Shown piece after piece: positions 1-64,000 of a stretch of 64,000 bases of DNA; position 1 is the first letter of the stretch, and each line of letters begins with the position of its first letter. The notes beneath the pieces were generated by a model. That model was given only the letters and a program-made list of their open reading frames with translations, did not search any database and was not told the origin of the DNA. Position numbers and translations under genes: made by a program. Where the stretch lies: assembly GCA_016210005.1 (NCBI GenBank), contig JACQVA010000008.1:74625-138624 (forward strand). The letters run 5' to 3'. This DNA is from Deltaproteobacteria bacterium. Lineage in GTDB: Bacteria; Desulfobacterota; Binatia; HRBIN30; JACQVA1.

Positions 1-366
1 ACGCTGGCGGGCGAACGCCACGACGTGCCGGAGTTGCTCCGCGCCGCTGATCTGTTCTGGCTGCCGTCGCGGTGGGAAGGCCTGCCTAACGTCGTCCTCG
101 AAGCTATGGCCAGTGGCCTGCCGGTGATTGCCACCGACGTCGGCGGCACGCCAGAGCTATTCAACTCCGGCCAGGAAGGCTTTCTCATCAAAGCCGGCGA
201 TGGCGAGGCGTTGGTGGCGCATTCGCTCGATTTGCTCGGTGACGCGAACAAGCGGCGGCACTGTGCCGCGGCCGCGCGGCGTCGCGCCGAGCAGTTCGCG
301 CCGCCGCAAATGGTGGCGGCGATGCAACAGCTGTATGCGCGGGTCGCGCCGCGCGCGTGCGTATGA
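1..366 (+). CDS. GT4-family glycosyltransferase, C-terminal part (5'-truncated)
   Basis: Only the last ~121 codons are present, and the frame is open to the window edge. The visible part is the nucleotide-sugar-binding Rossmann half of a GT-B glycosyltransferase: a 'PSRWEGLPNVVLEAMA' segment contains the conserved E-x7-E-like motif (EGLPNVVLE), followed by SGLPVIATDVGGTPEL, both hallmarks of GT4 (Glycos_transf_1). Family members transfer a sugar from a nucleotide donor onto a lipid-linked or polysaccharide acceptor on the cytoplasmic side. Its stop overlaps the next glycosyltransferase start (ATGA), so the two are probably co-translated in an exopolysaccharide operon. Donor and acceptor cannot be told. 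Confidence 0.9.
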   Translation, partial: TLAGERHDVPELLRAADLFWLPSRWEGLPNVVLEAMASGLPVIATDVGGTPELFNSGQEGFLIKAGDGEALVAHSLDLLGDANKRRHCAAAARRRAEQFAPPQMVAAMQQLYARVAPRACV

Positions 367-1412
367 GTCAGCTCCCCTTCGTCACCGTCATGATCCCGAT
401 GCGCAACGAGGCGGCCTCGATCCAGGCTTGCCTCGATTCGGTGATGGCGCAGGATTACGCGGCCGATCGCTTTGAGGTGCTGGTGGTGGACGGGGCCTCG
501 ACCGACGAGTCGGCGCAGGTGATCGCGGCTTACGCCGAGCGCGGCCCAGCGGTCCGCTTGCTGCACAATCCGCGGCGCATCGTGCCGTCGGCGCTGAATA
601 TTGCCATCACTGCCGCACGCGGCGACATCGTCATGCGGGTGGACGGGCACACCCACGTGGCCTCCGATTACATGCGCGTCGGCGTCGAGACCCTGCAGCG
701 CACCGGCGCCGACAACGCCGGCGGTCCGATGCACGCGGTCGGGCACACTCTGTTGGGCCAGGCGATTGCGCTGGCGACCGCCTCGCGCTTCGGCATCGGT
801 GCCTACTTCCACTTCGGGCGCGAGGAGAAGGAAGTCGACACGGTCTACCTCGGTATGTATCCGCGCGCCGTCTTCGAGCGCGTCGGACTGTTCGACGAAG
901 AAATGGTCCGCAACCAAGACGACGAGTTCAACTACCGCTTGCGCAAGCGCGGCGGCCGTATCGTGCTCACGCCCGCGATGCGCTCGTGGTACCAGAACCG
1001 GCAGACGCTGGCGGCGCTGGCCAAGCAGTATGCCCAGTACGGTTTCTGGAAAGTGCGCGTGCTGCAGAAGCACCCGCGGCAGATGAGTGTGCGGCACTTC
1101 GTGCCGCCGGCGCTGGTGACTTGCCTGGTTGTGGCGCTCGCCCTGTCACCGTGGGTGAGGGCAACGGGCTTACTGGCGCTAGCGCTGGTGGCGGTGTACG
1201 CCGCCGCTGCAGCGACGGTGTCGGCGAGCATCGCTCGGCAAGCCGGCTGGCGTTTTTTGGTGCCGCTGGCGGCGGCTTTTGTGACACTTCACCTCAGTTG
1301 GGGCGCCGGCTTCGTTGCCGGACTCGGCCGCTTCGTCGCACGCTGGTTCAGCGTCGAGCGGCCACCGCCGCAGTTGGCGGCGGCTTGGCAGCGCCCCGGC
1401 GCGGGTTCGTAA
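363..1412 (+). CDS. GT2-family glycosyltransferase, ExoA-like, membrane anchored
   Basis: A 349-residue GT-A type family 2 glycosyltransferase. The N-terminus PFVTVMIPMRNEAASI is typical of the succinoglycan ExoA type. A DxD-like element lies in MRVDGHT, and NQDDEFNYRLRKRGG corresponds to the acceptor-side catalytic region. The C-terminal third has about three hydrophobic segments (around residues 245-265, 270-295 and 300-325), so it sits on the inner membrane. I chose the ATG that overlaps the upstream TGA; a GTG two codons earlier is also in frame. It probably adds one sugar to a lipid-linked repeat unit; the sugar is unknown. Confidence 0.9.
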   Translation: MSQLPFVTVMIPMRNEAASIQACLDSVMAQDYAADRFEVLVVDGASTDESAQVIAAYAERGPAVRLLHNPRRIVPSALNIAITAARGDIVMRVDGHTHVASDYMRVGVETLQRTGADNAGGPMHAVGHTLLGQAIALATASRFGIGAYFHFGREEKEVDTVYLGMYPRAVFERVGLFDEEMVRNQDDEFNYRLRKRGGRIVLTPAMRSWYQNRQTLAALAKQYAQYGFWKVRVLQKHPRQMSVRHFVPPALVTCLVVALALSPWVRATGLLALALVAVYAAAAATVSASIARQAGWRFLVPLAAAFVTLHLSWGAGFVAGLGRFVARWFSVERPPPQLAAAWQRPGAGS

Positions 1413-1431
1413 TCGGTCTTTGGAGGTCTCC

Positions 1432-1728
1432 ATGAGAATGCGCGAGAAGCTGACGCTCGAAGAGAAGGTCGCGCTGGCGCTGGAGCTGATCAAGCGCGAG
1501 CGTTCGCTCGACGAGATCCGCAACTATTACCGGGTCAGTCACACGACCGCCTATAAGATCCGCAACGCCTTCTTGGCCGGCGGCCGCGCCGCGCTGTGCG
1601 GCGAGCGGATCCAGCGCAAGGAGCAAGAGTTGGAGGCGCGGGTCGAGGCGCTGGAGGAAATCGTTGTCGGCAACGGCGACGGCAGAGTAGGCCAGCGGGC
1701 CCGCAACAGCGGCCGCCTGGTCGGCTGA
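1432..1728 (+). CDS. Small helix-turn-helix protein with coiled-coil tail (transposase OrfA-like)
   Basis: A 98-residue protein. Its first ~55 residues (LTLEEKVALALELIKRERSL, then a YRVSHTTAYKIRNAF recognition helix) resemble the HTH_28/IS3 OrfA class of DNA-binding domain. Residues ~60-78 (QELEARVEALEEIV) look like a short leucine-zipper coiled coil, as in IS3 OrfA. No OrfB or terminal inverted repeats follow, so this is either a domesticated regulator or an IS remnant. A GGAGG ribosome site precedes the ATG. The gene lies between a glycosyltransferase and an epimerase in the same orientation (gaps of 19 and 23 bp), which suggests it is an operon member. Confidence 0.65.
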   Translation: MRMREKLTLEEKVALALELIKRERSLDEIRNYYRVSHTTAYKIRNAFLAGGRAALCGERIQRKEQELEARVEALEEIVVGNGDGRVGQRARNSGRLVG

Positions 1729-1751
1729 GACGTGAAGAAAGGGAAGACGAT

Positions 1752-2684
1752 ATGTATTTGGTGACCGGAGGGGCAGGGTTCATCGGCGCGAGCTTGGCCG
1801 AAGCGCTGGTGGCGCGCGGCGAACGCGTCCGCATCTTCGACGACTTCAGCACCGGGTTGCGCGAGAACCTGGCGGCGATCGCCGATCGCGTCGAGGTGAT
1901 TGTCGGTGATCTGCGTGATCTGGCGGCGGTGCGCCGCGCGATGGCGGGCGTGCAGTACGTCTCGCACCAGGCTGCGCTGCGCTCGGTGCCGCGCTCGGTG
2001 GACGACCCGCTCAGCAGCGATGCCGTCAATACCCACGGCACCTTGCACGTGCTGATGGCCGCACGCGAGGCCAAAGTGCGCCGGGTGGTCTACGCCTCGT
2101 CGTCGTCGGTTTACGGCGACTCCGAGGTGCTGCCGAAGGCCGAGGATCAGCCGACGATGCCGATCTCGCCGTACGCGGTTTCCAAGCTGGCCGGCGAGCA
2201 GTACTGCCGCGTCTTCACTCGGCTCTACGGGCTGGAAACCGTCGGCCTGCGGTACTTCAACGTCTTCGGGCCGAAGCAGAGCCCGGAATCAAAGTACGCC
2301 GCCGTGGTGCCGCTGTTCATCCGTGCGGCGCTGCGCGACGAGCCGCTGGAAGTGCACGGCGACGGCGAACAGTCGCGCGACTTCACTTACATCGACAACG
2401 TGGTGCAGGCCAACCTGTTGTCGTTCACCGCGCCCAAGGCCGCCGGTGAGGCGTTCAACATCGCTTGCAACGAGCGCCACTCGGTGATCGAGATCGCGCG
2501 CACCGTCGAACGGCTGCTCGGCCACCAGTTGAAGATCAACCACACACCCACGCGCGCGGGCGACGTGCGCCACACGCTGGCCTCGATCGAGAAGGCGCAA
2601 CGCCTGCTCGGCTACCAGCCCACTGTCGGCTTCGAAGCCGGCATGCACCAAACCATCGCGGCCCTGCGCGCCAGCCTCGCTTGA
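1752..2684 (+). CDS. NAD-dependent epimerase/dehydratase (UDP-glucose 4-epimerase-like)
   Basis: A 310-residue extended short-chain dehydrogenase. TGGAGFIGASL at the N-terminus is the NAD-binding GxxGxxG motif. SSSSVYGDSE supplies the Ser/Thr, and SPYAVSKLAGEQY the YxxxK catalytic pair. The FGPKQSP and DFTYIDNVV segments are typical of GalE/WbpP-like nucleotide-sugar epimerases. It would interconvert a UDP-hexose for the adjacent glycosyltransferases. The start is the ATG directly at MYLVTGGAGF; upstream in-frame sequence does not look like protein. The exact substrate (UDP-Glc, UDP-GlcNAc or an acid sugar) is not resolved. Confidence 0.9.
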   Translation: MYLVTGGAGFIGASLAEALVARGERVRIFDDFSTGLRENLAAIADRVEVIVGDLRDLAAVRRAMAGVQYVSHQAALRSVPRSVDDPLSSDAVNTHGTLHVLMAAREAKVRRVVYASSSSVYGDSEVLPKAEDQPTMPISPYAVSKLAGEQYCRVFTRLYGLETVGLRYFNVFGPKQSPESKYAAVVPLFIRAALRDEPLEVHGDGEQSRDFTYIDNVVQANLLSFTAPKAAGEAFNIACNERHSVIEIARTVERLLGHQLKINHTPTRAGDVRHTLASIEKAQRLLGYQPTVGFEAGMHQTIAALRASLA

Positions 2685-2877
2685 GCGCGATTAGCCGCGC
2701 CCCCCGCCTGCGATCGCCCCCCCCCGAATTCCCGACAGATAGTTCTCTGAAAATGAGCCGGCGGCACCAGGGGCGGAGCCTTCTCCGCCCTGCGCCAGCC
2801 CGTAAGCAATAAGCCCGTAACAGCCAACAGCCGGGGGCTGATGGGCTTGCCGGAAGGATGCGGGCGCGCCGCCCGTG

Positions 2878-3897
2878 TTACGGGCGAGGCTGGCCTCGGC
2901 TCCTTCCGCGTTGGCGTTGTGCTTGCGCCGTAACAGTACGTTGCGCCGTGCTCTCTTCCACGGTTCGCCCCGGCGGCGCGGCAGCGGCCAAGGCCGTCTC
3001 CGCAGCAACTAGGCGCAGTAAGTGCGGACGGGTCAGGGCCGCGACGATTGCCGCAACGCTGCGCTCGGCGAACTGGGTGGCGTGCTCGTCAAGCCGCACA
3101 AGTTCGCCGACGCGCTTGTCCCGAACTGCCTTGTACACCTCATCCCAGAGGGCCAGCGCCGCAGAGTGCATTGTGGCCTCGAGTTTGGCATTGCCGGCGG
3201 CCTTGCGGATGAGCGCCTCCGCCTTCTGGCGCTGCCCCGCGGACGCCGTGGCCGCGAAGTTGCCCACCGGCTCGTCGAGTAGCTGGCGCATGATGGCGCG
3301 GGCGAAGTCGAGCAAGCTGCGCTGGTTCTCGCGGCTGACGGCGAAGGCGGTCGCTTGCTGCTGGAGCATCGGCATGAACAGACGAATGAAGCTCTTGATC
3401 TGTTCTTCCAGCGCCCGCATGGCGATCGCACCAAAGAACGGGTTGACCTTCTCGTAGAACGACACGATCGCGGTGAAAATGATGTCGGTGAACAGCTTGC
3501 GCACGAACTCCTGCTGCATCAAGTTGGCGATCAGGTCTTCCACGTGGTGCGGCACCGTCATCTCCTCTTTGAGGATGGCGTCGATGTCGGCAACCAGTTG
3601 CGGATCGAGCCAGCGGCGCAGTGACTGGCCTTGGCGCGCGGCCCGTTCGCCTAGGCGGCGGTGTGAGCGGATTATCAGCTCGGCCACCAACTCGCGGTTG
3701 ACCATGCGGCTGTCCCACTCCCGGATGGCGCTGCGGACCGGCTCGGCATCGAGCACGTCCTTGACGCGTGTGGCCGCCAGCGCTCTTAGCTCCTGCGCCA
3801 GCGCCGCCGCGAGCGCGCGTTTGAAGGGTTTGGAGTGTACCCGCTTCTGCCAGTAGCGCTCGTGCGCAGTGAGCCTGTCCACCGCTTGCCTTGACAT
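2878..3897 (-). CDS. Conserved-looking hypothetical helical protein
   Basis: A 339-residue protein with no family I recognise. It is strongly alpha-helical, with charged amphipathic stretches. A moderately hydrophobic stretch near the middle (FVRKLFTDIIFTAIVSFYE, then FFGAIAMRALEE) could be a membrane-associated hairpin. A conserved-looking LDPQLVADIDAILKEE block precedes it. The C-terminal ~35 residues are Arg/Ala-rich and low complexity. I chose the ATG at MSRQAVDRLT because the in-frame extension upstream is not protein-like. It is transcribed divergently from the aminotransferase and stands alone. Confidence 0.6.
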   Translation of the reverse strand: MSRQAVDRLTAHERYWQKRVHSKPFKRALAAALAQELRALAATRVKDVLDAEPVRSAIREWDSRMVNRELVAELIIRSHRRLGERAARQGQSLRRWLDPQLVADIDAILKEEMTVPHHVEDLIANLMQQEFVRKLFTDIIFTAIVSFYEKVNPFFGAIAMRALEEQIKSFIRLFMPMLQQQATAFAVSRENQRSLLDFARAIMRQLLDEPVGNFAATASAGQRQKAEALIRKAAGNAKLEATMHSAALALWDEVYKAVRDKRVGELVRLDEHATQFAERSVAAIVAALTRPHLLRLVAAETALAAAAPPGRTVEESTAQRTVTAQAQRQRGRSRGQPRP

Positions 3898-4079
3898 GAC
3901 GCTATTGTCGGATGTTGCGCACCAGATGTACAGCGAGCGGCACGACCCGTTCAGCCGGACGCAGAAGGTAGTGTTCCGAGCAGGTTCCTGCGCCGAGGTG
4001 GAAAAAGCTGGAGCGGCCGGCGCCGGCCATTTCCTCACCACCCGCACCGGTGCTACACCTGCGCCCGGAGGAAGTAGCC

Positions 4080-5462
4080 ATGTCTCAGCCCTCGGCGAAT
4101 CTAGATGAAATCCTGCGGCTCGACCGCGCCCACGTGATTCATCCGATCACGGAGTTCCGCAAGCAGGAGAAGTACGGCTCGAAGATCTTCGTCGGTGGCC
4201 GCGGCATCGAGCTGCAGCTGGCCGACGGCCGCACCCTGATCGACGGCTTTTCCGGCCTGTTCAACATCTGCGTCGGCCACGGCCGCAGCGAGATCGCCGA
4301 GGCGGTGGCGGTGCAGATGCGCCAACTGGCCTACTACCCGAGCTTCTGGGATTTCGGCAACGAGCCGGCGGCGCGCTTGGCCGAAAAGGTCATCGGCCTC
4401 TTGCCCCGCGACCGCCACCTCAATCACGTCCTGTTCCACAGCGGCGGCAGCGAGGCCAACGAAGCCAACTTCAAGTTCGCCCGCATGTACCACGCGCTGC
4501 GCGGCCGGCCGGGGAAGGTGAAGATGCTCTCGCGCCGCTGGGCCTTTCACGGCGCCACCCGCGGCGCCGGCACCGCCACCGGCATTCTCGCCTATCACGC
4601 CTTCATCGAGCAGGACGCCTCGCACGCCTACTTCAGCCCCCCATACTGCTACCGCTGCGAGTTCGCCAAGTCCTATCCCGGCTGCAACCTCGATTGCGCC
4701 GGCGACCTGGCGGCGGCGATCGAGCGTGAGGGGGCGGAGAGCGTGGCCGCGGTGATCATCGAGCCGGTGATGGGTACCGGCGGCGTCCTCGTCCCGCCCC
4801 CCGACTACTTCGCGCGCATCCAGGAAATCTGCCGGCGCTACGACGTCCTGCTCATCCTCGACGAGGTGGTCACCGGCTTCGGCCGCACCGGCAAGTGGTT
4901 CGGCATGCAGCAGTGGGATATCAAACCCGACCTGGTATCGTTCGCCAAAGGCATCTCCTCGGGCTACCTGCCGCTGTCGGCGTCGGTGATCTCGGACCGC
5001 ATCTACGAGACCATTCGCGACGAGATGCCTGACGGTATCCCACTGATGTTCGGGCTCACTTACAACAACCATCCGACCTGCTGTGCCGCCGGTCTGGCCA
5101 ACATCGCCATCATCGAGCGCGAAGGCTTGGTCGACAATGCGCGCGCGGTGGGCGGATATTTGCTCGAACGCCTGCGCCATGCGTTTGGGAAGTCACCCAT
5201 TGTTGGTGAGATCCGCGGCTGCGGCCTGCTGGCCGCGGTCGAGATCGTGCGCGATCAACAGACCAAGGAACCGTTCCCCAACATCGAAGACCCGCACCAC
5301 ATCGTCGCCGCGGCCTTCCAGCGTGGTCTGATCGCGCGTGCGCTGTTCCAGTGCGTCGCGCTGGCGCCGCCGCTGATTTCCACCAAGGCCGACATCGATC
5401 GCATGGTCGGCATTCTGCAAGAGGTGTGGCCGGCCGCCGAGCGGAGTATTCTCAGCAGTTAG
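4080..5462 (+). CDS. PLP-dependent class III aminotransferase
   Basis: A 460-residue fold-type I class III aminotransferase, the usual family length. LILDEVVTGFGRTGKWFG carries the Asp that binds the pyridine nitrogen, and the Schiff-base Lys is about residue 290 in LVSFAKGISSGYLP. HSGGSEANEANFKFARMY binds the PLP phosphate. These enzymes move an amino group between an omega-amino acid or diamine and pyruvate or 2-oxoglutarate (beta-alanine, taurine, GABA or polyamine types). An insert with YRCEFAKSYPGCNLDC is seen in this subgroup. GGAGGA lies 7-8 bp before the chosen ATG. It stands alone, divergent from the unknown gene upstream. The substrate cannot be assigned. Confidence 0.9.
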   Translation: MSQPSANLDEILRLDRAHVIHPITEFRKQEKYGSKIFVGGRGIELQLADGRTLIDGFSGLFNICVGHGRSEIAEAVAVQMRQLAYYPSFWDFGNEPAARLAEKVIGLLPRDRHLNHVLFHSGGSEANEANFKFARMYHALRGRPGKVKMLSRRWAFHGATRGAGTATGILAYHAFIEQDASHAYFSPPYCYRCEFAKSYPGCNLDCAGDLAAAIEREGAESVAAVIIEPVMGTGGVLVPPPDYFARIQEICRRYDVLLILDEVVTGFGRTGKWFGMQQWDIKPDLVSFAKGISSGYLPLSASVISDRIYETIRDEMPDGIPLMFGLTYNNHPTCCAAGLANIAIIEREGLVDNARAVGGYLLERLRHAFGKSPIVGEIRGCGLLAAVEIVRDQQTKEPFPNIEDPHHIVAAAFQRGLIARALFQCVALAPPLISTKADIDRMVGILQEVWPAAERSILSS

Positions 5463-5469
5463 CCGCGGC

Positions 5470-6897
5470 TCAGCGGCGGAACTGCTCCAGCAGCAGCTCC
5501 GCCGCCTGTTCGCCGGTGTGGATGCAGTCGGGGATACCCACGCCGCGGTAGGCGTTGCCGGCCAAAGCGAGGCCGCCGGCGGCGGCAACCCGCGCCTCGA
5601 TGCGGGCCATTCGGCTCAGATGTCCGACCCGATACTGGGGCATCGCGTGATGGTGACGATGAACCCGCGTCAGCAGCGGTGCCTGCGATACGCCCAGCAG
5701 ATCCGACAACTCCCGGCGCACGCGGGCCAGCATGGTCGTGTCATCGTCCTCGAAGCGCTCACTCTGCACCGCACCACCGACGAAGGCGCGCAGCAGCACA
5801 TGCCCCGCGGGCGCGCGTCCGGGGTACTTGCTGCTGCTGTAAGTGCAGGCGACGATGTTGCGCGCCTCCACCAGCGGCACGACGAAGCCGAAGCCATCGG
5901 GTGACTGCGCAAAGGCGCTGGCCGGATACGCCAGACTGACGGTGGCGGACGAGGCGTAAGGGATACCGCTCAAGTCGCCCGCCAGTTCGCGATCGACGTC
6001 GGCGAGCAACGTCGCACTGCGATGCGCCGGCGCGGCCAGCACCAGGGCGTCGCAATCGGCGGCGCTGCCGTCACTCAGGCGCAAATGCCAACCGGCGGAA
6101 TCGCGGCTGAGTGCAGTAACCGCCGCGCCGCAGCGCAACGCGCCCGGCGGCAGCCGTTGAACCAGCACGTCGATCAGCGTCTGCATGCCGTCATCGATGC
6201 TGACGAACAGGCTCCAGCGTGCGCCGCTGGTGGCGCGGGCGGCGGGCGACTGCTGGCGCATGGCGCGCCACATCGCCAGGATCACGCTGCGGTGCTTGCG
6301 CTCCATTTCGAGGAAGCGCGGCATGGTCGCCGCCAAACTGAGATCATCGGGGTCGGCGGTGTAGATGCCGCCCACCAGCGGCTGCGCCACCCGCTGCAGC
6401 GCTTCACGCCCGAGCCGCCGGGTGACGAATGAAGTGAGGCTCTCGTCGGCCAGTTGCGGGCCACGCGGCAACACCAGGTCTAGTGCCATCCGCAGTTTGC
6501 CGGGCCAGGTGAACAGGCCCGTGGTCACCAACGGCCAGAACTGTGTCGGTGCCAAGAGCAAGAATCCGTCGGGCAGAGGATGCAAGCGCCCGGCGTGGAC
6601 AACATAGGTGCGCCGGTTCTCGTCGCGCGTGCGCACCAGGCGGGCGGTCAAGCCGATGCGCTCGCACAATTGCAACGCCCAGGGTTTCTCGGAGATGAAC
6701 GAGTCCGGCCCCGATTCGATGACGAAGCCATCGCTGCGTTCGGTGGCGATCGAGCCGCCGGCGCGCGCGCCGGCTTCGTACACCGTGAGGTCGAGCGCCC
6801 AGCCGCGCTCGCGGCTCAACTCGACCACCCGGTGTGCCGCCGCCAGGCCGGCAATGCCGGCGCCGACTACGGCAACGCGCTGTGATACGCCGGCCAT
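5470..6897 (-). CDS. hemY: Protoporphyrinogen/coproporphyrinogen oxidase, FAD type
   Basis: A 475-residue flavoprotein. It opens with a dinucleotide-binding motif (VAVVGAGIAGLAAAHRV) and continues with YEAGARAGGSI and GPDSFI, as in HemY/PPOX. Near the C-terminus is GNAYRGVGIPDCI, the second FAD-contact signature of this family. It oxidises protoporphyrinogen IX (or coproporphyrinogen III) using O2 or another acceptor, the penultimate step of heme synthesis. It is the last gene of hemE-hemH-hemY, 6 bp after hemH, so one transcript is likely. The O2-dependent type implies at least microaerobic heme synthesis. Which of the two substrates is used cannot be told from sequence alone. Confidence 0.93.
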   Translation of the reverse strand: MAGVSQRVAVVGAGIAGLAAAHRVVELSRERGWALDLTVYEAGARAGGSIATERSDGFVIESGPDSFISEKPWALQLCERIGLTARLVRTRDENRRTYVVHAGRLHPLPDGFLLLAPTQFWPLVTTGLFTWPGKLRMALDLVLPRGPQLADESLTSFVTRRLGREALQRVAQPLVGGIYTADPDDLSLAATMPRFLEMERKHRSVILAMWRAMRQQSPAARATSGARWSLFVSIDDGMQTLIDVLVQRLPPGALRCGAAVTALSRDSAGWHLRLSDGSAADCDALVLAAPAHRSATLLADVDRELAGDLSGIPYASSATVSLAYPASAFAQSPDGFGFVVPLVEARNIVACTYSSSKYPGRAPAGHVLLRAFVGGAVQSERFEDDDTTMLARVRRELSDLLGVSQAPLLTRVHRHHHAMPQYRVGHLSRMARIEARVAAAGGLALAGNAYRGVGIPDCIHTGEQAAELLLEQFRR

Positions 6898-6903
6898 GCT
6901 TCT

Positions 6904-7887
6904 TCACCCGCGCGCCGGAGTTGTGCCGGCAACCGAGCCCGCCGCTGCGCCGGCGTCATCACCGGCGGCGGTGCGGCGCACGACCTCGGCCAGCATACGA
7001 ATGAAGACCGGGTGGTCATTGACGGTAGGGGCGCGAACAAAGACGAGGCCGAGCTGATCCGCCACCGCTCTGGCTTCGATGTCGAGATCGTAGAGCACCT
7101 CGACGTGGTCGCAGACGAACCCGATCGGTATTACCACTACCGTGCCGGTGCCGGCGGCGGCCAGGCGCCGCAGTAGCTCACCGATATCGGGTTCCAGCCA
7201 CGACTCGCGCGGATTGCCGCTCCGGCTCTGGTACGCCAGCGACCAGCGTTTGCGGCCCAAGCGCTCGGCGACCGCGCTCGCCCCGGCCTCGATTTGCGCG
7301 ACGTATGCCGACGACGCGGCCATGGCGGTGGGCACGCTGTGCGCGGTGAAGACCAGATGCGCCGCCGAACCCAGGGCCGGCGGCAGCTGTGCCAGGGCGG
7401 CGGCGGTGCACTCGGCAACGGCTTCGACAAACAACGGGTGATCATGCCACCGGGGAGCGTAAACCACCGCCGGCGCCCCCGCTCCGACCTTGGCGCGCGC
7501 CGCCGTCACCGTTGCTTGGTAGCGCTCCCAGCTGGCTTCCGTTTGTTGTGCCGACAGGATCACACCCACGGCCCGCCGGTGACCGGCGGCCGCCATCTCG
7601 CTCAGGGTCTCGTGTACGTACGGGTGCCAGTTGCGCATGCCGGTAAAGACGGGCAGCGCCGGCCCCTGCGCGCGCAGCGTCGCCGCCAGTGCGTGCGCCT
7701 GCCCGAAGGTCAGACGGTTGAGCGGCGAGCACCCGCCGATCAAGTCGTAGTGCCGCGCGACGGCCTCGATCCGTTCGGGCGGAATCGGCCGCCCGCGGGT
7801 GACGTTTTGCAGAAACGGCCGGACCTCGTCGGCTCGGGTGGGTCCGCCAAAGGCGATCAGCAGCACGGAATCGAAGGTAGTGGACAT
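6904..7887 (-). CDS. hemH: Ferrochelatase
   Basis: A 327-residue ferrochelatase, which inserts Fe2+ into a porphyrin. It begins VLLIAFGGPTRADEVRPFL. YDLIGGCSPLNRLT is the standard family motif, and the metal-site His lies in FTAHSVPTAMA. The signature GFVCDHVEVLYDLDIEA carries the conserved acidic residues facing the active site, and SGNPRESWLEPDI matches the SRxGPxxWLxP block. It sits between hemE and hemY on the same strand. No signal or membrane segment is present; the bacterial enzyme is cytosolic or peripherally membrane-bound. The ATG start is unambiguous. Confidence 0.95.
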   Translation of the reverse strand: MSTTFDSVLLIAFGGPTRADEVRPFLQNVTRGRPIPPERIEAVARHYDLIGGCSPLNRLTFGQAHALAATLRAQGPALPVFTGMRNWHPYVHETLSEMAAAGHRRAVGVILSAQQTEASWERYQATVTAARAKVGAGAPAVVYAPRWHDHPLFVEAVAECTAAALAQLPPALGSAAHLVFTAHSVPTAMAASSAYVAQIEAGASAVAERLGRKRWSLAYQSRSGNPRESWLEPDIGELLRRLAAAGTGTVVVIPIGFVCDHVEVLYDLDIEARAVADQLGLVFVRAPTVNDHPVFIRMLAEVVRRTAAGDDAGAAAGSVAGTTPARG

Positions 7888-7996
7888 CGGTTCTTGTCGG
7901 GCTGCGAGCGTAGCTCGTATTGCGCGCTGTGCCCAGCCCGTTTCGTTCCCGGCGCAAGCGCCTGCAGCGGCCGGGCGAGGAGGCAGGCTGCGGTCT

Positions 7997-9028
7997 TCAT
8001 GCCGGCCGCGCGTTGAACTCGTGCACCGTATCGATCAGCACGCGCACGTGCTCGACCGGGGTCTGGGGTAGGATGCCGTGCCCGAGGTTGAAGATATGTC
8101 CGGGGCGGCCGCGGACCGAGCTGAGGATGGCTTCGGCGCGCCGGCGAATCTCGGCCGGCGGGGCGAACAGCGCGACCGGATCGAGGTTGCCCTGGATAGC
8201 GAAGTCACAGCCGATGCGCTGCCAAGCGGCGGCCAGGTCGCTGCGCCAATCGACGCCGAGCACTGCACCGCCAGCTTCGCGCATGGCTTCGAGCAAGCCG
8301 CCGGTATCGGTACCGAAATGGATGACCGGCACGCCCGGCGTCAGCGCCGCTATCAGATTGCACATGTGTGGCAGCACATACTGGCGGTAATCGCTCGGCG
8401 CCAGGCAACCCACCCAGCTGTCGAAGATCTGAAGCGCGTGGGCGCCGGCGGCGATCTGGCCGTTGAGATAGGCGGCAACCGCGCGTGTCAGCTTGGCCAT
8501 CAGCGCGTGCCATGCCCCGGCATCCTGGTACATCAGCCCCTTGGTATGGAGGTAGTTGCGCGAGGCGCCGCCCTCGACCAAGTACGAGGCGATCGTAAAC
8601 GGTGCGCCGGCAAACCCGATCAGCGGCACCTTCAACGCCGCCACCGCCCGGCGCACGGCCTCGAAAACGAACGCCAGCGTTGCTTGCGGCTCGACTTCAG
8701 GCAGCCGATCAACTTGCGCCCCGTGGCGCACGGGATGGCGGATGCAGGGGCCGTCACCCTTGGTGAATTCGAGGCCGACGCCCATGGGTTCGAGAATGAG
8801 CAGAATGTCGGCGAAGATAATGGCGGCGTCCACCCCCAGGCGCTCGGCGGCGGTGACGGTGACCTCGGCCGCCGCCTCCGGGTGGTGACATAACTCGAGG
8901 AAGCTCATGCGGTCGCGCACCGCGCGATACTCCGGCATATAGCGGCCCGCCTGCCGCATCAGCCAGATCGGGGTGTAGGGCGTGGGCTCACGCCGGCAGG
9001 CCTTGAGGAAGGGGTGATCGGTGAGCAC
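7997..9028 (-). CDS. hemE: Uroporphyrinogen decarboxylase
   Basis: A ~343-residue HemE, which decarboxylates the four acetate groups of uroporphyrinogen III to give coproporphyrinogen [17 protein letters not shown] is the URO-D signature 1, with the Arg residues that hold substrate carboxylates. [24 protein letters not shown] and [12 protein letters not shown] are further family motifs. No ATG is available at the N-terminus. GTG is taken as start; a TTG one codon upstream is also possible and no strong ribosome site decides between them. It heads the hemE-hemH-hemY group, 109 bp before hemH. Confidence 0.94.
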
Positions 9029-9121
9029 CAAGGGTAGCTACGCCAGCGCAAGCTGGTGGTCAAGCCGGGTTTGGCTACGGCACAAGGCTGCTCCCGCGTC
9101 AGGGGGCAGACGCGGCGCAGC

Positions 9122-9916
9122 TCAACGGCTGGCAGCGCCGCGACCCGCGAGCGCTTCGCGCTTGGCGATGCAACTGCTGCAATCAGGCCGCTCGCACACG
9201 AAGAAGGCGGGGTCTTCTTCCAACGCTTGGGTGGCGAGGTTGACCAGATAGCGCACCGGCAGTTTGCGCGCGCTACTGCGCGCCAGCGCTATGCTGGCGA
9301 CCTTCTTCGGGTCGAGGCGCTCTTCGAGCCGATCGAAGGCGGCACTGCAACCGGGCACGTTTTCCAGCACCACCCGTTCCTCATAGCCGGCGGCGTTGAG
9401 CCGGATGGCCGAGCGGCGTTCGAGGTAGGGCATCTGCATCTGTTCTTCGGCCAGGTGAATGGCAGTAACGGAATGGAGCCCGGTGCCGAGCAACAAGACG
9501 TGCCCTTGGGCGATGTTGAGTTTCTTGATCGGCCCGAACACGTTGTTGTCGCGTTGGGTCGAGAGTAGGTCGCGGGCATGTCGCCCGTAAGCAGCGAAGG
9601 AATGCGTCGGATGATTGCTGCGCAGGACCCCCGGCATGCGCCGGAAGGCTTCCGCCACCCGGCCGATCTCGCGGCTTACCGGCAGGTCGGGGTGAAACGC
9701 CACGGTGCGGCCGGCGCGCAAGCCGATCAAGGTTTCGGCGTAGGTGAACGCGGGCATCAAGATCGTGCCGTTGGCAATGGCGTCGATGAGCGCATCGCAC
9801 ACGGCCCGGGCGCCGCCGTCGACTTCACCGAAGGCCGACAGGGAAGAGTGCACCACGACGTGGTTGCCGTGCACGGCCAGCTGTTCGAACAACTGCAAGA
9901 GCTCGCTGCGATTCAT
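9122..9916 (-). CDS. AAC(3)-fold N-acetyltransferase family protein
   Basis: A 264-residue protein of the aminoglycoside 3-N-acetyltransferase (Antibiotic_NAT) superfamily. HVVVHSSLSAFG begins the fold, and MPAFTY, SNHPTHSFAAYG (with the conserved His) and HVLLLGTG follow in the usual order. Most chromosomal members have no shown role in drug resistance, and some act on biosynthetic intermediates. The C-terminus carries CERPDCSSC, a possible metal-binding cluster not typical of the resistance enzymes. The ATG overlaps the stop of the MetE-C gene (ATGA), so translation is probably coupled. That placement argues for a metabolic role; resistance should not be assumed. Confidence 0.8.
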   Translation of the reverse strand: MNRSELLQLFEQLAVHGNHVVVHSSLSAFGEVDGGARAVCDALIDAIANGTILMPAFTYAETLIGLRAGRTVAFHPDLPVSREIGRVAEAFRRMPGVLRSNHPTHSFAAYGRHARDLLSTQRDNNVFGPIKKLNIAQGHVLLLGTGLHSVTAIHLAEEQMQMPYLERRSAIRLNAAGYEERVVLENVPGCSAAFDRLEERLDPKKVASIALARSSARKLPVRYLVNLATQALEEDPAFFVCERPDCSSCIAKREALAGRGAASR

Positions 9917-10926
9917 GGTGCCGGGTCCGGCAGCGTCGCCCGCGCCTTGGCCGTGGCTTCGACCATAACGCTCAGTTTCGCGTTGGCTTCGGCCGCCGTG
10001 CGGGTCTTCAAGCCGCAGTCGGGAGTGACCCACAACGCCTGCGCGTTCACCAGCGGGCGGGCGCGCTCGATGCGTGCGTGCACCTCGTCACTACCCTCGA
10101 TCACGCGCGAGTGCACATCGAGCACGCCCAGAGAGAGGTCCTTGGTAACGCGCGGGCGCTGAAAAAGCGCCCGCCAATCGACGGCGCTTTGCGAGCTCGC
10201 AAAATCGAGGTTTTCAGTCGGTAGAGCGAGCATGCCCGGGTAGATCGTGTCGAAGGCACCGTAGCACGCGTGGGTGATGAAGTATGCATCCAAGCCGTCG
10301 GTGACCAGGCGATTGGCTGCGATCGCCAACGGCAGCTCGGGTGGGCGCGCAGAGAGGGCGGGCTCATCAATTTGCACGATGCGGGCGCCCGCATGCACCA
10401 GCGCCGCCACTTCCTTGCGGATCTCGGCCGCCAGCGCCAGACAGGCCGCGCGGCGATCGGGGTAGTGTTCGTTGAATGACCAATCCATCATCGTGTATGG
10501 CCCGGTGACGATCGCCTTGACCGGACGCTTGCTGTGTCGCTGCGCGAATTGCCACCAGCCCACGGTGATGGGCTGCTGCCACCGCACTGGGCCGGTGATC
10601 ACGGGCTTGTGGTAGTAGCGGTTGCCATAGGAGCGCACCAAGCCGCCCAACTCCATGCCGTCGAGCGCGTTGGCGAAGTAGCCGACCATATCGCCGCGAT
10701 ACATCTCGCCATCGACCAACACGTCGAGGCCCAACTGCTCCTGGCGTTCGAGCCAGTAGAGGACCGCCTCGGCGGCCAGCTCGTCCAGCTCGCGCTGGGA
10801 CAAGGCCCCGCGTGCGAACTGCGCCCGCGCTGCCACCAGCGCCGGCGGCTTGGGCAAGCTGCCCACCGTGGCCGTGGGCAGGAGCGGCAGCTCGATGCCA
10901 AGCCGCTGTAACGTGGCGCGGCTCAT
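9913..10926 (-). CDS. MetE C-terminal-domain-type methyltransferase (core MetE)
   Basis: A 337-residue stand-alone equivalent of the catalytic half of cobalamin-independent methionine synthase. It begins LPLLPTATVGSLPKP, like the MetE C-terminal barrel. All four expected Zn ligands are visible: H219 and C221 (THACYG), E238 and C304 (TPDCGLKTR). VQIDEPALS is the conserved homocysteine-side loop. It would transfer a methyl group to homocysteine; stand-alone core MetE proteins may use a methyl donor other than methyltetrahydrofolate. The ATG overlaps the stop of the upstream MetE-N-like gene, and its own stop overlaps the next start. Confidence 0.88.
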   Translation of the reverse strand: MSRATLQRLGIELPLLPTATVGSLPKPPALVAARAQFARGALSQRELDELAAEAVLYWLERQEQLGLDVLVDGEMYRGDMVGYFANALDGMELGGLVRSYGNRYYHKPVITGPVRWQQPITVGWWQFAQRHSKRPVKAIVTGPYTMMDWSFNEHYPDRRAACLALAAEIRKEVAALVHAGARIVQIDEPALSARPPELPLAIAANRLVTDGLDAYFITHACYGAFDTIYPGMLALPTENLDFASSQSAVDWRALFQRPRVTKDLSLGVLDVHSRVIEGSDEVHARIERARPLVNAQALWVTPDCGLKTRTAAEANAKLSVMVEATAKARATLPDPAP

Positions 10927-11915
10927 GCGTGCTCCGGGCACAGGGCCGCGCGGATGGCGACCAAGCGTTCCAGCTTGGCCCGGGCACGGTCGCGCGGCAA
11001 GAACTCCAAGCCGCACGACGGTTGCAGGTACACGGCCTCGATCGTGTAGCGGCGCAAGAGCCGCTCGAGGCGGCGGGCCACCGCCTGTGGGTCTTCAAGC
11101 CGGCTGTCACGCCCGTCGACGACGCCGAGCGCGAGTATCTTGGCCGCACCGGCGCTGGCGATGGTTTGATCCAGGGCGGTGGTAGTGCTCAGATCGAGAG
11201 CGACGATGTCGGCGGCCACCGAATTGAGCTGGGGATAGAACGGGTCGGCGTCGGCGAAGTAAGTTGCGATAGCTATCTGGGCCTCGCCGCGCGCCTCGTA
11301 GATCGGCTCGAACAGTTGGCGCAGGAGCCGGATGTCGTCCGCGTGGCCCATGCAGATAGCGGGCTCATCGATCTGAATCACGGCCGCACCTTGTTCCGCC
11401 AACTCGCGCACCTCGGCGGCAATGATGGTGCTCAAATCCACGGCGAGGTCTTGGAAATGCGCGTACGCGTCGGTGGCGATGACCGAGAGCCGAGCCAGGG
11501 TGTAAGGCCCAGTAAGCACCGGTTTGAGCGGCCGTGAACTGGCTGAACACGCGTGCCGGAAGTCGGCGGCCAAGCCGGCGCAGTGACGTGCGAGCCGGCC
11601 GGTGATCACCGGCTGGCGATAGTAGAAGTTAGTGTCAAAGAAACGCAGCAGTCCGTTGAGGCGCACACCTGGCAGCGGCGCCATCAGGTGCGAGACTGGA
11701 TCGGGCCACCGCACCTGCCCGTCGGTGACCAGGTCGATCCCCGTGGCGGCCTGCTCAGCCACGACCTCGGCGATGACGGAGCGTTCGACCACCACCAGCG
11801 CCGCGTCGTCGATCTCACCGCGTTCGTGCGCCGCCTGGGCCCGGCGCAGGCGCTGCTGATGCGCGCTGTTGCCGATGCGCGGGTAACTGCTGTGGTTGGC
11901 GAGCAAGATCTCCAT
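10923..11915 (-). CDS. MetE N-terminal-domain-like protein, lacks the His-x-Cys Zn ligands
   Basis: A 330-residue barrel protein resembling the N-terminal half of MetE. It begins with NHSSYPRIGNS, the counterpart of the MetE N-terminus, and has ATYFADADP (residues 217-225) where the catalytic half carries His-x-Cys. A Cys is kept at 301 (QPSCGLEF). It should therefore not hold the full Zn site and is likely a structural or substrate-binding partner. The next gene encodes the catalytic half in native N-to-C order with a 4-bp ATGA overlap. The ATG at MEILLANHSS is taken as start because upstream in-frame sequence is not protein-like. An independent second methyltransferase is the alternative. 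Confidence 0.78.
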   Translation of the reverse strand: MEILLANHSSYPRIGNSAHQQRLRRAQAAHERGEIDDAALVVVERSVIAEVVAEQAATGIDLVTDGQVRWPDPVSHLMAPLPGVRLNGLLRFFDTNFYYRQPVITGRLARHCAGLAADFRHACSASSRPLKPVLTGPYTLARLSVIATDAYAHFQDLAVDLSTIIAAEVRELAEQGAAVIQIDEPAICMGHADDIRLLRQLFEPIYEARGEAQIAIATYFADADPFYPQLNSVAADIVALDLSTTTALDQTIASAGAAKILALGVVDGRDSRLEDPQAVARRLERLLRRYTIEAVYLQPSCGLEFLPRDRARAKLERLVAIRAALCPEHA

Positions 11916-12110
11916 TCGGCGCGGCACAATATCGAGGCCCGGCGGCGACAGCAACCGCGGCGGCCGGGGCCGCACAAACCCGCGCCCTGGCGGTGCTCGC
12001 CATCGGCTTGTCGCTGTAGCGACCAAGTGGTAGACGGAAAATGTTTCCACGACACACTCCTTCGGGCTGGAGTCGGTGGTCACGCGGGTGTTTGGATGGG
12101 AGGTTTCTTC

Positions 12111-13904
12111 ATGACTGGCACACTCCTGCGGGTAGACTTGAGCAGCGGCAAGATCAGCCGAGAGCCGATTGCGGAAAGTTTGTGGCGGCAGTTCGTCGGC
12201 GGGCGCGGCCTCGCCAGCAAGCTGTTGGCGGATAATATGGACCCGAGCGCCGATGCGCTCGCTGCGGGCAACCCGCTGATCTTCGCCACCGGACCGCTGA
12301 CCGGCACGTTGGCGCCCACCGGTGGCCGTTACGCGGTGGTCACCAAGTCGCCGCTGACCGGGGCCATCGCTTGCTCTAATTCCGGCGGCTATTTCGGGCC
12401 GGCGTTGCGTTACTGCGGCTACGATTTCCTCATGGTCGAAGGAGCGGCCAAGGAGCCGGTCTATCTCTGGATCAACGACGGCACCGTGGAGATCCGCAGC
12501 GCCCAGCACCTGTGGGGTAAGCCGGTCAACGAGACCGAAGATCTGCTGCTCGGGGCCACCCACCCCGACGCGCGGGTGGCTTCAATCGGACCCGCGGGCG
12601 AGAATCTCGCGCTTGTCGCCTGCGTCATGAACGACAAGGGCCGCGCCGCTGGCCGCTCAGGCGTAGGTGCCGTCATGGGCGCGAAGAAGCTTAAGGCGGT
12701 GGTGGCTTACGGGACCAAGGGCGTGCGCATGGTCAGAGCGCCGCAATTCCTGGGCGCCGCCCGCACCGCCGTCAGCAACATCGCCCATTCACCGCTGAGC
12801 ACCGGGCTCAACACGATGGGAACTGCCGGCACCATCGGCTACATGAACATGGTCGGCATCCTGCCAACGTTCAACTTCCAGAAGGGCCGCTTCGCCGGCG
12901 CCGACAAGATCAACGGCGAGCGGGTGAAAACGGACTTCTTGACGCGTACCCGCGGCTGCCACAGCTGTACCATCAGCTGCGGCCGCGTCACCAAGATCAC
13001 TGGCCACGGCAAGCTCGACGGTCACGGCGAGGGTCCGGAGTACGAAACCCTCTTCGGTCTCGGCACCACCTGTGGGGTGGATAATCTGGCGGCGATCATC
13101 AAGGCCAACTACCTGTGCAACGAACTCGGCATGGATACCATCGAGGCGGGTTGCGCCATCGCGACGGCGATGGAGTTGGCCGAGAAGGGTTACATCCCGG
13201 AGAAGGACATCGGACGGCCGCTCAGGTTCGGTGACGCCACGGCCCTGATCGAGCTGACCGAGGCGATGGCACACCGTATCGGCTTCGGCCACCTGCTCGC
13301 CGACGGCGGCTATCGCGTGGCGCAGCGCTACGGGCATCCCGAACTGTTCATCGGGTCGAAGAAGCAGGCCTTCGCCGCTTACGACCCGCGCGGTGCGCTG
13401 GGAATGGGGCTGGGCTACGCCACCTCGAACCGCGGCGCCTGTCACCTGCGCGGTTACAGCATTTCCTTGGAGCACTTCGGCAACCCGGTAAAGCTCGATC
13501 CGTTCACCGCCAACGAGAAGGCCTTCTGGATGTGCATCCTGCAGAACCAGACCTCGTTCGTTGACGCCAGCGGCGTCTGTATCTTTTCCACCATGGCGAT
13601 GGGGCCCGAGTCGCTCGCCGCCATGGTCAACGACGCCACCGGGTTCGACATCGGCGAGCAGGAGATGCAGCTGATCGGCGAGCGCATTTGGAATCTCGAG
13701 CGCCTGTTCAACAACAAGGCGGGCTTGAGCCGCAAGGACGACTCGCTGCCGCCGCGGATGTTGGAGGAACCGCTGACCGAGGGCGCGGCCCAGGGACATA
13801 CCGTGCCGTTGCAGCCGATGCTCGAAGAGTATTACCAACAGCGCGGCTGGGACCCCGAAGGCCGGCCGACCAAAGAGAAACTCGCCCAACTCGCTCTGCT
13901 CTAG
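12111..13904 (+). CDS. Tungsten/molybdenum aldehyde:ferredoxin oxidoreductase
   Basis: A 597-residue AOR-family enzyme, the normal length. Domain 1 begins LLRVDLSSGKISREP and contains FVGGRGLASKLL and TGPLTGT, typical of the pterin-cofactor domain. The [4Fe-4S] ligands are C283, C286, C290 (GCHSCTISC) and C490 (DASGVCIF). It oxidises aldehydes to acids with ferredoxin as acceptor, or the reverse, in the cytoplasm. The ATG follows a GGGAGG ribosome site by 7 bp; an in-frame ATG five codons earlier is less well placed. It is divergent from the MetE pair. No cofactor or ferredoxin gene is adjacent, so metal and substrate are unknown. Confidence 0.93.
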   Translation: MTGTLLRVDLSSGKISREPIAESLWRQFVGGRGLASKLLADNMDPSADALAAGNPLIFATGPLTGTLAPTGGRYAVVTKSPLTGAIACSNSGGYFGPALRYCGYDFLMVEGAAKEPVYLWINDGTVEIRSAQHLWGKPVNETEDLLLGATHPDARVASIGPAGENLALVACVMNDKGRAAGRSGVGAVMGAKKLKAVVAYGTKGVRMVRAPQFLGAARTAVSNIAHSPLSTGLNTMGTAGTIGYMNMVGILPTFNFQKGRFAGADKINGERVKTDFLTRTRGCHSCTISCGRVTKITGHGKLDGHGEGPEYETLFGLGTTCGVDNLAAIIKANYLCNELGMDTIEAGCAIATAMELAEKGYIPEKDIGRPLRFGDATALIELTEAMAHRIGFGHLLADGGYRVAQRYGHPELFIGSKKQAFAAYDPRGALGMGLGYATSNRGACHLRGYSISLEHFGNPVKLDPFTANEKAFWMCILQNQTSFVDASGVCIFSTMAMGPESLAAMVNDATGFDIGEQEMQLIGERIWNLERLFNNKAGLSRKDDSLPPRMLEEPLTEGAAQGHTVPLQPMLEEYYQQRGWDPEGRPTKEKLAQLALL

Positions 13905-14252
13905 CGTCGCGACCACCGCGCGATTTTGGTGTACCAGCGGATTGGTGTGGCCACATGGCGCATGACATGCCATGTGGCATGCGTGCGCTCGCAGCGCTCT
14001 CCTACGGGTAAGAGTTTCTTCCTATCTCTAACAACTGGTTGTCCACCTACCGCCGCCAGCAGCTGCCGGGAGCGACGAGCAACTGAGCGCTATCCCACCG
14101 TTAAACCAAGTGAAACGTTAACGTATCAGATGATCCAGCAGAGTCAGTGCCGAATTTGAAACTAGCGGCATTAGTCTAATCACGCGGATGCGGTATGTCG
14201 GCCTGGCGATGGCTTGGTTAATGCTGCCTAAGTGGCCAGGAGAAGTTGGGTT
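13905..14252 (+). other. Intergenic region with dyad symmetries
   Basis: A 348-bp gap, relatively AT-rich for this genome, between the AOR gene and the secreted-protein pair. No convincing gene is seen. It holds the overlapping inverted repeats at 13951-13980 and an 11-bp palindrome (ATTAGTCTAAT, 14170-14180). The latter lies ~70 bp before the next start and could be a regulatory site. No clear sigma-70 promoter was found. Confidence 0.5.
13951..13980. repeat. Overlapping inverted repeats downstream of the AOR gene
   Basis: CCACATGGC (13951-13959) and GCCATGTGG (13969-13977) form a perfect 9-bp inverted repeat with a 9-nt loop. The right arm is itself the core of a second palindrome, ATGCCATGTGGCAT (13967-13980). 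No T-tract follows, so a classical terminator is not supported. An operator or mRNA-stabilising hairpin is possible. Confidence 0.55.
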
Positions 14253-14894
14253 ATGCCGAATCTACCCAAAACGCTGTGCGCACTCGCAACGCTTGTGCTC
14301 GGCGGCCTGGGGCTGCCGCCCGCGGGTGCGCTCGTGATTGACGATTTCCGCAGCGGTGTGGCGACCGCGCCCGGCCTGACGCAGCGGGCGGTGGGCAAGC
14401 GCGTCGCGGGCGACTCGGCCCTCGCCGGCGTGCTCGGGGGCGGGCGGCGCTTGGGTGTTGCGGCGGCGCGATTGAGGATTGCAGCACATGATGCAGTCTC
14501 CAGTGGCGTCGTTCCGGAAGCCGGCAGGTTGAACTACGCCAGCACCGAAGGCGCCGACGGCCGCGTCGAGCTGAACTACGACGCCAACGGCCGCGGCCTT
14601 AATACCAATTGGCGCGCAGAGCGGGGTCTTGCTGTCGAAGTGGCCGACGCCGACGCGGCGGCGGTCCCCTACACCGTGACGCTGGTGCTTGCCGACGGGG
14701 AGGGGCGCTCGACCAGTGCCACCCAGACCGTAACTCGAGCCGGCCCCCACCGGATCGAATTTCGCCTCAGCAACCTGCGCTCGCTTGATCTCGGGCGTAT
14801 TCGCAGCCTCACCATCGTCGTCGATCCGGGCGAAGCCGGTGACCTGCAATTGAAGGGCATCCAGACTCTGGCAGGAGGAGCCACCAGCCCTTAG
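14253..14894 (+). CDS. Secreted hypothetical protein, paralogue of the next gene's N-domain
   Basis: A 213-residue exported protein. It starts with a Sec signal peptide (MPNLPKTLCALATLVLGG, cleavage near PPAGA-LV) followed by one beta-rich domain starting VIDDF. That domain aligns along its whole length with residues ~35-220 of the following gene: DDF start, RVE.NYDA versus [12 protein letters not shown], then S.SIR/LTI followed by DP. The two are tandem duplicates. The fold may be a carbohydrate-binding-like jelly roll, but this is only inference. The ATG has AGGAGA ~9 bp upstream; a GTG seven codons earlier is less likely. Function unknown. Confidence 0.72.
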   Translation: MPNLPKTLCALATLVLGGLGLPPAGALVIDDFRSGVATAPGLTQRAVGKRVAGDSALAGVLGGGRRLGVAAARLRIAAHDAVSSGVVPEAGRLNYASTEGADGRVELNYDANGRGLNTNWRAERGLAVEVADADAAAVPYTVTLVLADGEGRSTSATQTVTRAGPHRIEFRLSNLRSLDLGRIRSLTIVVDPGEAGDLQLKGIQTLAGGATSP

Positions 14895-14921
14895 GGCAAA
14901 TCGCGCAACAGGGAGAGTGCC

Positions 14922-17258
14922 GTGACTCGATCAGTACATAGCGCGCGGCGGTCTCCACGAACCCACCTCAGGTTCGCGTACCTCCTAGCCGTACCCGCGT
15001 TGCTTGCCGCCATCAGTGCGAGCGTCGGCGCGTTGACCATCGATGACTTTTCCAGCGCTGATACTACCGGGCTGCCGCCTGGTATCGTGCAGGCCAGCGT
15101 AGGCAGCACCACCGCGACCGATCCCGGTGTCGCGGGCGTGATCGGCGGCGTGCGCCGGATCACGGTGGCGGCTACCAGGATCGCCTCGAAAGCCGACTCT
15201 GTGATCGTTGGGGTATCTACTACGGCGAACCTGCTCGACTATGCTTCCACCGTCGGCGCCAATGGCCGTGTCGAGGTGTTGTACGACGCCGGCGGTGCCG
15301 GCTTGGCTGCAAATCTGGCCCTGACGACCGGCATCAGCATCGTAGTCTGTGGCGCTGATGCCGCCTCTGTCCCGTACACGGTGAGGGTTTTCCTCGTCGA
15401 CTCCGCCGGTCGCAGCGCTTCGTCGCTGCAGAGCTTCACGGTTAGCGGCCCGCGCGCCATCTACTTTCCGCTCTCCGACTTCTCCGGCGTGAACCTGAGC
15501 AGCGTCTTCAGCATCCGCATAACCATCGATCCCAACAAAGCCGCCGACCTTCGCATCGATCTGATCGAAACATCTGGCGACTTCACCCCAACCCCGACCC
15601 TCACGCCAACACCGGAAGAGGAGCCCACCGAGCCGGTGGTTTTCGACACCCCCACCAACACGCCGACTGACACGCCGACCCACACGCCAACGGCAACTCC
15701 GAGCGAGACGCCGACTTTGACCCCGACTCACACGCCGACGCTGACGCCGACTTCGACGCCCACCAACACGCCTACTGACACGCCAACGGCAACGCCAAGT
15801 GAAACGCCGACTCTGACCCCGACTCACACGCCGACGCTGACGCCGACTTCGACGCCCACCAACACGCCTACTGACACACCGACGGCAACGCCAAGCGAGA
15901 CGCCGACTTCGACCCCGACTCACACGCCGACGCTGACGCCGACTTCGACCGCCACCGACACAGCAACGGCTACCGCCACTCAGACCGCATCGCCGACGCC
16001 AACTGCAACCGCCCCGGACCACGGCTGCACTTACACTGTTGGATACTGGAAGAATCATCCCGAGGCCTGGCCAGTCGACAGCATCACGATTGGCGGTGTG
16101 GCCTACACCAAAGCCGAAGCCATCTTCATCCTGCAGACACCAACCGGTGGTGACGCGACGTACATCCTTGCCCACCAGCTCATTGCCGCCAAACTCAATG
16201 TCCTGAACGGCGCCAATGGTGCTGCCGTCGCCGATGCCATTGCCAGCGCCGACACCTGGCTGGCCGCGCATCCTCTCGGCAGCAACCCGTCCGATGCGGA
16301 CCGCGCCTACGGCATCGCCCTGGCGGCTGTTCTCGACGGCTACAACAACGGCGTGATCGGACCGGGCCATTGCGATGACGAACCGCCCACGCCATCACCG
16401 ACCAAGACGCTGCGGCCGACCAAGACACCAACCCCGCCACTACCCACGGCCACTGCAACCCCGACGCGCACTCCGAGCGCAACTCCAACGGCCACCAAGA
16501 CCAGCCGCCCAACCTCCACGCCAAAGGCAACGCCGACCCCATCGCCCACACCGACGCCAACACCGGCACTGGGTGCCGAGTTTTGCACCTTGACGCAGGG
16601 CGGCTGGGGCGCCCCCGGCGGCATCGCTAACGGAACCGCCGGCTTCGTCACTCGCAACCCCGCAATTCTGCCCGCCACTATCGGTGAGCCGGGACGGGCA
16701 ACGACCGTTTACACACAGGCGGCGCTGATCGCTTACCTGCCAACGGGCGGCACGCCCCACCTGCTCAACAGCGGTGATCGTCACTTCGTTGTACCGTTCC
16801 AGGTTGTCGACGATGGCGGCGGCGTGCTCAGCGGTCAGGCGCTCGCACTTACACTGGCCGTTTATCTCTCCGACAGCGGGGGGTCCTTCGCTGGCTTCGG
16901 CTCTCTGTTCTTGACGGCCGAGCCGTTCTGCACGCAGGCACTGAGCGCCGGGCCAGACCGCTTGCTCGGCACCGGCGACGATGAATTGGATGTCGCCAGC
17001 AGCCGTAGCGGCCCATGGGTCATGGCCCCGAGCGTCGTCGGTGACGGCATGACGGTTTATGGCGTTCTCGAGCTCGCGAATCATTACCTCGGCGGCGGCA
17101 GCGGCAGTGCCACGATCACCGAGGTCAACGAAGCTTTGACGACGCTCAATGAGGCCTTTGACGAGTGCCGCCGGCTCGTCCCCTGTAACTCGTACGAATC
17201 CCGCCGAGTGGTCCCCTGGGAGCCGGAGTCCGCGCTCAGGGCACGGCGGCGCCACTAA
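14922..17258 (+). CDS. Large secreted modular protein with Thr-Pro repeat linkers
   Basis: A 778-residue exported protein with an N-terminal signal (hydrophobic [18 protein letters not shown]). Four parts follow: a beta domain paralogous to the previous gene; a ~140-residue Thr-Pro linker built of 32-residue units; a Cys-bounded domain beginning [16 protein letters not shown]; a second Thr-Pro linker; then a domain beginning [14 protein letters not shown] and ending in a Cys-containing tail. The [11 protein letters not shown] and LTQGGWG modules occur in surface proteins of several environmental bacteria without a known function. The start is GTG with GGGAGAG at proper spacing, 27 bp after the previous stop, so it is probably co-transcribed. 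A structural or adhesive extracellular role is plausible but not shown. Confidence 0.8.
15651..15950 (+). repeat. 96-bp in-frame minisatellite coding a Thr-Pro linker
   Basis: Three tandem units (15651-15758, 15759-15854, 15855-15950) code a 32-residue pattern beginning [20 protein letters not shown]. The first unit is longer by one PTHT insertion (108 bp). Adjacent units are almost identical at DNA level while other Thr-Pro stretches in this gene are diverged, which points to recent slippage or unequal recombination. Confidence 0.85.
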
Positions 17259-17322
17259 GTGCTTTGCTGGCTTTGCTGCGGCCCTGCATGGCAGCGCGCT
17301 CGCGCGGTGGCGGCTCCACCTC

Positions 17323-17328
17323 TATAAT
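17323..17328 (+). promoter_or_regulatory. Candidate -10 element of polB (possible leaderless mRNA)
   Basis: A perfect TATAAT lies 8 bp before the polB ATG, in otherwise GC-rich sequence. If used, transcription would start at or next to the ATG, giving a leaderless message; no Shine-Dalgarno sequence is visible. No good -35 is seen at 16-18 bp spacing, so the call is tentative. Confidence 0.35.
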
Positions 17329-17336
17329 CCTGCACC

Positions 17337-19637
17337 ATGCACGGTTTTCTGCTCACACCTACTTACCGCGTCGTGGCGGGGGTACCGGAGGTACATCTTT
17401 ACGGCGTGCTGGAATCGGGCGAGCCTTGCCTGATCATCGACAACCGCACGCGGCCCTGTTTCTTTGTGCGCGCCGCCGACGCTCAGGCCGCGCTCGCGCT
17501 CGGCGCGGCGGTTGAGCCGAGCCCGCTGCGCACGCTCAGCGGTGAGCCCGCCGCCCGCGTAACCGTGGCCCTACCCGGTGACGTGCCGCCGCTGCGCCGC
17601 CGGTTGGAAGAGCGCGGGGTGATTTGTTGGGAAGCCGACGTCCGCTTCGCCTATCGCTATCTGATCGATCGTGGCATCCGCGGCGCCTTCGCTGTCGCCG
17701 GCCACTCGCAAACGCACGAACGGCTCGGCCGCGTGTTCCACAATCCCGAGCTCCGCCCTGCCCGCTGGCATCCGACACTGAAAGTGCTGTCGCTCGACAT
17801 CGAGACCGATCTCAAAGGCGATGAGGTTTACGCCATCGCGCTGCATACCCGCGACTTCAGCCGCGTGATCCTGGTGCACCAGCAGGTGTGCGAACGCGCC
17901 GAGACGGTGCACTCGGAGAAGGCCGCCATCCGGCGCTTCCTCGAATACGTTCACGCGCTCGACCCCGACGTCATCACCGGTTGGAACGTCGCCGACTTCG
18001 ACTTGGCCGTGCTGGCACGGGCCGCGCACCGGCACGGACTGCACTTCGCCCTCGGCCGCACCAACGACGAGTTCGAGCTGCGCAAGGACGCCTCGTTCAC
18101 CCGCGAGTCGCGCGCGGTGTTGTATGGGCGGGTGGTGCTCGACGCGCTCTCGCTCATGCGCGGGGCCTTCATCCGGCTCGACGATTACAAGCTCGAAACC
18201 GCAGCGCGCGCGTTGCTCGGCAAAGGCAAGCTGTTCGCCGGCGACGGCCGCCACCAGCAAATCGAAGACGCCTACCATCACGATCCGCAGCGGCTGGTGG
18301 ATTACAACCTGCAAGACGCCGTGCTGGTCAGTGAGATCCTCGACCGCACCGGCTTGATCGATCTGGCGATCGAGCGCAGCGTGCTCACGGGCATGCCGCT
18401 GGACCGCGTCAGTGCGGCAATCGCGTCGGTCGATTCGCTCTATCTGGCCGAGCTGCGCGGGCGCGGCGTCGTGGCACCGTCGGTCGGGGCCGAGGAGAAG
18501 ACGGCCCGCATCGCCGGCGGCTACGTGATGGAGTCCAAGCCCGGCCTGTACCGCAACGTCCTGGTATTCGACTTCAAAAGCCTGTACCCGAGCATCATCC
18601 GCACCTTGAACATCGATCCGCTCTCATACGTGCCGGTGCCCGCGCCCGGCGCGGACTACATCGCGGCGCCCAACCGGGCGCATTTCCGCCGCGATCTGCC
18701 CGGCATTCTGCCCGAGCTGGTGGCCCGCCTGGCGGCCGAGCGCGAGGCGGCCAAGCGCTCCGGCCACGGCGTCAAGGCCAACGCGATCAAGATTCTGATG
18801 AACTCGCTCTATGGCGTGCTCGGCTCCGGCGCCTCCCGGCTGTTTTTTCCGGAGGTGGCCAACGCGATCACGCACGCTGGGCAATACCTGATCAAGGTGG
18901 CCGCCGATCACGCCCGGGGCCGCGGCTACGAGGTCATCTATGGTGATACCGACTCGCTGTTCATCGACTCGGTCGAAGCCGATGCCGAGCGCGCCTTGGC
19001 GCTGGCGGAGACGCTGCGGGCCGATATCGGCGCGGCCGTCGCCGCGGCGGTGCGCGAGCGCTTCGGTTGCGAGAGTTACCTCGAACTGGAGTTCGAGAAG
19101 CTCTACCGCCGCTTCTTCTTGCCCGAGGTGCGCGGCGGCAAGATCGGCAGCAAGAAGCGCTACGCCGGCTTAGTGATTGAGGACGGCCGCGAGCAGATCG
19201 AGTTCATCGGCCTCGAATCGGTGCGCCGCGATTGGAGCGAAGTGAGCAAGCGCTTTCAAGGCGAGCTGCTCCAGCGCGTATTCCACGACCAGCCGGTGGA
19301 GAGCTTCATCAAGTCGTTCGTCGCCGAGCTGCGCGCGGGTGGGTTTGATGCCCTGCTGGTGTACAAGAAAGCGGTGCGCAAAGACCTCGACGCCTACGTC
19401 AAGACCACTCCGGCGCACGTCAAGGCCGCCCGCAAGCAGCGCCAAGGCAGCGGCCGCATCGTCGAGTACGTCATGACCCGCAACGGCCCTGAGCCCGTGG
19501 GTGAAGAGACCGCTCCGCCCGACTATCAGCATTACGTCACCCACCAACTCGAGCCGGTGGCGGATGCCATCCTGCGCTGCTTGGGCACCGACTTCGCCAC
19601 CGTCACCCAGAGCCGCAAGCAGCTGGAGCTGTTCTAA
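17337..19637 (+). CDS. polB: DNA polymerase II (family B)
   Basis: A 766-residue family B DNA polymerase, close to the ~780 of E. coli Pol II. The exonuclease motifs are present: Exo I LSLDIET, Exo II ITGWNVADFDL and an Exo III-like YNLQDAVLV. Polymerase motifs: A DFKSLYPSIIRTLNIDP, B KANAIKILMNSLYG and C YGDTDSLF, all with intact acidic residues. It should be an active, proofreading polymerase used in replication restart or lesion bypass. It stands alone on the plus strand and converges on the GNAT gene. No LexA-type box was identified upstream; a -10-like TATAAT sits right before the ATG. Confidence 0.95.
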   Translation: MHGFLLTPTYRVVAGVPEVHLYGVLESGEPCLIIDNRTRPCFFVRAADAQAALALGAAVEPSPLRTLSGEPAARVTVALPGDVPPLRRRLEERGVICWEADVRFAYRYLIDRGIRGAFAVAGHSQTHERLGRVFHNPELRPARWHPTLKVLSLDIETDLKGDEVYAIALHTRDFSRVILVHQQVCERAETVHSEKAAIRRFLEYVHALDPDVITGWNVADFDLAVLARAAHRHGLHFALGRTNDEFELRKDASFTRESRAVLYGRVVLDALSLMRGAFIRLDDYKLETAARALLGKGKLFAGDGRHQQIEDAYHHDPQRLVDYNLQDAVLVSEILDRTGLIDLAIERSVLTGMPLDRVSAAIASVDSLYLAELRGRGVVAPSVGAEEKTARIAGGYVMESKPGLYRNVLVFDFKSLYPSIIRTLNIDPLSYVPVPAPGADYIAAPNRAHFRRDLPGILPELVARLAAEREAAKRSGHGVKANAIKILMNSLYGVLGSGASRLFFPEVANAITHAGQYLIKVAADHARGRGYEVIYGDTDSLFIDSVEADAERALALAETLRADIGAAVAAAVRERFGCESYLELEFEKLYRRFFLPEVRGGKIGSKKRYAGLVIEDGREQIEFIGLESVRRDWSEVSKRFQGELLQRVFHDQPVESFIKSFVAELRAGGFDALLVYKKAVRKDLDAYVKTTPAHVKAARKQRQGSGRIVEYVMTRNGPEPVGEETAPPDYQHYVTHQLEPVADAILRCLGTDFATVTQSRKQLELF

Positions 19638-19647
19638 CGCGGCAGGC

Positions 19648-20142
19648 TCAGCGCGGTTCAAGATCCTTGCGATAGTAGTACTCGATGGTGGCGCTGAGGT
19701 CGTGCAATTCGCGCGTGGGGCCGCGGCGGTAGCCGAGGCGCTCGTAAAGGCGATGGGCGTCGGCGAAGCGCGTGTCGGTCCATAAGTCGATGAAGGCCGC
19801 GCCGCGGCCACGGGCCGCCGCCTCGACCAACTCGCACAAGCGCGCGCCGAGTCCCTGGCGGCGAGCTGCACGCGCCACGTAGAGCTTGCGCAGCTCCAGC
19901 CCACCGGGCTGGGCTGCCTGGGTGAAGCCGACGCAGCCCACTATTGTTCCCGCCTGCTCGGCCACCCAAACCCAGCCGCCGGCCCGGCGAAAAGCCGTGG
20001 CGATCGCGCGCAACTCCGGCACCTCGCCATCGACGTCGAGCACGCAGCCGGGGTATTCGCTGAACACGGCGCCGATCAGCGCAATGAGTGCGGGGCCGTC
20101 TTGGTCGCGGCCATCACGGATCTGTACCGGTGGGATAGTCAA
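19648..20142 (-). CDS. GNAT-family N-acetyltransferase
   Basis: A 164-residue GNAT protein. The acetyl-CoA loop is ARRQGLGARLCE (motif A, R/QxxGxG/A) after LRKLYV, with motif B in ADAHRLYERLGYRRG. The substrate is unknown. The start is TTG, supported by AAGGAG at ideal distance (AAGGAGTTGGC-TTG); no alternative ATG exists before the conserved domain. It lies 40 bp after aceE on the same strand and may be read through from that operon. Confidence 0.85.
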   Translation of the reverse strand: MTIPPVQIRDGRDQDGPALIALIGAVFSEYPGCVLDVDGEVPELRAIATAFRRAGGWVWVAEQAGTIVGCVGFTQAAQPGGLELRKLYVARAARRQGLGARLCELVEAAARGRGAAFIDLWTDTRFADAHRLYERLGYRRGPTRELHDLSATIEYYYRKDLEPR

Positions 20143-20182
20143 GCCAACTCCTTTTCAGTCGAGGTCAGGCCGCGGCGCGCAA

Positions 20183-22849
20183 TCAGCTCCGGGCGGGGTC
20201 GGGTTTGTCGGGATCGATCGCCAGCGTTGCCAGCGCCTGCTGCACCTTGGCGGCATCAACTTGGCCGCGCTGCGCCAGCTCGTAGAGCGCCGCCACGCAG
20301 ATCAACTCGGCATCGACTTCGAAGAAGCGCCGCAAGGCCTCGCGAGTGTCGCTGCGGCCGACGCCGTCGGTGCCGAGCGCGCGCAGGCCGGCCGGGGCAA
20401 ACGGCGTGATCTGATCGGCGACGATCTTCATGTAATCGGTGGCCGCTACGATCGGCCAGGGCTCCTCCGCCAGCACCTGCCTCAGGTAGGGCAGGCGCGG
20501 CGGCGCCAGCGGATGCAGCATGTTGTGGCGGGCGGCGCTGAGCGCGTCGCGCCGCAACTCGCTGTAACTGGTCACGCTCCATACCTCCGCCGCTACGCTG
20601 TGCTCAGCCAGCAACGTCTGCGCCCGCAGCGCCTCGTTCAAGATGGCGCCGCTGCCGAAGAGATGGATACGCGGGCCTACGCTCGGATCGGGCGCGGTCC
20701 GGACCTTGTACAGTCCGCGCACGATGCCTTCGGCAACCCCCTCCGGCATGGGCGGCTGTACGTATGGTTCGTTCATGACCGTCAGATAGTAAAAGCAGTC
20801 CTCGCGCTCGGTGTACATGCGGCGGATGCCGTCCTCGACGATCATCGCGATCTCGTAAGCGTAAGCCGGGTCGTAGGCGTGCACGCTCGGCACCACACTG
20901 AACAGCAAGTGACTATGGCCGTCCTGATGCTGCAAGCCCTCGCCCGCCAAGGTGGTGCGGCCGGCGGTGGCGCCGATGAGGAAGCCCTTGCCGCGCGCAT
21001 CGGCGTGCTGCCAGATCAAGTCGCCGATGCGCTGGAAGCCGAACATGGAATAGAAGAGGAAGAACGGGATCGTGTTCACGCCATGGGCGGCGTAAGCGCT
21101 GCCGGCGGCGGTGAACGAGGCCATCGCCCCGGCTTCAGTGATGCCCTCCATCAGCAGCTGGCCGTCTTTGGCTTCGCGGTAGTAGGCGACGATGTCGGAG
21201 TCGACCGGCTCATAGGCCTGGCCCTGCTCCGAGTAGATGCCGAACTTGCGGAAGAGCGAGTCCATGCCGAAGGTGCGGGCCTCATCCGGCACGATCGGCA
21301 CAATCAGCCGGCCGATGGTCGGGTGGTTCATGAGGTGGCGCAGCAGGGTGACCAGCACCATCGTGGTCGCCACCTCGCGGCCCTTGCTGCCGTCCCGGAA
21401 CTCATCAAAGAAGGAAGCTGGCAGCGCGCCCAGCGGCTGCGAGCGCACCAAGCGCCGCGGCACCGCGCCGCCCAACGCCGCCCGCCGCTCGCGCAGGTAC
21501 TGAATCTCCTCGCTGTCGTCAGGCGGCCGGTAGAAAGGCATCTCGGGCAGATCACGATCACTGACCGGGATACCGAGCCGATCGCGGAACTCGCGCAGTT
21601 CGCGTTCAGCGAGCTTCTTAGCCTGATGCGAGATGTTGCGGCCTTCGCCGGCCGCACCCAGGTGGTAGCCCTTGATGGTCTTGGCCAGGATGACCGTCGG
21701 GGCCGCGGTGTTGTGGACGGCGCGGTCGTAGGCGGCGTAGACCTTCTCGGGATCGTGGCCGCCGCGGCGCAGCCGGCGCAGCTTGGCGTCGGTCAGGCCC
21801 GCCACCAGTGCCAGCAGCACGGGATCGGTACCGAAGAAGTGCTGCCGGATGTAGTCGCCCGACTCGACGGTGTACTTCTGGTATTGGCCGTCAACCACTT
21901 CGCCCATACGCTGCACCAGCAGCCCGCTGTGGTCGCGGGCGAGCAGCGGGTCCCAATCATCGCCCCAGATCACCTTGAGTACGTGCCAGCCGGCGCCGCG
22001 GAAGGCGGCTTCCAGCTCCTGGATGATCTTACCGTTGCCGCGTACCGGGCCGTCGAGGCGCTGGAGGTTACAATTGATCACCCAAGTGAGATTGTCGAGG
22101 TGCTCGCGCGCCGCCAGGTTGATGGCGCCCATGCTCTCGGGCTCGTCCATTTCGCCGTCGCCGAGGAAGGCCCAGACGCGGTTGCGGCTGGTGTCGGCGA
22201 GGCCGCGTGCGGCGAGGTAGCGGGCAAAGCGGGCCTGGTAGATGGAGCAGATCGGGCTGAGCCCCATCGACACGCTCGGCCACTCCCAGAACTCGGGCAT
22301 CAGCCACGGATGCGGGTACGACGACAGTCCGCCTCCGGGCACCAGCTCGCGGCGGAAGTTGCTCAACTGCTCTTGCGACAGCCGGCCTTCGAGGAAGGCG
22401 CGCGCGTAGATGCCGGGGGCGGCGTGGCCCTGGAAATACACGAAGTCGCCCGCTGCCTCTGCGGTATGAGCCCGGAAGAAGTGATGAAAGCCGACCTCGA
22501 CCAGCGTAGCCAACGAAGCGTAGGTGGAGATGTGGCCGCCGATACCGCCGGAGTGCTTGTTCGCCTGCACCACCATCGCCGCCGCGTTCCAGCGCAGCAG
22601 GCTCTTGATGCGCCGCTCGACGGCACGATCGCCCGGGTAGAGCGGTTGGTCCTCGGCGGGAATGCTGTTGACGTAAGGGGTATTAGCGGCAAACGGCGCA
22701 ATGATGCCGCGCTGGTAGCCCAGCTCGATCAGCCGCGCCAGCAGCGAACGCGCCGGGCCGGTCCCCTCTGCCCGGATCAGCGCCTCGAATGACTCGACCC
22801 ACTGTGCCGCCGGCGCCGGCGACTGCTCGCGTTCCGGCAGGTTGTCCAT
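20183..22849 (-). CDS. aceE: Pyruvate dehydrogenase E1 component, homodimeric type
   Basis: An 888-residue E1, matching the 887 of E. coli AceE. The ThDP-binding segment is FLGDGEMDEPES through the NCNLQRLDGP region. ANKHSGGIGGHISTYAS and FQGHAAPGIYARAFLEGRLS contribute active-site His residues, and the C-terminal transketolase domain is complete. It decarboxylates pyruvate and acetylates the E2 lipoyl domain. No E2 (aceF) or E3 (lpd) gene is next to it. It follows the electron-transfer operon on the same strand (63-bp gap). The ATG at MDNLPEREQS is chosen; an in-frame extension upstream is not conserved-looking. Confidence 0.95.
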   Translation of the reverse strand: MDNLPEREQSPAPAAQWVESFEALIRAEGTGPARSLLARLIELGYQRGIIAPFAANTPYVNSIPAEDQPLYPGDRAVERRIKSLLRWNAAAMVVQANKHSGGIGGHISTYASLATLVEVGFHHFFRAHTAEAAGDFVYFQGHAAPGIYARAFLEGRLSQEQLSNFRRELVPGGGLSSYPHPWLMPEFWEWPSVSMGLSPICSIYQARFARYLAARGLADTSRNRVWAFLGDGEMDEPESMGAINLAAREHLDNLTWVINCNLQRLDGPVRGNGKIIQELEAAFRGAGWHVLKVIWGDDWDPLLARDHSGLLVQRMGEVVDGQYQKYTVESGDYIRQHFFGTDPVLLALVAGLTDAKLRRLRRGGHDPEKVYAAYDRAVHNTAAPTVILAKTIKGYHLGAAGEGRNISHQAKKLAERELREFRDRLGIPVSDRDLPEMPFYRPPDDSEEIQYLRERRAALGGAVPRRLVRSQPLGALPASFFDEFRDGSKGREVATTMVLVTLLRHLMNHPTIGRLIVPIVPDEARTFGMDSLFRKFGIYSEQGQAYEPVDSDIVAYYREAKDGQLLMEGITEAGAMASFTAAGSAYAAHGVNTIPFFLFYSMFGFQRIGDLIWQHADARGKGFLIGATAGRTTLAGEGLQHQDGHSHLLFSVVPSVHAYDPAYAYEIAMIVEDGIRRMYTEREDCFYYLTVMNEPYVQPPMPEGVAEGIVRGLYKVRTAPDPSVGPRIHLFGSGAILNEALRAQTLLAEHSVAAEVWSVTSYSELRRDALSAARHNMLHPLAPPRLPYLRQVLAEEPWPIVAATDYMKIVADQITPFAPAGLRALGTDGVGRSDTREALRRFFEVDAELICVAALYELAQRGQVDAAKVQQALATLAIDPDKPDPARS

Positions 22850-22912
22850 GGCGGCAAGGATACCATGGCCGGGGCGGGCTGTAAGCGCACCCCGATGCAC
22901 CCCGACATACGC

Positions 22913-23326
22913 CTAACCCACAAGTTGGCCTGACGGACTAACCGACGGCTGGCCCGCGTCGGCGGTAGTCGAGCTGGCGCGCCGGCGCGGGGAGGCCGGG
23001 GCCGGCTTGCGCTCATCGAGCAGATGGCGAATGGCGAGCAGCGGCCGGCGCCATAACATCCGTGGGCCGGCATAGCGCATCACCGCCCGGATCTGCTCTC
23101 GGCGCGCCGGCTGGTAACAATGGATCGGGCACAGCGCGCAGGTGGGCTTGTCTTCGCCGTAGGGGCAGCGGTCAAGCCGTTGCTGCGCGTAACCGGCCAG
23201 GGCGAAGCACGCTGAGCAGAGCCCGCGCTTGGCGGCGTGCTGCTTGCGGCAGAAGAGCGCGATCATGGCGTCGATCGTCTTGCGCTCGCGCGCCAGTCGT
23301 TTGCCGGCTGCGCTCATGCCGTTCAC
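22913..23326 (-). CDS. YgbA-like protein (nitrous oxide-stimulated promoter family)
   Basis: A 137-residue protein of the YgbA_NO family. Diagnostic segments are ARERKTIDAMIALFCRKQH, RGLCSACFALAGYAQQRLD, RCPYGEDKPTCALCPIHCY and REQIRAVMRYAGPRMLWRRP. Several Cys pairs suggest a metal or Fe-S site. In enterobacteria ygbA is induced by nitric oxide through NsrR, and its biochemical role is still poorly defined. Here the GTG start overlaps the stop of the NfnB-like gene (GTGA), so it is translationally coupled to the electron-bifurcation genes, which is unexpected. An internal ATG three codons later is an alternative start. The last ~30 residues are low-complexity. Confidence 0.85.
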   Translation of the reverse strand: MNGMSAAGKRLARERKTIDAMIALFCRKQHAAKRGLCSACFALAGYAQQRLDRCPYGEDKPTCALCPIHCYQPARREQIRAVMRYAGPRMLWRRPLLAIRHLLDERKPAPASPRRRASSTTADAGQPSVSPSGQLVG

Positions 23327-24750
23327 GAACCGCTTTCAGCCACGGCCCCGTTGCGCAGGTAAGTGTCCATCGAGCGGGCGGCGATGCGGCCCTGGCCCAT
23401 CGCCAGGATGACCGTGGCGGCGCCGGAGACGATGTCGCCGCCGGCGAACACGCCCGGGATCGAGGTCTGCATGGTCTTGGGGTCGGCAACCACGGTGCCC
23501 CACTTGCTGACCTGCAACTCCGGGGTTGTGCGTGGCACCAGCGGGTTGGGCTTGTTGCCGATTGCCACGATGACGGTGTCGAGCTCGATGACGAACTCGG
23601 AGCCCTTCTTCGGTACCGGGCGCCGGCGTCCCGACTCGTCGGGCTCGCCGAGTTCCATCTCGATGCACTCCATGCCGGTGACCCGGTGGCGCCGGTCGCC
23701 GAGCACGCGCGTGGGATTGGTGAGCAGCCGGAACTTCACACCTTCCTGCTCGGCGTGGTGGACTTCTTCGACCCGCGCCGGCATCTGCTCGCGCGCTCGG
23801 CGGTAGACGATCGTGACGTCGCCGCCCAGGCGCAGCGCGGTGCGTGCGGAGTCCATGGCGACATTGCCGCCGCCGATGACCGCCACGCGCCGGCGACGGA
23901 TCGGCGGCGTGTCGTACTCGGGGAACAAGTACGCTTTCATCAGGTTGGCGCGCGTCAGGTACTCGTTGGCGGAATAGACGCCGATGAGATTCTCGCCCGG
24001 CATCTCCATGAACGAGGGCAGCCCGGCGCCGGTGCCGATGAAGACCGCGTGGTAACCTTCTTCGTCGAGCAACTCGCGGATGGTGCTGTTGCGCCCGACG
24101 ACGTAGTCCATGACGAACTGCACGCCGAGCTTTCTCAGGTAATCGACTTCGGCGCGCACGATCTCTTTGGGCAAGCGGAATTCCGGAATGCCGTACATCA
24201 ACACGCCGCCGGGCTCCTGCAACGCTTCGAAGACGGTGACCTGGTGACCCTTGAGCACCAGATCGCCGGCTACCGTCAAGCCCGCCGGGCCGGCGCCGAC
24301 CACGGCCACCCGCTTGCCGGTGGGCGGCGCCAACTCGGGGATGGTTACCGCCGCTCGGTGGCGCTCGTAGTCGGCGGCGAAACGCTCGAGCCGGCCGATG
24401 GCCACAGGCTGATGCTTGAGCCCGATGACGCAGGCGCCTTCGCATTGCTCCTCTTGCGGGCAGACGCGACCGCAGACCGCCGGCAGGGCGTTGTCCTGCT
24501 TGATCTTGCGCGCGGCTTCGAGGAACTTGCCGGCCTGAATCAGCGCTACGAAAGCGGGAATGTCGATGTTGACCGGGCAGGCGGCCACACACTTGGGATT
24601 CTTGCACATGATGCAGCGCAAGGCTTCGAGCTTGGCCAGCTCGGCGGTGAAGCCGTAAGGCACCTCGTCGAAGTTCCTGACCCGGTCTTCGGGCTCCTGT
24701 TCCGGCATCGGCTGCCGGGGGATGGACTTCTTGTCTATCGCCTGTGACAT
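23323..24750 (-). CDS. NfnB / GltA-type NADPH-dependent oxidoreductase (large subunit)
   Basis: A 475-residue member of the glutamate-synthase small-subunit/NfnB family. The N-terminal Cys-rich domain (CIMCKNPKCVAACPVNIDIP, then CGRVCPQEEQCEGACVIG) binds two [4Fe-4S] clusters. FAD is bound by VAVVGAGPAGLTVAGDL and NADPH by VAVIGGGNVAMDSARTAL, and FAGGDIVSGAATVILAMGQG is the C-terminal FAD loop. Together with the small subunit just upstream (10-bp gap) it forms NfnAB, which couples NADH, NADPH and ferredoxin by flavin-based bifurcation. A glutamate-synthase role is unlikely because no GltB is adjacent. The start is ATG at MSQAIDKKS. Confidence 0.92.
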   Translation of the reverse strand: MSQAIDKKSIPRQPMPEQEPEDRVRNFDEVPYGFTAELAKLEALRCIMCKNPKCVAACPVNIDIPAFVALIQAGKFLEAARKIKQDNALPAVCGRVCPQEEQCEGACVIGLKHQPVAIGRLERFAADYERHRAAVTIPELAPPTGKRVAVVGAGPAGLTVAGDLVLKGHQVTVFEALQEPGGVLMYGIPEFRLPKEIVRAEVDYLRKLGVQFVMDYVVGRNSTIRELLDEEGYHAVFIGTGAGLPSFMEMPGENLIGVYSANEYLTRANLMKAYLFPEYDTPPIRRRRVAVIGGGNVAMDSARTALRLGGDVTIVYRRAREQMPARVEEVHHAEQEGVKFRLLTNPTRVLGDRRHRVTGMECIEMELGEPDESGRRRPVPKKGSEFVIELDTVIVAIGNKPNPLVPRTTPELQVSKWGTVVADPKTMQTSIPGVFAGGDIVSGAATVILAMGQGRIAARSMDTYLRNGAVAESGS

Positions 24751-24760
24751 CGCTGATCGC

Positions 24761-25615
24761 TCACGGCACGCAGCCGTGCCCGCGCCGGCGCTCCACCGGG
24801 GCGCTGCGGGCGACGGCTTGAATTTCCTCGTCGCTGTACGCCACCCGGCGATCGCGGATCTCCTCCCAATCGACCTCGTGGGCGTCGAAGAACGGGCCGT
24901 CAACGCAGGCAAATTGCGTTTGCCCGCCGACGCTGACGCGGCAGGCGCCACACATGCCGGTGCCGTCGAGCATGATCGGGTTGAGTGCCACCAACGTCTT
25001 GACCCCGAACGGCTTGGTCGCCTCGCCGGCGAGCATCATCATGAACAGGCAGCCGACGGCGATCACGCGATCGAGCTGCTCGCCGCCGGCCAGCTTGCGC
25101 TTGATCACGTCGAGCGCGTGCCCCTTGGTGCCGTTGGAGCCGTCGATGGTGGTTTGAATCATCTCGTCGGAAGCCGCCTGTAGCTCGGCGCGAAAGTAAT
25201 GCAGGTAGTGGCTGTCGGCCTCGACCACGGTAACGACGCGGTTGCCCGCAGCCTTCATCGCCCGCGCAATGCCGAGGACAGCGCCCAAGCCATAACAGCC
25301 GGCCGCCAGCGCTACCGTGCCGAAGCGCTCGATCTCCAGCGGCACGCCCAGTGGGCCCACCAAGTGGGCCACCTCATCGCCGGCTTGCAGCAAGACCAGC
25401 TTGCGGCTCGATTGGCCGACCTCCTGTACCACCAGGGTGATGGTGCCGGCCTGCCGGTCCCAATCGCACAGAGTGTAAGGCACCCGCTCCGACTTCTCGT
25501 CGACCATCACAATGACGAACTGCCCGGGGCGGGCCTTCTTGGCGATGGCGGGTGCGCGCAGGACGGTCTCGTGGACGTTGGGCGCAACCTCCTGCTTTCT
25601 GACGATCTCGAACAC
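24761..25615 (-). CDS. NfnA / SudB-like FAD- and [2Fe-2S]-containing small subunit
   Basis: A 284-residue ferredoxin-NADP reductase-like protein. RPGQFVIVMVDEKSERVPYTL is the flavin-binding beta barrel, and GCYGLGAVLGIARAM the nucleotide-binding domain. GTGMCGACRVSV plus the later FACVDGPFF provide the Cys ligands of the [2Fe-2S] cluster. It is the NADH-side subunit of NfnAB, or of sulfide dehydrogenase SudAB in other lineages. It is followed by the large subunit in canonical order. Only 3 bp separate it from the NuoG-like gene, so all five redox subunits look like one transcript. Confidence 0.92.
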   Translation of the reverse strand: MFEIVRKQEVAPNVHETVLRAPAIAKKARPGQFVIVMVDEKSERVPYTLCDWDRQAGTITLVVQEVGQSSRKLVLLQAGDEVAHLVGPLGVPLEIERFGTVALAAGCYGLGAVLGIARAMKAAGNRVVTVVEADSHYLHYFRAELQAASDEMIQTTIDGSNGTKGHALDVIKRKLAGGEQLDRVIAVGCLFMMMLAGEATKPFGVKTLVALNPIMLDGTGMCGACRVSVGGQTQFACVDGPFFDAHEVDWEEIRDRRVAYSDEEIQAVARSAPVERRRGHGCVP

Positions 25616-25618
25616 GGC

Positions 25619-27235
25619 TCAGCCTCCCGCCACAGCGGCCAACGGCGCCGGCTCGGCCGCGGCCAGCTCGCGCAGGCCGGACACTTTGTCGGCCAGGCAG
25701 TGGCCGCGGAAATGCGTCCGGCGCTCTGCCGGATCACTGGCGGCGAGCGGGGCAGCCGGCCGCTTGAGTCGCAAGCGCGCGCCGGCGGCACCGGCCTCGG
25801 CCGCAATCGCCTTGGCCGACGGGTAGTCGAAACCGGTGGCGCCCAAGGCGCGCGCTAGCTCACAAACAGTGCGCCAATCGGGCTGAGCCTCTCCTGGTCC
25901 GTCGCAGGCCCGGCGCAGCGGGCGCATCAGGCCCTCGCCGTCGACGAAGATCCCATCAACCTCGGCAAGCACGGTTGCCGGCAGGATCAGCGCGGCCCGC
26001 TCGCTGGCGGCGCTGGGGTAGCAGTCCAGCACCAGCACCAGTTCCAGCTGCGCCAGCAGCGCCGGCGCGACGAAGTCGCCCGCCAGCAGCGCGGCGCGCA
26101 CGCCCGCGGGCAGCGCCCGGCGTGCCACGCCGCGGGCATCGGGCGCGATCTCCAGGTAATGCGGCGACCGCATCACTTCATAAGTAAATTTGCGGAACAC
26201 ATAGCGATCTTCGAGCGTGTTGCTGGTGTCGCATACCAGCGCGAAACCGGCGCCGGCGAACGGTTTCAGCCGTTCGGCCGCCTGCGCCAGTGCCCGCGGC
26301 CAGCTCAGCTCGCGCCAGCGATCGCCAACGCGCACTTGCGGCGCGCTCAGCCGGCCGGCGCCGTTGAGGAACTCGGGGACGGCGAAACGCCCGAGAACAC
26401 AAATCGGTACCCGCGTGCTGATGCCGCGGGCCATCACCGCCTGCTTGCGCCCGTTGCTGTGCACGGTGATGGCACAGGCCGCCTCGCACAGCGAACAGGT
26501 GGTGGCGACGAAGCGCTGCGGTGCGCCGAACCATTTGGCGTAACGATCGGCGAGGCTGCCGGTGGGGCAGACGTCGATGCACGAGCCGCAGAAGCGGCAG
26601 CCGGCCTCGGCGAGCGGGCGGCCGAAGGCTTCGCCGATGCGAGTCTGGCTGCCGCGGCCGACGAAGTCGATGGTGCTCTGCCCGTGATGAGCTTTGCAGA
26701 TCCGCACGCAGCGGCCGCACAGGATGCACAGGTTCAAGTCGCGGTCGATGAAGGGATCGGAGCGTTCGAGCGGGAAGTTGCGGTACAGCGGCGGCACCGG
26801 CAGCTCGGTCAAATCCAGCTCCGCGCACAGGTCGGGTACGGCGCACACTTGCTTGTTGTTGCAAGTGTGGCAGCCGGTGGTACGGCCGGCTTTGGCGGCG
26901 GCGGGACGGAATCTCTCACACAGCTCTTGTTTCTCACAGATGAGGCAGGCGCTGGGGTGTTCGAGCAGAATCAGTTCGAGAATGCCGCGGCGCAGCTCCT
27001 TGAGCGCGGCGGTCTCGGTGCGCACCACCATGCCCGCGATCGCCGGGGTGGCGCACGAGGCCGGAAATCCGCGCAGGCCGTCGATCTCCACTACACACAG
27101 GCGGCAGGCGCCGAAGGCCGGCAAGTTAGGGTGGGTGCACAGGTGCGGGATGTTGATATTGTGCCGCAAGGCGCACTGCAGCACCGATTCGCCGGCGCGC
27201 GCGCTCACGGTTTGGTCGTTGATGGTCAGCTTCAC
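25619..27235 (-). CDS. NuoG-like Fe-S electron-transfer subunit with truncated molybdopterin domain
   Basis: A 538-residue protein. Residues 1-75 bind [2Fe-2S] (C33, C44, C47, C61). An HxxxC cluster follows (H93, C97, C100, C106), then an extra Cys group (C122, C125, C131, C137). Two ferredoxin-type [4Fe-4S] sites are C170-C180 and C213-C223, and a Molybdop_Fe4S4-like CX2CX3C is C247, C250, C254 with C279. The rest (~260 residues) is much shorter than the 500+ residue catalytic domain of formate dehydrogenases, and the Cys/Sec region is absent. It should therefore wire electrons between the NuoF-like and Nfn subunits without catalysing formate chemistry. It overlaps the NuoF-like gene by 4 bp. 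Confidence 0.88.
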   Translation of the reverse strand: MKLTINDQTVSARAGESVLQCALRHNINIPHLCTHPNLPAFGACRLCVVEIDGLRGFPASCATPAIAGMVVRTETAALKELRRGILELILLEHPSACLICEKQELCERFRPAAAKAGRTTGCHTCNNKQVCAVPDLCAELDLTELPVPPLYRNFPLERSDPFIDRDLNLCILCGRCVRICKAHHGQSTIDFVGRGSQTRIGEAFGRPLAEAGCRFCGSCIDVCPTGSLADRYAKWFGAPQRFVATTCSLCEAACAITVHSNGRKQAVMARGISTRVPICVLGRFAVPEFLNGAGRLSAPQVRVGDRWRELSWPRALAQAAERLKPFAGAGFALVCDTSNTLEDRYVFRKFTYEVMRSPHYLEIAPDARGVARRALPAGVRAALLAGDFVAPALLAQLELVLVLDCYPSAASERAALILPATVLAEVDGIFVDGEGLMRPLRRACDGPGEAQPDWRTVCELARALGATGFDYPSAKAIAAEAGAAGARLRLKRPAAPLAASDPAERRTHFRGHCLADKVSGLRELAAAEPAPLAAVAGG

Positions 27236-29190
27236 GGCTCCAGCTCCCTGCCGTCGGCATCAAGCGCGGCGGCCGCGCCGGCGGCAGTGCCGCGCTTGCG
27301 CTTTTGCTCTTCGTAGCGGGTCAGCTCGCCGCTGCTGCGGAAAACCGCGGCATAGATCGGAGGACACACGCTTAGGCACGAGCCGCACTGCGAGCACGCT
27401 TGCTGGTTGATCACGTGCGGCTTGCCGCGGATACCGCTGATCGCTGCGGTCGGGCACACCTTGAGGCAAGCCGTGCAGCCGGGGCAACGCTCGGCATCGA
27501 TGTGGTGGCGGATCAGTGGCCGGCACACGAAGGCCGCGCACTGCTTCTTGTCGACGTGGTCGTGGTACTCCTGGCGGAAGTAGCGCAGCGTGGTCAGCAC
27601 CGGGTTGGGGGCGGTCTGACCGAGGCCGCAGAGCGAGCCGCGCGCTACCGTCAGCGCCAGCCCCTCGAGCTTCGCAATGTCCCCGGGCTTACCTTCGCCG
27701 CCGGCGATGTGTTCGAGCAGGTAGAGCATGGCGCGCGTGCCGACGCGGCAGGGCGGGCACTTGCCGCACGACTCGGTCTGAGTGAAGGAGAGGAAATACT
27801 TGGCCAGATCGACCGCGCAGCTGTCCTCGTCGAGCACGATCATGCCGCCGGAGCCCATGATCGAGCCGGCCTGCGCCAGCGATTCGTAGTCCACCGGCAG
27901 GTCGAGCTTTTCCGCCGCGATGCAGCCGCCCGAGGGGCCGCCGGTCTGCACCGCCTTAATCGGCTTGCCGTCGGAGCTGCCGCCGCCGATCTCTTCGACG
28001 ATCTGGCGCAGGGTGGTGCCCAGTGGCACTTCGATCAAGCCGGTGCGTTTGACCTTGCCGGCCAGAGCGAAGCTGCGCGTGCCTTTGCTGGCTTCGGTGC
28101 CGACCTCGGCGTACCACTCGGGGCCGTGGCGCAAGATCAGCGGCAGATTGGCGAGCGTCTCGACGTTCTGAATGATGGTGGGTTTGCCCCACAGGCCGCT
28201 GACGGCGGGAAACGGCGGGCGGGGTTGCGGCATGCCGCGGCGGCCTTCGATCGAGGCAATCAGCGCGGTTTCCTCGCCACAGACGAAAGCGCCGGCACCC
28301 TTCTTGATTTCGAGCTCGAACGAGAAAGCCGAGCCGGCAATGCGCTCGCCGAGCAGACCGAGAGCGCGCATCTGAACGATGGCGGCTTTCAGGCGAATTA
28401 TCGCCAGCGGATACTCAGCGCGGCAATAGATGTAGCCGTTACTCGCGCCGAGGGTGAAGGCGGCGATCAGCATGCCTTCCAAGACCGCGTGCGGATCACC
28501 TTCGATCAGCGAGCGGTTCATGAACGCGCCGGGATCACCCTCGTCGGCGTTGCAGATCAGGTAGCGCTGCTCCGCGGCCACTTGGCGGCAGGTGTCCCAC
28601 TTGCGCCAGGTCGGAAAGCCGGCGCCGCCGCGACCGCGCAGGCCGGCGCGCTTGACCGCGGCGAGCACTTGCTCGGCGCCGATTTCCAAGGCGCGCAGGA
28701 AGCCGCGATAGCCGTCGCGCGCCAAGTAGTGCTCGACGTTGCCGGGATCGATGAGGCCGCAGTTGGCGAGCACGCGCCGCACCTGGCCGCGCATCATCGG
28801 GTGATCGACGAAGGCGCCGATACCGTCCAAGCTGCTCGGGTTGATCCGCCCCAAGGCCCACTCGGCGCAGGGGTCGTCACCCAGCACGTGCCGGCTCACA
28901 ATCTGTGCCGCCTGGTGCGGTCCGACGTTTCCGAAACAAATGCGCGGTGCCCCTGGCTTGTGCACGATGACGAGGGGCTCGAGCGAGCAGGGGCCGAGGC
29001 AGCCGGTTTCAATGATCTCGGCGGAAAGGTTGTGCGCCGCAATCTCGGCCCGCAGCCGCGCGATCGTCTCACCGGCACCGGCGGCGCGGCCGCAGGTGGC
29101 CGCGCCGACGAAGAAGATCGGGGTGCGGCTGTTCTCCAGCGCCTGCCAACGCTCGCGCGCGGCGGCGTAGGCTTGCTCCAAAGCGATCAT
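27232..29190 (-). CDS. NuoF/HydB-like NAD(P)H-binding flavoprotein with extra ferredoxin domain
   Basis: A 652-residue subunit with three parts. The first is an N-terminal thioredoxin-like [2Fe-2S] domain (C33, C64, C68 visible). The second is the NuoF core: GRGGAGFPTWRKWDTC binds FMN, CNADEGDPGAFMNRSLIEGD binds FMN/NADH, and ESCGKCPPCRVGTRAM with a later LCGLGQT binds [4Fe-4S]. The third is a C-terminal pair of [4Fe-4S] motifs (CPGCTACLKVCPTAAI, CSQCGSCLSVCPP). This architecture is that of HydB of bifurcating hydrogenases and related NADH-linked modules. It overlaps both the NuoE-like gene upstream and the NuoG-like gene downstream by 4 bp (ATGA). It is the NAD(H) entry or exit point of the predicted complex. 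Confidence 0.93.
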   Translation of the reverse strand: MIALEQAYAAARERWQALENSRTPIFFVGAATCGRAAGAGETIARLRAEIAAHNLSAEIIETGCLGPCSLEPLVIVHKPGAPRICFGNVGPHQAAQIVSRHVLGDDPCAEWALGRINPSSLDGIGAFVDHPMMRGQVRRVLANCGLIDPGNVEHYLARDGYRGFLRALEIGAEQVLAAVKRAGLRGRGGAGFPTWRKWDTCRQVAAEQRYLICNADEGDPGAFMNRSLIEGDPHAVLEGMLIAAFTLGASNGYIYCRAEYPLAIIRLKAAIVQMRALGLLGERIAGSAFSFELEIKKGAGAFVCGEETALIASIEGRRGMPQPRPPFPAVSGLWGKPTIIQNVETLANLPLILRHGPEWYAEVGTEASKGTRSFALAGKVKRTGLIEVPLGTTLRQIVEEIGGGSSDGKPIKAVQTGGPSGGCIAAEKLDLPVDYESLAQAGSIMGSGGMIVLDEDSCAVDLAKYFLSFTQTESCGKCPPCRVGTRAMLYLLEHIAGGEGKPGDIAKLEGLALTVARGSLCGLGQTAPNPVLTTLRYFRQEYHDHVDKKQCAAFVCRPLIRHHIDAERCPGCTACLKVCPTAAISGIRGKPHVINQQACSQCGSCLSVCPPIYAAVFRSSGELTRYEEQKRKRGTAAGAAAALDADGRELEP

Positions 29191-29675
29191 GGCTTGTTGC
29201 CGTTCGGTTTGTGCCCGAGCTGCGAGAGCAGGCCGCGAACCTGCTTGGGCTTCATGCCCGCACGGACCTGGCCGTCAACCAGCACCACCGGCGCCAGCGC
29301 GCAACAGCCGACGCAGGCGACTCGTTCGAGCCCGAACCTCTGGTCGGCGGTCATTTCGCCGGCTTTGATGTTCAGCCGCTCCTCGAAGTCGAACAGCAGT
29401 TGCTGGCCGCCGCGCACGTGACAGGCCGTGCCCTGACAGACGTGGATGGTGTGGTCAGCCGGGGGGCGGAAGCGGAACTGGGCGTAGAAGGTAGCCACGC
29501 CGTAGATCTCGTTTTCCGAGATGCCGCTGGCGTCGGCTAAGGCGTGGAGCGCGTCTTGTGAGAGGTAGCCGTGGCGCTCCTGGATCTCTTGTAGCAGCCC
29601 GATCAAGTTCTCCCGGCGCGGCGGGTAGCTGGCCAGGATCTCCGCGATTGTCGCTGTGGCTTCGCCTGTGCTCAT
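29187..29675 (-). CDS. NuoE-like [2Fe-2S] subunit
   Basis: A 162-residue thioredoxin-like ferredoxin subunit of the NuoE/HydC family. The four cluster ligands are C80 and C85 (HVCQGTACHVRG) and C121 and C125 (VACVGCCALAP). The N-terminal helical domain includes LLQEIQERHGYLSQDAL and IYGVATFYAQF, as in all NuoE proteins. It is the first gene of the redox operon; about 200 bp separate it from the ABC transporter gene beyond, so the promoter should lie at 29676-29880. With NuoF- and NuoG-like proteins it forms a soluble NADH dehydrogenase module. Confidence 0.93.
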   Translation of the reverse strand: MSTGEATATIAEILASYPPRRENLIGLLQEIQERHGYLSQDALHALADASGISENEIYGVATFYAQFRFRPPADHTIHVCQGTACHVRGGQQLLFDFEERLNIKAGEMTADQRFGLERVACVGCCALAPVVLVDGQVRAGMKPKQVRGLLSQLGHKPNGNKP

Positions 29676-29881
29676 GAGCGTCGTTGAGCTTTGCTACCGC
29701 GCCTTCTCCAGCCGCAGGCCTTGCACCGGTGTGCACGTAATACTTCTCGCTCTCACGCAGGCCAGCATCTTGACCACCGGCACAGGCTTAGCATTGTCGC
29801 GACCGTACGAGTAGCCAGAAAGCCTAATAGGTGAATCAGCTGGCTGGCGCGCCGGCCCCGCTGGTCTTCACAGGGTACTTG

Positions 29882-30634
29882 TCACTCCCTCACCAACAAC
29901 GCCCGCGTGGCCGGGTGCTGTGGCTGTTCGAGCAGCTGGTCGGGCGGGCCGCTTTCGACGATCAGTCCGTCGGCGAGCACGGCAAATCGGCTGGCGATGC
30001 GGCGGGCGAAGGCGATCTGGTGCGTCACCAGCATCATCGTCTGGCCGGCCGCCGCCAGGTCGGCGATGACCGCAAGCACCTCACTGGCCAAGCGCGGATC
30101 GAGGGCGGAGGTGGGCTCGTCGAGCAGCAGCACGTCGGGCTCCATCGCCAGCGCGCGAGCGATCGCCACGCGCTGTTGCTGCCCGCCGGACAAGGCGTGC
30201 GGAAAGGACTCGCCCTGGCGTTCGAGTCCGACGCGGGCCAGCAGTGCCTGGGCGCGGGTCCGGGCGCTGGCGGCATCGAGGCGCAAGACGTGGCGCGGGG
30301 CTTCCATCACGTTGCCGAGCGCACTCAGGTGCGGGAACAGATGAAAGCTCTGAAACACCATGCCGGCGCGCAGCCGCACCGCGCGCAACGCCGCCGCGTC
30401 GCGCCGCTCGCTCATCCCCGGCCTCAGCCGCTGCCCGGCAATCTCGACCGTACCGGCGGTGAACGGCGTGAGATAGTTGAGCGCGCGCAGCAGCGTGGTC
30501 TTGCCGCTGCCCGAGGGCCCGACCAAGGCCAGAACCTCGCCGCGCGCGACGCTGAAATCGATGCCGCGCAGGATATCGACACCGCGCAGGCGGGTGCACA
30601 GGCCGCGGACGATCAGCACCGGTGCGCTTGTCAT
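29882..30634 (-). CDS. Polar amino-acid ABC transporter ATPase
   Basis: A 250-residue ABC ATPase of the PAAT (GlnQ/HisP) class. Walker A is GPSGSGKTT, the Q-loop region is MVFQSFHLFPH, the signature LSGGQQQRVAIARAL, Walker B VLLLDEPTSALD, and the switch His is in VTHQIAFAR. It energises import of a polar amino acid or analogue together with the fused binding-protein/permease gene upstream. The two genes overlap by 4 bp (ATGA). The ATG at MTSAPVLIVRG is chosen; the upstream in-frame extension lies wholly inside the permease gene. Confidence 0.92.
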   Translation of the reverse strand: MTSAPVLIVRGLCTRLRGVDILRGIDFSVARGEVLALVGPSGSGKTTLLRALNYLTPFTAGTVEIAGQRLRPGMSERRDAAALRAVRLRAGMVFQSFHLFPHLSALGNVMEAPRHVLRLDAASARTRAQALLARVGLERQGESFPHALSGGQQQRVAIARALAMEPDVLLLDEPTSALDPRLASEVLAVIADLAAAGQTMMLVTHQIAFARRIASRFAVLADGLIVESGPPDQLLEQPQHPATRALLVRE

Positions 30635-32142
30635 GCCGCCACCGGTACCAGACGGCGTTCCAGGCGGCGGGCCAGGCGCGACAGCGGATAGCTCAGCGCC
30701 AGATACAAGGCGGCGCACAACAGCCCCGGTGCCAGCCAACCCCGTACGTCGACCGCGGTGATGGTCATCTGCTTGGTAAGTTCCACCACCGTGATCACCG
30801 ACACCAGCGAAGAGTCTTTGAGCAAGGCGATGAAGTCGTTGGCGATGCCCGGCAGCGCCGTGCGCAGCGCCTGTGGCAGCACGATGCGCCGCAGCGCCAG
30901 TGCGCGCGACATTCCGAGTGAAAGCGCGGCTTCGGTTTGGCCGGCCGGCACCGCCTCGAGTCCGGCGCGATAGATCTCGGCTTCGTAGGCCGCGTAGTTC
31001 ATGCCCAGCCCAAGCACCGCTGCGGTGAAGGCATCGAGGCGTAACACCGGCGCCAGCCCGTAGTAGAGGACGTAGAGTTGCAGCAGCACCGGCGTGCCGC
31101 GGAAGATCTCGACGTACAAGTTGCTCAGCAGCGCCGCCGGCGCAGCGCCGTAACGGCGCGTCAAACTCAGGGCCAGCCCACCCGCCACCGCCAGCGCCAT
31201 CGCCAGCGCCGAGATCATTACGGTAACCGCTGTGCCGCGCAGAAACAGCTTGAGATGACCGGCAGTGAGAGCGGCAGCCTTCGTCGCCACAGGTGGCGGT
31301 GTCGCGGCGACAACGGCGATCTCCGCTTGGCGTTCATTCCATAGTTGCCAGCGTGTCAGAATGGCGCGCAGCTCCCCCGCCTGCACCGTCGCCGCCAGCG
31401 CGTCGTCCAACGCCACCAGCAAGCCGGCATCAGCGGGCCGCAGGCCGATGGCGTAGGTACCTTCGCCGACGGTTGCCGCCGCGCGCAGGCTGGGGCGCAC
31501 CAGGCCGTAGCGCTCGGCGATGATGTTATCGAGCACCACCCCGGCCAGGCGGCCCTGCTCCAAGTCGATGTAGGGCTCCTCCACCCCCTCGTACAGCACC
31601 ACCTCGACACCAGGTGTGTCGCGCAGCAATTCGAAGGCGAGCGACCCGTTGAGGGTGCCGACGCGTTGCCCGTGCAGATCGGCGAGCTCGTGGACGGTGG
31701 TGTTGGCGCGCGCCACCGCCAGCAGTTCGGTGAAAGCGTAGTAAGGGCGGGTGAAGGCCACCCGAGCCCGATGGGTGGGGGTCACCTCGAAGCCGTTGAG
31801 GATCATGTCGAAATCGCGGCGTTCGAGCGACGGCACCAGGTTCTGCCAGTCGTTTTGCACGAACTCGGCGCGCACCCCCAGCCGTTGCGCCAGCGCCTCT
31901 GCGATTTCGACCTCGAAGCCGATCAGGCGGGCAGTGTCATGCGGGTGCTGAAAGACATACGGCTCGCCCCCCTGGATGTCGCCGCCCCAGCGCAACGTGC
32001 CCCGCGCCCGCACCTCCGCTAGGGCGTCGCCGGCGGCGGTCTCGGGCCGGTGAAAGAGCGCGAGCAAGAGCGCCAATGCGGCGAGCCCGCCGCGAGCAAT
32101 GAGTGAGCTGAGGTGCGAACGAGCGTCTCGGCGATCGGCCAT
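30631..32142 (-). CDS. ABC transporter: substrate-binding protein fused to permease
   Basis: A 503-residue fusion. After a membrane signal/anchor (LIARGGLAALALLLALF), residues ~45-275 are a periplasmic SBP_bac_3 domain: LRWGGDIQGGEPYVF, IGFEVEIAEALAQRLG, FDMILNGFEVTPTHRARVAFT. Residues ~290-500 are a PAAT inner-membrane permease with the EAA-like loop EAALSLGMSRALALRRIVLP and 4-5 TM segments. Fused binding protein-permeases are known for amino-acid importers, and no separate binding protein is needed. The ligand is unknown. The start MADRRDARS is preferred over a codon 15 residues upstream. Confidence 0.9.
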   Translation of the reverse strand: MADRRDARSHLSSLIARGGLAALALLLALFHRPETAAGDALAEVRARGTLRWGGDIQGGEPYVFQHPHDTARLIGFEVEIAEALAQRLGVRAEFVQNDWQNLVPSLERRDFDMILNGFEVTPTHRARVAFTRPYYAFTELLAVARANTTVHELADLHGQRVGTLNGSLAFELLRDTPGVEVVLYEGVEEPYIDLEQGRLAGVVLDNIIAERYGLVRPSLRAAATVGEGTYAIGLRPADAGLLVALDDALAATVQAGELRAILTRWQLWNERQAEIAVVAATPPPVATKAAALTAGHLKLFLRGTAVTVMISALAMALAVAGGLALSLTRRYGAAPAALLSNLYVEIFRGTPVLLQLYVLYYGLAPVLRLDAFTAAVLGLGMNYAAYEAEIYRAGLEAVPAGQTEAALSLGMSRALALRRIVLPQALRTALPGIANDFIALLKDSSLVSVITVVELTKQMTITAVDVRGWLAPGLLCAALYLALSYPLSRLARRLERRLVPVAA

Positions 32143-32162
32143 GTCGCGACGGGCTCCCGCGG

Positions 32163-33551
32163 CTAGGCCTGCGCCGGGCCGATCCACACCGTCTGGATGT
32201 TGACGAACTCGCGAATGCCGTAGTCGGAGAGTTCGCGCCCATAACCCGAGCGTTTGACGCCGCCGAAGGGCAAACGCGGGTCGGAGGCGACCAAGCCGTT
32301 GACGAACACCTGGCCGCTTTCGAGCTCGCGCGCCAGACGCCGCGCACGGGGCAGGTCACTGGTCCAGAGCGCGGCGCCGAGCCCGTAGTCCGACTGGTTG
32401 GCGAGTGCGACGGCCTCATCCGCATCGCGTGCCTGGATCAGAGCGGCCACCGGTCCGAACACCTCTTCGCCAGCGACCGGCATTTCCGCGCGCACGTTGG
32501 CCACCACCGTCGGCTGGTAGAAGTAGCCGCGTCCAGCGCGCCGGTGGCCGCCGGCCAGCACCTCCGCCCCCTGTTCGACCGAGCGGCGCACTTGGCGGTC
32601 GAGCGTGTCGCGCAGATCGTCGCGCGCCAGCGGTCCGACCTGGGTTGTGCGATCCATCGGGTCGCCCACCCGCAGAGCCCGCGTGCCTTCTACGAACCGC
32701 TCCTGGAACTCGCGAAACACCGGTGCTTCAACTATGAAGCGCTTGGCCGCGATGCAGCTCTGGCCGGTGTTCTGAAAGCGCGCCCGCAGGCCGGTGGCGA
32801 CCGCGGCGGGGAGGTCGGCATCCGCCAGGACGATGAACGGGTCCGACCCGCCCAACTCGAGCACGCTCTTCTTGATCGCGCGCCCGGCGCCGGCGGCCAC
32901 CTGACTGCCCGCCTGCTCACTGCCGGTGATTGTCACCGCCGCGATGCGCGGGTCCTCGATCAAGCGACTGGCAGCTGCGCCCGCGATCAGCAGGGTCTGA
33001 AACACCCCGGGCGGAAAGCCACAGCGGCTGAAGACCTCGGCAATTGCCAGCGCGCATTGGGGCACGTTCGAGGCGTGTTTGAGTATGCCGGTATTGCCCG
33101 CCATCAACGCCGGCGCGGCAAAGCGGAACACCTGCCAGAAGGGAAAGTTCCACGGCATCACGGCCAGCACGGTGCCGAGCGGGATGAATTGCACGTAACT
33201 CTCCCGCGCGCTCGAAGAGCGAGGCTGGTCGGCCAGAAAGCCCTCGGCGTTGTCGGCGTAATACTCACAGGCCCAGGCGCACTTGTCCACTTCCGCCTCC
33301 GCTTCGGCGACAGGCTTGCCCATTTCCGCCGTCGCCAGTGCGCCCAGGTGTGCCCGCTCTCGGCGCAAGTACGCCGCCGCCTGCCGCATCAGGGTTGCCC
33401 GGTCGGTGAAAGTGCTCCGGCGCCAGCCGCGCCCGGCTGTCACGGCCTGGTCGAGCGCCCGCTCGACGCCGGCGGGTGGAGTGGGCTCGAAGGTGGCAAG
33501 CACGGCTTCGGTGGCCGGGTTGATGGACCGGATCAATGTCTGGTCAGCCAT
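32163..33551 (-). CDS. Succinate-semialdehyde-type aldehyde dehydrogenase
   Basis: A 462-residue aldehyde dehydrogenase, the length of the short SSADH group. Conserved elements are PWNFPFWQVFRFAAPALMAGN (NAD(P) binding), the general-base Glu in VLELGGSDPF, the nucleophile Cys in FQNTGQSCIAAKRF, and EEVFGPV. It oxidises an aldehyde such as succinate semialdehyde to the acid. It is 20 bp upstream of the transporter gene on the same strand, so an amino-acid or amine uptake-and-degradation operon is plausible. Sequence alone does not fix the aldehyde. Confidence 0.9.
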   Translation of the reverse strand: MADQTLIRSINPATEAVLATFEPTPPAGVERALDQAVTAGRGWRRSTFTDRATLMRQAAAYLRRERAHLGALATAEMGKPVAEAEAEVDKCAWACEYYADNAEGFLADQPRSSSARESYVQFIPLGTVLAVMPWNFPFWQVFRFAAPALMAGNTGILKHASNVPQCALAIAEVFSRCGFPPGVFQTLLIAGAAASRLIEDPRIAAVTITGSEQAGSQVAAGAGRAIKKSVLELGGSDPFIVLADADLPAAVATGLRARFQNTGQSCIAAKRFIVEAPVFREFQERFVEGTRALRVGDPMDRTTQVGPLARDDLRDTLDRQVRRSVEQGAEVLAGGHRRAGRGYFYQPTVVANVRAEMPVAGEEVFGPVAALIQARDADEAVALANQSDYGLGAALWTSDLPRARRLARELESGQVFVNGLVASDPRLPFGGVKRSGYGRELSDYGIREFVNIQTVWIGPAQA

Positions 33552-33884
33552 AGTGGCCTTTCATGATCCGCCCCGGCCACATTTTCAAGCCACCGCTGCG
33601 GCGCCCCCGGGGTGGCAGCTTTGCGCGCAGGCGCAGCCGAGGTTCACTCGCGAAGGCGGGTGCCGAGAGCGAATGCGCACGGCGGTGGTCGATCTGACAC
33701 TCAGGCGTCTCGCTCAAGCGCGATCGACCCGACCAGCCGTTTGGCCGTCGGGTCGATCACCGAAAGACTAACGTGATCAGGAGCAACCGAATACAAAGTG
33801 GGGGCGGAGGGAAAGCATATCGTGACCCTAGGGCGCGCATTCCGTCTAAGCGCACTTAGAATTCGGGGGCTGCCACCGCCCCCC
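33552..33884. other. Intergenic region with a long inverted repeat
   Basis: A 333-bp gap between the dehydrogenase start and the end of the large lipoprotein gene, both on the minus strand. No gene is supported. Its main content is the 12-bp inverted repeat at 33722-33758. The promoter of the dehydrogenase-transporter genes should lie near 33560-33700, but no clear -35/-10 was found. Confidence 0.5.
33722..33758. terminator. 12-bp perfect inverted repeat, possible terminator
   Basis: GATCGACCCGAC (33722-33733) and GTCGGGTCGATC (33747-33758) are perfect complements around a 13-nt loop that can itself pair (GCC/GGC). It lies ~125 bp beyond the stop of the minus-strand lipoprotein gene. There is no T-tract, so it may act as a Rho-assisted or mRNA-end hairpin, or as a protein site. 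Confidence 0.5.
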
Positions 33885-36800
33885 CTACGGCACCATCGTC
33901 GGCGTCGGCGGAATCGTTCCGTCAGCCATCACGCAGATCATGCCGCAGCCGCCAGGGCAATCGTCGTCCGGGCAGTGGTAGGCCTGGTCCGGCCCGCAGC
34001 GCGGCGGTGTGCAGGCGGGAAAGGGCGTCGGCGTCGGGGTCTTCATGCCCGGCGTGCAGTCGGACGGCAGAACATCACAGGCTGTGGCCTCGGGTGTCGG
34101 GGGCACGAACTCGCGCGTGTTGTTGTCCTCTCGGCTTTCCGCCACCCAGCCCCCAGCGTCGGCGACGACTACTGCCGGCGCCACGTAGGGGGTTTCGAGA
34201 CATTGCTCATCGCCGGCGGCCAAGCCGCTGAAATACAGCGCCAGCCCCCCGTTCACCGAGACATAGAAGGATCCCGACGGCGCCTCGCCTTGATTGGCGA
34301 CGCACACCGCCATCGCCGGTCTGGGGTAGCAGTTGTCCAGCAGGCAGCCGCTCAGCCGGACGTCGCTCGGGATCAAGTCCGGCAGCTGCTCGGGCGGCAA
34401 GCCGTCACAGGGGTCTTTGGTGCAGGCGTCGCACTGGCCGTCCGCGGTGAAGTGGTCTGCCGGGCACCAGGAGAAGGCCAGTGGTGACATGCTGTAGCGC
34501 GCGAGCATGCAACACTTCTCCTGCGTCGTGAGTTCGGGCGAGCCCGCGCTACAGTCCTGTGAGCCGTAGAAGCAGGCGCCTTCAGGCGGCGGCGTCGGCA
34601 GCGGGGTGACGCAAGTGGTACCGCAACCACCGGGGCACTCGCCCGGGCAGTAGTACACTTGTCCCGGTGCGCACGGCGGCGGCGTGCAGACCGGGCGCGG
34701 CGAACGCGTCGGAGTGGAAGTCGGCAGCGGCCCGCCGGGGGTGCAGGTGGGTGGCGGGGTCGCTGTCGGCGGCGGCGGCACGAAGAACATCTGCCGGTTG
34801 TTGGTTTCGTCGCTCTCCGCCACCGTACCGGTGATGTCGGCGGCGGCGATCACATCGAGGTAGAACAGGCCCGGGCGCGAGATGCAGCGCTGCTCGCCGG
34901 CAGCCAGACCGGCCACCGTGAACTTGTCTTCCCCTGCTCCCGAACTGGCCGCCAGCGAAACGACGAACGGGCCCGCCGCGCCGGCGCCCTGGTTGGCGAC
35001 GCAAACATCGACCAGCGGCGACGGCAGGTGCTGGTAATCACTTATGCACGCTGGCGCGGGCGGCAGGTTCAGTGTGGCGCTGAGCGGAACCAAATCCGCA
35101 AGCGGCGGGGCCACGTGCCCCGCCGGCAGTACGGTTAGCGTGATGCTGACTACCGGGTCGTAGTAGAGATAGAAGCGGCCGTAAATGGTGTAGGTACCCG
35201 GCGCCACCGCGGTGCCGGTCTCGTCCTTGAGATCCCAGAACGCGCGCAGCTGGTATTTGACTTCGGCATCGTCGCGGCCCGGCGCACCCAGCGGCAGGAA
35301 GGGGTCGCCGCAGCCTTCCTCGCGAATCGTCCGCACGCGCGTCTCGCCTTGGTAAACGTACAGATCGAGGCAGGGGTCGAACACGCCGCCGTGCGGTTGG
35401 GTCTCCGTCACGGTGTAGCGCAACGTCGCCACCCCCGGCTGGCTGTACTGGGCGCAGTCCGATTCCAGCACCACCCGGTTGAAGTCGTCAGACCACACCC
35501 CACGATTGACATTGGCCGGATCGCAATAACCGATTTCGCTGGTCTCGAACACCTCCAGCCCTTCTTGATTGCTCTGCTTGCCGGCCAACTCCGCCCACAC
35601 CTTGACAATGCCCGCGGCCCGGGCGGTGAACACACCCGCGGAGTCAAAACCACCGACCGATGGATCACTGCTGTGCCAGGTCGCCTCTTTGGTGACGTCA
35701 CGGGCAAAGCCGACATCGTAGAAGCCGGTGGCGCGGAAGAAGCGCTGGTCGCCTTTGCCCACCACCCGTTCGCCGCCCTCCTGGTAGATCGAGAGCGAGA
35801 CCAGGGTGGCGTCGTTGACCACGTGGACGCCGACGAGGTTACTGCTGACTTCACCGAGGGTGGCGGTAATGGTCGCATCACCGGCGGCGACCGCGCTCAT
35901 CACGCCCGCAGCGTCGATCGGGGCGGCGTCATCGTTGTTCGAGCGCCAGGTGACCTTGTCGGTAGCATCTTCCCAGGCGCCGGTGTCGTACTGCGCCGTC
36001 GCCCGGAATTGCAGCGTGTCACCCCGCAACACGGTGATGCTGTAACCGCAATCGAAGCAGGGCTCCGGCCGCATGCCGTCGGCACCGACGCGCGCGTCGA
36101 TCACCGCGAAGCCGTCGTTGTTGGCGTAGATCGACAGCGCCACCACCGTGGGTTCGGTGACCACCCGGATGTCGGTCGCTTCACTCACCACACCGCTCAA
36201 GGAAGCGCTAAGCTTGGTGGTGCCGGCCTGCTTGGCGGTGAACAGCCCGGCAACTACCTCGCCGATCTCCGGCGGGACGAGCTGCCAGGCGACCTCGTCG
36301 GTGATGTCCTCGTAGTAGCCGTCATCGAATTCACCGGTGGCCTGGAACTGGATCGTTGCCCCGATTTGCACCACCTGCGTGCAATTGGGCGCCGGCAGGA
36401 TGCCGGTTGCCGGCGGGTCAGTAACCGGCGGCCGGGTGTCGTCACGTGGGGCGCCCATGGTGTAGATGCAGGAAGCGTTTTGGACATAGATCCGGCGCAG
36501 CGCCGGCCGGGCCATGACCGTGAGCGGCCACGGCGCACTGGTGAGGTCACCGACCGTTGCAGTCAGCGAGGTGGTGCCGAGCGCCAGCGCCGAGACCGCG
36601 CCCCACGAGTCGATGGTGGCAACGCTCTCGCTCGACGAGCGCCAGTCGGCCAGATAAGTGACGTCGAGGGTGGTGCCGTCCGACAGCCTGGCGGTGGCAT
36701 AGAAGGAGCCGCTTTGGCCGAGAACCAGTTGTGTCGGGCCGTTGGCGATGAAGATCTCGGTGACCTCCAGCGTATCAAAGCGGCCGTCGCCGTCGCTGTC

Positions 36801-37448
36801 GATCAGCGTGCGGCTCCAGTCGCTCAGCTCCACCACGCGGCCGTCGCGGGTGACCAGGCGCGTGCCGTTGGGGCCGACCACGTCACGCATCTGCGCGCCG
36901 TCGAGCGTGTAGGTGGAGATCGACTTCACCAGACCCCACGACATCTCGGCGACGACCTCCGCCGCGCCGCCGTCCCCGACTGTGAACGGCACACTGACCG
37001 AAGCCAGATTGCCATCGAGGGTGCGGCTCACTTGCAGGGTGTAGCGGCCAGGCGCCAAACCGGCGATGACGAAGCGGCCGTCACTGCCGGTCACGCCCGC
37101 CTGGTCCGCGCCGATCACCGTCCAGTCGGCATGCGACAGCGCGCGATCGAACGATGCCTTCTCCGGGTTGCCTTCCCAGAAGGCCGGGGGCGCCCCGAGC
37201 GCGTCACTGCCCGAGCCGACCGAGCGCTGCACTACCAGCAGTCCGTTGACGGCGCTGGCGGAGGCCTGTGTCGGTGTCCTCGTCACCGTGACCGTCGCCG
37301 TCACGCCCTGTGTCGGCGTCGCCGCGCCGGTCCTTGTCGCGGTCGGGGTCGGCCCGAGATCAATGTCCGAGCCACCGCAGGCGGCGGCGAACAACGCCAA
37401 TGTCGCCACCAGACTCCAGTTGGTCCACTCTGGCCTCCGTTGCGTCAT
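33885..37448 (-). CDS. Giant multi-domain lipoprotein (Ig-like BIG_2 repeats, CARDB repeats, Cys-rich linkers)
   Basis: An 1187-residue exported lipoprotein: hydrophobic SLVATLALFAA followed by a lipobox Cys (FAAAC). A Thr-Pro linker and a SpaA-like domain come first. About four bacterial Ig-like (BIG_2) repeats follow, each ending in patterns such as AVSALALGTTSLTATVG or GVFTARAAGIVKVWAEL. Next is a BsuPI-like beta domain, then two CARDB-like repeats (LNLPPAPAC..., DVRLSGCLLDNC...), each followed by a Cys-rich Thr-Pro tail (CTPPPCAPGQVYYCPGECPG; CTPPRCGPDQAYHCPDDDCP). The duplicated CARDB-plus-tail block suggests internal duplication. It is probably surface or periplasmic, for adhesion or as a scaffold. 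It is divergent from an XRE regulator. Confidence 0.85.
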   Translation of the reverse strand: MTQRRPEWTNWSLVATLALFAAACGGSDIDLGPTPTATRTGAATPTQGVTATVTVTRTPTQASASAVNGLLVVQRSVGSGSDALGAPPAFWEGNPEKASFDRALSHADWTVIGADQAGVTGSDGRFVIAGLAPGRYTLQVSRTLDGNLASVSVPFTVGDGGAAEVVAEMSWGLVKSISTYTLDGAQMRDVVGPNGTRLVTRDGRVVELSDWSRTLIDSDGDGRFDTLEVTEIFIANGPTQLVLGQSGSFYATARLSDGTTLDVTYLADWRSSSESVATIDSWGAVSALALGTTSLTATVGDLTSAPWPLTVMARPALRRIYVQNASCIYTMGAPRDDTRPPVTDPPATGILPAPNCTQVVQIGATIQFQATGEFDDGYYEDITDEVAWQLVPPEIGEVVAGLFTAKQAGTTKLSASLSGVVSEATDIRVVTEPTVVALSIYANNDGFAVIDARVGADGMRPEPCFDCGYSITVLRGDTLQFRATAQYDTGAWEDATDKVTWRSNNDDAAPIDAAGVMSAVAAGDATITATLGEVSSNLVGVHVVNDATLVSLSIYQEGGERVVGKGDQRFFRATGFYDVGFARDVTKEATWHSSDPSVGGFDSAGVFTARAAGIVKVWAELAGKQSNQEGLEVFETSEIGYCDPANVNRGVWSDDFNRVVLESDCAQYSQPGVATLRYTVTETQPHGGVFDPCLDLYVYQGETRVRTIREEGCGDPFLPLGAPGRDDAEVKYQLRAFWDLKDETGTAVAPGTYTIYGRFYLYYDPVVSITLTVLPAGHVAPPLADLVPLSATLNLPPAPACISDYQHLPSPLVDVCVANQGAGAAGPFVVSLAASSGAGEDKFTVAGLAAGEQRCISRPGLFYLDVIAAADITGTVAESDETNNRQMFFVPPPPTATPPPTCTPGGPLPTSTPTRSPRPVCTPPPCAPGQVYYCPGECPGGCGTTCVTPLPTPPPEGACFYGSQDCSAGSPELTTQEKCCMLARYSMSPLAFSWCPADHFTADGQCDACTKDPCDGLPPEQLPDLIPSDVRLSGCLLDNCYPRPAMAVCVANQGEAPSGSFYVSVNGGLALYFSGLAAGDEQCLETPYVAPAVVVADAGGWVAESREDNNTREFVPPTPEATACDVLPSDCTPGMKTPTPTPFPACTPPRCGPDQAYHCPDDDCPGGCGMICVMADGTIPPTPTMVP

Positions 37449-37514
37449 CGCTACACTCCTTCCCGTTCGTTCAGCGCTACGATCGGCGGGCTGCAATCAG
37501 CCCTCACGCTTCTC

Positions 37515-37543
37515 CAACTAAACAAGTTTTGTTTGCTTGTCAA
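37515..37543 (-). promoter_or_regulatory. Candidate sigma-70 promoter of the giant lipoprotein gene
   Basis: On the minus strand a perfect TTGACA (37543-37538) is followed after 17 bp by TAGTTG (37520-37515), a weak -10. The -35 lies inside the 15-bp palindrome TTGCTTGTCAAGCAA, so binding of a dimeric repressor there would occlude it. Start of transcription would be ~60 bp before the ATG. Confidence 0.4.
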
Positions 37544-37557
37544 GCAAGTTTTATTTG
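37523..37557. promoter_or_regulatory. AT-rich operator-like region: palindrome plus direct repeats
   Basis: The 15-bp palindrome TTGCTTG-T-CAAGCAA (37533-37547) is overlapped by two near-identical direct repeats, CAAGTTTTGTTTG (37523-37535) and CAAGTTTTATTTG (37545-37557), whose starts are 22 bp (two helical turns) apart. The stretch is strikingly AT-rich for this genome. It lies between two divergent starts, one of which encodes a DNA-binding protein, as expected for an autoregulated operator. Confidence 0.6.
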
Positions 37558-37563
37558 GCTAGG

Positions 37564-38382
37564 ATGCGGCTCATGGCTGCTGGGGTCCCGGCCGGCAAGG
37601 GCATCAGGGATGTGTTCTACGAGACCCGTGTGCTCATGGGGCGGGATTTCACTGTGCGTCGCTTTGCCGAAGAGGTACTCGGCGGCAGCGTCGATCCGGT
37701 CATGCTCGGCTACATCGAGAAGGGCAAGCGGTTTCCGAGCGAGGCGCTGGTGCGCCGGCTGGCCGCCATCCGCAAGCAGGACGCGCACGAGCTGCTCGCG
37801 CTGTTGTGGCGTGACCGCATTGTCTACGCCTTCGGCAAGGAGCTGCGCCGTGTGCTGCATGCACCCAAGGGCGTCGCCGGGGTCGAGGACGCGGAGTTGG
37901 CGGTGGTGGTCAGCCAAGCCATCGCGGCCTTGCCGGACGATGGCGGCTGGATTGCGACGGCGCGCTGGCGCGAGCAATTTCGCGCGGCGCCCAAGCGCGG
38001 GGCGAAAAAGCGGGCGGTGTCCGGTGTCCTCGCCCAGGAGGTCGAGAGCACACTGCGCGAGCGCGGCCTGATCGAAGTGCGCGCCGGCAAGGTGCGCCGG
38101 CGCGGCCGCCATTTCGTCGCCACCGACGTGCGGGAACGCCAAGCGCTGGCGCTGGAGTTCTGCACCCTGTTCGCCAAGGGGTTGCTCGACAAGTTGGCGT
38201 TGCCCGACGCCGACACCGGTACTTACGTGCGCAATCACTATCTGCACCTCGACCGCGCCCGGCTGGCGGAGTTCCAGAAGCGACTCGACGACAGCCTGCG
38301 CCAACTCGCCGAGGAGTTCGCTACTGACGCCTCGGCGCAGACCGATTTCATGAACGTGCTGGTAACGGCGACGCCGTTGTGA
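37564..38382 (+). CDS. XRE-type transcriptional regulator with helical C-terminal domain
   Basis: A 272-residue regulator. Residues ~10-75 form an XRE-like helix-turn-helix (DFTVRRFAEEVLGGS, LGYIEKGKRFPSEALVRRLA). The C-terminal region (~165-272), with VRNHYLHLDRARLAEFQKRL and a terminal TDFMNVLVTATPL, recalls the DUF4423/TIGR02147 group. That group is often found beside lipoproteins in deltaproteobacteria; the link is tentative. It probably binds the AT-rich palindrome in front of it and controls both divergent units. The ATG at MRLMAAG is taken; MAAGVPAG three codons on is possible. It lies 6 bp before a lipoprotein gene. Confidence 0.7.
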   Translation: MRLMAAGVPAGKGIRDVFYETRVLMGRDFTVRRFAEEVLGGSVDPVMLGYIEKGKRFPSEALVRRLAAIRKQDAHELLALLWRDRIVYAFGKELRRVLHAPKGVAGVEDAELAVVVSQAIAALPDDGGWIATARWREQFRAAPKRGAKKRAVSGVLAQEVESTLRERGLIEVRAGKVRRRGRHFVATDVRERQALALEFCTLFAKGLLDKLALPDADTGTYVRNHYLHLDRARLAEFQKRLDDSLRQLAEEFATDASAQTDFMNVLVTATPL

Positions 38383-38388
38383 GAGGCC

Positions 38389-39237
38389 ATGATGGTTTTG
38401 CTACCGATCATACCCGAGTACGCAGAAGCCGCGGCCATGAGCGGCAGCCGGAATCGGCGCCGCCTTGGTGGATCGCGGGTCTTGGCTGAAGCCCGCGCCT
38501 TCGGGCTCCTCTCAACTCTGGCTTTCGTGCTGGCAGCCTGTACCGGCAGCGGTTCGAGCGGGTTCGACATCAATGCAGAGGGCGCCGCTATCACTCAGGC
38601 GCTGCAAGAGCAGCGCTGCGTGGACTTCGAAGGGCTCACCATCTGTCCGGCCGACGTCACGCCGACGCCGGTGAATCCGACGACAACCCCGACGCCAACA
38701 GCGACTCCCAGTCCGTTCACGACACCCACCCTGGGGCCGGGACCGACCGCGTCCCCGACCATCGTCCCATCGACGCGCGTGCCCACGCCGGCCGCCTCCG
38801 CTACCGCAACGCCGGTCGTGATCGTCCCCACGCCGGGCATGAGCATCGACACCGGGCTGGAGAAGGACGCGCCGATCGCCTGCGTGGCGCTGGCGGCGGA
38901 TACCGGGTGCGGCTTGACACTGACCTTTACCGCGCAAGGCTTCCCACCAGAGGCGGTCTTCCGCGTCGCCGTGCGCACGCTTGATCCGGTCAGCCCGTGG
39001 ACGATCGGCGGCGAGGCGCGGCCCGGTGCCGACACCCACGGCGCGCCGGACTTCGAGGGCCCAGTGGCGGTGCAGGTACCGGCGGCGACACCGGGCCGCA
39101 GTACCCGCGTGCAGATCGCAGTCTTGGTGTTCTTGACCGCCGATGGATCAGTGCCGCCGCAAGTCGAGCGGCTCGCCGACAGCGGCGCGGACTTCGCCTA
39201 TGTCACCGAAGAGCTGCTCTTACTGCCGGAGTCGTAA
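38389..39237 (+). CDS. Lipoprotein with Thr-Pro linker, unknown function
   Basis: Up to 282 residues. The signal region AFGLLSTLAFVLAAC is a lipoprotein signal with its lipobox Cys. A ~70-residue linker of TPTPT/ATP type follows, then a beta-rich ~130-residue domain (GLEKDAPIACVALAADTGCG to the end). Start is uncertain: ATG 38389 follows the regulator stop closely, whereas ATG 38437 gives a more usual signal peptide (MSGSRNRRRLGG) but lacks a ribosome site. It is co-directional with the XRE regulator (6-bp gap), suggesting that regulator and lipoprotein form one unit. No family recognised. Confidence 0.65.
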   Translation: MMVLLPIIPEYAEAAAMSGSRNRRRLGGSRVLAEARAFGLLSTLAFVLAACTGSGSSGFDINAEGAAITQALQEQRCVDFEGLTICPADVTPTPVNPTTTPTPTATPSPFTTPTLGPGPTASPTIVPSTRVPTPAASATATPVVIVPTPGMSIDTGLEKDAPIACVALAADTGCGLTLTFTAQGFPPEAVFRVAVRTLDPVSPWTIGGEARPGADTHGAPDFEGPVAVQVPAATPGRSTRVQIAVLVFLTADGSVPPQVERLADSGADFAYVTEELLLLPES

Positions 39238-39562
39238 GGAGGCGGACGCGGCTTCGGTAACTGCTGATCCGCCGACCCGTGGGCCGCGCAGCGGCCTGGG
39301 CTCCGTTTCTACTCGGGGCGATGCCGCAAGACGTGAATTACTTCCTCGTTAGCGTAATGACCTTATCGTCGATTCAAGGTTCCGGCTTCGGTGATCTCCG
39401 ATAGCTGGGGTCGGGCAGGGGCAGTGCACCGGGAGCGCGGGCGCGTGCACATCCTGAGTTTGCCGTGAGCGGGCGACGCAGGATGCCCCAGGGCGTTGAC
39501 GGCGGCGGGCTCCGAGTTGTAGGGTTCGGCCCGGAAGATTACGCCCTTTTAGGAGAACAGTC
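39238..39562. other. Intergenic region before the aldolase gene
   Basis: A 325-bp gap with no supported gene. It must hold the promoter of the aldolase-glpX pair. A TTGACG at 39496-39501 is the only -35-like hexamer noted and has no good -10 partner. An AGGAG ribosome site (39551-39555) lies 7 bp before the aldolase ATG. Confidence 0.5.
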
Positions 39563-40486
39563 ATGACCGAACGTACGCGTGAAATCCTCAGCTGGTACCG
39601 CAGTGACACGCCCGGCACGCTCACCAACATCGCTCGGCTTCTCAATCACGGCCGACTCGGCGGCACCGGTAAGCTGGTTATCCTGCCGGTTGATCAAGGA
39701 TTCGAGCACGGGCCGGCCCGCAGCTTCGCGCCCAACCCCGCGGGCTACGATCCGCGCTACCACTTCGAGTTGGCCCTGGCCGCCGGGTGTAACGCCTACG
39801 CTGCCCCACTCGGCTTCATCGAGGCCGGCGCGGCCGAATTCGCCGGCGAGATCCCGCTCATCCTCAAGCTCAACAATTCGGACTCGTTGTTTGGCGGCGC
39901 CGACCCTTGCCCGGCCATCACCGGCAGTGTCGACGACGCGCTGCGCCTGGGCTGCGCGGCGATCGGCTTCACGATCTATCCGGCTTCGTCGGCCCGTAAC
40001 GAAATGTACGGACAGATTCGTGCCCTGTCCGAGGAAGCCAAGCGCAAGGGGCTGGCTGTCGTGGTGTGGTCGTACCCGCGCGGTTCGGGTATCTCCAAGG
40101 AAGGCGAAACCGCCATTGACGTGATTGCCTACGCCGCGCAGATCGCCGCTCAGCTCGGTGCCCACCTCATCAAGGTGAAGCCGCCCACGGCACACCTCGA
40201 GCAGTCGGCGGCCAAGAAGGTCTACGAAAAGGAGCGCATCCCGATCGCCACTCTGGCAGAGCGCGTCCGCCACGTGGTGCAAGGCGCCTTCAACGGCCGG
40301 CGCATCGTCATTTTCTCCGGCGGCGAAGCGAAGGAGACCTCGGCCATCCTCGACGAGATCCGCGCCATCCGCGACGGCGGCGGTTTCGGATCGATCATCG
40401 GGCGCAACAGCTTTCAGCGGCCGAAGGATGAGGCGGTCAAGTTCTTGCACACCGTCATGGACATTTACGCGGGCACGGCCAAGTAG
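39563..40486 (+). CDS. Class I fructose-bisphosphate aldolase, archaeal (DhnA/FbaB) type
   Basis: A 307-residue DeoC/LacD-fold aldolase. [12 protein letters not shown] near the N-terminus is characteristic of DhnA-type class I aldolases. The Schiff-base Lys is expected in [11 protein letters not shown], and phosphate-binding glycines in FSGGEAKE and [14 protein letters not shown]. It cleaves or forms fructose 1,6-bisphosphate without a metal. A class II FBPase (glpX) follows after 47 bp on the same strand, so the pair favours gluconeogenesis. AGGAG lies 7 bp before the ATG. Confidence 0.93.
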
Positions 40487-40533
40487 CCGGCCACGTGCCA
40501 CCAGCCCGGCTTTCGGCAGAAGGGGGTCGCATC

Positions 40534-41529
40534 ATGCCCATTGAACAGATGTTGTCGCGGGAATTCCTGCGGGTGGTCGAGTTGGCGGCCGTGGCTGCGG
40601 CCCGAACGATGGGGCAGGGAGAGCGCCACCATTCGGACGATGTCGCCGTCGAGGCGATGCGCAAGGCGATGGATACGCTGCCGATGCGCGGCGAGATCGT
40701 CATCGGCGAGGGCGAGCGGGATGAAGCGCCGATGCTCTTCATCGGCGAGAAGGTCGGCCGTGGCAAGAGCGATGATCCGGAGGTCGCCATCGCCGTCGAT
40801 CCGCTGGAGGGCACCAACCTGTGCGCCACCGGCTCGCCCGGCGCGATCGCCGTCTTGGCGGCCTCGAACAAGGGTGGCCTGCTCAATGCGCCCGATTGCT
40901 ACATGGAGAAGATCATCGTCGGCCCGGCAGCCAAAGGCGCGGTGCACCTTGACGCCTCCGTGGCGCAGAATCTCAAGGCGATCGCGGCCCGCTTGCACCG
41001 CGCCGTCTCCGACTTGGTGGTGATCGTGCTCGATCGGCCTCGGCACGAGAAACTGATCAAGGAAATTCGCGCCGCCGGCGCGCGCATCCGGCTGATCTCG
41101 GACGGCGACTTGTCGGCCGGGATCTCGGCCGCGGTGCGTGGGACCAACGTGCACGCGGTGATGGGAACCGGGGGCGCGCCCGAAGGCGTGCTCACCGCCG
41201 CCGCCCTGCGCTGCCTCAACGGCGGCATGGAAGGCCGCCTGGTCCAGGCTAAGCCCGGCGACCAGGAGCGCGAGAAGTTCGAGGCGCGCTTGAAGTCGAT
41301 GGGGATCGTCGACCCCAACCGCATCTACACCGAGCGCGAACTGGCGCCCGGACCCGAGATCATCTTCGCCGCCAGCGGCGTCACCGACGGTGCAATGCTC
41401 AAGGGCGTGCGTTTCTTCGGTCACGGCTTTCGTACCAACTCGCTGGTGATTTCGCTGCGCGACCGCATGGTGCGCTTCGTCGATACCGTGCACCTGAGCG
41501 ACGCCCCGGACGCGGTCGTCGAATTCTGA
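40534..41529 (+). CDS. glpX: Class II fructose-1,6-bisphosphatase
   Basis: A 331-residue GlpX, the normal length. Metal and phosphate-binding motifs are intact: [19 protein letters not shown] and [17 protein letters not shown], with [19 protein letters not shown] later. It hydrolyses fructose 1,6-bisphosphate to fructose 6-phosphate with Mg2+ or Mn2+ in gluconeogenesis. The start ATG ([10 protein letters not shown]) follows an AGAAGGGGG ribosome site; an in-frame start 13 codons upstream is unlikely. It converges on the M20 amidohydrolase gene. Confidence 0.95.
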
Positions 41530-41549
41530 GCCGAAGTGCTCGGCGCTGG

Positions 41550-42731
41550 TTACTGCTGCTCGAATGCGGCGCGGGCGGCGGCGCGCAGTTCGGGCCGGCA
41601 CAGCACGTCGAGCACGGTCATGGCCAGCGCCTTGGCCCCGTCGAGAACGGCCTGATCGCCCGAGGGCGAGACCGCGTAGGCGGCGAACTCGCTGGAGTGC
41701 AGCGGCACGTGCGCCGGGGCCGCGGCGATCATCGGGTGGATCGCCGGCACCAGTTTGCTGATGTTGCCCATATCGGTACTGCCGCTGACTGCCGCCGGCA
41801 GCGTGCGCAGGTCGCGCACCACTCGCCCCAAGCGCTGCACATTGGCGGCGTAGGCGGCCGCCAGCGGCTGATTGCTGTCCATGTCGGAGTACTGCTCCCC
41901 GAGCCAGTGATGCTCCAACTGCGCGCCGGTGGCTTCCGCGCCGGCGCGAAAGCAGCCCAGCACGCGCGCCTTGAGCTTCTCCAGCCGCGCCTCGGTGGCG
42001 GCGCGGATGTAGAACAGGCCGGCGCTGCGCTCGGGAACGATGTTCGGGGCCTGGCCGCCATCGGTGATGATGCCGTGGACCCGTTCGCTCTCGCGGATGT
42101 GCTGGCGCAAGTGGCTGATCGAGTTGTAGGCGGTGATCAACGCATCGAGGGCGTTGACCCCGCGGTGCGGAAACGCCGCGGCATGCGCCGCCTTGCCGCG
42201 GTACTCGACCGCCACCGTCGCCACCGCCAACACTTTCATCGCCGGCAGGTCCAGTCCGGCGGGGTGCACCATCATTGCGGCATCGATGCCGTCGAAGGCG
42301 CCGCGCTTGGCCATCAGGATCTTGCCGCCGCCGCCCTCTTCGGCGGGCGTTCCCAGCACCACCACGCTGCCGTGGCAGTGAGCGATAACGCTGGCCAGGG
42401 CCGCGCCCGCGCCGGCACCGGCAGTAGCGATGATGTTGTGACCGCAACCGTGGCCGATACCCGGCAGGGCATCGTACTCGCACAGCACGGCCACGCAGGG
42501 GGCACCGCTGCCGAGGCGCGCGACGAAGGCCGTGGGCAAGTCGCAGGCGCCGCGCTCGACCGCGAAACCGGCTTGCTCCAGGTAGTCGGCGAGCCAGCCG
42601 CTGGCCTGATGCTCGGCAAATACTAACTCCGGGTGAGCGTAGATGCGCCGGCTGAGTGCCAGCAGGGTGTCGCGCTCGCGCTCGACCGCGGCGCAGACGG
42701 CAGCTTTGAGCTCGGTGACGGACTCGCTCAC
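41550..42731 (-). CDS. M20-family metallo-amidohydrolase
   Basis: A 393-residue M20D-type peptidase/amidohydrolase, similar to p-aminobenzoyl-glutamate or N-acyl-amino-acid hydrolases. RRIYAHPELVFAE, YDALPGIGHGCGHNII (metal Cys/His), TPAEEGGGGK (general-base Glu) and MMVHPAG follow the family order, as does HAAAFPHRGVNALDA of the lid domain. It releases an amino acid from an amide in the cytoplasm; the substrate is unknown. It is separated from the HEAT-repeat gene by 7 bp on the same strand, the last of a minus-strand run. Confidence 0.9.
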   Translation of the reverse strand: MSESVTELKAAVCAAVERERDTLLALSRRIYAHPELVFAEHQASGWLADYLEQAGFAVERGACDLPTAFVARLGSGAPCVAVLCEYDALPGIGHGCGHNIIATAGAGAGAALASVIAHCHGSVVVLGTPAEEGGGGKILMAKRGAFDGIDAAMMVHPAGLDLPAMKVLAVATVAVEYRGKAAHAAAFPHRGVNALDALITAYNSISHLRQHIRESERVHGIITDGGQAPNIVPERSAGLFYIRAATEARLEKLKARVLGCFRAGAEATGAQLEHHWLGEQYSDMDSNQPLAAAYAANVQRLGRVVRDLRTLPAAVSGSTDMGNISKLVPAIHPMIAAAPAHVPLHSSEFAAYAVSPSGDQAVLDGAKALAMTVLDVLCRPELRAAARAAFEQQ

Positions 42732-42738
42732 ATCGCCC

Positions 42739-43464
42739 TCATCGCCCAGGCCTGGCGCCGCCGCCTGCGGGCTCCTGCTGATACATGTGCTCCATGTCGA
42801 GTACGCCTTCGGCCAGCGCCCGAACGTCGTCGTCTTCGTCGCTCAGAGCCCGCTGGACCGCGGCCAACGTCACCTCACCGCCGCGGTCGGCCAGCACCCC
42901 CAGCGCCTCGAAGCGGATCTCCGCGCTGGCGTCGTCGAGAGCGGCCTGAATGGCTTCGACCGGCTCGTCGCCTTCGAAGTCACCGAGCATCTCGACGGCC
43001 GCCAGCCGGACATCCTCGTTCTCGTCGCCGAGAGCCTGCGCCAGTACCGGCACTGCCGCCGGGTCCTCGGAACCGCCCAGCAACATCACCGCCATCAGCC
43101 GTTTATCCGGATCGGGATCAGCCGTGACCATTTGTTTGAGGGTCTCTAAGTCCGGCTCGTCATCGAGCCACGAAGGGGTGGCCGGGACCTCGAGTTCCGG
43201 CTCCACTTCGGGCCGCAGCGCCACCCGGCCGCCGGGCAGCGCGCGGGCTCTGAACTCGCTGTCCGCCTGGCCGCTCTCAACGCGACCGCCGCGGCTACCT
43301 CGCAACTGCGCCAGGCGATCGTGCACGCGCTGGCTGCGGGGCGCCGGCCGCTGGGGCCGCGCCACCTCGTCGGGCTGGCGCCGCCAGCTCAGCCACATCA
43401 CCAACGTCAGCAATACCACCGCCACCCCCGCACCGATCTTCACGCCAAGGGGCCATGACTTCAT
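42739..43464 (-). CDS. Membrane-anchored HEAT-repeat protein
   Basis: A 241-residue protein. One N-terminal TM helix (VKIGAGVAVVLLTLVMWLSW) is followed by a basic Pro-rich linker. Residues ~125-225 then carry about three HEAT/PBS-lyase-like repeats (DKRLMAVMLLGGSEDPAAVP, VRLAAVEMLGDFEGDEPVEA, IRFEALGVLADRG, VRALAEGVLDMEH). Such scaffolds mediate protein-protein contacts. The start is ATG, 2 bp after the stop of the methyltransferase-fusion gene, so it is probably translated from the same message. Function unknown. Confidence 0.82.
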   Translation of the reverse strand: MKSWPLGVKIGAGVAVVLLTLVMWLSWRRQPDEVARPQRPAPRSQRVHDRLAQLRGSRGGRVESGQADSEFRARALPGGRVALRPEVEPELEVPATPSWLDDEPDLETLKQMVTADPDPDKRLMAVMLLGGSEDPAAVPVLAQALGDENEDVRLAAVEMLGDFEGDEPVEAIQAALDDASAEIRFEALGVLADRGGEVTLAAVQRALSDEDDDVRALAEGVLDMEHMYQQEPAGGGARPGR

Positions 43465-43466
43465 GA

Positions 43467-45431
43467 TTACTCTCCGTTCGGCCGAGCTACTTCTTGTCGG
43501 CCCTGATTCGATCGCCGTCCGCCCACTCGCTGGCTGCGGCGGTGATCGCGCTCGGCTTCGTAACAGCGGCGCAAGTCCGCCACCGCCTCCGCTCCGAGCT
43601 TCTCCCCGAAGAACTGCTGATCTACCAGCGCCACCGCCCCGCTCTGGCGGCCGCTGCGCCACAAGCCGTCAGCCGCGCGCAACAAATCCGCACTGTCGCC
43701 GGCCGCGAGTTGGGCGGGATCCGGCACGAGCAGATTCTCCACCTCGGCGGGCTCCAGCTTGAGCACGCCATTGCCGTAGTGCCGGCCCAGCAGCTCGCAG
43801 CCGAGCAAGGACGCCGTGCTCAAAAACCCGCTGGCCACGGCGGCCACCGTGATGCCAGGGCGGGGCTGAACGCTATGCAGCGCGTTGACGTGGGTCACTT
43901 CGGCTTCATTGACTAGCATGCGCGGCAGGCGCGGACAAAGGTAGGGTAACAGCGCCGCCGGCTGCGCCGGCCGCGGCAGCGCGTACCACAGCGGACGCCG
44001 CCGGCAGGTGGCGCGCGCGGGCAGGCCTTGCCGTTCGCCCTCGGCGAGGTAGGTGCGAGTGGCGGCATCGAGCTCGGCGCCGGCGGGGATCGCCAGCAGA
44101 AAGCAGCCGGCGCCCGCTTGCCGGCGCGCTTCCCAGTCCTCGCGCCGAACGATCAAGCCGTCGGCGGCGGCGGGACCGGCCAGCATCGGCCGCACGAACT
44201 CTGGGTTCACACGCTCTGCCGTGGCGGCATCGAGCACAAAGAAGCGGTTGGCGCCGGTGACGATACCGGCGCCGACGTCGGCCACGCTACCGAGCCGCCG
44301 CAGCACTCCGGCTCTTTGCAGCGAGCGCAGCAGTACCCAACCGGGGGTGGGCAGCGACGCGCCCGACCAGCGCAGCGGCGGTGCCTCGGCCACCTGGATC
44401 GCGCCGCTCTCGGCCGCGAACACCGGCGCGGCCCCGGCTGCCAGCCGCAGCGAGTGGACGCCGGGCGTGCCGGTGGTATCGGCCAGCACCACCACCATCT
44501 CGCCAAGACCGGCCAGCGGCCGCTCGAAGTTCACCACCGTGACCGAAGAAAATAACTGCGTGAGATAGCTGCGCACGTTGGCAGCGTAGTGGGCGTGGAG
44601 AATGGTGGCGGGGACGAGCACGGCCAGGCGCCCGCCGGGCTGGACGAACGAGGCCGCGTGCACAATCAGCGCCGCCCACGGCGGCGCGCTTTCGGGCAAC
44701 TCGATGCCGGCCTCGGCCGCGACCCGGCGCGCCCGTGCCCGCGCCGCGGCGCCAAGCGCCCGCGCCCCGTGGCCAATGACGCTGACAAGCGCGCTAGCCG
44801 CCGGAGGGGCCGAGCGCTCGAACGGCAGGCGGGCGCGCGGATCGACGCCCAGGAAATCCCGCGCCCGCAGCCCCAGCGGTATCGCCACCCCGAGCCGTTG
44901 CAGGGCCTGCGCGCTGCGCGCGCAGGCTTCCGGGTCGGCATCGTAACCGTAGAGCTGGCGCCCCAGCGCCACCGCACTCGCGCCCAATGCTAGCAGGCGG
45001 GCGCCGGCACCGGCGAGCAAGGCACCGTCGCCACAACACGGGTCGAGCACCGTGTCCGCCGGTGAACGCACCGCCCAGTCGGCCAAGGCGCGTACCAGCT
45101 CGGCGGGCACAAACACCGCCGGGCGCGGCTGCGCCACCGGCCGGCCGTGGAAATGCTCGCGCAGTAGCCGGGCGCTCTCGGCCGGATGCGCTTGCACGAT
45201 GGCCTGCAGCGCAGCCGGCAGCTGGCCGGCGAGCAGCAGCAGCTCGTCCTCGCAAGTGGCATCGAGTTGGGCTGCCAGGCGTGCGATGATGGCGGCGTCG
45301 GGCGCGGCCACGCCCCGCTCGATGCGGCTGAGTAAGCTGGGGCTGAGATCCGCGGCCACCGCCAGCTCCTTGAGCTGCCAGCCACGTGCTCGCCGCAGCG
45401 CGCGCAGCCGATCACCGAAGAGGCGAGTCAT
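43467..45431 (-). CDS. XRE helix-turn-helix fused to N6-adenine methyltransferase-like protein, catalytic motif lost
   Basis: A 654-residue fusion. Residues 1-65 are an XRE HTH (LRRARGWQLKELAVAADLSP, LLSRIERGVAAP). Residues ~105-330 match the N-6 DNA methylase core, with SAM-binding motif I VLDPCCGDGALL (129-139). C-terminal ~390-600 resembles a TaqI-type target-recognition domain (GAGIVTGANRFFVLDAAT, YGNGVLKLEPAEVENLLVPD). The expected NPPY/F motif IV is replaced by HGAR in VSVIGHGARAL (about 217-226), so methylation is unlikely. It may be a DNA-binding regulator built from a methyltransferase. No restriction enzyme is adjacent. It sits between the ABC-F gene and the HEAT-repeat gene. Confidence 0.78.
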   Translation of the reverse strand: MTRLFGDRLRALRRARGWQLKELAVAADLSPSLLSRIERGVAAPDAAIIARLAAQLDATCEDELLLLAGQLPAALQAIVQAHPAESARLLREHFHGRPVAQPRPAVFVPAELVRALADWAVRSPADTVLDPCCGDGALLAGAGARLLALGASAVALGRQLYGYDADPEACARSAQALQRLGVAIPLGLRARDFLGVDPRARLPFERSAPPAASALVSVIGHGARALGAAARARARRVAAEAGIELPESAPPWAALIVHAASFVQPGGRLAVLVPATILHAHYAANVRSYLTQLFSSVTVVNFERPLAGLGEMVVVLADTTGTPGVHSLRLAAGAAPVFAAESGAIQVAEAPPLRWSGASLPTPGWVLLRSLQRAGVLRRLGSVADVGAGIVTGANRFFVLDAATAERVNPEFVRPMLAGPAAADGLIVRREDWEARRQAGAGCFLLAIPAGAELDAATRTYLAEGERQGLPARATCRRRPLWYALPRPAQPAALLPYLCPRLPRMLVNEAEVTHVNALHSVQPRPGITVAAVASGFLSTASLLGCELLGRHYGNGVLKLEPAEVENLLVPDPAQLAAGDSADLLRAADGLWRSGRQSGAVALVDQQFFGEKLGAEAVADLRRCYEAERDHRRSQRVGGRRSNQGRQEVARPNGE

Positions 45432-45446
45432 GCGCCGACGAAGACC

Positions 45447-47408
45447 TCACTGGCTCAAGGCGGCGTCGGGGCGTAGCTCGGTGCGCGCCAGTTTGGCGTA
45501 GAGCGCCTCGATGTCATCCTTGAGCTTGGCGAATTCGCTGAACACCGCCTGCGGGTTGGGATGGCGCTGGTAGAAGTCGGGGTCGTTGATCATCGTTCCC
45601 AACGCACCCAGCTCGGTTTCCTTGTCGGCGATCAGTTGTTCGAGCTGCGCCAATTCGCGCGCTCGTTTCTCGGCTTCACGCGTCGAGCGCTTGGCCGCGG
45701 CCCGCTGGCGGGCAACCGCCTCGCGCTCGGCCTCCGACTTGACGGCGGGTGAGGGCTCCGGCTGAAGCGCAACCAACCGCGGCGCCGGCGGCACTACCGC
45801 CGGCTCTTCCTTCTTGCGCAGATAGGATTCGTAGTTGCCGAGATAACGCACGGCCGTGCCGTGACCGACCTCGATGATTTCGTCGGGCAGGTGATCGAGG
45901 AAATAGCGATCGTGGGCGACGAAGACGATGGTGCCGGTGTAATTGAGCAAGGCTTGCAGCAGTACTTCCTTGGCGGTGAGGTCGAGGTGGTTGGTGGGCT
46001 CGTCTAGTAACAAGCAGTTCATCGGGTGCAGCAGCAACGTCGCCAGGGCGAGGCGGCTGCGTTCGCCGCCGCTGAGCACGCGGGTCGGCTTGAACACAGT
46101 TTCGCCGCTGAACAGGAAAGCGCCCAGTAAGGTGCGCACCTGCGGCACCAACTCGATCGGCGCTGCCGCAGTCACCACCTCGATGACGGTCTGGTCGGGA
46201 TCGAGGCTGGCGCCGCGATCCTGGGCGAAGTAGCTGAGCGCCACGTTGTGCCCGACTCGGCGCTCACCGGCGTCAGGCGGCTCGATGCCGGCCAGCAAGC
46301 GCATCAGCGTCGACTTGCCCGCGCCGTTGGGCCCGACCAGCGCGATCTTGCGGCCACGCTCGATCAGGAGATCGAGCCCATCGTAAACCACCAGGTCGCC
46401 GTAGCGCTTGGCGGTGCCTTTGAGTTCGAGCACGGCACGGCCGCTGCGCGGCGGTTGTGGAAAGCGGAAATGCACGCTGCGCGCGCCGCCCTCGGGCGGC
46501 GGCAGCCGGTCGATCTTTTCGAGCTGCTTGATGCGGCTCTGCACCAGTGCCGCCTTGGATGCCTGATAGCGAAAGCGGCTGATGAAGGCCTCGATGCGGG
46601 TGATCTCTTCCTGCTGGAGGCGGTAGGCTTCCGCCTCTTGCCGCTGCCGCTCCTCTTTCTCGGCCAGATAGTGGCTGTAATCGCACTCGTAGTCGGCCAG
46701 CCGCCCGCGCCCGAGCTCGGTTATGCGGGTGACCGTCTGATCGAGAAAGTAGCGATCGTGGGCGACGAGAATGACGGTGTGGGGATAGGCGCGCAAGAAC
46801 GCCTCCAGCCAGTCGCGGGCTTCGAGGTCGAGATGGTTGGTGGGCTCGTCGAGCAGCAGCAGCCGCGGCTGTTGCAGCAACAGCTTGGCCAGGGCGATGC
46901 GCATCTGCCAGCCGCCGGAGAACTCGCCGCAGTCGCGATCAAAATCGGTCTCGGTGAAGCCTAAACCGGCCAGCACCTGCTCGGCGCGGCTTTCGAGGTC
47001 GTAGCTGCCGTGCGTATCCCAGGCCTCGCGGGCGGCACCGTAGGCTGCCATCAGCGCATTGTGCTCGGGGTCGTCGGCCGCGGTGTGGGCGAGGGCGGCT
47101 TCGAGGCGTTCGCACTCGGCGGCAATCCCGCGGGCGTGATCGAAGGCGGCCATGGCCTCGGCGAGCACAGTGCGGCCCTGCAGACCCATCGCCTCTTGTG
47201 GCAGGTAACCGACAGTGGTGCCCTTCGGCGTGCTGATGCTGCCGCCGTCGGCCTCGATCTCGCCGGCGATGATGCGCAAGAAGGTCGACTTCCCCGACCC
47301 GTTGGCGCCCACCAGGGCCACGCGCCCGCCGGTCGGAACGAACCAATTCACGCCCTCAAGCACGACTTGACCGCCGAAGCTCTTTTGCAGGTTGGCAACC
47401 GTCAACAC
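45447..47408 (-). CDS. ABC-F family ATPase (Uup/EttA-like)
   Basis: A 653-residue protein with two ABC ATPase domains and no membrane domain. Walker A motifs: GANGSGKST and GPNGAGKST. Signatures: FSGGWQMRIALAKLL and LSGGERSRLALATLL. The ABC-F interdomain linker is charged and helical (around residues 235-300), and a C-terminal coiled-coil (AKRSTREAEKRARELAQLEQ) resembles the Uup/YheS subtype. ABC-F proteins bind the ribosome E site and modulate translation; some give ribosome protection. GTG is taken as start (MLTVANLQKSFGG after initiation), since the upstream in-frame stretch is not conserved-looking. Same strand as the methyltransferase fusion, 15-bp gap. Confidence 0.93.
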   Translation of the reverse strand: MLTVANLQKSFGGQVVLEGVNWFVPTGGRVALVGANGSGKSTFLRIIAGEIEADGGSISTPKGTTVGYLPQEAMGLQGRTVLAEAMAAFDHARGIAAECERLEAALAHTAADDPEHNALMAAYGAAREAWDTHGSYDLESRAEQVLAGLGFTETDFDRDCGEFSGGWQMRIALAKLLLQQPRLLLLDEPTNHLDLEARDWLEAFLRAYPHTVILVAHDRYFLDQTVTRITELGRGRLADYECDYSHYLAEKEERQRQEAEAYRLQQEEITRIEAFISRFRYQASKAALVQSRIKQLEKIDRLPPPEGGARSVHFRFPQPPRSGRAVLELKGTAKRYGDLVVYDGLDLLIERGRKIALVGPNGAGKSTLMRLLAGIEPPDAGERRVGHNVALSYFAQDRGASLDPDQTVIEVVTAAAPIELVPQVRTLLGAFLFSGETVFKPTRVLSGGERSRLALATLLLHPMNCLLLDEPTNHLDLTAKEVLLQALLNYTGTIVFVAHDRYFLDHLPDEIIEVGHGTAVRYLGNYESYLRKKEEPAVVPPAPRLVALQPEPSPAVKSEAEREAVARQRAAAKRSTREAEKRARELAQLEQLIADKETELGALGTMINDPDFYQRHPNPQAVFSEFAKLKDDIEALYAKLARTELRPDAALSQ

Positions 47409-47530
47409 GGCGGTTTTTGTAGCCGGGCCGCGCCGTGGCCGCAAGCGCGCTCGGGCGAGCGCCCGGCATCTCGTCGCTTGCAACTCGGCGTCGCCTCTTT
47501 TATCCAGGGGGCGCTGGTAAAGGAGCCCGG

Positions 47531-48352
47531 ATGCAGATAGCGCGCGTCGGCCGACTGAACCTCGCCTATTACACCTACGGCGAGGGATTCCCGCTCTTGT
47601 TGATCCAGGGGCTCGGCGGCCGCGCGGCCGATTGGGGCTCGGTGCCCGGGCTGCTCGAGAGCCACTTCCGCGTCATCACCTTCGACAACCGCGGCACCGG
47701 TAAGTCGGACAAGCCGGACGAGGACTACACTTTGGAAGGCATGGCCGACGAAGCGGTCGGTATTCTCGACGCCGCCGGCCACGCGCGAGCGCACGTGGTC
47801 GGCGTGTCGATGGGGGGCATGATCGCGCAGCTGGTGGCGCTGCGGCATCCGCAGCGGGTGCAACGGCTGGCGCTGTTGTCGACCGGCCCCGGCGGTTCCC
47901 GCACGGTACCGCCGTCGCCGCAGGCGATGCTGGCGCTGATTCCCGACCTGAGCAAGCCGCCGGAAGAAATCGTGCGCCGCGCGCTGCGGGCGATCGCGGC
48001 CCCGGGATTTGCCGATGCGCATCCGGCGGTGATCCAGCAGATAGTGGCAGTGGCCATGGATGCACTCACGCCGCAGTTCGTTTTTGCCCGTCAGATGGCG
48101 GCGATCATGGCCAGCGATCGCTACGACCAATTGCCCGCTATCAGCACACCGACGTTGGTGGTGCACGGCGATGCCGACCCGCTGGTGCCGTATGCCAACG
48201 GCGAATTGCTGGCGCAACGCATTCCCGGAGCGCGGTTGCACACGCTCGCGGGCTGCGGGCACCTGGCCATGTGGGAGCAACCGCGCCAACTGGCCGCCGC
48301 GCTGTTGGAGTTCTTGCGCGCTCCCGTGGAGGCGCGCGAGCAGCCGGTGTAG
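47531..48352 (+). CDS. Alpha/beta-hydrolase
   Basis: A 273-residue alpha/beta-hydrolase fold protein. The oxyanion segment is LIQGLGGRAADW, the nucleophile Ser is in GVSMGGMIAQ, the Asp in VVHGDADPLVPY and the His in GCGHLAMWEQP, a complete triad. It resembles esterase, lactonase or 3-oxoadipate enol-lactonase-like proteins; the substrate is not defined. GGAG lies 6 bp before the ATG. It is divergent from the ABC-F gene and heads a plus-strand run. Confidence 0.88.
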   Translation: MQIARVGRLNLAYYTYGEGFPLLLIQGLGGRAADWGSVPGLLESHFRVITFDNRGTGKSDKPDEDYTLEGMADEAVGILDAAGHARAHVVGVSMGGMIAQLVALRHPQRVQRLALLSTGPGGSRTVPPSPQAMLALIPDLSKPPEEIVRRALRAIAAPGFADAHPAVIQQIVAVAMDALTPQFVFARQMAAIMASDRYDQLPAISTPTLVVHGDADPLVPYANGELLAQRIPGARLHTLAGCGHLAMWEQPRQLAAALLEFLRAPVEAREQPV

Positions 48353-48366
48353 GGCGAGTCTTCACG

Positions 48367-48765
48367 ATGTCACTCTTCCTGCGCATCGCCGCCGGCATCT
48401 CGGTGTTATGGGCGTTGTTGCTGTTCGCCGGCCGCTCGGCCTACCTCGCGGCTGAGCCGGGTACTCCGTTGCACCACGCGCTGGCCAACGGCCTCGGTAT
48501 CGTGCACCTGATCTTCGCCTTCATGCTGTGGCGCGCGGGGGCCCAGCCGCCACGCGAACGCACGGTGATTTACGGCGCCATGATCTGGCTCGCACTGCGG
48601 ATCGCCAACGATCTTTATGAGCTGCTCGCGCTGCTGCGCGGCCCCGAAGCCTTCCCCAGCATGCTCGACATGATCGCGAGCCTGGCTCTGCTGGTGGGCA
48701 TCCTGCAGGCGCTGCCGGCGACCTTGGCTGCCGGGCAAGAGCGCGGACCCGAGCCACAGCGCTAA
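48367..48765 (+). CDS. Small integral membrane protein, unknown
   Basis: A 132-residue protein with about four hydrophobic segments: IAAGISVLWALLLFAG, ALANGLGIVHLIFAFMLW, GAMIWLALRIANDLYELLAL and MIASLALLVGILQALPA. It is probably a compact four-helix membrane protein. No family recognised. It lies 14 bp after the hydrolase stop on the same strand, so the two are probably co-transcribed. The ATG at MSLFLRIAAG is chosen since the in-frame stretch upstream lies inside the hydrolase gene. Confidence 0.7.
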   Translation: MSLFLRIAAGISVLWALLLFAGRSAYLAAEPGTPLHHALANGLGIVHLIFAFMLWRAGAQPPRERTVIYGAMIWLALRIANDLYELLALLRGPEAFPSMLDMIASLALLVGILQALPATLAAGQERGPEPQR

Positions 48766-48978
48766 CCAGGCCCCGGCGGAACAATTGACAGCGGAGATTC
48801 CGGCGAGCGGAGCGTGGGCGCCGCGCCCGCGCGCCCGGGGCGGGCGTGGAAGAAGGGAGCCAGCGCCACACGCGAGATTCTGTGCATCGAAGACGCCCGA
48901 TCTGTGGAGCAAGGGCCTGAGCGCGACCTCGAACCGGCCTATGGCCGTAACCTCGCCGGGCGTGCTAAGAACGCGGCC

Positions 48979-50055
48979 ATGCCAGAGTCGCAAGCGAGCG
49001 GCGGCGGCGCGGCTGCTCGGTCGGAACCGGCGGGCTTCGCCGTGGGTTTGGGGCTTACCAACGAGTGTGACCTACACTGCGCCCACTGCTATCGCGACAG
49101 CGATCGAGTCGACCGCCTGTCACTCGACGAGGTGCGGCGCGTCTGCCGGAGCCTGCCGATCCGCGCCGTCAACCTGGGTACGGGCGAGAATGCCCTGCAC
49201 CCGGAATTCCGCGCCATCGTGCGCGAGCTGCATCAGCACGGCGTAACCCTCACCCTTACCTCCAACGGCTACAGCATCCGCGCCCTGCCTGACGAAGAAC
49301 TGCGCTGGCTGCGCGATGTCGAGCTGTCGCTCGACTTCGCCACCGAGGCGGAGCAAGACGCCTGGCGCGGTGCCGGCAACTGGCGCCTGGTGCAGGAGCA
49401 GCTGGCGCGCTGCCGCCGCCTCGGCATTGGCGCAACCGTCACGGCGGTGATGATGCGCTCCAATTATGAGCGGCTGCCGGCACTTGCCGCCGTGGCATCC
49501 GAGCATGGCGCGGGGCTGCGGATCAACGTATACCAACCGGTGAAGACCGATGCCTTCACGCTCAGCTATGAACAGTTCTGGACGGGCTTTCGCCTGCTGC
49601 TCGACAGCCGCCCCCTGCTCGCCTGCAGCGAGCCGATAGTCTGTGCCGCACTGGGGCTGAGCCGCGGCAGCAGCGGCTGCGGCGCCACCACCGTGCGCGT
49701 GAGCCCGAGCGGCCAGGTGTTGCCCTGTGTTTACTGGCCGAAGCGCAAGCTCACCTTGGCGGACCTCGAGCGGCTGGGCGCCGGTGTTGCCGGCTCGCCC
49801 GAGTTCAACGAGCTCAAGATTGTGCCTGACGTCTGCCGCAGCTGCGAGCTGGTCGAAATCTGTGGCGGCGGTTGTGCCAGCCGCCGCCTGCGCCGCGGCG
49901 GCCTGCACCTGGCGGACGAGTTCTGCCCATTGCTGCGGGGTGAGCAGTGGCCGGTGCGGCGGCGCCCGCGCCCGGCCGGACGCGAATTTCCCAAGGTCAA
50001 CAGCGCCTGCACCAGCATTTTCGGAGCGCGCGCCAGCTCGGGAGCGCGGGGTTAG
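48979..50055 (+). CDS. Radical SAM/SPASM-domain protein 1
   Basis: A 358-residue radical SAM enzyme. C30, C34, C37 (NECDLHCAHCYRD) bind the SAM [4Fe-4S] cluster; NLGTGENALHPEF and SNGYSIRALPDEEL are barrel motifs. The C-terminal SPASM-type region has Cys residues for auxiliary clusters (SGCGATTVRVSPSGQVLPC, VCRSCELVEICGGGCASR). SPASM enzymes modify peptides or small molecules, or act in cofactor synthesis. It starts a five-gene plus-strand cluster. No precursor-peptide gene was found in the 213-bp gap upstream. The ATG at MPESQASGG is chosen; the region before it is low-complexity. Substrate unknown. Confidence 0.85.
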   Translation: MPESQASGGGAAARSEPAGFAVGLGLTNECDLHCAHCYRDSDRVDRLSLDEVRRVCRSLPIRAVNLGTGENALHPEFRAIVRELHQHGVTLTLTSNGYSIRALPDEELRWLRDVELSLDFATEAEQDAWRGAGNWRLVQEQLARCRRLGIGATVTAVMMRSNYERLPALAAVASEHGAGLRINVYQPVKTDAFTLSYEQFWTGFRLLLDSRPLLACSEPIVCAALGLSRGSSGCGATTVRVSPSGQVLPCVYWPKRKLTLADLERLGAGVAGSPEFNELKIVPDVCRSCELVEICGGGCASRRLRRGGLHLADEFCPLLRGEQWPVRRRPRPAGREFPKVNSACTSIFGARASSGARG

Positions 50056-50062
50056 TTGGACA

Positions 50063-50710
50063 ATGCCGACCGCGCTCGTCGTCATGGCCCGCTACCCGGA
50101 AATCGGCCGGGTCAAGACGCGCCTGGCGCGTGCTATCGGCGACGACCGCGCCCATGCGCTGTACCGGGCTTTCTTGCGTGACATAGAGGCTCGCTTCGCC
50201 GGACAGCGGCGGACGCTGGTGTGGGCCTTCCACCCGCCCCAAAGCGACTTCGCGGCGGTGGTCGGGCGCGGGCGCTGCCTGCCGCAAGTCGGCGGCGATC
50301 TCGGTGAGCGGCTGCACAACTGCTTTCGCAGCTTGTGCCGCGAGGGCTTCGACTGCGCACTGATAATCGGCGGCGACGCGCCGCACGTGCGCGAGGCCTG
50401 GCTCGACGAGGCGGAGCACGCGCTCGCACGAGCCGAGGTCGTGCTCGGCCCCAGCGCCGACGGCGGCTACTACCTCATCGGCATGCGCCAGCCCCACGAC
50501 CTGTTCAGCGGCATCGAGATGAGCACGCCGCGCGTGCTGGCGGAAACCCTGGCCAAAGCACAAACCGCCGGCCTGCGCGTGCATCTGCTGCCGGAGAGTT
50601 TCGACGTTGACGAAGAGAGCGACGTCGCCCGGCTGCGCGCGTTGCTGGTGCACGACGGTTCGCAGTTGCCGTGCACCGCAGCGCTGTTGCGGGGTTGGGA
50701 GCAGCCGTGA
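50063..50710 (+). CDS. TIGR04282/DUF2064-type glycosyltransferase-like protein
   Basis: A 215-residue GT-A-like nucleotidyl/glycosyl transferase. MARYPEIGRVKTRLARAIGDDRA resembles the nucleotide-binding start of TIGR04282, LIIGGDAPHV supplies an Asp-containing motif, and GPSADGGYYLIGMRQPHDLF is the family signature. This family is named for arsenosugar biosynthesis but is widespread in clusters with other roles. It sits 7 bp after radical SAM gene 1 and overlaps the next gene by 4 bp (GTGA), so the cluster is transcriptionally tight. No arsenic genes (arsM, arsS) are nearby, so the arsenosugar link is not supported. Confidence 0.85.
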   Translation: MPTALVVMARYPEIGRVKTRLARAIGDDRAHALYRAFLRDIEARFAGQRRTLVWAFHPPQSDFAAVVGRGRCLPQVGGDLGERLHNCFRSLCREGFDCALIIGGDAPHVREAWLDEAEHALARAEVVLGPSADGGYYLIGMRQPHDLFSGIEMSTPRVLAETLAKAQTAGLRVHLLPESFDVDEESDVARLRALLVHDGSQLPCTAALLRGWEQP

Positions 50711-51243
50711 GCGCCGCCGACGCCAGCCAGCGGCTATTCAGCACGCTCAATCGCGTCTATCTCGTGCTTGCGCGCATCCTGATCGGCTACTTGTGGTACA
50801 CGCAAACACTGTGGAAGCCGCCCCCGCACTTCGGCAAGATCGGTGCCGACGGCGGCTTGTGGCACTTCCTCAAGTGGGAAGTCGAGTACCCCACCTTCCA
50901 GTGGTACAAGTGGTTCGTCGAAGCCGTTGTGATGCCGCACTACACGTTGTTCGGCTACCAGGTGTACTTCCTCGAACTGGCGATCGCGGTCTCGCTTGGC
51001 TTTGGCGTGCTCACGCGCCTGGGGGCACTGGCCGGTACGCTGATGGCGCTCAATCTGCTCATCGGCCTCTACTCGGTACCGTACGAATGGGCGTGGTCGT
51101 ACGCGATGCTGGCGTTGCTGTGCGCCGGCTTGCTGTGCGGCGGTGCCGGGCGCATCGCCGGCATCGACGCGCTGCTACTGCCGCGGCTGCGCGCTGCCGC
51201 ACCGCGGCACCGCCTCGCACGCCTGCTGCTGTGGTGCATGTGA
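50707..51243 (+). CDS. DoxX-like integral membrane protein
   Basis: A 178-residue membrane protein with about four TM helices: RVYLVLARILIGYLWYTQTL, YTLFGYQVYFLELAIAVSLG, GALAGTLMALNLLIGLYS and AWSYAMLALLCAGLLCGG. The pattern RILIGYLW...QTLWKPPP recalls the DoxX/TQO small-subunit group (membrane redox proteins). Start is GTG in a GTGA overlap with the transferase stop. Its own stop overlaps the next radical SAM start (TGATG). It may supply electrons or a membrane site to the cluster; that is inference. Confidence 0.75.
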   Translation: MSAADASQRLFSTLNRVYLVLARILIGYLWYTQTLWKPPPHFGKIGADGGLWHFLKWEVEYPTFQWYKWFVEAVVMPHYTLFGYQVYFLELAIAVSLGFGVLTRLGALAGTLMALNLLIGLYSVPYEWAWSYAMLALLCAGLLCGGAGRIAGIDALLLPRLRAAAPRHRLARLLLWCM

Positions 51244-52280
51244 TGGCGCACTACTTCGAGCAGCTCTCGGCTGCGGAGTGTGGCCCGCTGGTGCCCAACG
51301 CCCCGGTGTGCTTGTACCTCGAAGTCACCAACCGCTGTAATCTGCTGTGCCAGACCTGCCCGCGCACCTTCGCCAGCGTCGAGCCTCCGGCCGATCTGAG
51401 CTTGGCGCGCTTTGCCATGCTAGTTGACCAGATCGACGATCTCCGCCAGCTCGTCCTGCATGGTGTGGGCGAGCCGCTGATGAATCCGGAGTTGCCGGCG
51501 ATGATCGCTTACGGCAAAGCGCGCGGCGCGCGGGTCACTTTCAATTCCAACGCCACACTGCTGCTGCCGCGCCGGCAGCGGGCGCTGATCGAGAGCGGGC
51601 TCGACGAGTATCGCGTCTCGCTCGATGCCGCCGACGCCGCCACCTTCCGGCGCGTGCGCGGGCGCGATCACTTCGATCGCATCGTCGACAGCCTGCGCCA
51701 GTTCGTGGCGCTGAAGCGGGTGTGGGGCGTGCCCACGCCGGCCATCTCACTCTGGCTGGTGGCTTTGCGCGACACTATTCACCAGCTTGCAGGCGTGGTT
51801 CGCTTGGCGGCGGACATCGGCGTGCCCGAGGTCTACTTGCAGCGGCTGGTCTACGGCGGCAACGGCCGTCAACAGGGCGTCGCGGTTGCCAGCCAGTCAT
51901 TGTACGGCACCAGCGACGCCGCCGTGGGCGAGGCCATTGCCGGCGCCGCTGCTTTGGCGCAATCACTCGGCGTGACGCTGCGGGCCTCGGGCGCCACCAC
52001 GCCGGAGCAGAGCCTGTGGCGCGACCAACACCAGCGCCCATGGAGCCACTGCCGGCGGCCATGGACGCTGATGTACATCACCGCCAACGGTACCGTGCTG
52101 CCATGCTGCATGGTGCCGTTTGTCGAACGCGACTTGGGGGCCTTGCCGTTGGGCAACGCCTTGGTGCAGCCGCTGGCGGAGATTTGGAACGGCCCGCCTT
52201 ACCGGCGATTCCGTTCCGCATTGCTCAGCGATCAGCCGCCGCGCTGCTGCACCGGCTGCGGCGTGCGCTGGAGTTTGTGA
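51243..52280 (+). CDS. Radical SAM/SPASM-domain protein 2
   Basis: A 345-residue radical SAM protein. C32, C36, C39 (TNRCNLLCQTCPR) bind the catalytic cluster; LVLHGVGEPLMNPELPAM and FNSNATLLL are typical of the barrel. The C-terminal part has a SPASM-like set (NGTVLPCCMVPF, then RCCTGCGVRW). It resembles MoaA/PqqE-like and cofactor- or lipid-modifying radical SAM proteins. The ATG overlaps the DoxX-like stop, so all four genes are probably one operon. It is not a close duplicate of radical SAM protein 1. Substrate unknown. Confidence 0.85.
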   Translation: MAHYFEQLSAAECGPLVPNAPVCLYLEVTNRCNLLCQTCPRTFASVEPPADLSLARFAMLVDQIDDLRQLVLHGVGEPLMNPELPAMIAYGKARGARVTFNSNATLLLPRRQRALIESGLDEYRVSLDAADAATFRRVRGRDHFDRIVDSLRQFVALKRVWGVPTPAISLWLVALRDTIHQLAGVVRLAADIGVPEVYLQRLVYGGNGRQQGVAVASQSLYGTSDAAVGEAIAGAAALAQSLGVTLRASGATTPEQSLWRDQHQRPWSHCRRPWTLMYITANGTVLPCCMVPFVERDLGALPLGNALVQPLAEIWNGPPYRRFRSALLSDQPPRCCTGCGVRWSL

Positions 52281-52337
52281 CGCGGTGAGAGCGGCCGGCA
52301 GGGTGGGAGGGCGAGGCAGGCGCCGCGCCAACTGGTT

Positions 52338-53681
52338 GTGACAAGCGGGGCTCCGGCGGCGGCGCCGCCACACGATATCGCCGTTGTGATGCCGGCCGGC
52401 AGCGTGCAGCTGATCGTCCTCGGCGTCGTTCTGCTCGGCGGCGCCGCGGGCGGGCCGCTGGCCTTCGCCGCCGGCGGCTTGCCGGCGTTTCTTGCCGTCT
52501 ACCTGGTGCAGTTGGGAGCCTGGATTTGGGCGGCGCGGGTGGTGTGGCGGTCGGGTGCGCGAGCGAGCGTCGCGCTCATCCTGGGCTTCGCGCTGGCGAT
52601 GCGCGTGGCCGTCATGACGGCGCCGCCGTTCTTATCCTCTGACGTCTACCGCTACATCTGGGACGGCAAGCTGGTGCTGTACGGCATCAACCCGTTTAGC
52701 TTTGTGCCGGCCGCGCCGGAGCTGGCGCACCTGCGCGACGCGAGCATTTATCCGCGAGTGAACCGGCCCGGCAGCACCCACACCATTTATCCGCCGCTGG
52801 CACAGGCCGCGTTCGCGGCTGCCTACAGCACCGGCGGTGATAGCGTCGCGGGCATGCGCGGCGTGTTGCTGCTCGGCGAATTGGTCACGGCTCTGGCCTT
52901 GCTGGTGCTGCTGCGACGGTGGGGGTTGAACCCGGCGCGGGTGCTGCTCTACGCCTGGTGTCCCTTGCCGCTATGGGAGATCGGCAGCAGTGCGCACGTC
53001 GACGGCTTGGCCGTCACCGCGATCACCTTGGCGTTGCTCGCCGACGCGCGCGGGCAGCGGTTCGGTAGCGGCCTGGCGCTGGCTGCAGGCGCTCTGACCA
53101 AACTCTATCCGGCAGCGCTGCTGCCGCTGTTCTGGCCGCGGGGACGAGCGCGCATGCTGCTAACCTGCGTGCTCGCCAGCGTGCTGGCATTCGTGCCGTT
53201 GCTTTCGGTCGGCCGCGGCATTGTCGGCTACTTGCCCTGGTACTTGGCCGAGGAGGGTTATGGCAGCGGCGAACGCTTCCTCTTCTATCGCCTGCTCGCA
53301 CGCTTGTGGCCGAGCGCGCCGCCGGCGGGATACTATGTGCTGGCGGCGGCGGCCGGCGCATGGGTGGCCGGGCAGGCCACACGCCGCAGCGCGGCGGCAC
53401 CGCGAAAACTCAGCGTAGCCGCGGCCGACGTTGCGGGCTGCCTCCTACTGCTGGCGACACCGCATTACCCCTGGTACATGCTCTGGCTCTTGCCGCTGTT
53501 GTGCGTGAGCCCGAGCGCACCGTGGTTGTACCTGGTGGCCGCCGCGCCGGCTTTGTATCTTGGCGGACTCGATGCCGAAGTGGGCGAACGCAGCTTGCTG
53601 GCAGGCACACTCGTGTACGGCGGCACCGCTGTGCTGGTAGCGTGGCGGGCGCTGTTCGGCGACCGGGCGCAGCCCGGCTGA
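52338..53681 (+). CDS. Polytopic membrane glycosyltransferase (GT87/mannosyltransferase-like)
   Basis: A 447-residue membrane protein with ~10-12 hydrophobic segments. SSDVYRYIWDGKLVLYGINPF near residue 100 is the acidic loop motif of polyprenol-phosphate-dependent GT-C glycosyltransferases (MptB/GT87 type). IYPPLAQ, AHVDGLAVTAI and ALTKLYPAALLPLF follow. It would add a sugar to a lipid or glycan on the outer face of the inner membrane. Start GTG 52338 is tentative; an ATG at 52389 is also possible. It closes the radical SAM cluster 57 bp downstream of gene 2, and could glycosylate the product. Confidence 0.8.
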   Translation: MTSGAPAAAPPHDIAVVMPAGSVQLIVLGVVLLGGAAGGPLAFAAGGLPAFLAVYLVQLGAWIWAARVVWRSGARASVALILGFALAMRVAVMTAPPFLSSDVYRYIWDGKLVLYGINPFSFVPAAPELAHLRDASIYPRVNRPGSTHTIYPPLAQAAFAAAYSTGGDSVAGMRGVLLLGELVTALALLVLLRRWGLNPARVLLYAWCPLPLWEIGSSAHVDGLAVTAITLALLADARGQRFGSGLALAAGALTKLYPAALLPLFWPRGRARMLLTCVLASVLAFVPLLSVGRGIVGYLPWYLAEEGYGSGERFLFYRLLARLWPSAPPAGYYVLAAAAGAWVAGQATRRSAAAPRKLSVAAADVAGCLLLLATPHYPWYMLWLLPLLCVSPSAPWLYLVAAAPALYLGGLDAEVGERSLLAGTLVYGGTAVLVAWRALFGDRAQPG

Positions 53682-53734
53682 GTCCAGCCTCCAGCGCCAC
53701 CTTGGCGCTGCGCCGAGACCCGCGCCCTGCTCGC

Positions 53735-54358
53735 TCAAGCTTTGAAGCTGCCGATGTACGGCAGCCGCGCGGCGGTGGCGCGGGTCTGCTCGGTGGCAGC
53801 GAGCAATGTGCGGGTGGCATCCCAGGTGCCGTCGAGCAGCTGCCGGCGGACACCGTCGGGCAGGCCGATCGCGTAGGCCGCGCCGCGATAGCGGGCGGTC
53901 ATGGTGGTAAGATCAACCGTGAGATCGTGCGGCGGATCGGCTTCAACCGCGCTCATGAGCGCGGCCACCTCGGCGGCGCCGGCCGTCACGCAGGGAATCC
54001 CGAGGGCAACGCAGTTACCGAAGAAGATGTCGGCGAACGACTCGCCGACGATGGCCTTGATGCCCCAGCGCAGCAGGGCCTGCGGCGCGTGCTCGCGCGA
54101 GGAGCCGCAGCCGAAATTCTTGTTGACGACGGCAACACGCGCACCCTTGGCTTGGTACCTGGGGTCGTCCATCACGTGTCCGAGCGGCGCACCGGAGTCG
54201 GGATCGAAGCGGGCGTCGTAGAAAGCGTACCGCCCCATGCCGTCGAAGGTGATCGCCTTCATGAAGCGGGCGGGGATGATCCGGTCGGTGTCGATGTCGT
54301 TGCCGCGCAGCGGAATCGGCCGGCCGGTGACCGTGCTGATCGGGATCAATTGGCTCAT
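53735..54358 (-). CDS. leuD: 3-isopropylmalate dehydratase small subunit
   Basis: A 207-residue LeuD. PLRGNDIDTDRIIPARF, NKNFGCGSSREHAPQAL (the small-subunit signature) and FADIFFGNCVALGIP are all present. With LeuC it isomerises 2-isopropylmalate to 3-isopropylmalate in leucine synthesis. It follows leuC on the same strand (96-bp gap). The ATG at MSQLIPIST is chosen. No leuA or leuB is in the window. Confidence 0.95.
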   Translation of the reverse strand: MSQLIPISTVTGRPIPLRGNDIDTDRIIPARFMKAITFDGMGRYAFYDARFDPDSGAPLGHVMDDPRYQAKGARVAVVNKNFGCGSSREHAPQALLRWGIKAIVGESFADIFFGNCVALGIPCVTAGAAEVAALMSAVEADPPHDLTVDLTTMTARYRGAAYAIGLPDGVRRQLLDGTWDATRTLLAATEQTRATAARLPYIGSFKA

Positions 54359-54454
54359 GGCTCCTCGCAGATCTACTTGTTCACAACGGATTGAACGGAT
54401 TCGACGGGTCAGGAACTTGTCGGAGATCGGTTCTGCAATGCCTCTGCTCTGCAC

Positions 54455-55864
54455 TCAGTTCGTGGCCAGCAGCTTCCTTACGTCGGTGACCGCGCCTTCG
54501 ATGGCGGCCGCGGCCACCATCGCCGGGCTCATCAGCAACGTGCGGCCCGAGGGGCTGCCTTGGCGGCCCTTGAAGTTGCGGTTGCTCGACGAGGCGCAGA
54601 GTTGGCGGCCGACGAGCTTGTCGGGATTCATCGCCAGACACATCGAGCAGCCCGGCAAGCGCCATTCGAAACCCGCGCTGCGGAAGATCTCGTCCAGCCC
54701 TTCGGCCTCGGCCGCGCGCGCCACCGCTTGTGATCCGGGCACCACCAGGGCTTTGACCTGGGGTTTCACCTTGCCCAACTTGGCGACCTTGGCGGCCTCG
54801 CGCAGATCGGAGAGCCGGCCGTTGGTGCACGAGCCGATGAAGGCGACATCGATGCGGGTGCCGGCGATCGCCGCGCCCGGCTGCAGGCCCATGTAAGCGT
54901 AAGCGTCTTCGGCCACTGCGCGCTCGTCGTCGCTCAAGGATTCCGGGCGCGGCAGCCGCTCGTCGACGCCGATGGCTTGTCCGGGATTGATGCCCCAGGT
55001 GACCGTAGGCGCGAGCGCGCCGCCATCGAGGCGTACGCTGTCGTGATACGAGGCGTCGGGGTCAGAGGCCATCGACTGCCACCAGACCACCGCGCGTTCG
55101 AAAGCCGCGCCCGCGGGGGCGAATTGGCGGCCGCGCAAGTAGTCGAATGTGTGCGCGTCCGGGTTGACGTAACCGCAACGCGCGCCACCCTCGATGCTCA
55201 TGTTGCAGACGGTCATGCGCTCTTCCATCGCCATGCGCGCGATCACCGCCCCGCCGTACTCGTAGGCCAAGCCGACGCCGCCCTTGACACCGAGCGTGCG
55301 GATGACGTGCAGGGTAACGTCCTTGGCGTAGACCCCCGCAGCCAGCGCGCCGTCGACGGCAATGCGGCGCACCCGCGGGCGGGCGATGGCCAAGCACTGG
55401 CTAGCGAGAACGTCGCGCACTTGGCTGGTGCCGACGCCGAAGGCAACGGCGCCGAAGGCGCCGTGGGTGCTGGTATGGCTGTCGCCGCAGGCGATGGTGA
55501 GGCCGGGCTGGGTGAGTCCCAGCTCGGGGCCGATCACGTGCACGATGCCCTGCTGGCCGGTGGTACGGTCGAGCAGGCGAATGCCACACTGGCGGCAATT
55601 GGCCTCGAGCGCACTGAGCATGGCCTCGGCCTGCGCGTCAGCGAACGGGCGCGCGGTGCTGTCGGTCGGGATGATGTGATCGACCGTGGCGATGGTGCGA
55701 TCGGGAAACGGCACCGCCAGCCCCTGCTCGCGCAGCATTTCGAACGCCTGCGGGCTGGTTACTTCATGAATCAGGTGGAGCCCAATGAACAGCTGCGTCT
55801 GCCCGCCCGGCAGCTCGCGCACCGTATGAGCGTCCCACACCTTGTCGAGCAAACTCTTTCCCAT
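54455..55864 (-). CDS. leuC: 3-isopropylmalate dehydratase large subunit
   Basis: A 469-residue aconitase-family Leu[36 protein letters not shown] (Fe-S Cys) and [12 protein letters not shown] (two more Fe-S Cys) are the expected motifs, and the [4Fe-4S] ligand set is complete. It works with leuD just downstream. The ATG at MGKSLLDKV is used; the leader upstream holds a perfect hairpin (55961-55980) that might form part of an attenuator. Confidence 0.95.
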
Positions 55865-55960
55865 TGCGAGACCTCTGGGGCCCATGTCTAGCGAGTCGCG
55901 ACGCGACATGCCAGCTGGGTTGCCGAACGTGGGATCGGCCCCCGGCCGGAGCGACCGGAG

Positions 55961-55980
55961 GCGGGCTGCCCTCAGCCCGC
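55961..55980. repeat. 8-bp perfect hairpin upstream of leuC
   Basis: GCGGGCTG and CAGCCCGC flank a 4-nt loop (CCCT), ~100 bp before the leuC start on the minus strand. It is in the right place for a leader hairpin of the leucine operon, but no Leu-rich leader peptide or T-box core was found. It is also close to the exbB promoter on the other strand. Confidence 0.45.
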
Positions 55981-56012
55981 AGGTGTGTGGGGCCCAGTCG
56001 CGCTCGGCTCAA

Positions 56013-56041
56013 TTGCACGGGTGGCGGGCGTGGGCTATAGC
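56013..56041 (+). promoter_or_regulatory. Candidate sigma-70 promoter of exbB-exbD
   Basis: TTGCAC (56013-56018) and TATAGC (56036-56041) are separated by exactly 17 bp. A start near 56048 would leave a ~53-nt leader before the exbB ATG. Confidence 0.45.
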
Positions 56042-56100
56042 TGCGCCATGGTGGTTTTTCTGGCGTGGCGTAGCGATCGCGGCGCGGCCACTGATTGTCG

Positions 56101-56754
56101 ATGACCCCAACTGGCTTTGTCGAACTGATTGAACACGGCGGTGTGGTGATGTACCCGCTGCTGCTCTGTTCGGTGATCAGCGTGGCGGTGATCGTGGAGC
56201 GGCTGTGGTCCTTGATCCGCGCGAGTCGAGGCTCGCGGCGGCTTCACCGAATGGTGGCGGAGGCTTACGAAGACGGCGGCCTGAGCGATGCCCTTGCCGT
56301 CTGCCGGCGCGACGATTCGCCGCTGGCGGCGGTGTATCACGCGGTGCTGGCCGCCGCCGATGCCGATGGCCGCGCGCGCATCGCCCAGCGCAAGCTCGGC
56401 GAAGTTGCGCGCAGGCTCAAACGCTACATCTGGCTGCTCGGGACCATCGGCAGCCTGGCGCCGTTCATCGGCTTGTTCGGCACCGTGCTCGGCATCATCC
56501 GCTCCTTCGAGAACATGGCGGCCACCGGCTCCGGCGGCTTCGCCGTGGTCGCCGCCGGCATTTCGGAAGCGCTCATCGCCACCGCCGGCGGCTTGCTTGT
56601 GGGCGTGCTGTCGATCTTCGCTTACAACGCCTTCATGGTCCGCATCAACAACCACGCCGCGGTGCTGCGCGAATGGACCGACGAGTTGCTGATGCAGTTG
56701 GCCGCCCCGGTTGCACGCGAAGGGAGCTTGCCGCGTGTCGCTCAGTCCCGCTGA
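56101..56754 (+). CDS. ExbB/TolQ/MotA-family proton-channel protein
   Basis: A 217-residue MotA/TolQ/ExbB family protein. TM1 is around residues 15-35 (VVMYPLLLCSVISVAVIVE), with TM2 near 115-135 (LLGTIGSLAPFIGLFGTVLG) and TM3 near 155-178 (ALIATAGGLLVGVLSIFAYN), plus the family G-x-x-G-T-V-x-G motif. With ExbD-like it uses the proton gradient to drive a TonB- or Tol-type outer-membrane process. A TTG two codons earlier is less likely than the ATG used. It overlaps the exbD-like gene by 20 bp. No TonB gene is adjacent. Confidence 0.92.
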   Translation: MTPTGFVELIEHGGVVMYPLLLCSVISVAVIVERLWSLIRASRGSRRLHRMVAEAYEDGGLSDALAVCRRDDSPLAAVYHAVLAAADADGRARIAQRKLGEVARRLKRYIWLLGTIGSLAPFIGLFGTVLGIIRSFENMAATGSGGFAVVAAGISEALIATAGGLLVGVLSIFAYNAFMVRINNHAAVLREWTDELLMQLAAPVAREGSLPRVAQSR

Positions 56755-57148
56755 CGACGAGGGCGGCGAGGACATCGTCGCCGAGATCAACGTCACCCCG
56801 CTCACCGACATCTTTCTGGTGTTGCTGATCATCTTCATGGTCACCAGCACGGCGCTGCTGCAGCAAGGAACGAAGGTGAACCTGCCGCGCGGCGGCGCCG
56901 GCGGCAGCGAGCCGGCGGGCATCATCGTAACCGCCACCGCCGACCACCGGCTGGAGTTGAACGGCAAGCCGGTATCCTTCGAGGCGCTGCGGCCGGCGCT
57001 GCAAGCCGCGCTCGGCGAGCGCGCCGACAAACACGTGATCCTCCAGGGTGACCGCAGCGTCATCCTGGAAGACGCGGTAAAGATTATGACCATCGCCAAA
57101 GAGGCCGGGGCCGATAAGATCGCCATCGCCACCGAGCCCAAGCCCTAG
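56735..57148 (+). CDS. ExbD/TolR-family protein
   Basis: A 137-residue ExbD/TolR protein. The single N-terminal TM helix in INVTPLTDIFLVLLIIFMV contains the proton-conducting Asp, and the periplasmic part includes AEHRL/LELNGKPV- and ADKHVILQGDRSV-like segments. The start is taken as GTG, inside the end of exbB, so it is translationally coupled; a TTG further up is possible. It completes the ExbB-ExbD motor. The small XRE protein follows 9 bp later. Confidence 0.9.
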   Translation: MSLSPADDEGGEDIVAEINVTPLTDIFLVLLIIFMVTSTALLQQGTKVNLPRGGAGGSEPAGIIVTATADHRLELNGKPVSFEALRPALQAALGERADKHVILQGDRSVILEDAVKIMTIAKEAGADKIAIATEPKP

Positions 57149-57157
57149 GATTTGCCG

Positions 57158-57523
57158 GTGCCCGCCAAACGCCCCGCACGTTCGTCTTCGATCGGCGACT
57201 ACATCCGTCGCCAGCGCGAGCTGGCCAACATCTCCCTGCGTAAGATGGCCGACATGAGCGGCGTGTCACAGGTGGTGCTGGGTGAGATCGAACAGGGGCT
57301 GCGCAATCCTTCGCGCACGCTGCTGCAGTCCATCGCCACCGCCCTGCGCCTGTCGGCCGAGACCCTGCAATTGCAGGCCGGGGTCATCGATCCGCAAGAC
57401 ATCGATGAGGCCGACGTCGTTCGCGAGATTCACCGCGACCCGCACCTCACCGACCGCCAGCGCGATGTCCTGGTCGAGATCTACTCCGCTTTTCGCGCCA
57501 TCAACCGCACCCGGCGAGATTAG
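57158..57523 (+). CDS. Small XRE-family regulator
   Basis: A 121-residue protein. Residues ~10-68 are a helix-turn-helix (IGDYIRRQRELANISLRKMA, LGEIEQGLRNPSRTLLQSIA), then a helical tail (TDRQRDVLVEIYSAFRAINR). Binding site unknown. GTG at 57158 with AGGA 7 bp before is preferred over a TTG six bases earlier. It lies 9 bp after the exbD-like gene and is probably in the same operon, upstream of tmRNA. Confidence 0.85.
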   Translation: MPAKRPARSSSIGDYIRRQRELANISLRKMADMSGVSQVVLGEIEQGLRNPSRTLLQSIATALRLSAETLQLQAGVIDPQDIDEADVVREIHRDPHLTDRQRDVLVEIYSAFRAINRTRRD

Positions 57524-57585
57524 CGGCGCCGTCATCGCACGCACCGGCAGGGCCTACTAAGCGGCCATCGAGGCCGGCGCGCAGC

Positions 57586-57614
57586 TTGCGAGTGCGCTCG
57601 GCAGCCGCTACAGT
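57586..57614 (+). promoter_or_regulatory. Candidate promoter of tmRNA
   Basis: TTGCGA (57586-57591), a 17-bp spacer and TACAGT (57609-57614) give a sigma-70-like promoter, with 4/6 matches at each element. The expected start near 57621 would leave a ~110-nt 5' leader for removal by RNase P from pre-tmRNA. Confidence 0.4.
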
Positions 57615-57733
57615 CCGAGGCGTTGCCGGCGCCGTTTTGCTGGCGCCAAGTTCTTTGAGGATCGGTGACTCATCACTCGTCACTCATCCCCTCGCTGGTC
57701 ACCGGTCACTGGCCGCTGATCACTGTTCGACAC

Positions 57734-58152
<419 letters not shown>

Positions 58153-58181
58153 GCCCTCCGCCGCACGAGGCTCTGGAGGGC
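58153..58181. repeat. 7-bp hairpin within the tmRNA-downstream region
   Basis: GCCCTCC (58153-58159) and GGAGGGC (58175-58181) are perfect complements with a 15-nt loop, inside the first ~165-bp unit. Confidence 0.5.
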
Positions 58182-58241
58182 AGGCCCGCCGTAGCCTCAT
58201 GATCCTCGAAGCCTCTTGGCGAAGGGGATTGGCGTAGGAGG

Positions 58242-58309
58242 GCTGCGCTGCTGGCGCCGCGATCGCGCTCCGCGAGCTTCGGATGACATGCCATGCAAGT
58301 CAGCGCAGC
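58242..58309. repeat. 9-bp inverted repeat with ~50-nt spacer
   Basis: GCTGCGCTG (58242-58250) and CAGCGCAGC (58301-58309) are perfect complements. They bracket the junction of the two tandem ~165-bp units. Confidence 0.5.
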
Positions 58310-58525
58310 GAGAAGGAGCGCAGGATGATGAAGTAGGTGCTTCGGCCTGCCAACCGAAGCCTCATGACCACCGAAGCCAGGCGAAGGTGGTTGGCGAACG
58401 TCGGCCTCGGCGAGCCGTGCGGCCTGCAACCTGCTGAGTGCGTCTGCGACATGCCCGCCGGAGCCCGGGCGAAGGTGGGATCGTGGCACGGTGCTCGCTA
58501 CCTGGCTTTCAGACTCGCTGAAACC

Positions 58526-58556
58526 GGTTGTCTCCGCTTCGCTCCGAGAGACAACC
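58526..58556. repeat. 9-bp inverted repeat
   Basis: GGTTGTCTC (58526-58534) and GAGACAACC (58548-58556) are perfect complements with a 13-nt loop. No T-tract follows. Same cluster of hairpins as the ones after tmRNA. Confidence 0.55.
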
Positions 58557-58783
58557 ACGCTTACAGTAACTCCCGCGCGAGCGGCCGAAGCCGCGGGGGT
58601 CAGCCCCTGAATAAGAAATAGGGCGGCATGCAGAGGCGCTTCCCATGGCACGTCCACAGCGGATCGCGCTTGCGGGGCGCGGTGTACCGCGTCACGGCGC
58701 GGTCACCAAAGCCAAGACAAGCTGACGCCCAAAGAGCAAACTGGACCAATGGCGCGCCTGCCCGTTGCGCTACCGGACCTGGC

Positions 58784-58853
58784 GGCCGCCCACATGGACC
58801 GGCCCACGACGTTCTCTCCGGTGATCGCAGCGGTTGCGCGGCATGGGACGATG
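58784..58853 (+). repeat. Coding-like dispersed repeat, copy 1
   Basis: A ~70-bp sequence starting GGCCGCCC and containing ACGACGTTCTCTCC. In one plus-strand frame it encodes PTTFSPVIAAVARHGTM. Against copy 2 (59824-59894) most differences fall at third codon positions and are silent, so both descend from a protein-coding sequence. It sits ~85 bp beyond the vapC stop. Confidence 0.6.
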
Positions 58854-58936
58854 TTTCGCGACGATATCGTCACGGCCTTCCGGGTCAGGCATCAGCGATG
58901 CTGGCCAGCCGTTCACGGCCGCGCTCAGTGCTCGCG

Positions 58937-59389
58937 TCAGGCCACGAGCCTCGCCCCCGGCACAACAATGTCGACTCCCGCCGGCGCGAGCGCCCGGAAG
59001 TGACGCTGGTTGAACGTGAGCAAAGCGGAGGCTTTGGCTTTGACCGCACAGCGTGCAATCACGGCGTCGTAGGTGCGACCTCCCGCAATCGCATTGCTCG
59101 GCGCCTCCCGTAAGAGACTGCGGTAGGACGCCGCATCGAGTGCCATCAGCCTGCCGGCGCGCAGGAAGTTCGCGTCCAACACCGCCATCGCGTCGGCAGG
59201 CGAAAGACGATGTGGCGGCGGGAGGCGTGTCAACACTGCGTACGCCTCGACGAGGGCCGGCGCAACCACGATCATCGGGTCCTTCGAGCCGAGCCGCCGG
59301 TTGAGTTCCGCCTCGGCGGGTGCGTGATGCTCGTGCCACGCGCACACGGCGGCTACAATGCAGCTGGTATCGGGGACGAACCCCGCCAC
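58937..59389 (-). CDS. vapC: VapC-type PIN-domain toxin
   Basis: A 150-residue PIN-domain endoribonuclease. D7 in PDTSCIVAA, the Glu in APALVEAYAVL and the Asp in TYDAVIARCA give the acidic metal-binding set, followed by a late LLTFNQRHF block. VapC toxins cleave tRNA or rRNA and are neutralised by the adjacent VapB. The start is GTG, 7 bp after the vapB stop, with no ATG near. The protein looks complete. Part of the TA island between tmRNA and tRNA-Leu. Confidence 0.9.
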   Translation of the reverse strand: MAGFVPDTSCIVAAVCAWHEHHAPAEAELNRRLGSKDPMIVVAPALVEAYAVLTRLPPPHRLSPADAMAVLDANFLRAGRLMALDAASYRSLLREAPSNAIAGGRTYDAVIARCAVKAKASALLTFNQRHFRALAPAGVDIVVPGARLVA

Positions 59390-59396
59390 GCCGGTG

Positions 59397-59660
59397 TCAC
59401 TCGCGCCCGCGCCGCTCGCGACGTAGCACCCGACGGGTTCGTTCCACCGTCTCCGCGCGTAACGGGCCGGTCTTTCCCTCCGGAACGGCGACCAGAAGCC
59501 GTCCCTGGCGCACGAGTTTCACCGGCGTCGGTGCCGGCTCGATCTCCACCCGTCCGTCGCGCCAGCGCACCTCGAGGGGTGTGCCCGGCCTCAGCCCGGC
59601 CTCGCGTCGGATCTCGCCAGGGATCACCAGTCGCCCGGCCGAATCCATGGTCGTCTTCAT
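59397..59660 (-). CDS. vapB: AbrB/MazE-fold (VapB) antitoxin
   Basis: An 87-residue antitoxin. Its N-terminal swapped-hairpin DNA-binding domain begins MDSAGRLVIPGEIRREAGL and continues GTPLEVRWRDGRVEIEP, typical of SpoVT/AbrB antitoxins. The C-terminal tail (VERTRRVLRRERRGRE) would wrap and inhibit VapC. It precedes vapC on the same strand, the usual order. The ATG at MKTTMDSAG is used; a start 12 codons earlier is unlikely. The complex probably represses its own promoter upstream. Confidence 0.88.
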   Translation of the reverse strand: MKTTMDSAGRLVIPGEIRREAGLRPGTPLEVRWRDGRVEIEPAPTPVKLVRQGRLLVAVPEGKTGPLRAETVERTRRVLRRERRGRE

Positions 59661-59823
59661 GGCATGGCATCTACCACCCAGGTTGGCGCCGTTCAACGCC
59701 GGCGACCAGACGCCGATCGGGGTGGCTTGGGTTGCCTACGCCGGTGCTACGGCCGCTATCGTGCTTCTCCTCGATCGAGCGGCAATCACCGCGTCTCTCG
59801 GGGGAAACCGTGCTCGGTGGGAG

Positions 59824-59894
59824 GGCCGCCCCCCCGGGCCCGACCTACGACGTTCTCTCCTGTAATCGCAGCTGTCGTGCGGCACGGCACCATG
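59824..59894 (+). repeat. Coding-like dispersed repeat, copy 2
   Basis: Partner of copy 1 at 58784-58853, same orientation. It encodes PTTFSPVIAAVVRHGTM in one plus-strand frame. The two copies bracket vapBC as direct repeats, and this copy ends 3 bp from the stop of the CopG-type antitoxin gene. Confidence 0.6.
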
Positions 59895-59897
59895 CGC

Positions 59898-60203
59898 TCA
59901 CGCAGCGGCGCGCGGTTTGGCCCGGCGGCGGCGTGCGCCACTTTCATGTGCCAGGCGTTCCCGCAGCCACGGGTTGGCGATCGTCTCGGGGCTCACGCCG
60001 CGAGCCGCTGCCACGGCATGTAACTCCCGCGCGGGCCGGGGTTCGACCGCGAAGAGATGCGACTGCCGTTGCAGGTGGAACGACACGGACGCCGGCTCGG
60101 TTTGGTCCCAGTAATCCGCGAGATCGTGCGTGTCCCAGAATCGGCCGGCCGCTTCCGCGGTGCGGAAGTGTCGTGGAATACCCGCTGTCTTAGCTCTTGC
60201 CAT
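59898..60203 (-). CDS. CopG/BrnA-type antitoxin, orphan
   Basis: A 101-residue CopG_antitoxin (PF12441-like) protein. FWDTHDLADYWDQTEP is the diagnostic segment, and a basic C-terminus follows. Normally such genes follow a BrnT-type toxin. Here only a short in-frame remnant, ending in a BrnT-like C-terminus, precedes and slightly overlaps it, so this antitoxin appears orphan. It has AAGGAG ~10 bp before its ATG and may still act as a repressor. Confidence 0.75.
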   Translation of the reverse strand: MARAKTAGIPRHFRTAEAAGRFWDTHDLADYWDQTEPASVSFHLQRQSHLFAVEPRPARELHAVAAARGVSPETIANPWLRERLAHESGARRRRAKPRAAA

Positions 60204-60309
60204 AGCGGTTCCGCTCCTTTGCGCTCATGTCGCGGGCACTGATAACCAGGGCCCTTGCGCCCGCCTTACGAACGTGTCGAGCGAGATGATCTCGCGAACG
60301 TCCACATCC
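60190..60309 (-). pseudogene. Possible BrnT-like toxin remnant
   Basis: Minus-strand frame reads DHLARHVRKAGARALVISAR and ends DMSAKERNRYGKS before TAA at 60190. The segment ALVISARDMSAKERNRY closely recalls the BrnT C-terminus (VISARDMxxKERxRY), and DHLARH recalls its early HI.RH motif. Most of the domain between is missing, so a large internal deletion is suspected. It overlaps the antitoxin start by 14 bp. Identification is by eye and tentative. Confidence 0.35.
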
Positions 60310-60374
60310 CTCCCCGTGTCGTTGTGATTGGCTCCGACCCCTTCGCAACGCTCACCAGATGGCCGAGCGCACGG

Positions 60375-60580
60375 CTACGAGGCCTCGATGCTACCGGGCC
60401 GGAGCTTGGCGCGACTCCGGCGCATGAAGTTCCACAATGCTTCCATCTCCACGACGCGCGTTCCACCGACAGACGCACCGCCTCGGCGTCCGTGGTGGCG
60501 CCCAACGCTCGCCTCGCACGTCGTACCGCGACCTCGTCTACGAAGAGGGCTTTGCGCTTCAGGTTCGATCGTGCTGCCAT
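60375..60580 (-). pseudogene. Frameshifted VapB-type antitoxin
   Basis: Starting at ATG 60580 one frame reads MAARSNLKRKALFVDEVAV, then ARRALGATTDAEAVRLSVER, a VapB/PF09957-like ribbon-helix-helix. At the GC-rich ACGCGCGTCG (~60456-60465) the sense passes to another frame and continues VVEMEALWNFMRRSRAKL, ending RPGSIEAS. Together these make a normal ~68-residue antitoxin. A 2-bp gain (or 1-bp loss) in the CG run explains the shift. No PIN toxin follows, so this module is decayed. A sequencing error is possible. Confidence 0.65.
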
Positions 60581-60811
60581 CGCATCCCTCGCTGTGTCGT
60601 GCGCACCGGCATGCCGGATCAAGCCCTGGATACGACAGCCCTGGATGCGGTGTGGCGGTGAAGGAGATCCCGTCCGCAGGGTGGAACGTCGGGCGATCCT
60701 TCGCGACGATACCGACCGAGGGAGTTTTCTGCGCCGGCTGTGTCGTCGCAAAGGAAGAAGCACTAGGGTGCCCCGGTCGAAGGGGCCTTGAGTTGACCAC
60801 ACGTCATTCCG

Positions 60812-60840
60812 TTGACATGCGACACGTGTCGCACTACGGT
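60812..60840 (+). promoter_or_regulatory. higBA promoter with 16-bp palindromic operator in the spacer
   Basis: TTGACA (60812-60817), a 17-bp spacer and TACGGT (60835-60840). The spacer is occupied by the perfect palindrome TGCGACAC-GTGTCGCA (60818-60833). Binding of HigA (or HigBA) would block RNA polymerase directly. higB starts at 60846, only 5 bp after the -10, so the transcript would be leaderless or nearly so. Confidence 0.6.
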
Positions 60841-60845
60841 TGCCC

Positions 60846-61124
60846 ATGATCCAGAGCTTTCGGCATCGCGGGCTCAAACGGCTCTATGAAAAAGACGATC
60901 GCAAGGGCCTCCCTGCGGACCGGGTGGATAAAATCGGGCGTATCCTCGCCCGCCTCGACGAAGCCGACGAGCCGCAGAAGATGAACCTTCCCGGCTTCCA
61001 GCTTCACCCCCTCACGGGAGATATGAAAGGGTTTTGGGCCGTCAGCGTCTCGGGCAACTGGCGCATCATCTTCCGTTTCGAGGCCGGTCATGCCCGCGAC
61101 GTCGACTTGGTCGACTATCATTAA
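60846..61124 (+). CDS. higB: HigB-type RelE-family toxin
   Basis: A 92-residue ParE/RelE-fold mRNA interferase of the HigB group. It has FRHRGLKRLYEKDDRKGL, LDEADEPQKMNLPGFQLHPL, then GFWAVSVSGNWRIIFRFEAG and DVDLVDYH, the canonical HigB pattern. It cleaves mRNA on the ribosome and is held inactive by HigA. Toxin-first order is typical for higBA. A palindrome lies in its promoter. The protein looks complete and active. The ATG at MIQSFRHRG is chosen over a TTG two codons before. Confidence 0.92.
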   Translation: MIQSFRHRGLKRLYEKDDRKGLPADRVDKIGRILARLDEADEPQKMNLPGFQLHPLTGDMKGFWAVSVSGNWRIIFRFEAGHARDVDLVDYH

Positions 61125-61137
61125 GGAGGACAACACG

Positions 61138-61440
61138 ATGGCCATGAAGAACCCACCGCACCCCGGGCTCTCGGTCAAGCACGACTGCCTTGACCCCTTG
61201 GGTCTCACTGTCACTGCCGCCGCCAAGCTCCTCGGTGTGACCCGCCAGACCCTCAATGACCTGGTCCACGCCCGCCGCGGGATCTCGCCGGAAATGGCCA
61301 TTCGACTCGACCTCGCTTTCGGTGGTGGCGCAGACACCTGGCTGCGGATGCAGACAACCTATGATCTCGCCAAAGCTCGCCTGACCGCAAAGGGCAGAAT
61401 CAAGGTGAAGCGCTACGTCGGCGCGGCCCGCGCTGCCTGA
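61138..61440 (+). CDS. higA: HigA antitoxin (XRE family)
   Basis: A 100-residue HigA antitoxin with an HTH: LTVTAAAKLLGVTRQTLNDLV, HARRGISPEMAIRLDLAFGG. It ends in a short basic tail. It neutralises HigB and represses the operon. AAGGAGGA ends 7 bp before the ATG and overlaps the toxin's last codon, giving strong translation of the antitoxin. An in-frame start 16 codons upstream is less likely. Confidence 0.92.
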   Translation: MAMKNPPHPGLSVKHDCLDPLGLTVTAAAKLLGVTRQTLNDLVHARRGISPEMAIRLDLAFGGGADTWLRMQTTYDLAKARLTAKGRIKVKRYVGAARAA

Positions 61441-61442
61441 TT

Positions 61443-61763
61443 GAAAACGAGCCGCCAACTGGCTGGATTGCCCGATGGCTCGGACTCACGATCGGCGTCC
61501 GGATCGCATGGCTTGAGCAGCAGACCGGGGTGAGCTACGCCACGCTGCGCCGGCACTACGGCCAGTGGATGCCGAGCGAAGGTCGCACCGAGCTGCAACG
61601 TTTCGCGGAACTGGACCCTACCCTGTTTGGCTCGACACCAGTCAAATCGTCCCCCACTTCAAGGCAGCGCGGGGGACAATTTCCGAAAAGGCCACGCGAT
61701 CACTACGTGGGTGAAGTGCGAGAGGGGGGACTCGAACCCCCACGGTTGCCCACTGGATCCTAA
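61443..61763 (+). pseudogene. Tyrosine recombinase (phage-type integrase) C-terminal remnant
   Basis: In one plus frame: GWIARWLGLTIGVRIAWLEQ, then QTGVSYATLRRHYGQWMPSE. This is the very C-terminal box of phage-type integrases, with the nucleophile Tyr in RRHYGQW. The upstream catalytic domains are absent, because higA lies directly before. The frame runs on through non-homologous sequence and ends inside the tRNA-Leu gene. It lies at the 3' end of that tRNA, the usual place for integrase genes of tRNA-targeted islands. Confidence 0.6.
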
Positions 61764-61796
61764 GTCCAGCGCGTCTGCCAGTTCCGCCACTCTCGC
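61717..61796 (-). tRNA. tRNA-Leu (anticodon UAG)
   Basis: On the minus strand, GCGAGAG pairs with CTCTCGC in the acceptor stem. The anticodon arm is CTGGA-CTTAGGA-TCCAG with anticodon TAG (reads CUA/CUG). The T arm is GGGGG-TTCGAGT-CCCCC, and a ~12-nt variable region lies between. Length is 80 nt with discriminator A and no encoded CCA. The tRNA 3' end faces the island with higBA and the integrase remnant, as in tRNA-targeted integration. Confidence 0.93.
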
Positions 61797-62202
61797 TCGT
61801 GTCTACCCTGCCCCACTGCAAGCCAGTGCCGTTGGACTAGCAGGTCGCCGCACTGGCCCGCAACCCTCGCGCGTGGGACAGCTCCTACCGCGCGCCGGCA
61901 CTGGTTTTCAGACGCGCGCATGCGACGTGGCTGGTAGGCCGGCAACAAGCGGGCGCGAGGGGGGCGTCCGGCGGATCGTTACCGATTCCGCAATGCGGGC
62001 GAGAACGGCACCGGAGTACCGCCTAGCAGCGGTCCTCACAGCCCAACAGGAGGCACCTCGGGACGCGCTCCCTCACCATTGGCTGTGGCATATGTCCTGC
62101 TCTCTCCTCGTGACAGCGGCACGCGCCCAACTGCGCCGTCGGGAGCGCGCCGCGATCCGAGGAAGAGCGAGGCAATGACCGCCGTGCAAGCGAGCAGTGC
62201 CC
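61797..62202. other. Intergenic region between tRNA-Leu and S53 peptidase
   Basis: A 406-bp gap holding the upstream (promoter) side of the minus-strand tRNA-Leu and the leader of the S53 peptidase gene. Open frames here have no recognisable family. No clear promoter consensus was identified. Confidence 0.5.
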
Positions 62203-64000
62203 GTGAAACCGCTCACATTCGCCAGTGCATGTCTCATAGCTCTGAGCGCTCAGCTGACCTGCGCTTCGAGGGCTGGGGCCAACGATGACCGGAGCCTTAT
62301 CCACAATAATCAGCCACCGGCCGTGCGCGGCGCGCACGCGCGCGGGGCTACGGAACGTAGCCGCGAGCTGTCGCTCGTTGTGGGCCTCAAGCTGCGCCAC
62401 GCCGACGAACTGGCGCGGCTGCTGCGCGACATGTCCGACCCCGGCTCGCCGCACTACCGGCGCTACTTGCAGCCGGAGGAGTTCGCCGAGCGTTTCGGCC
62501 CGGCACCACAGGATGTTACTGCCGTGGTCAAGCATCTCGGCGACAATGGGTTGACGGTTGCCGATGTCAGTGCCTCGCAGCAGTTAATTACCGCGACCGG
62601 CAGCGTCGCCGCCGCCGAGCGTGCATTCGGCGTCAGCGTGATTGATTACGATCAGAACGGCGCGCCCTTCTTTGCACCGCAGCAAGCCCCGGCCTTGCCG
62701 GCAGCGATCGCGGGTGCAGTCAGCAGCGTACAAGGCTTGGAGAATCATACCGAACTGCGTGCGTTCAACACCGGCGGGCGCATCCCGCCGCAGGACCGCT
62801 CTCCCTTCGGCCCGGGGGACATTGCCCGCCTGTACAACTTCTCCCCGTTCTATGCCGCCGGCGTCCGCGGCAACGACAGCCGCGCCTCGACCATAGCCAT
62901 CGCAACCGCGTTCGGCTTCGAGGCCAGCGATGTCGCCGAGTTCTGGCGCGCGCTGGGGGTGAACCGGCGAGCTGACCAGCTTGAAGTCATTGCCATCGGC
63001 GGAGCCCTCACACGCAACATCGACGAAACCACTTTGGACGTTGAGTGGGCCGGGGCGATGGCGCCCGGTGCGCGGCTGCTGGTCTACGCCGGAGCCGACA
63101 GCGCCGTTTCCACCTTCACCCTCGTTTACGACCGCATCGTCAGCGATAATCGCGCGGCCGTCGTCACCGTAAGCTGGGGGCTATGCGAGAAGTACATGCC
63201 CGCGGCCTACCTGGATCAGACCCACGCTATCTTTCAGCGGGCCGCAGCCCAAGGCATCACCATCGCGGCTGCCTCTGGCGACCACGGCGCCTTTGAGTGC
63301 GGCTCCAGCACGCCCGAGGTCAACTATCCCGCCTCCGATCCGTTAGTGACCGCGATCGGGGGCACGACGTTAGAGGTCAGTCCCGATGGCCGCCGCCTCA
63401 GCGAGCGCGCCTGGACTGGGAGCGGCGGCGGCGTGAGCCGGGTGTGGCAGCGCCCGTCGTGGCAGATGAACTCCGCGGCCTGGCGTCAATCGGCCGATGT
63501 CGCCTTCAACGCCGACCCCGGCACCGGCTACTACGTGCACAACAACGGCACCTGGTGGCAGTACGGCGGCACCAGCCTTGGCGCTCCGATTTGGGCCGCG
63601 CTGCTAGCTCTCACCAACCAGTACCGCAGCCAGCTCGGCCAGGGAGAGCTCGGAGTTGCAGCGCCGGCCCTTTGCGAAGTGGGCACCCAGCCGGCGGCCG
63701 GCGGCGCACTCATCGATGTCACCGAAGGCAACAACGGCCACTACGAAGCCGCAGCGGGCTGGGATTATCCGACGGGCTGGGGTGTGCCGGACGCTTGGGC
63801 GCTGGCCGAGGCCTTGGCCGCGCCGGCGTCCGCACCCCTGAGCGAGGGCGGCTCCAGCCTGACGGCGTATCTGCTTCCGGCCTCGGCGGCGGTGCGCGGC
63901 TCGGTCCGCGTCAGCGCCGTGTCGCACTGCGGTCGGGCTCGCGTCACGGCCAGTGTGCGCGGTCTGCCAGCCGGTCTCTATCGGCTGGCAGTGGATGCGG
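62203..64000 (+). CDS. Secreted S53 (sedolisin/kumamolisin) peptidase, 3'-truncated
   Basis: At least 599 residues; the frame is still open at the window end. GTG start with signal peptide MKPLTFASACLIALSAQL, cleavage near SRAGA. A Pro-kumamolisin propeptide follows (LRDMSDPGSPHYRRYLQPEE, ASQQLITATGSVAAAERAFGV). In the catalytic domain the Glu-Asp pair is E275/D279 (DETTLDVEW), the oxyanion Asp is D360 (AASGDHG) and the nucleophile Ser is S458 (GGTSLGAP). DVTEGNNG...GWDYPTGWGVPD is the Ca2+-binding C-terminal loop. All catalytic residues are intact, so it should be an acid-active secreted endopeptidase. More C-terminal sequence (a beta-rich extension) continues past S53. Confidence 0.93.
   Translation, partial: MKPLTFASACLIALSAQLTCASRAGANDDRSLIHNNQPPAVRGAHARGATERSRELSLVVGLKLRHADELARLLRDMSDPGSPHYRRYLQPEEFAERFGPAPQDVTAVVKHLGDNGLTVADVSASQQLITATGSVAAAERAFGVSVIDYDQNGAPFFAPQQAPALPAAIAGAVSSVQGLENHTELRAFNTGGRIPPQDRSPFGPGDIARLYNFSPFYAAGVRGNDSRASTIAIATAFGFEASDVAEFWRALGVNRRADQLEVIAIGGALTRNIDETTLDVEWAGAMAPGARLLVYAGADSAVSTFTLVYDRIVSDNRAAVVTVSWGLCEKYMPAAYLDQTHAIFQRAAAQGITIAAASGDHGAFECGSSTPEVNYPASDPLVTAIGGTTLEVSPDGRRLSERAWTGSGGGVSRVWQRPSWQMNSAAWRQSADVAFNADPGTGYYVHNNGTWWQYGGTSLGAPIWAALLALTNQYRSQLGQGELGVAAPALCEVGTQPAAGGALIDVTEGNNGHYEAAAGWDYPTGWGVPDAWALAEALAAPASAPLSEGGSSLTAYLLPASAAVRGSVRVSAVSHCGRARVTASVRGLPAGLYRLAVDA

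Follow-up and report, generated by a model that had tools for sequence, protein, structure and literature searches.

The five plus-strand genes at 48979-53681 of the window (the whole 64,000-nucleotide stretch of DNA that was analysed) belong to a real, conserved and widespread gene set, which is apparently undescribed. Tentatively, and with slightly less than even confidence, we read the operon as the form that a widespread but uncharacterised pathway, leading to a glycoconjugate with a modified sugar, takes in this genome. The genes lie where the preliminary description had placed them, and the overlaps it reported do join the TIGR04282, DoxX-like and rSAM2 genes. The operon and the gene upstream of it are as follows.

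48364..48765, plus strand: small hydrophobic protein without family assignment, upstream of rSAM1
48979..50055, plus strand: rSAM1, radical SAM/SPASM protein (PF04055, TIGR04085 SPASM domain)
50063..50710, plus strand: TIGR04282/DUF2064 protein (TIGR04282 score above the cut-off)
50707..51243, plus strand: DoxX-like polytopic membrane protein with a GTG start (DoxX score below the cut-off; relatives in conserved loci)
51243..52280, plus strand: rSAM2, radical SAM protein with a short SPASM domain (PF04055, PF13186)
52338..53681, plus strand: GT87-type polytopic glycosyltransferase, GT-C fold expected (marginal Pfam GT87 score)

The rSAM1 and TIGR04282 genes are separated by 7 bases, the TIGR04282 and DoxX-like genes overlap by 4 bases (GTGA), the DoxX-like and rSAM2 genes overlap by 1 base (TGATG), and 57 bases lie between rSAM2 and GT87. 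Both rSAM proteins have the CX3CX2C motif and a radical SAM domain (PF04055; 54.5 and 54.6 bits), followed by a SPASM domain that scores above the cut-off in each case (TIGR04085 in rSAM1, 37.2 bits vs a cut-off of 27; PF13186 in rSAM2). The TIGR04282 protein (173.3 bits, cut-off 134) is the sole copy found in the window's genome, and is related to the CofC nucleotidyltransferases (guanylyltransferase CofC). The GT87 assignment is marginal (26.9 bits, Pfam cut-off 25), and the DoxX-like protein is called DoxX-like only, since its 20.8 bits are below the PF07681 cut-off of 23.6; it has clear relatives among the conserved loci. The small hydrophobic protein at 48364..48765 has no family; the conserved loci showed no such gene, and it probably lies outside the unit.

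To collect relatives of rSAM2, an alignment was required as the query, since the single sequence retrieved nothing from the genome contigs. The scan with a four-sequence alignment gave 185 relatives, and 80 named loci were kept (50–59% identity), mostly from Acetobacteraceae and other Rhodospirillales and from Methylobacterium; further relatives were found in Bradyrhizobium, on a contig labelled Acidobacteria, and, in the plasmid collection, in the actinobacterium Miltoncostaea. Many Acetobacteraceae thus have the cluster, as do Methylobacterium and at least one further named phylum (Actinomycetota). According to tblastn gene maps, the order in the conserved loci is TIGR04282-GT87-rSAM2-GT2 on one strand, and in 50 of the 62 loci with enough flank rSAM2 is adjoined on the same strand by TIGR04282, GT87 and a GT2 similar to polyprenyl-phosphate-sugar synthases. 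The neighbourhoods of both radical SAM proteins, which the preliminary description had singled out for comparison, show that relatives keep these genes together and not at separate loci; because the same partners are clustered in relatives, the window genes are no chance assembly. GT87, GT2 and TIGR04282 are further tied to one pathway by gene fusions on the Miltoncostaea plasmid, where a single protein comprises GT87 and GT2, and TIGR04282 carries a fused Nudix domain. Optional partners at the rSAM2 loci include a solute-binding protein, DoxX, an aminotransferase, an MsrP-like molybdopterin oxidoreductase (48/83 loci), a cytochrome b (46/83) and a PNP/UDP-type phosphorylase (21/83). No description of the gene set was found in the literature on TIGR04282, DUF2064, DoxX or SelD with radical SAM proteins.

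The GT2, which resembles AglJ and dolichyl-phosphate hexose transferases, belongs to the set though it is encoded elsewhere in the window's genome, and it had been missed by the preliminary description. Its best homologue in this genome is on contig C61, with 54% identity to a cluster GT2 (42% for the next best in the genome), and does not lie within a related cluster. This homologue (L062, 7350-8851) overlaps a gene for a CobS-like protein (cobalamin synthase).

rSAM1 has all seven SPASM cysteines, carries GTGEN where most radical SAM proteins carry GGEP, and ends in a C-terminal tail of the conserved pattern R-x(3)-K-x2-SACT, whose conserved cysteine is C344; the stretch around SACT does not vary among 13 orthologues drawn from two distant groups. 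It is rare in the window's class (6 of 148 genomes, counting the window's own), with 57–66% identity to same-class orthologues and 45–50% to alphaproteobacterial ones. At the loci of the five other genomes of the class, rSAM1 is followed by DoxX, GT2, TIGR04282 and GT87, without rSAM2. This order is complete in L049 and L193, cut by contig ends in L046 and L047, and interrupted in L048 by two inserted genes, one for a zinc-type alcohol dehydrogenase and one class II aldolase-like, which lie between rSAM1 and DoxX (7223-9220). A secreted-looking protein of about 250 aa also recurs beside rSAM1 in the class (L045 2839-3570, L046, L048 3161-3979 and L193 3208-3978); it has no Pfam or NCBIfam match, and is sometimes accompanied by a transglutaminase-like protein. 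A selenocysteine in rSAM1 was considered and rejected, as the internal-TGA flags were terminal stop codons only. A predicted rSAM1 structure from a two-sequence alignment had a pLDDT of 54 and was set aside.

By sequence similarity the window operon is a hybrid, having an rSAM1 of its own class type together with rSAM2, GT87 and DoxX resembling alphaproteobacterial versions. The window DoxX-like protein is of the type of the alphaproteobacterial loci (45% identity to the copy in L084) and has no match to the DoxX of its own class, and the window GT87 is about 40% identical to GT87 of the conserved loci.

An rSAM1 orthologue beside the rSAM2 core was also found in Methylobacterium sp. E-065, M. 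brachiatum and four more genomes of the same family (the E-065 copy had no match in the plasmid collection), and here selenium genes accompany the rSAM1 version, a link that the preliminary description had missed. In the five complete loci with both rSAM1 and rSAM2 (L136 6921-18681, L187, L189, L191 and L192), these two genes, TIGR04282, GT87, GT2 and DoxX are co-located with SelD (5/5; as a separate protein or joined to a flavin reductase domain) and with a selenate-type ABC transporter. The binding protein of the transporter (5/5) scores 340–360 bits against TIGR04553, named as the binding protein of a 'putative selenate ABC transporter' (cut-off 250). Several of these loci also contain a methyltransferase and a phosphorylase, the methyltransferase being UbiE-like in some.

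For comparison, none of 20 SelD loci of the same family that are unlinked to rSAM1 contains a core gene; the difference (5/5 vs 0/20) has p = 2e-5, with fewer than five effectively independent cases because the loci are related. The same transporter is found in 3 of the 20 control loci, which means that SelD and the transporter also make up a separate unit. In the sample of the family, SelD is present in 4 of 5 rSAM1 genomes vs 50 of 243 others (p = 0.009), the rSAM1 locus of the fifth genome being on a 5.3-kb contig, and among chosen genomes it is present in 11/11 rSAM1 carriers and 0/5 carriers of rSAM2 only. Most genomes of the window's class have SelD (125 of 148, 84%), and its presence there therefore carries no weight for the link. 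No SelD was found within the rSAM1 loci of this class; the SelD of the window's genome is on contig C9, outside the window, and no core gene was found in the region around it. We regard the use of selenium by the rSAM1 version in some lineages as probable, a serious but unproven option. For the window's own product selenium would be read across from relatives only, and we do not claim it there.

For the pathway as a whole, we infer every catalytic step, the product and where in the cell the product resides. One or both radical SAM enzymes would make or modify a sugar, or form a 5'-deoxyadenosyl adduct that becomes a sugar. Given the relationship of TIGR04282 to CofC, the TIGR04282 protein is most naturally read as activating a sugar phosphate with a nucleotide; it would produce a nucleotide sugar much as CofC-type enzymes activate their phosphate. 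GT2 may then load the activated sugar onto polyprenyl phosphate. GT87 enzymes are expected to use lipid-linked donors (PimE-type enzymes), and the GT87 protein here would transfer the sugar at the outer face of the membrane, outside the cytoplasm, with the DoxX-like protein as a possible membrane redox or quinone partner. A more specific form of this reading, which we consider rather unlikely, is that the rSAM1 version leads to a new sugar or glycolipid that contains selenium: SelD would supply selenophosphate, a radical SAM enzyme would form a C-Se bond on a sugar or on 5'-deoxyadenosine, the phosphorylase would free the sugar, and its activation, loading and export would fall to TIGR04282, GT2 and GT87.

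The documented selenium small-molecule pathway is that of selenoneine, encoded by senABC with a SelD-type SenC and the Se-glycosyltransferase SenB (PMC9814287, PMC10891094), and its discoverers expected others (PMC9814287). The rSAM1 loci of the Methylobacterium relatives are similar in that a selenophosphate synthase adjoins sugar-transfer genes, but they have two radical SAM enzymes, TIGR04282, GT2, GT87 and DoxX, and SenA and SenB were not recognised in them (an observation made without sequence-based comparison). If selenium is involved, these loci bear on whether selenium metabolite pathways beyond selenoneine exist (PMC9814287); if the selenium-sugar proposal is true, bacteria would have, in these loci, a second class of pathway for selenium small molecules, and the window would hold a relative of it. 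Culturable Methylobacterium strains carry the cluster, which opens the selenium idea to direct test.

Several other readings were weighed against the glycoconjugate pathway. Maturation of a metalloenzyme or redox cofactor, which we judge unlikely, would fit the resemblance of rSAM2 to maturases of tungsten enzymes (TIGR04311, 129.7 bits) and of the 'Geo metal' type (TIGR04317, 120.5 bits), both below the cut-off, as well as the molybdopterin oxidoreductase and cytochrome b genes at many rSAM2 loci. However, the oxidoreductase is missing from many loci and from the window, while the three glycosylation genes are nearly constant.

An RiPP-like pathway, with a peptide that is modified by the SPASM radical SAM proteins and decorated by the glycosyltransferases, is in our view improbable. 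SPASM proteins are often peptide maturases, and the best NCBIfam match of rSAM1 is the mycofactocin maturase, although at 77.7 bits it is far under the cut-off of 265. The SPASM set of rSAM2 is shorter, with conserved C270, C288, C289, C336 and C339; the solved proteins nearest to it in sequence are PqqE and BtrN, an enzyme that oxidises an aminocyclitol. The rSAM2 model (pLDDT 77) aligns with SuiB, SkfB, BlsE, DesII and PqqE at Z 20–22, with SuiB and SkfB as the best or equal best matches. Fold comparison was tried as a separator of peptide and sugar enzymes and failed, as the scores tie: on the predicted structure, the sugar-acting BlsE and DesII appear level with the peptide maturases, so that sugar-acting enzymes are among the nearest, in keeping with the glycoconjugate reading, but no substrate class is singled out for rSAM2. 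The radical SAM family matches of rSAM1 and rSAM2 name no substrate either. Against the peptide reading, of the small ORFs close to the core, none shows conservation beyond 3 of about 88 loci (very short, divergent or distant peptides could escape such a search), and neither an RRE nor a PqqD-like partner was seen. The preliminary description had reported no precursor peptide, and this holds for 48766-48978, where the only ORFs of at least 20 aa encode 24 aa (plus strand) and 41 aa (minus strand), neither of which looks real.

A variant arsenosugar pathway would have a radical SAM enzyme add 5'-deoxyadenosyl to an arsenical, with TIGR04282 and GT2 finishing the sugar. The TIGR04282 family is named 'arsenosugar biosynthesis glycosyltransferase', and the conserved set is similar to the arsenosugar module (ArsS TIGR04167, TIGR04282 and TIGR04283) in having a radical SAM enzyme beside TIGR04282 and GT2; a TIGR04282-like gene is found in 5 of 18 ArsS loci, 3 of these 5 also having a GT2 match. 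But the radical SAM families differ (rSAM1 has 34.2 bits vs the TIGR04167 cut-off of 300), the conserved GT2 has 50 bits to TIGR04283 (cut-off 182), and the set has GT87 and DoxX in addition. None of the 18 ArsS loci contains GT87, DoxX or a close relative of rSAM1 or rSAM2, so the arsenosugar loci, which the preliminary description had named as a known pathway that might contain the same set, do not contain it. No ArsM-type gene was recognised within the conserved set, and the true ArsS of the window's genome is on another contig without an adjoining TIGR04282. We consider this pathway very unlikely, and the 'arsenosugar' name of the TIGR04282 member unsupported by the evidence for this gene set. 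The ArsS gene (434.7 bits) is at 3989-4894 of contig C28 (L162), with no TIGR04282 or GT2 alongside.

Hopanoid side-chain elaboration is highly improbable. Some relatives combine a radical SAM protein with a nucleoside phosphorylase, an aminotransferase and a glycosyltransferase, reminiscent of the logic of HpnH, HpnG, HpnO and HpnI of the hopanoid side-chain pathway, but the gene set is of other families, the phosphorylase is optional and has 19 bits to HpnG (cut-off 187), and no squalene, hopene or other triterpene gene was recognised among the recurring neighbours. The analogy is one of logic, not of membership. The 25 top-scoring NCBIfam matches of rSAM1 and of rSAM2 include neither HpnH nor HpnJ. 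Of the undescribed glycolipid, hopanoid-type or cofactor pathway suggested in the preliminary description, the hopanoid-type product is unsupported, given the phosphorylase score, while the undescribed character stands, as no described pathway with this set was found.

The core also adjoins genes resembling the mycobacterial Rv1679-Rv1681 set: an Rv1681-like radical SAM protein, an Rv1680-like binding protein and an acyl-CoA dehydrogenase were found next to it in Miltoncostaea (L044 318-8978) and Bradyrhizobium (L140 2472-13370). All scores are under the NCBIfam cut-offs and such genes are absent from the window, but these neighbours may link the unexplained mycobacterial genes to the conserved set. 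Elsewhere in the window, the N-terminal stretches of two adjacent ORFs (14232-14894 and 14922-17258) resemble each other (LVIDDFRSG and LTIDDFSSA).
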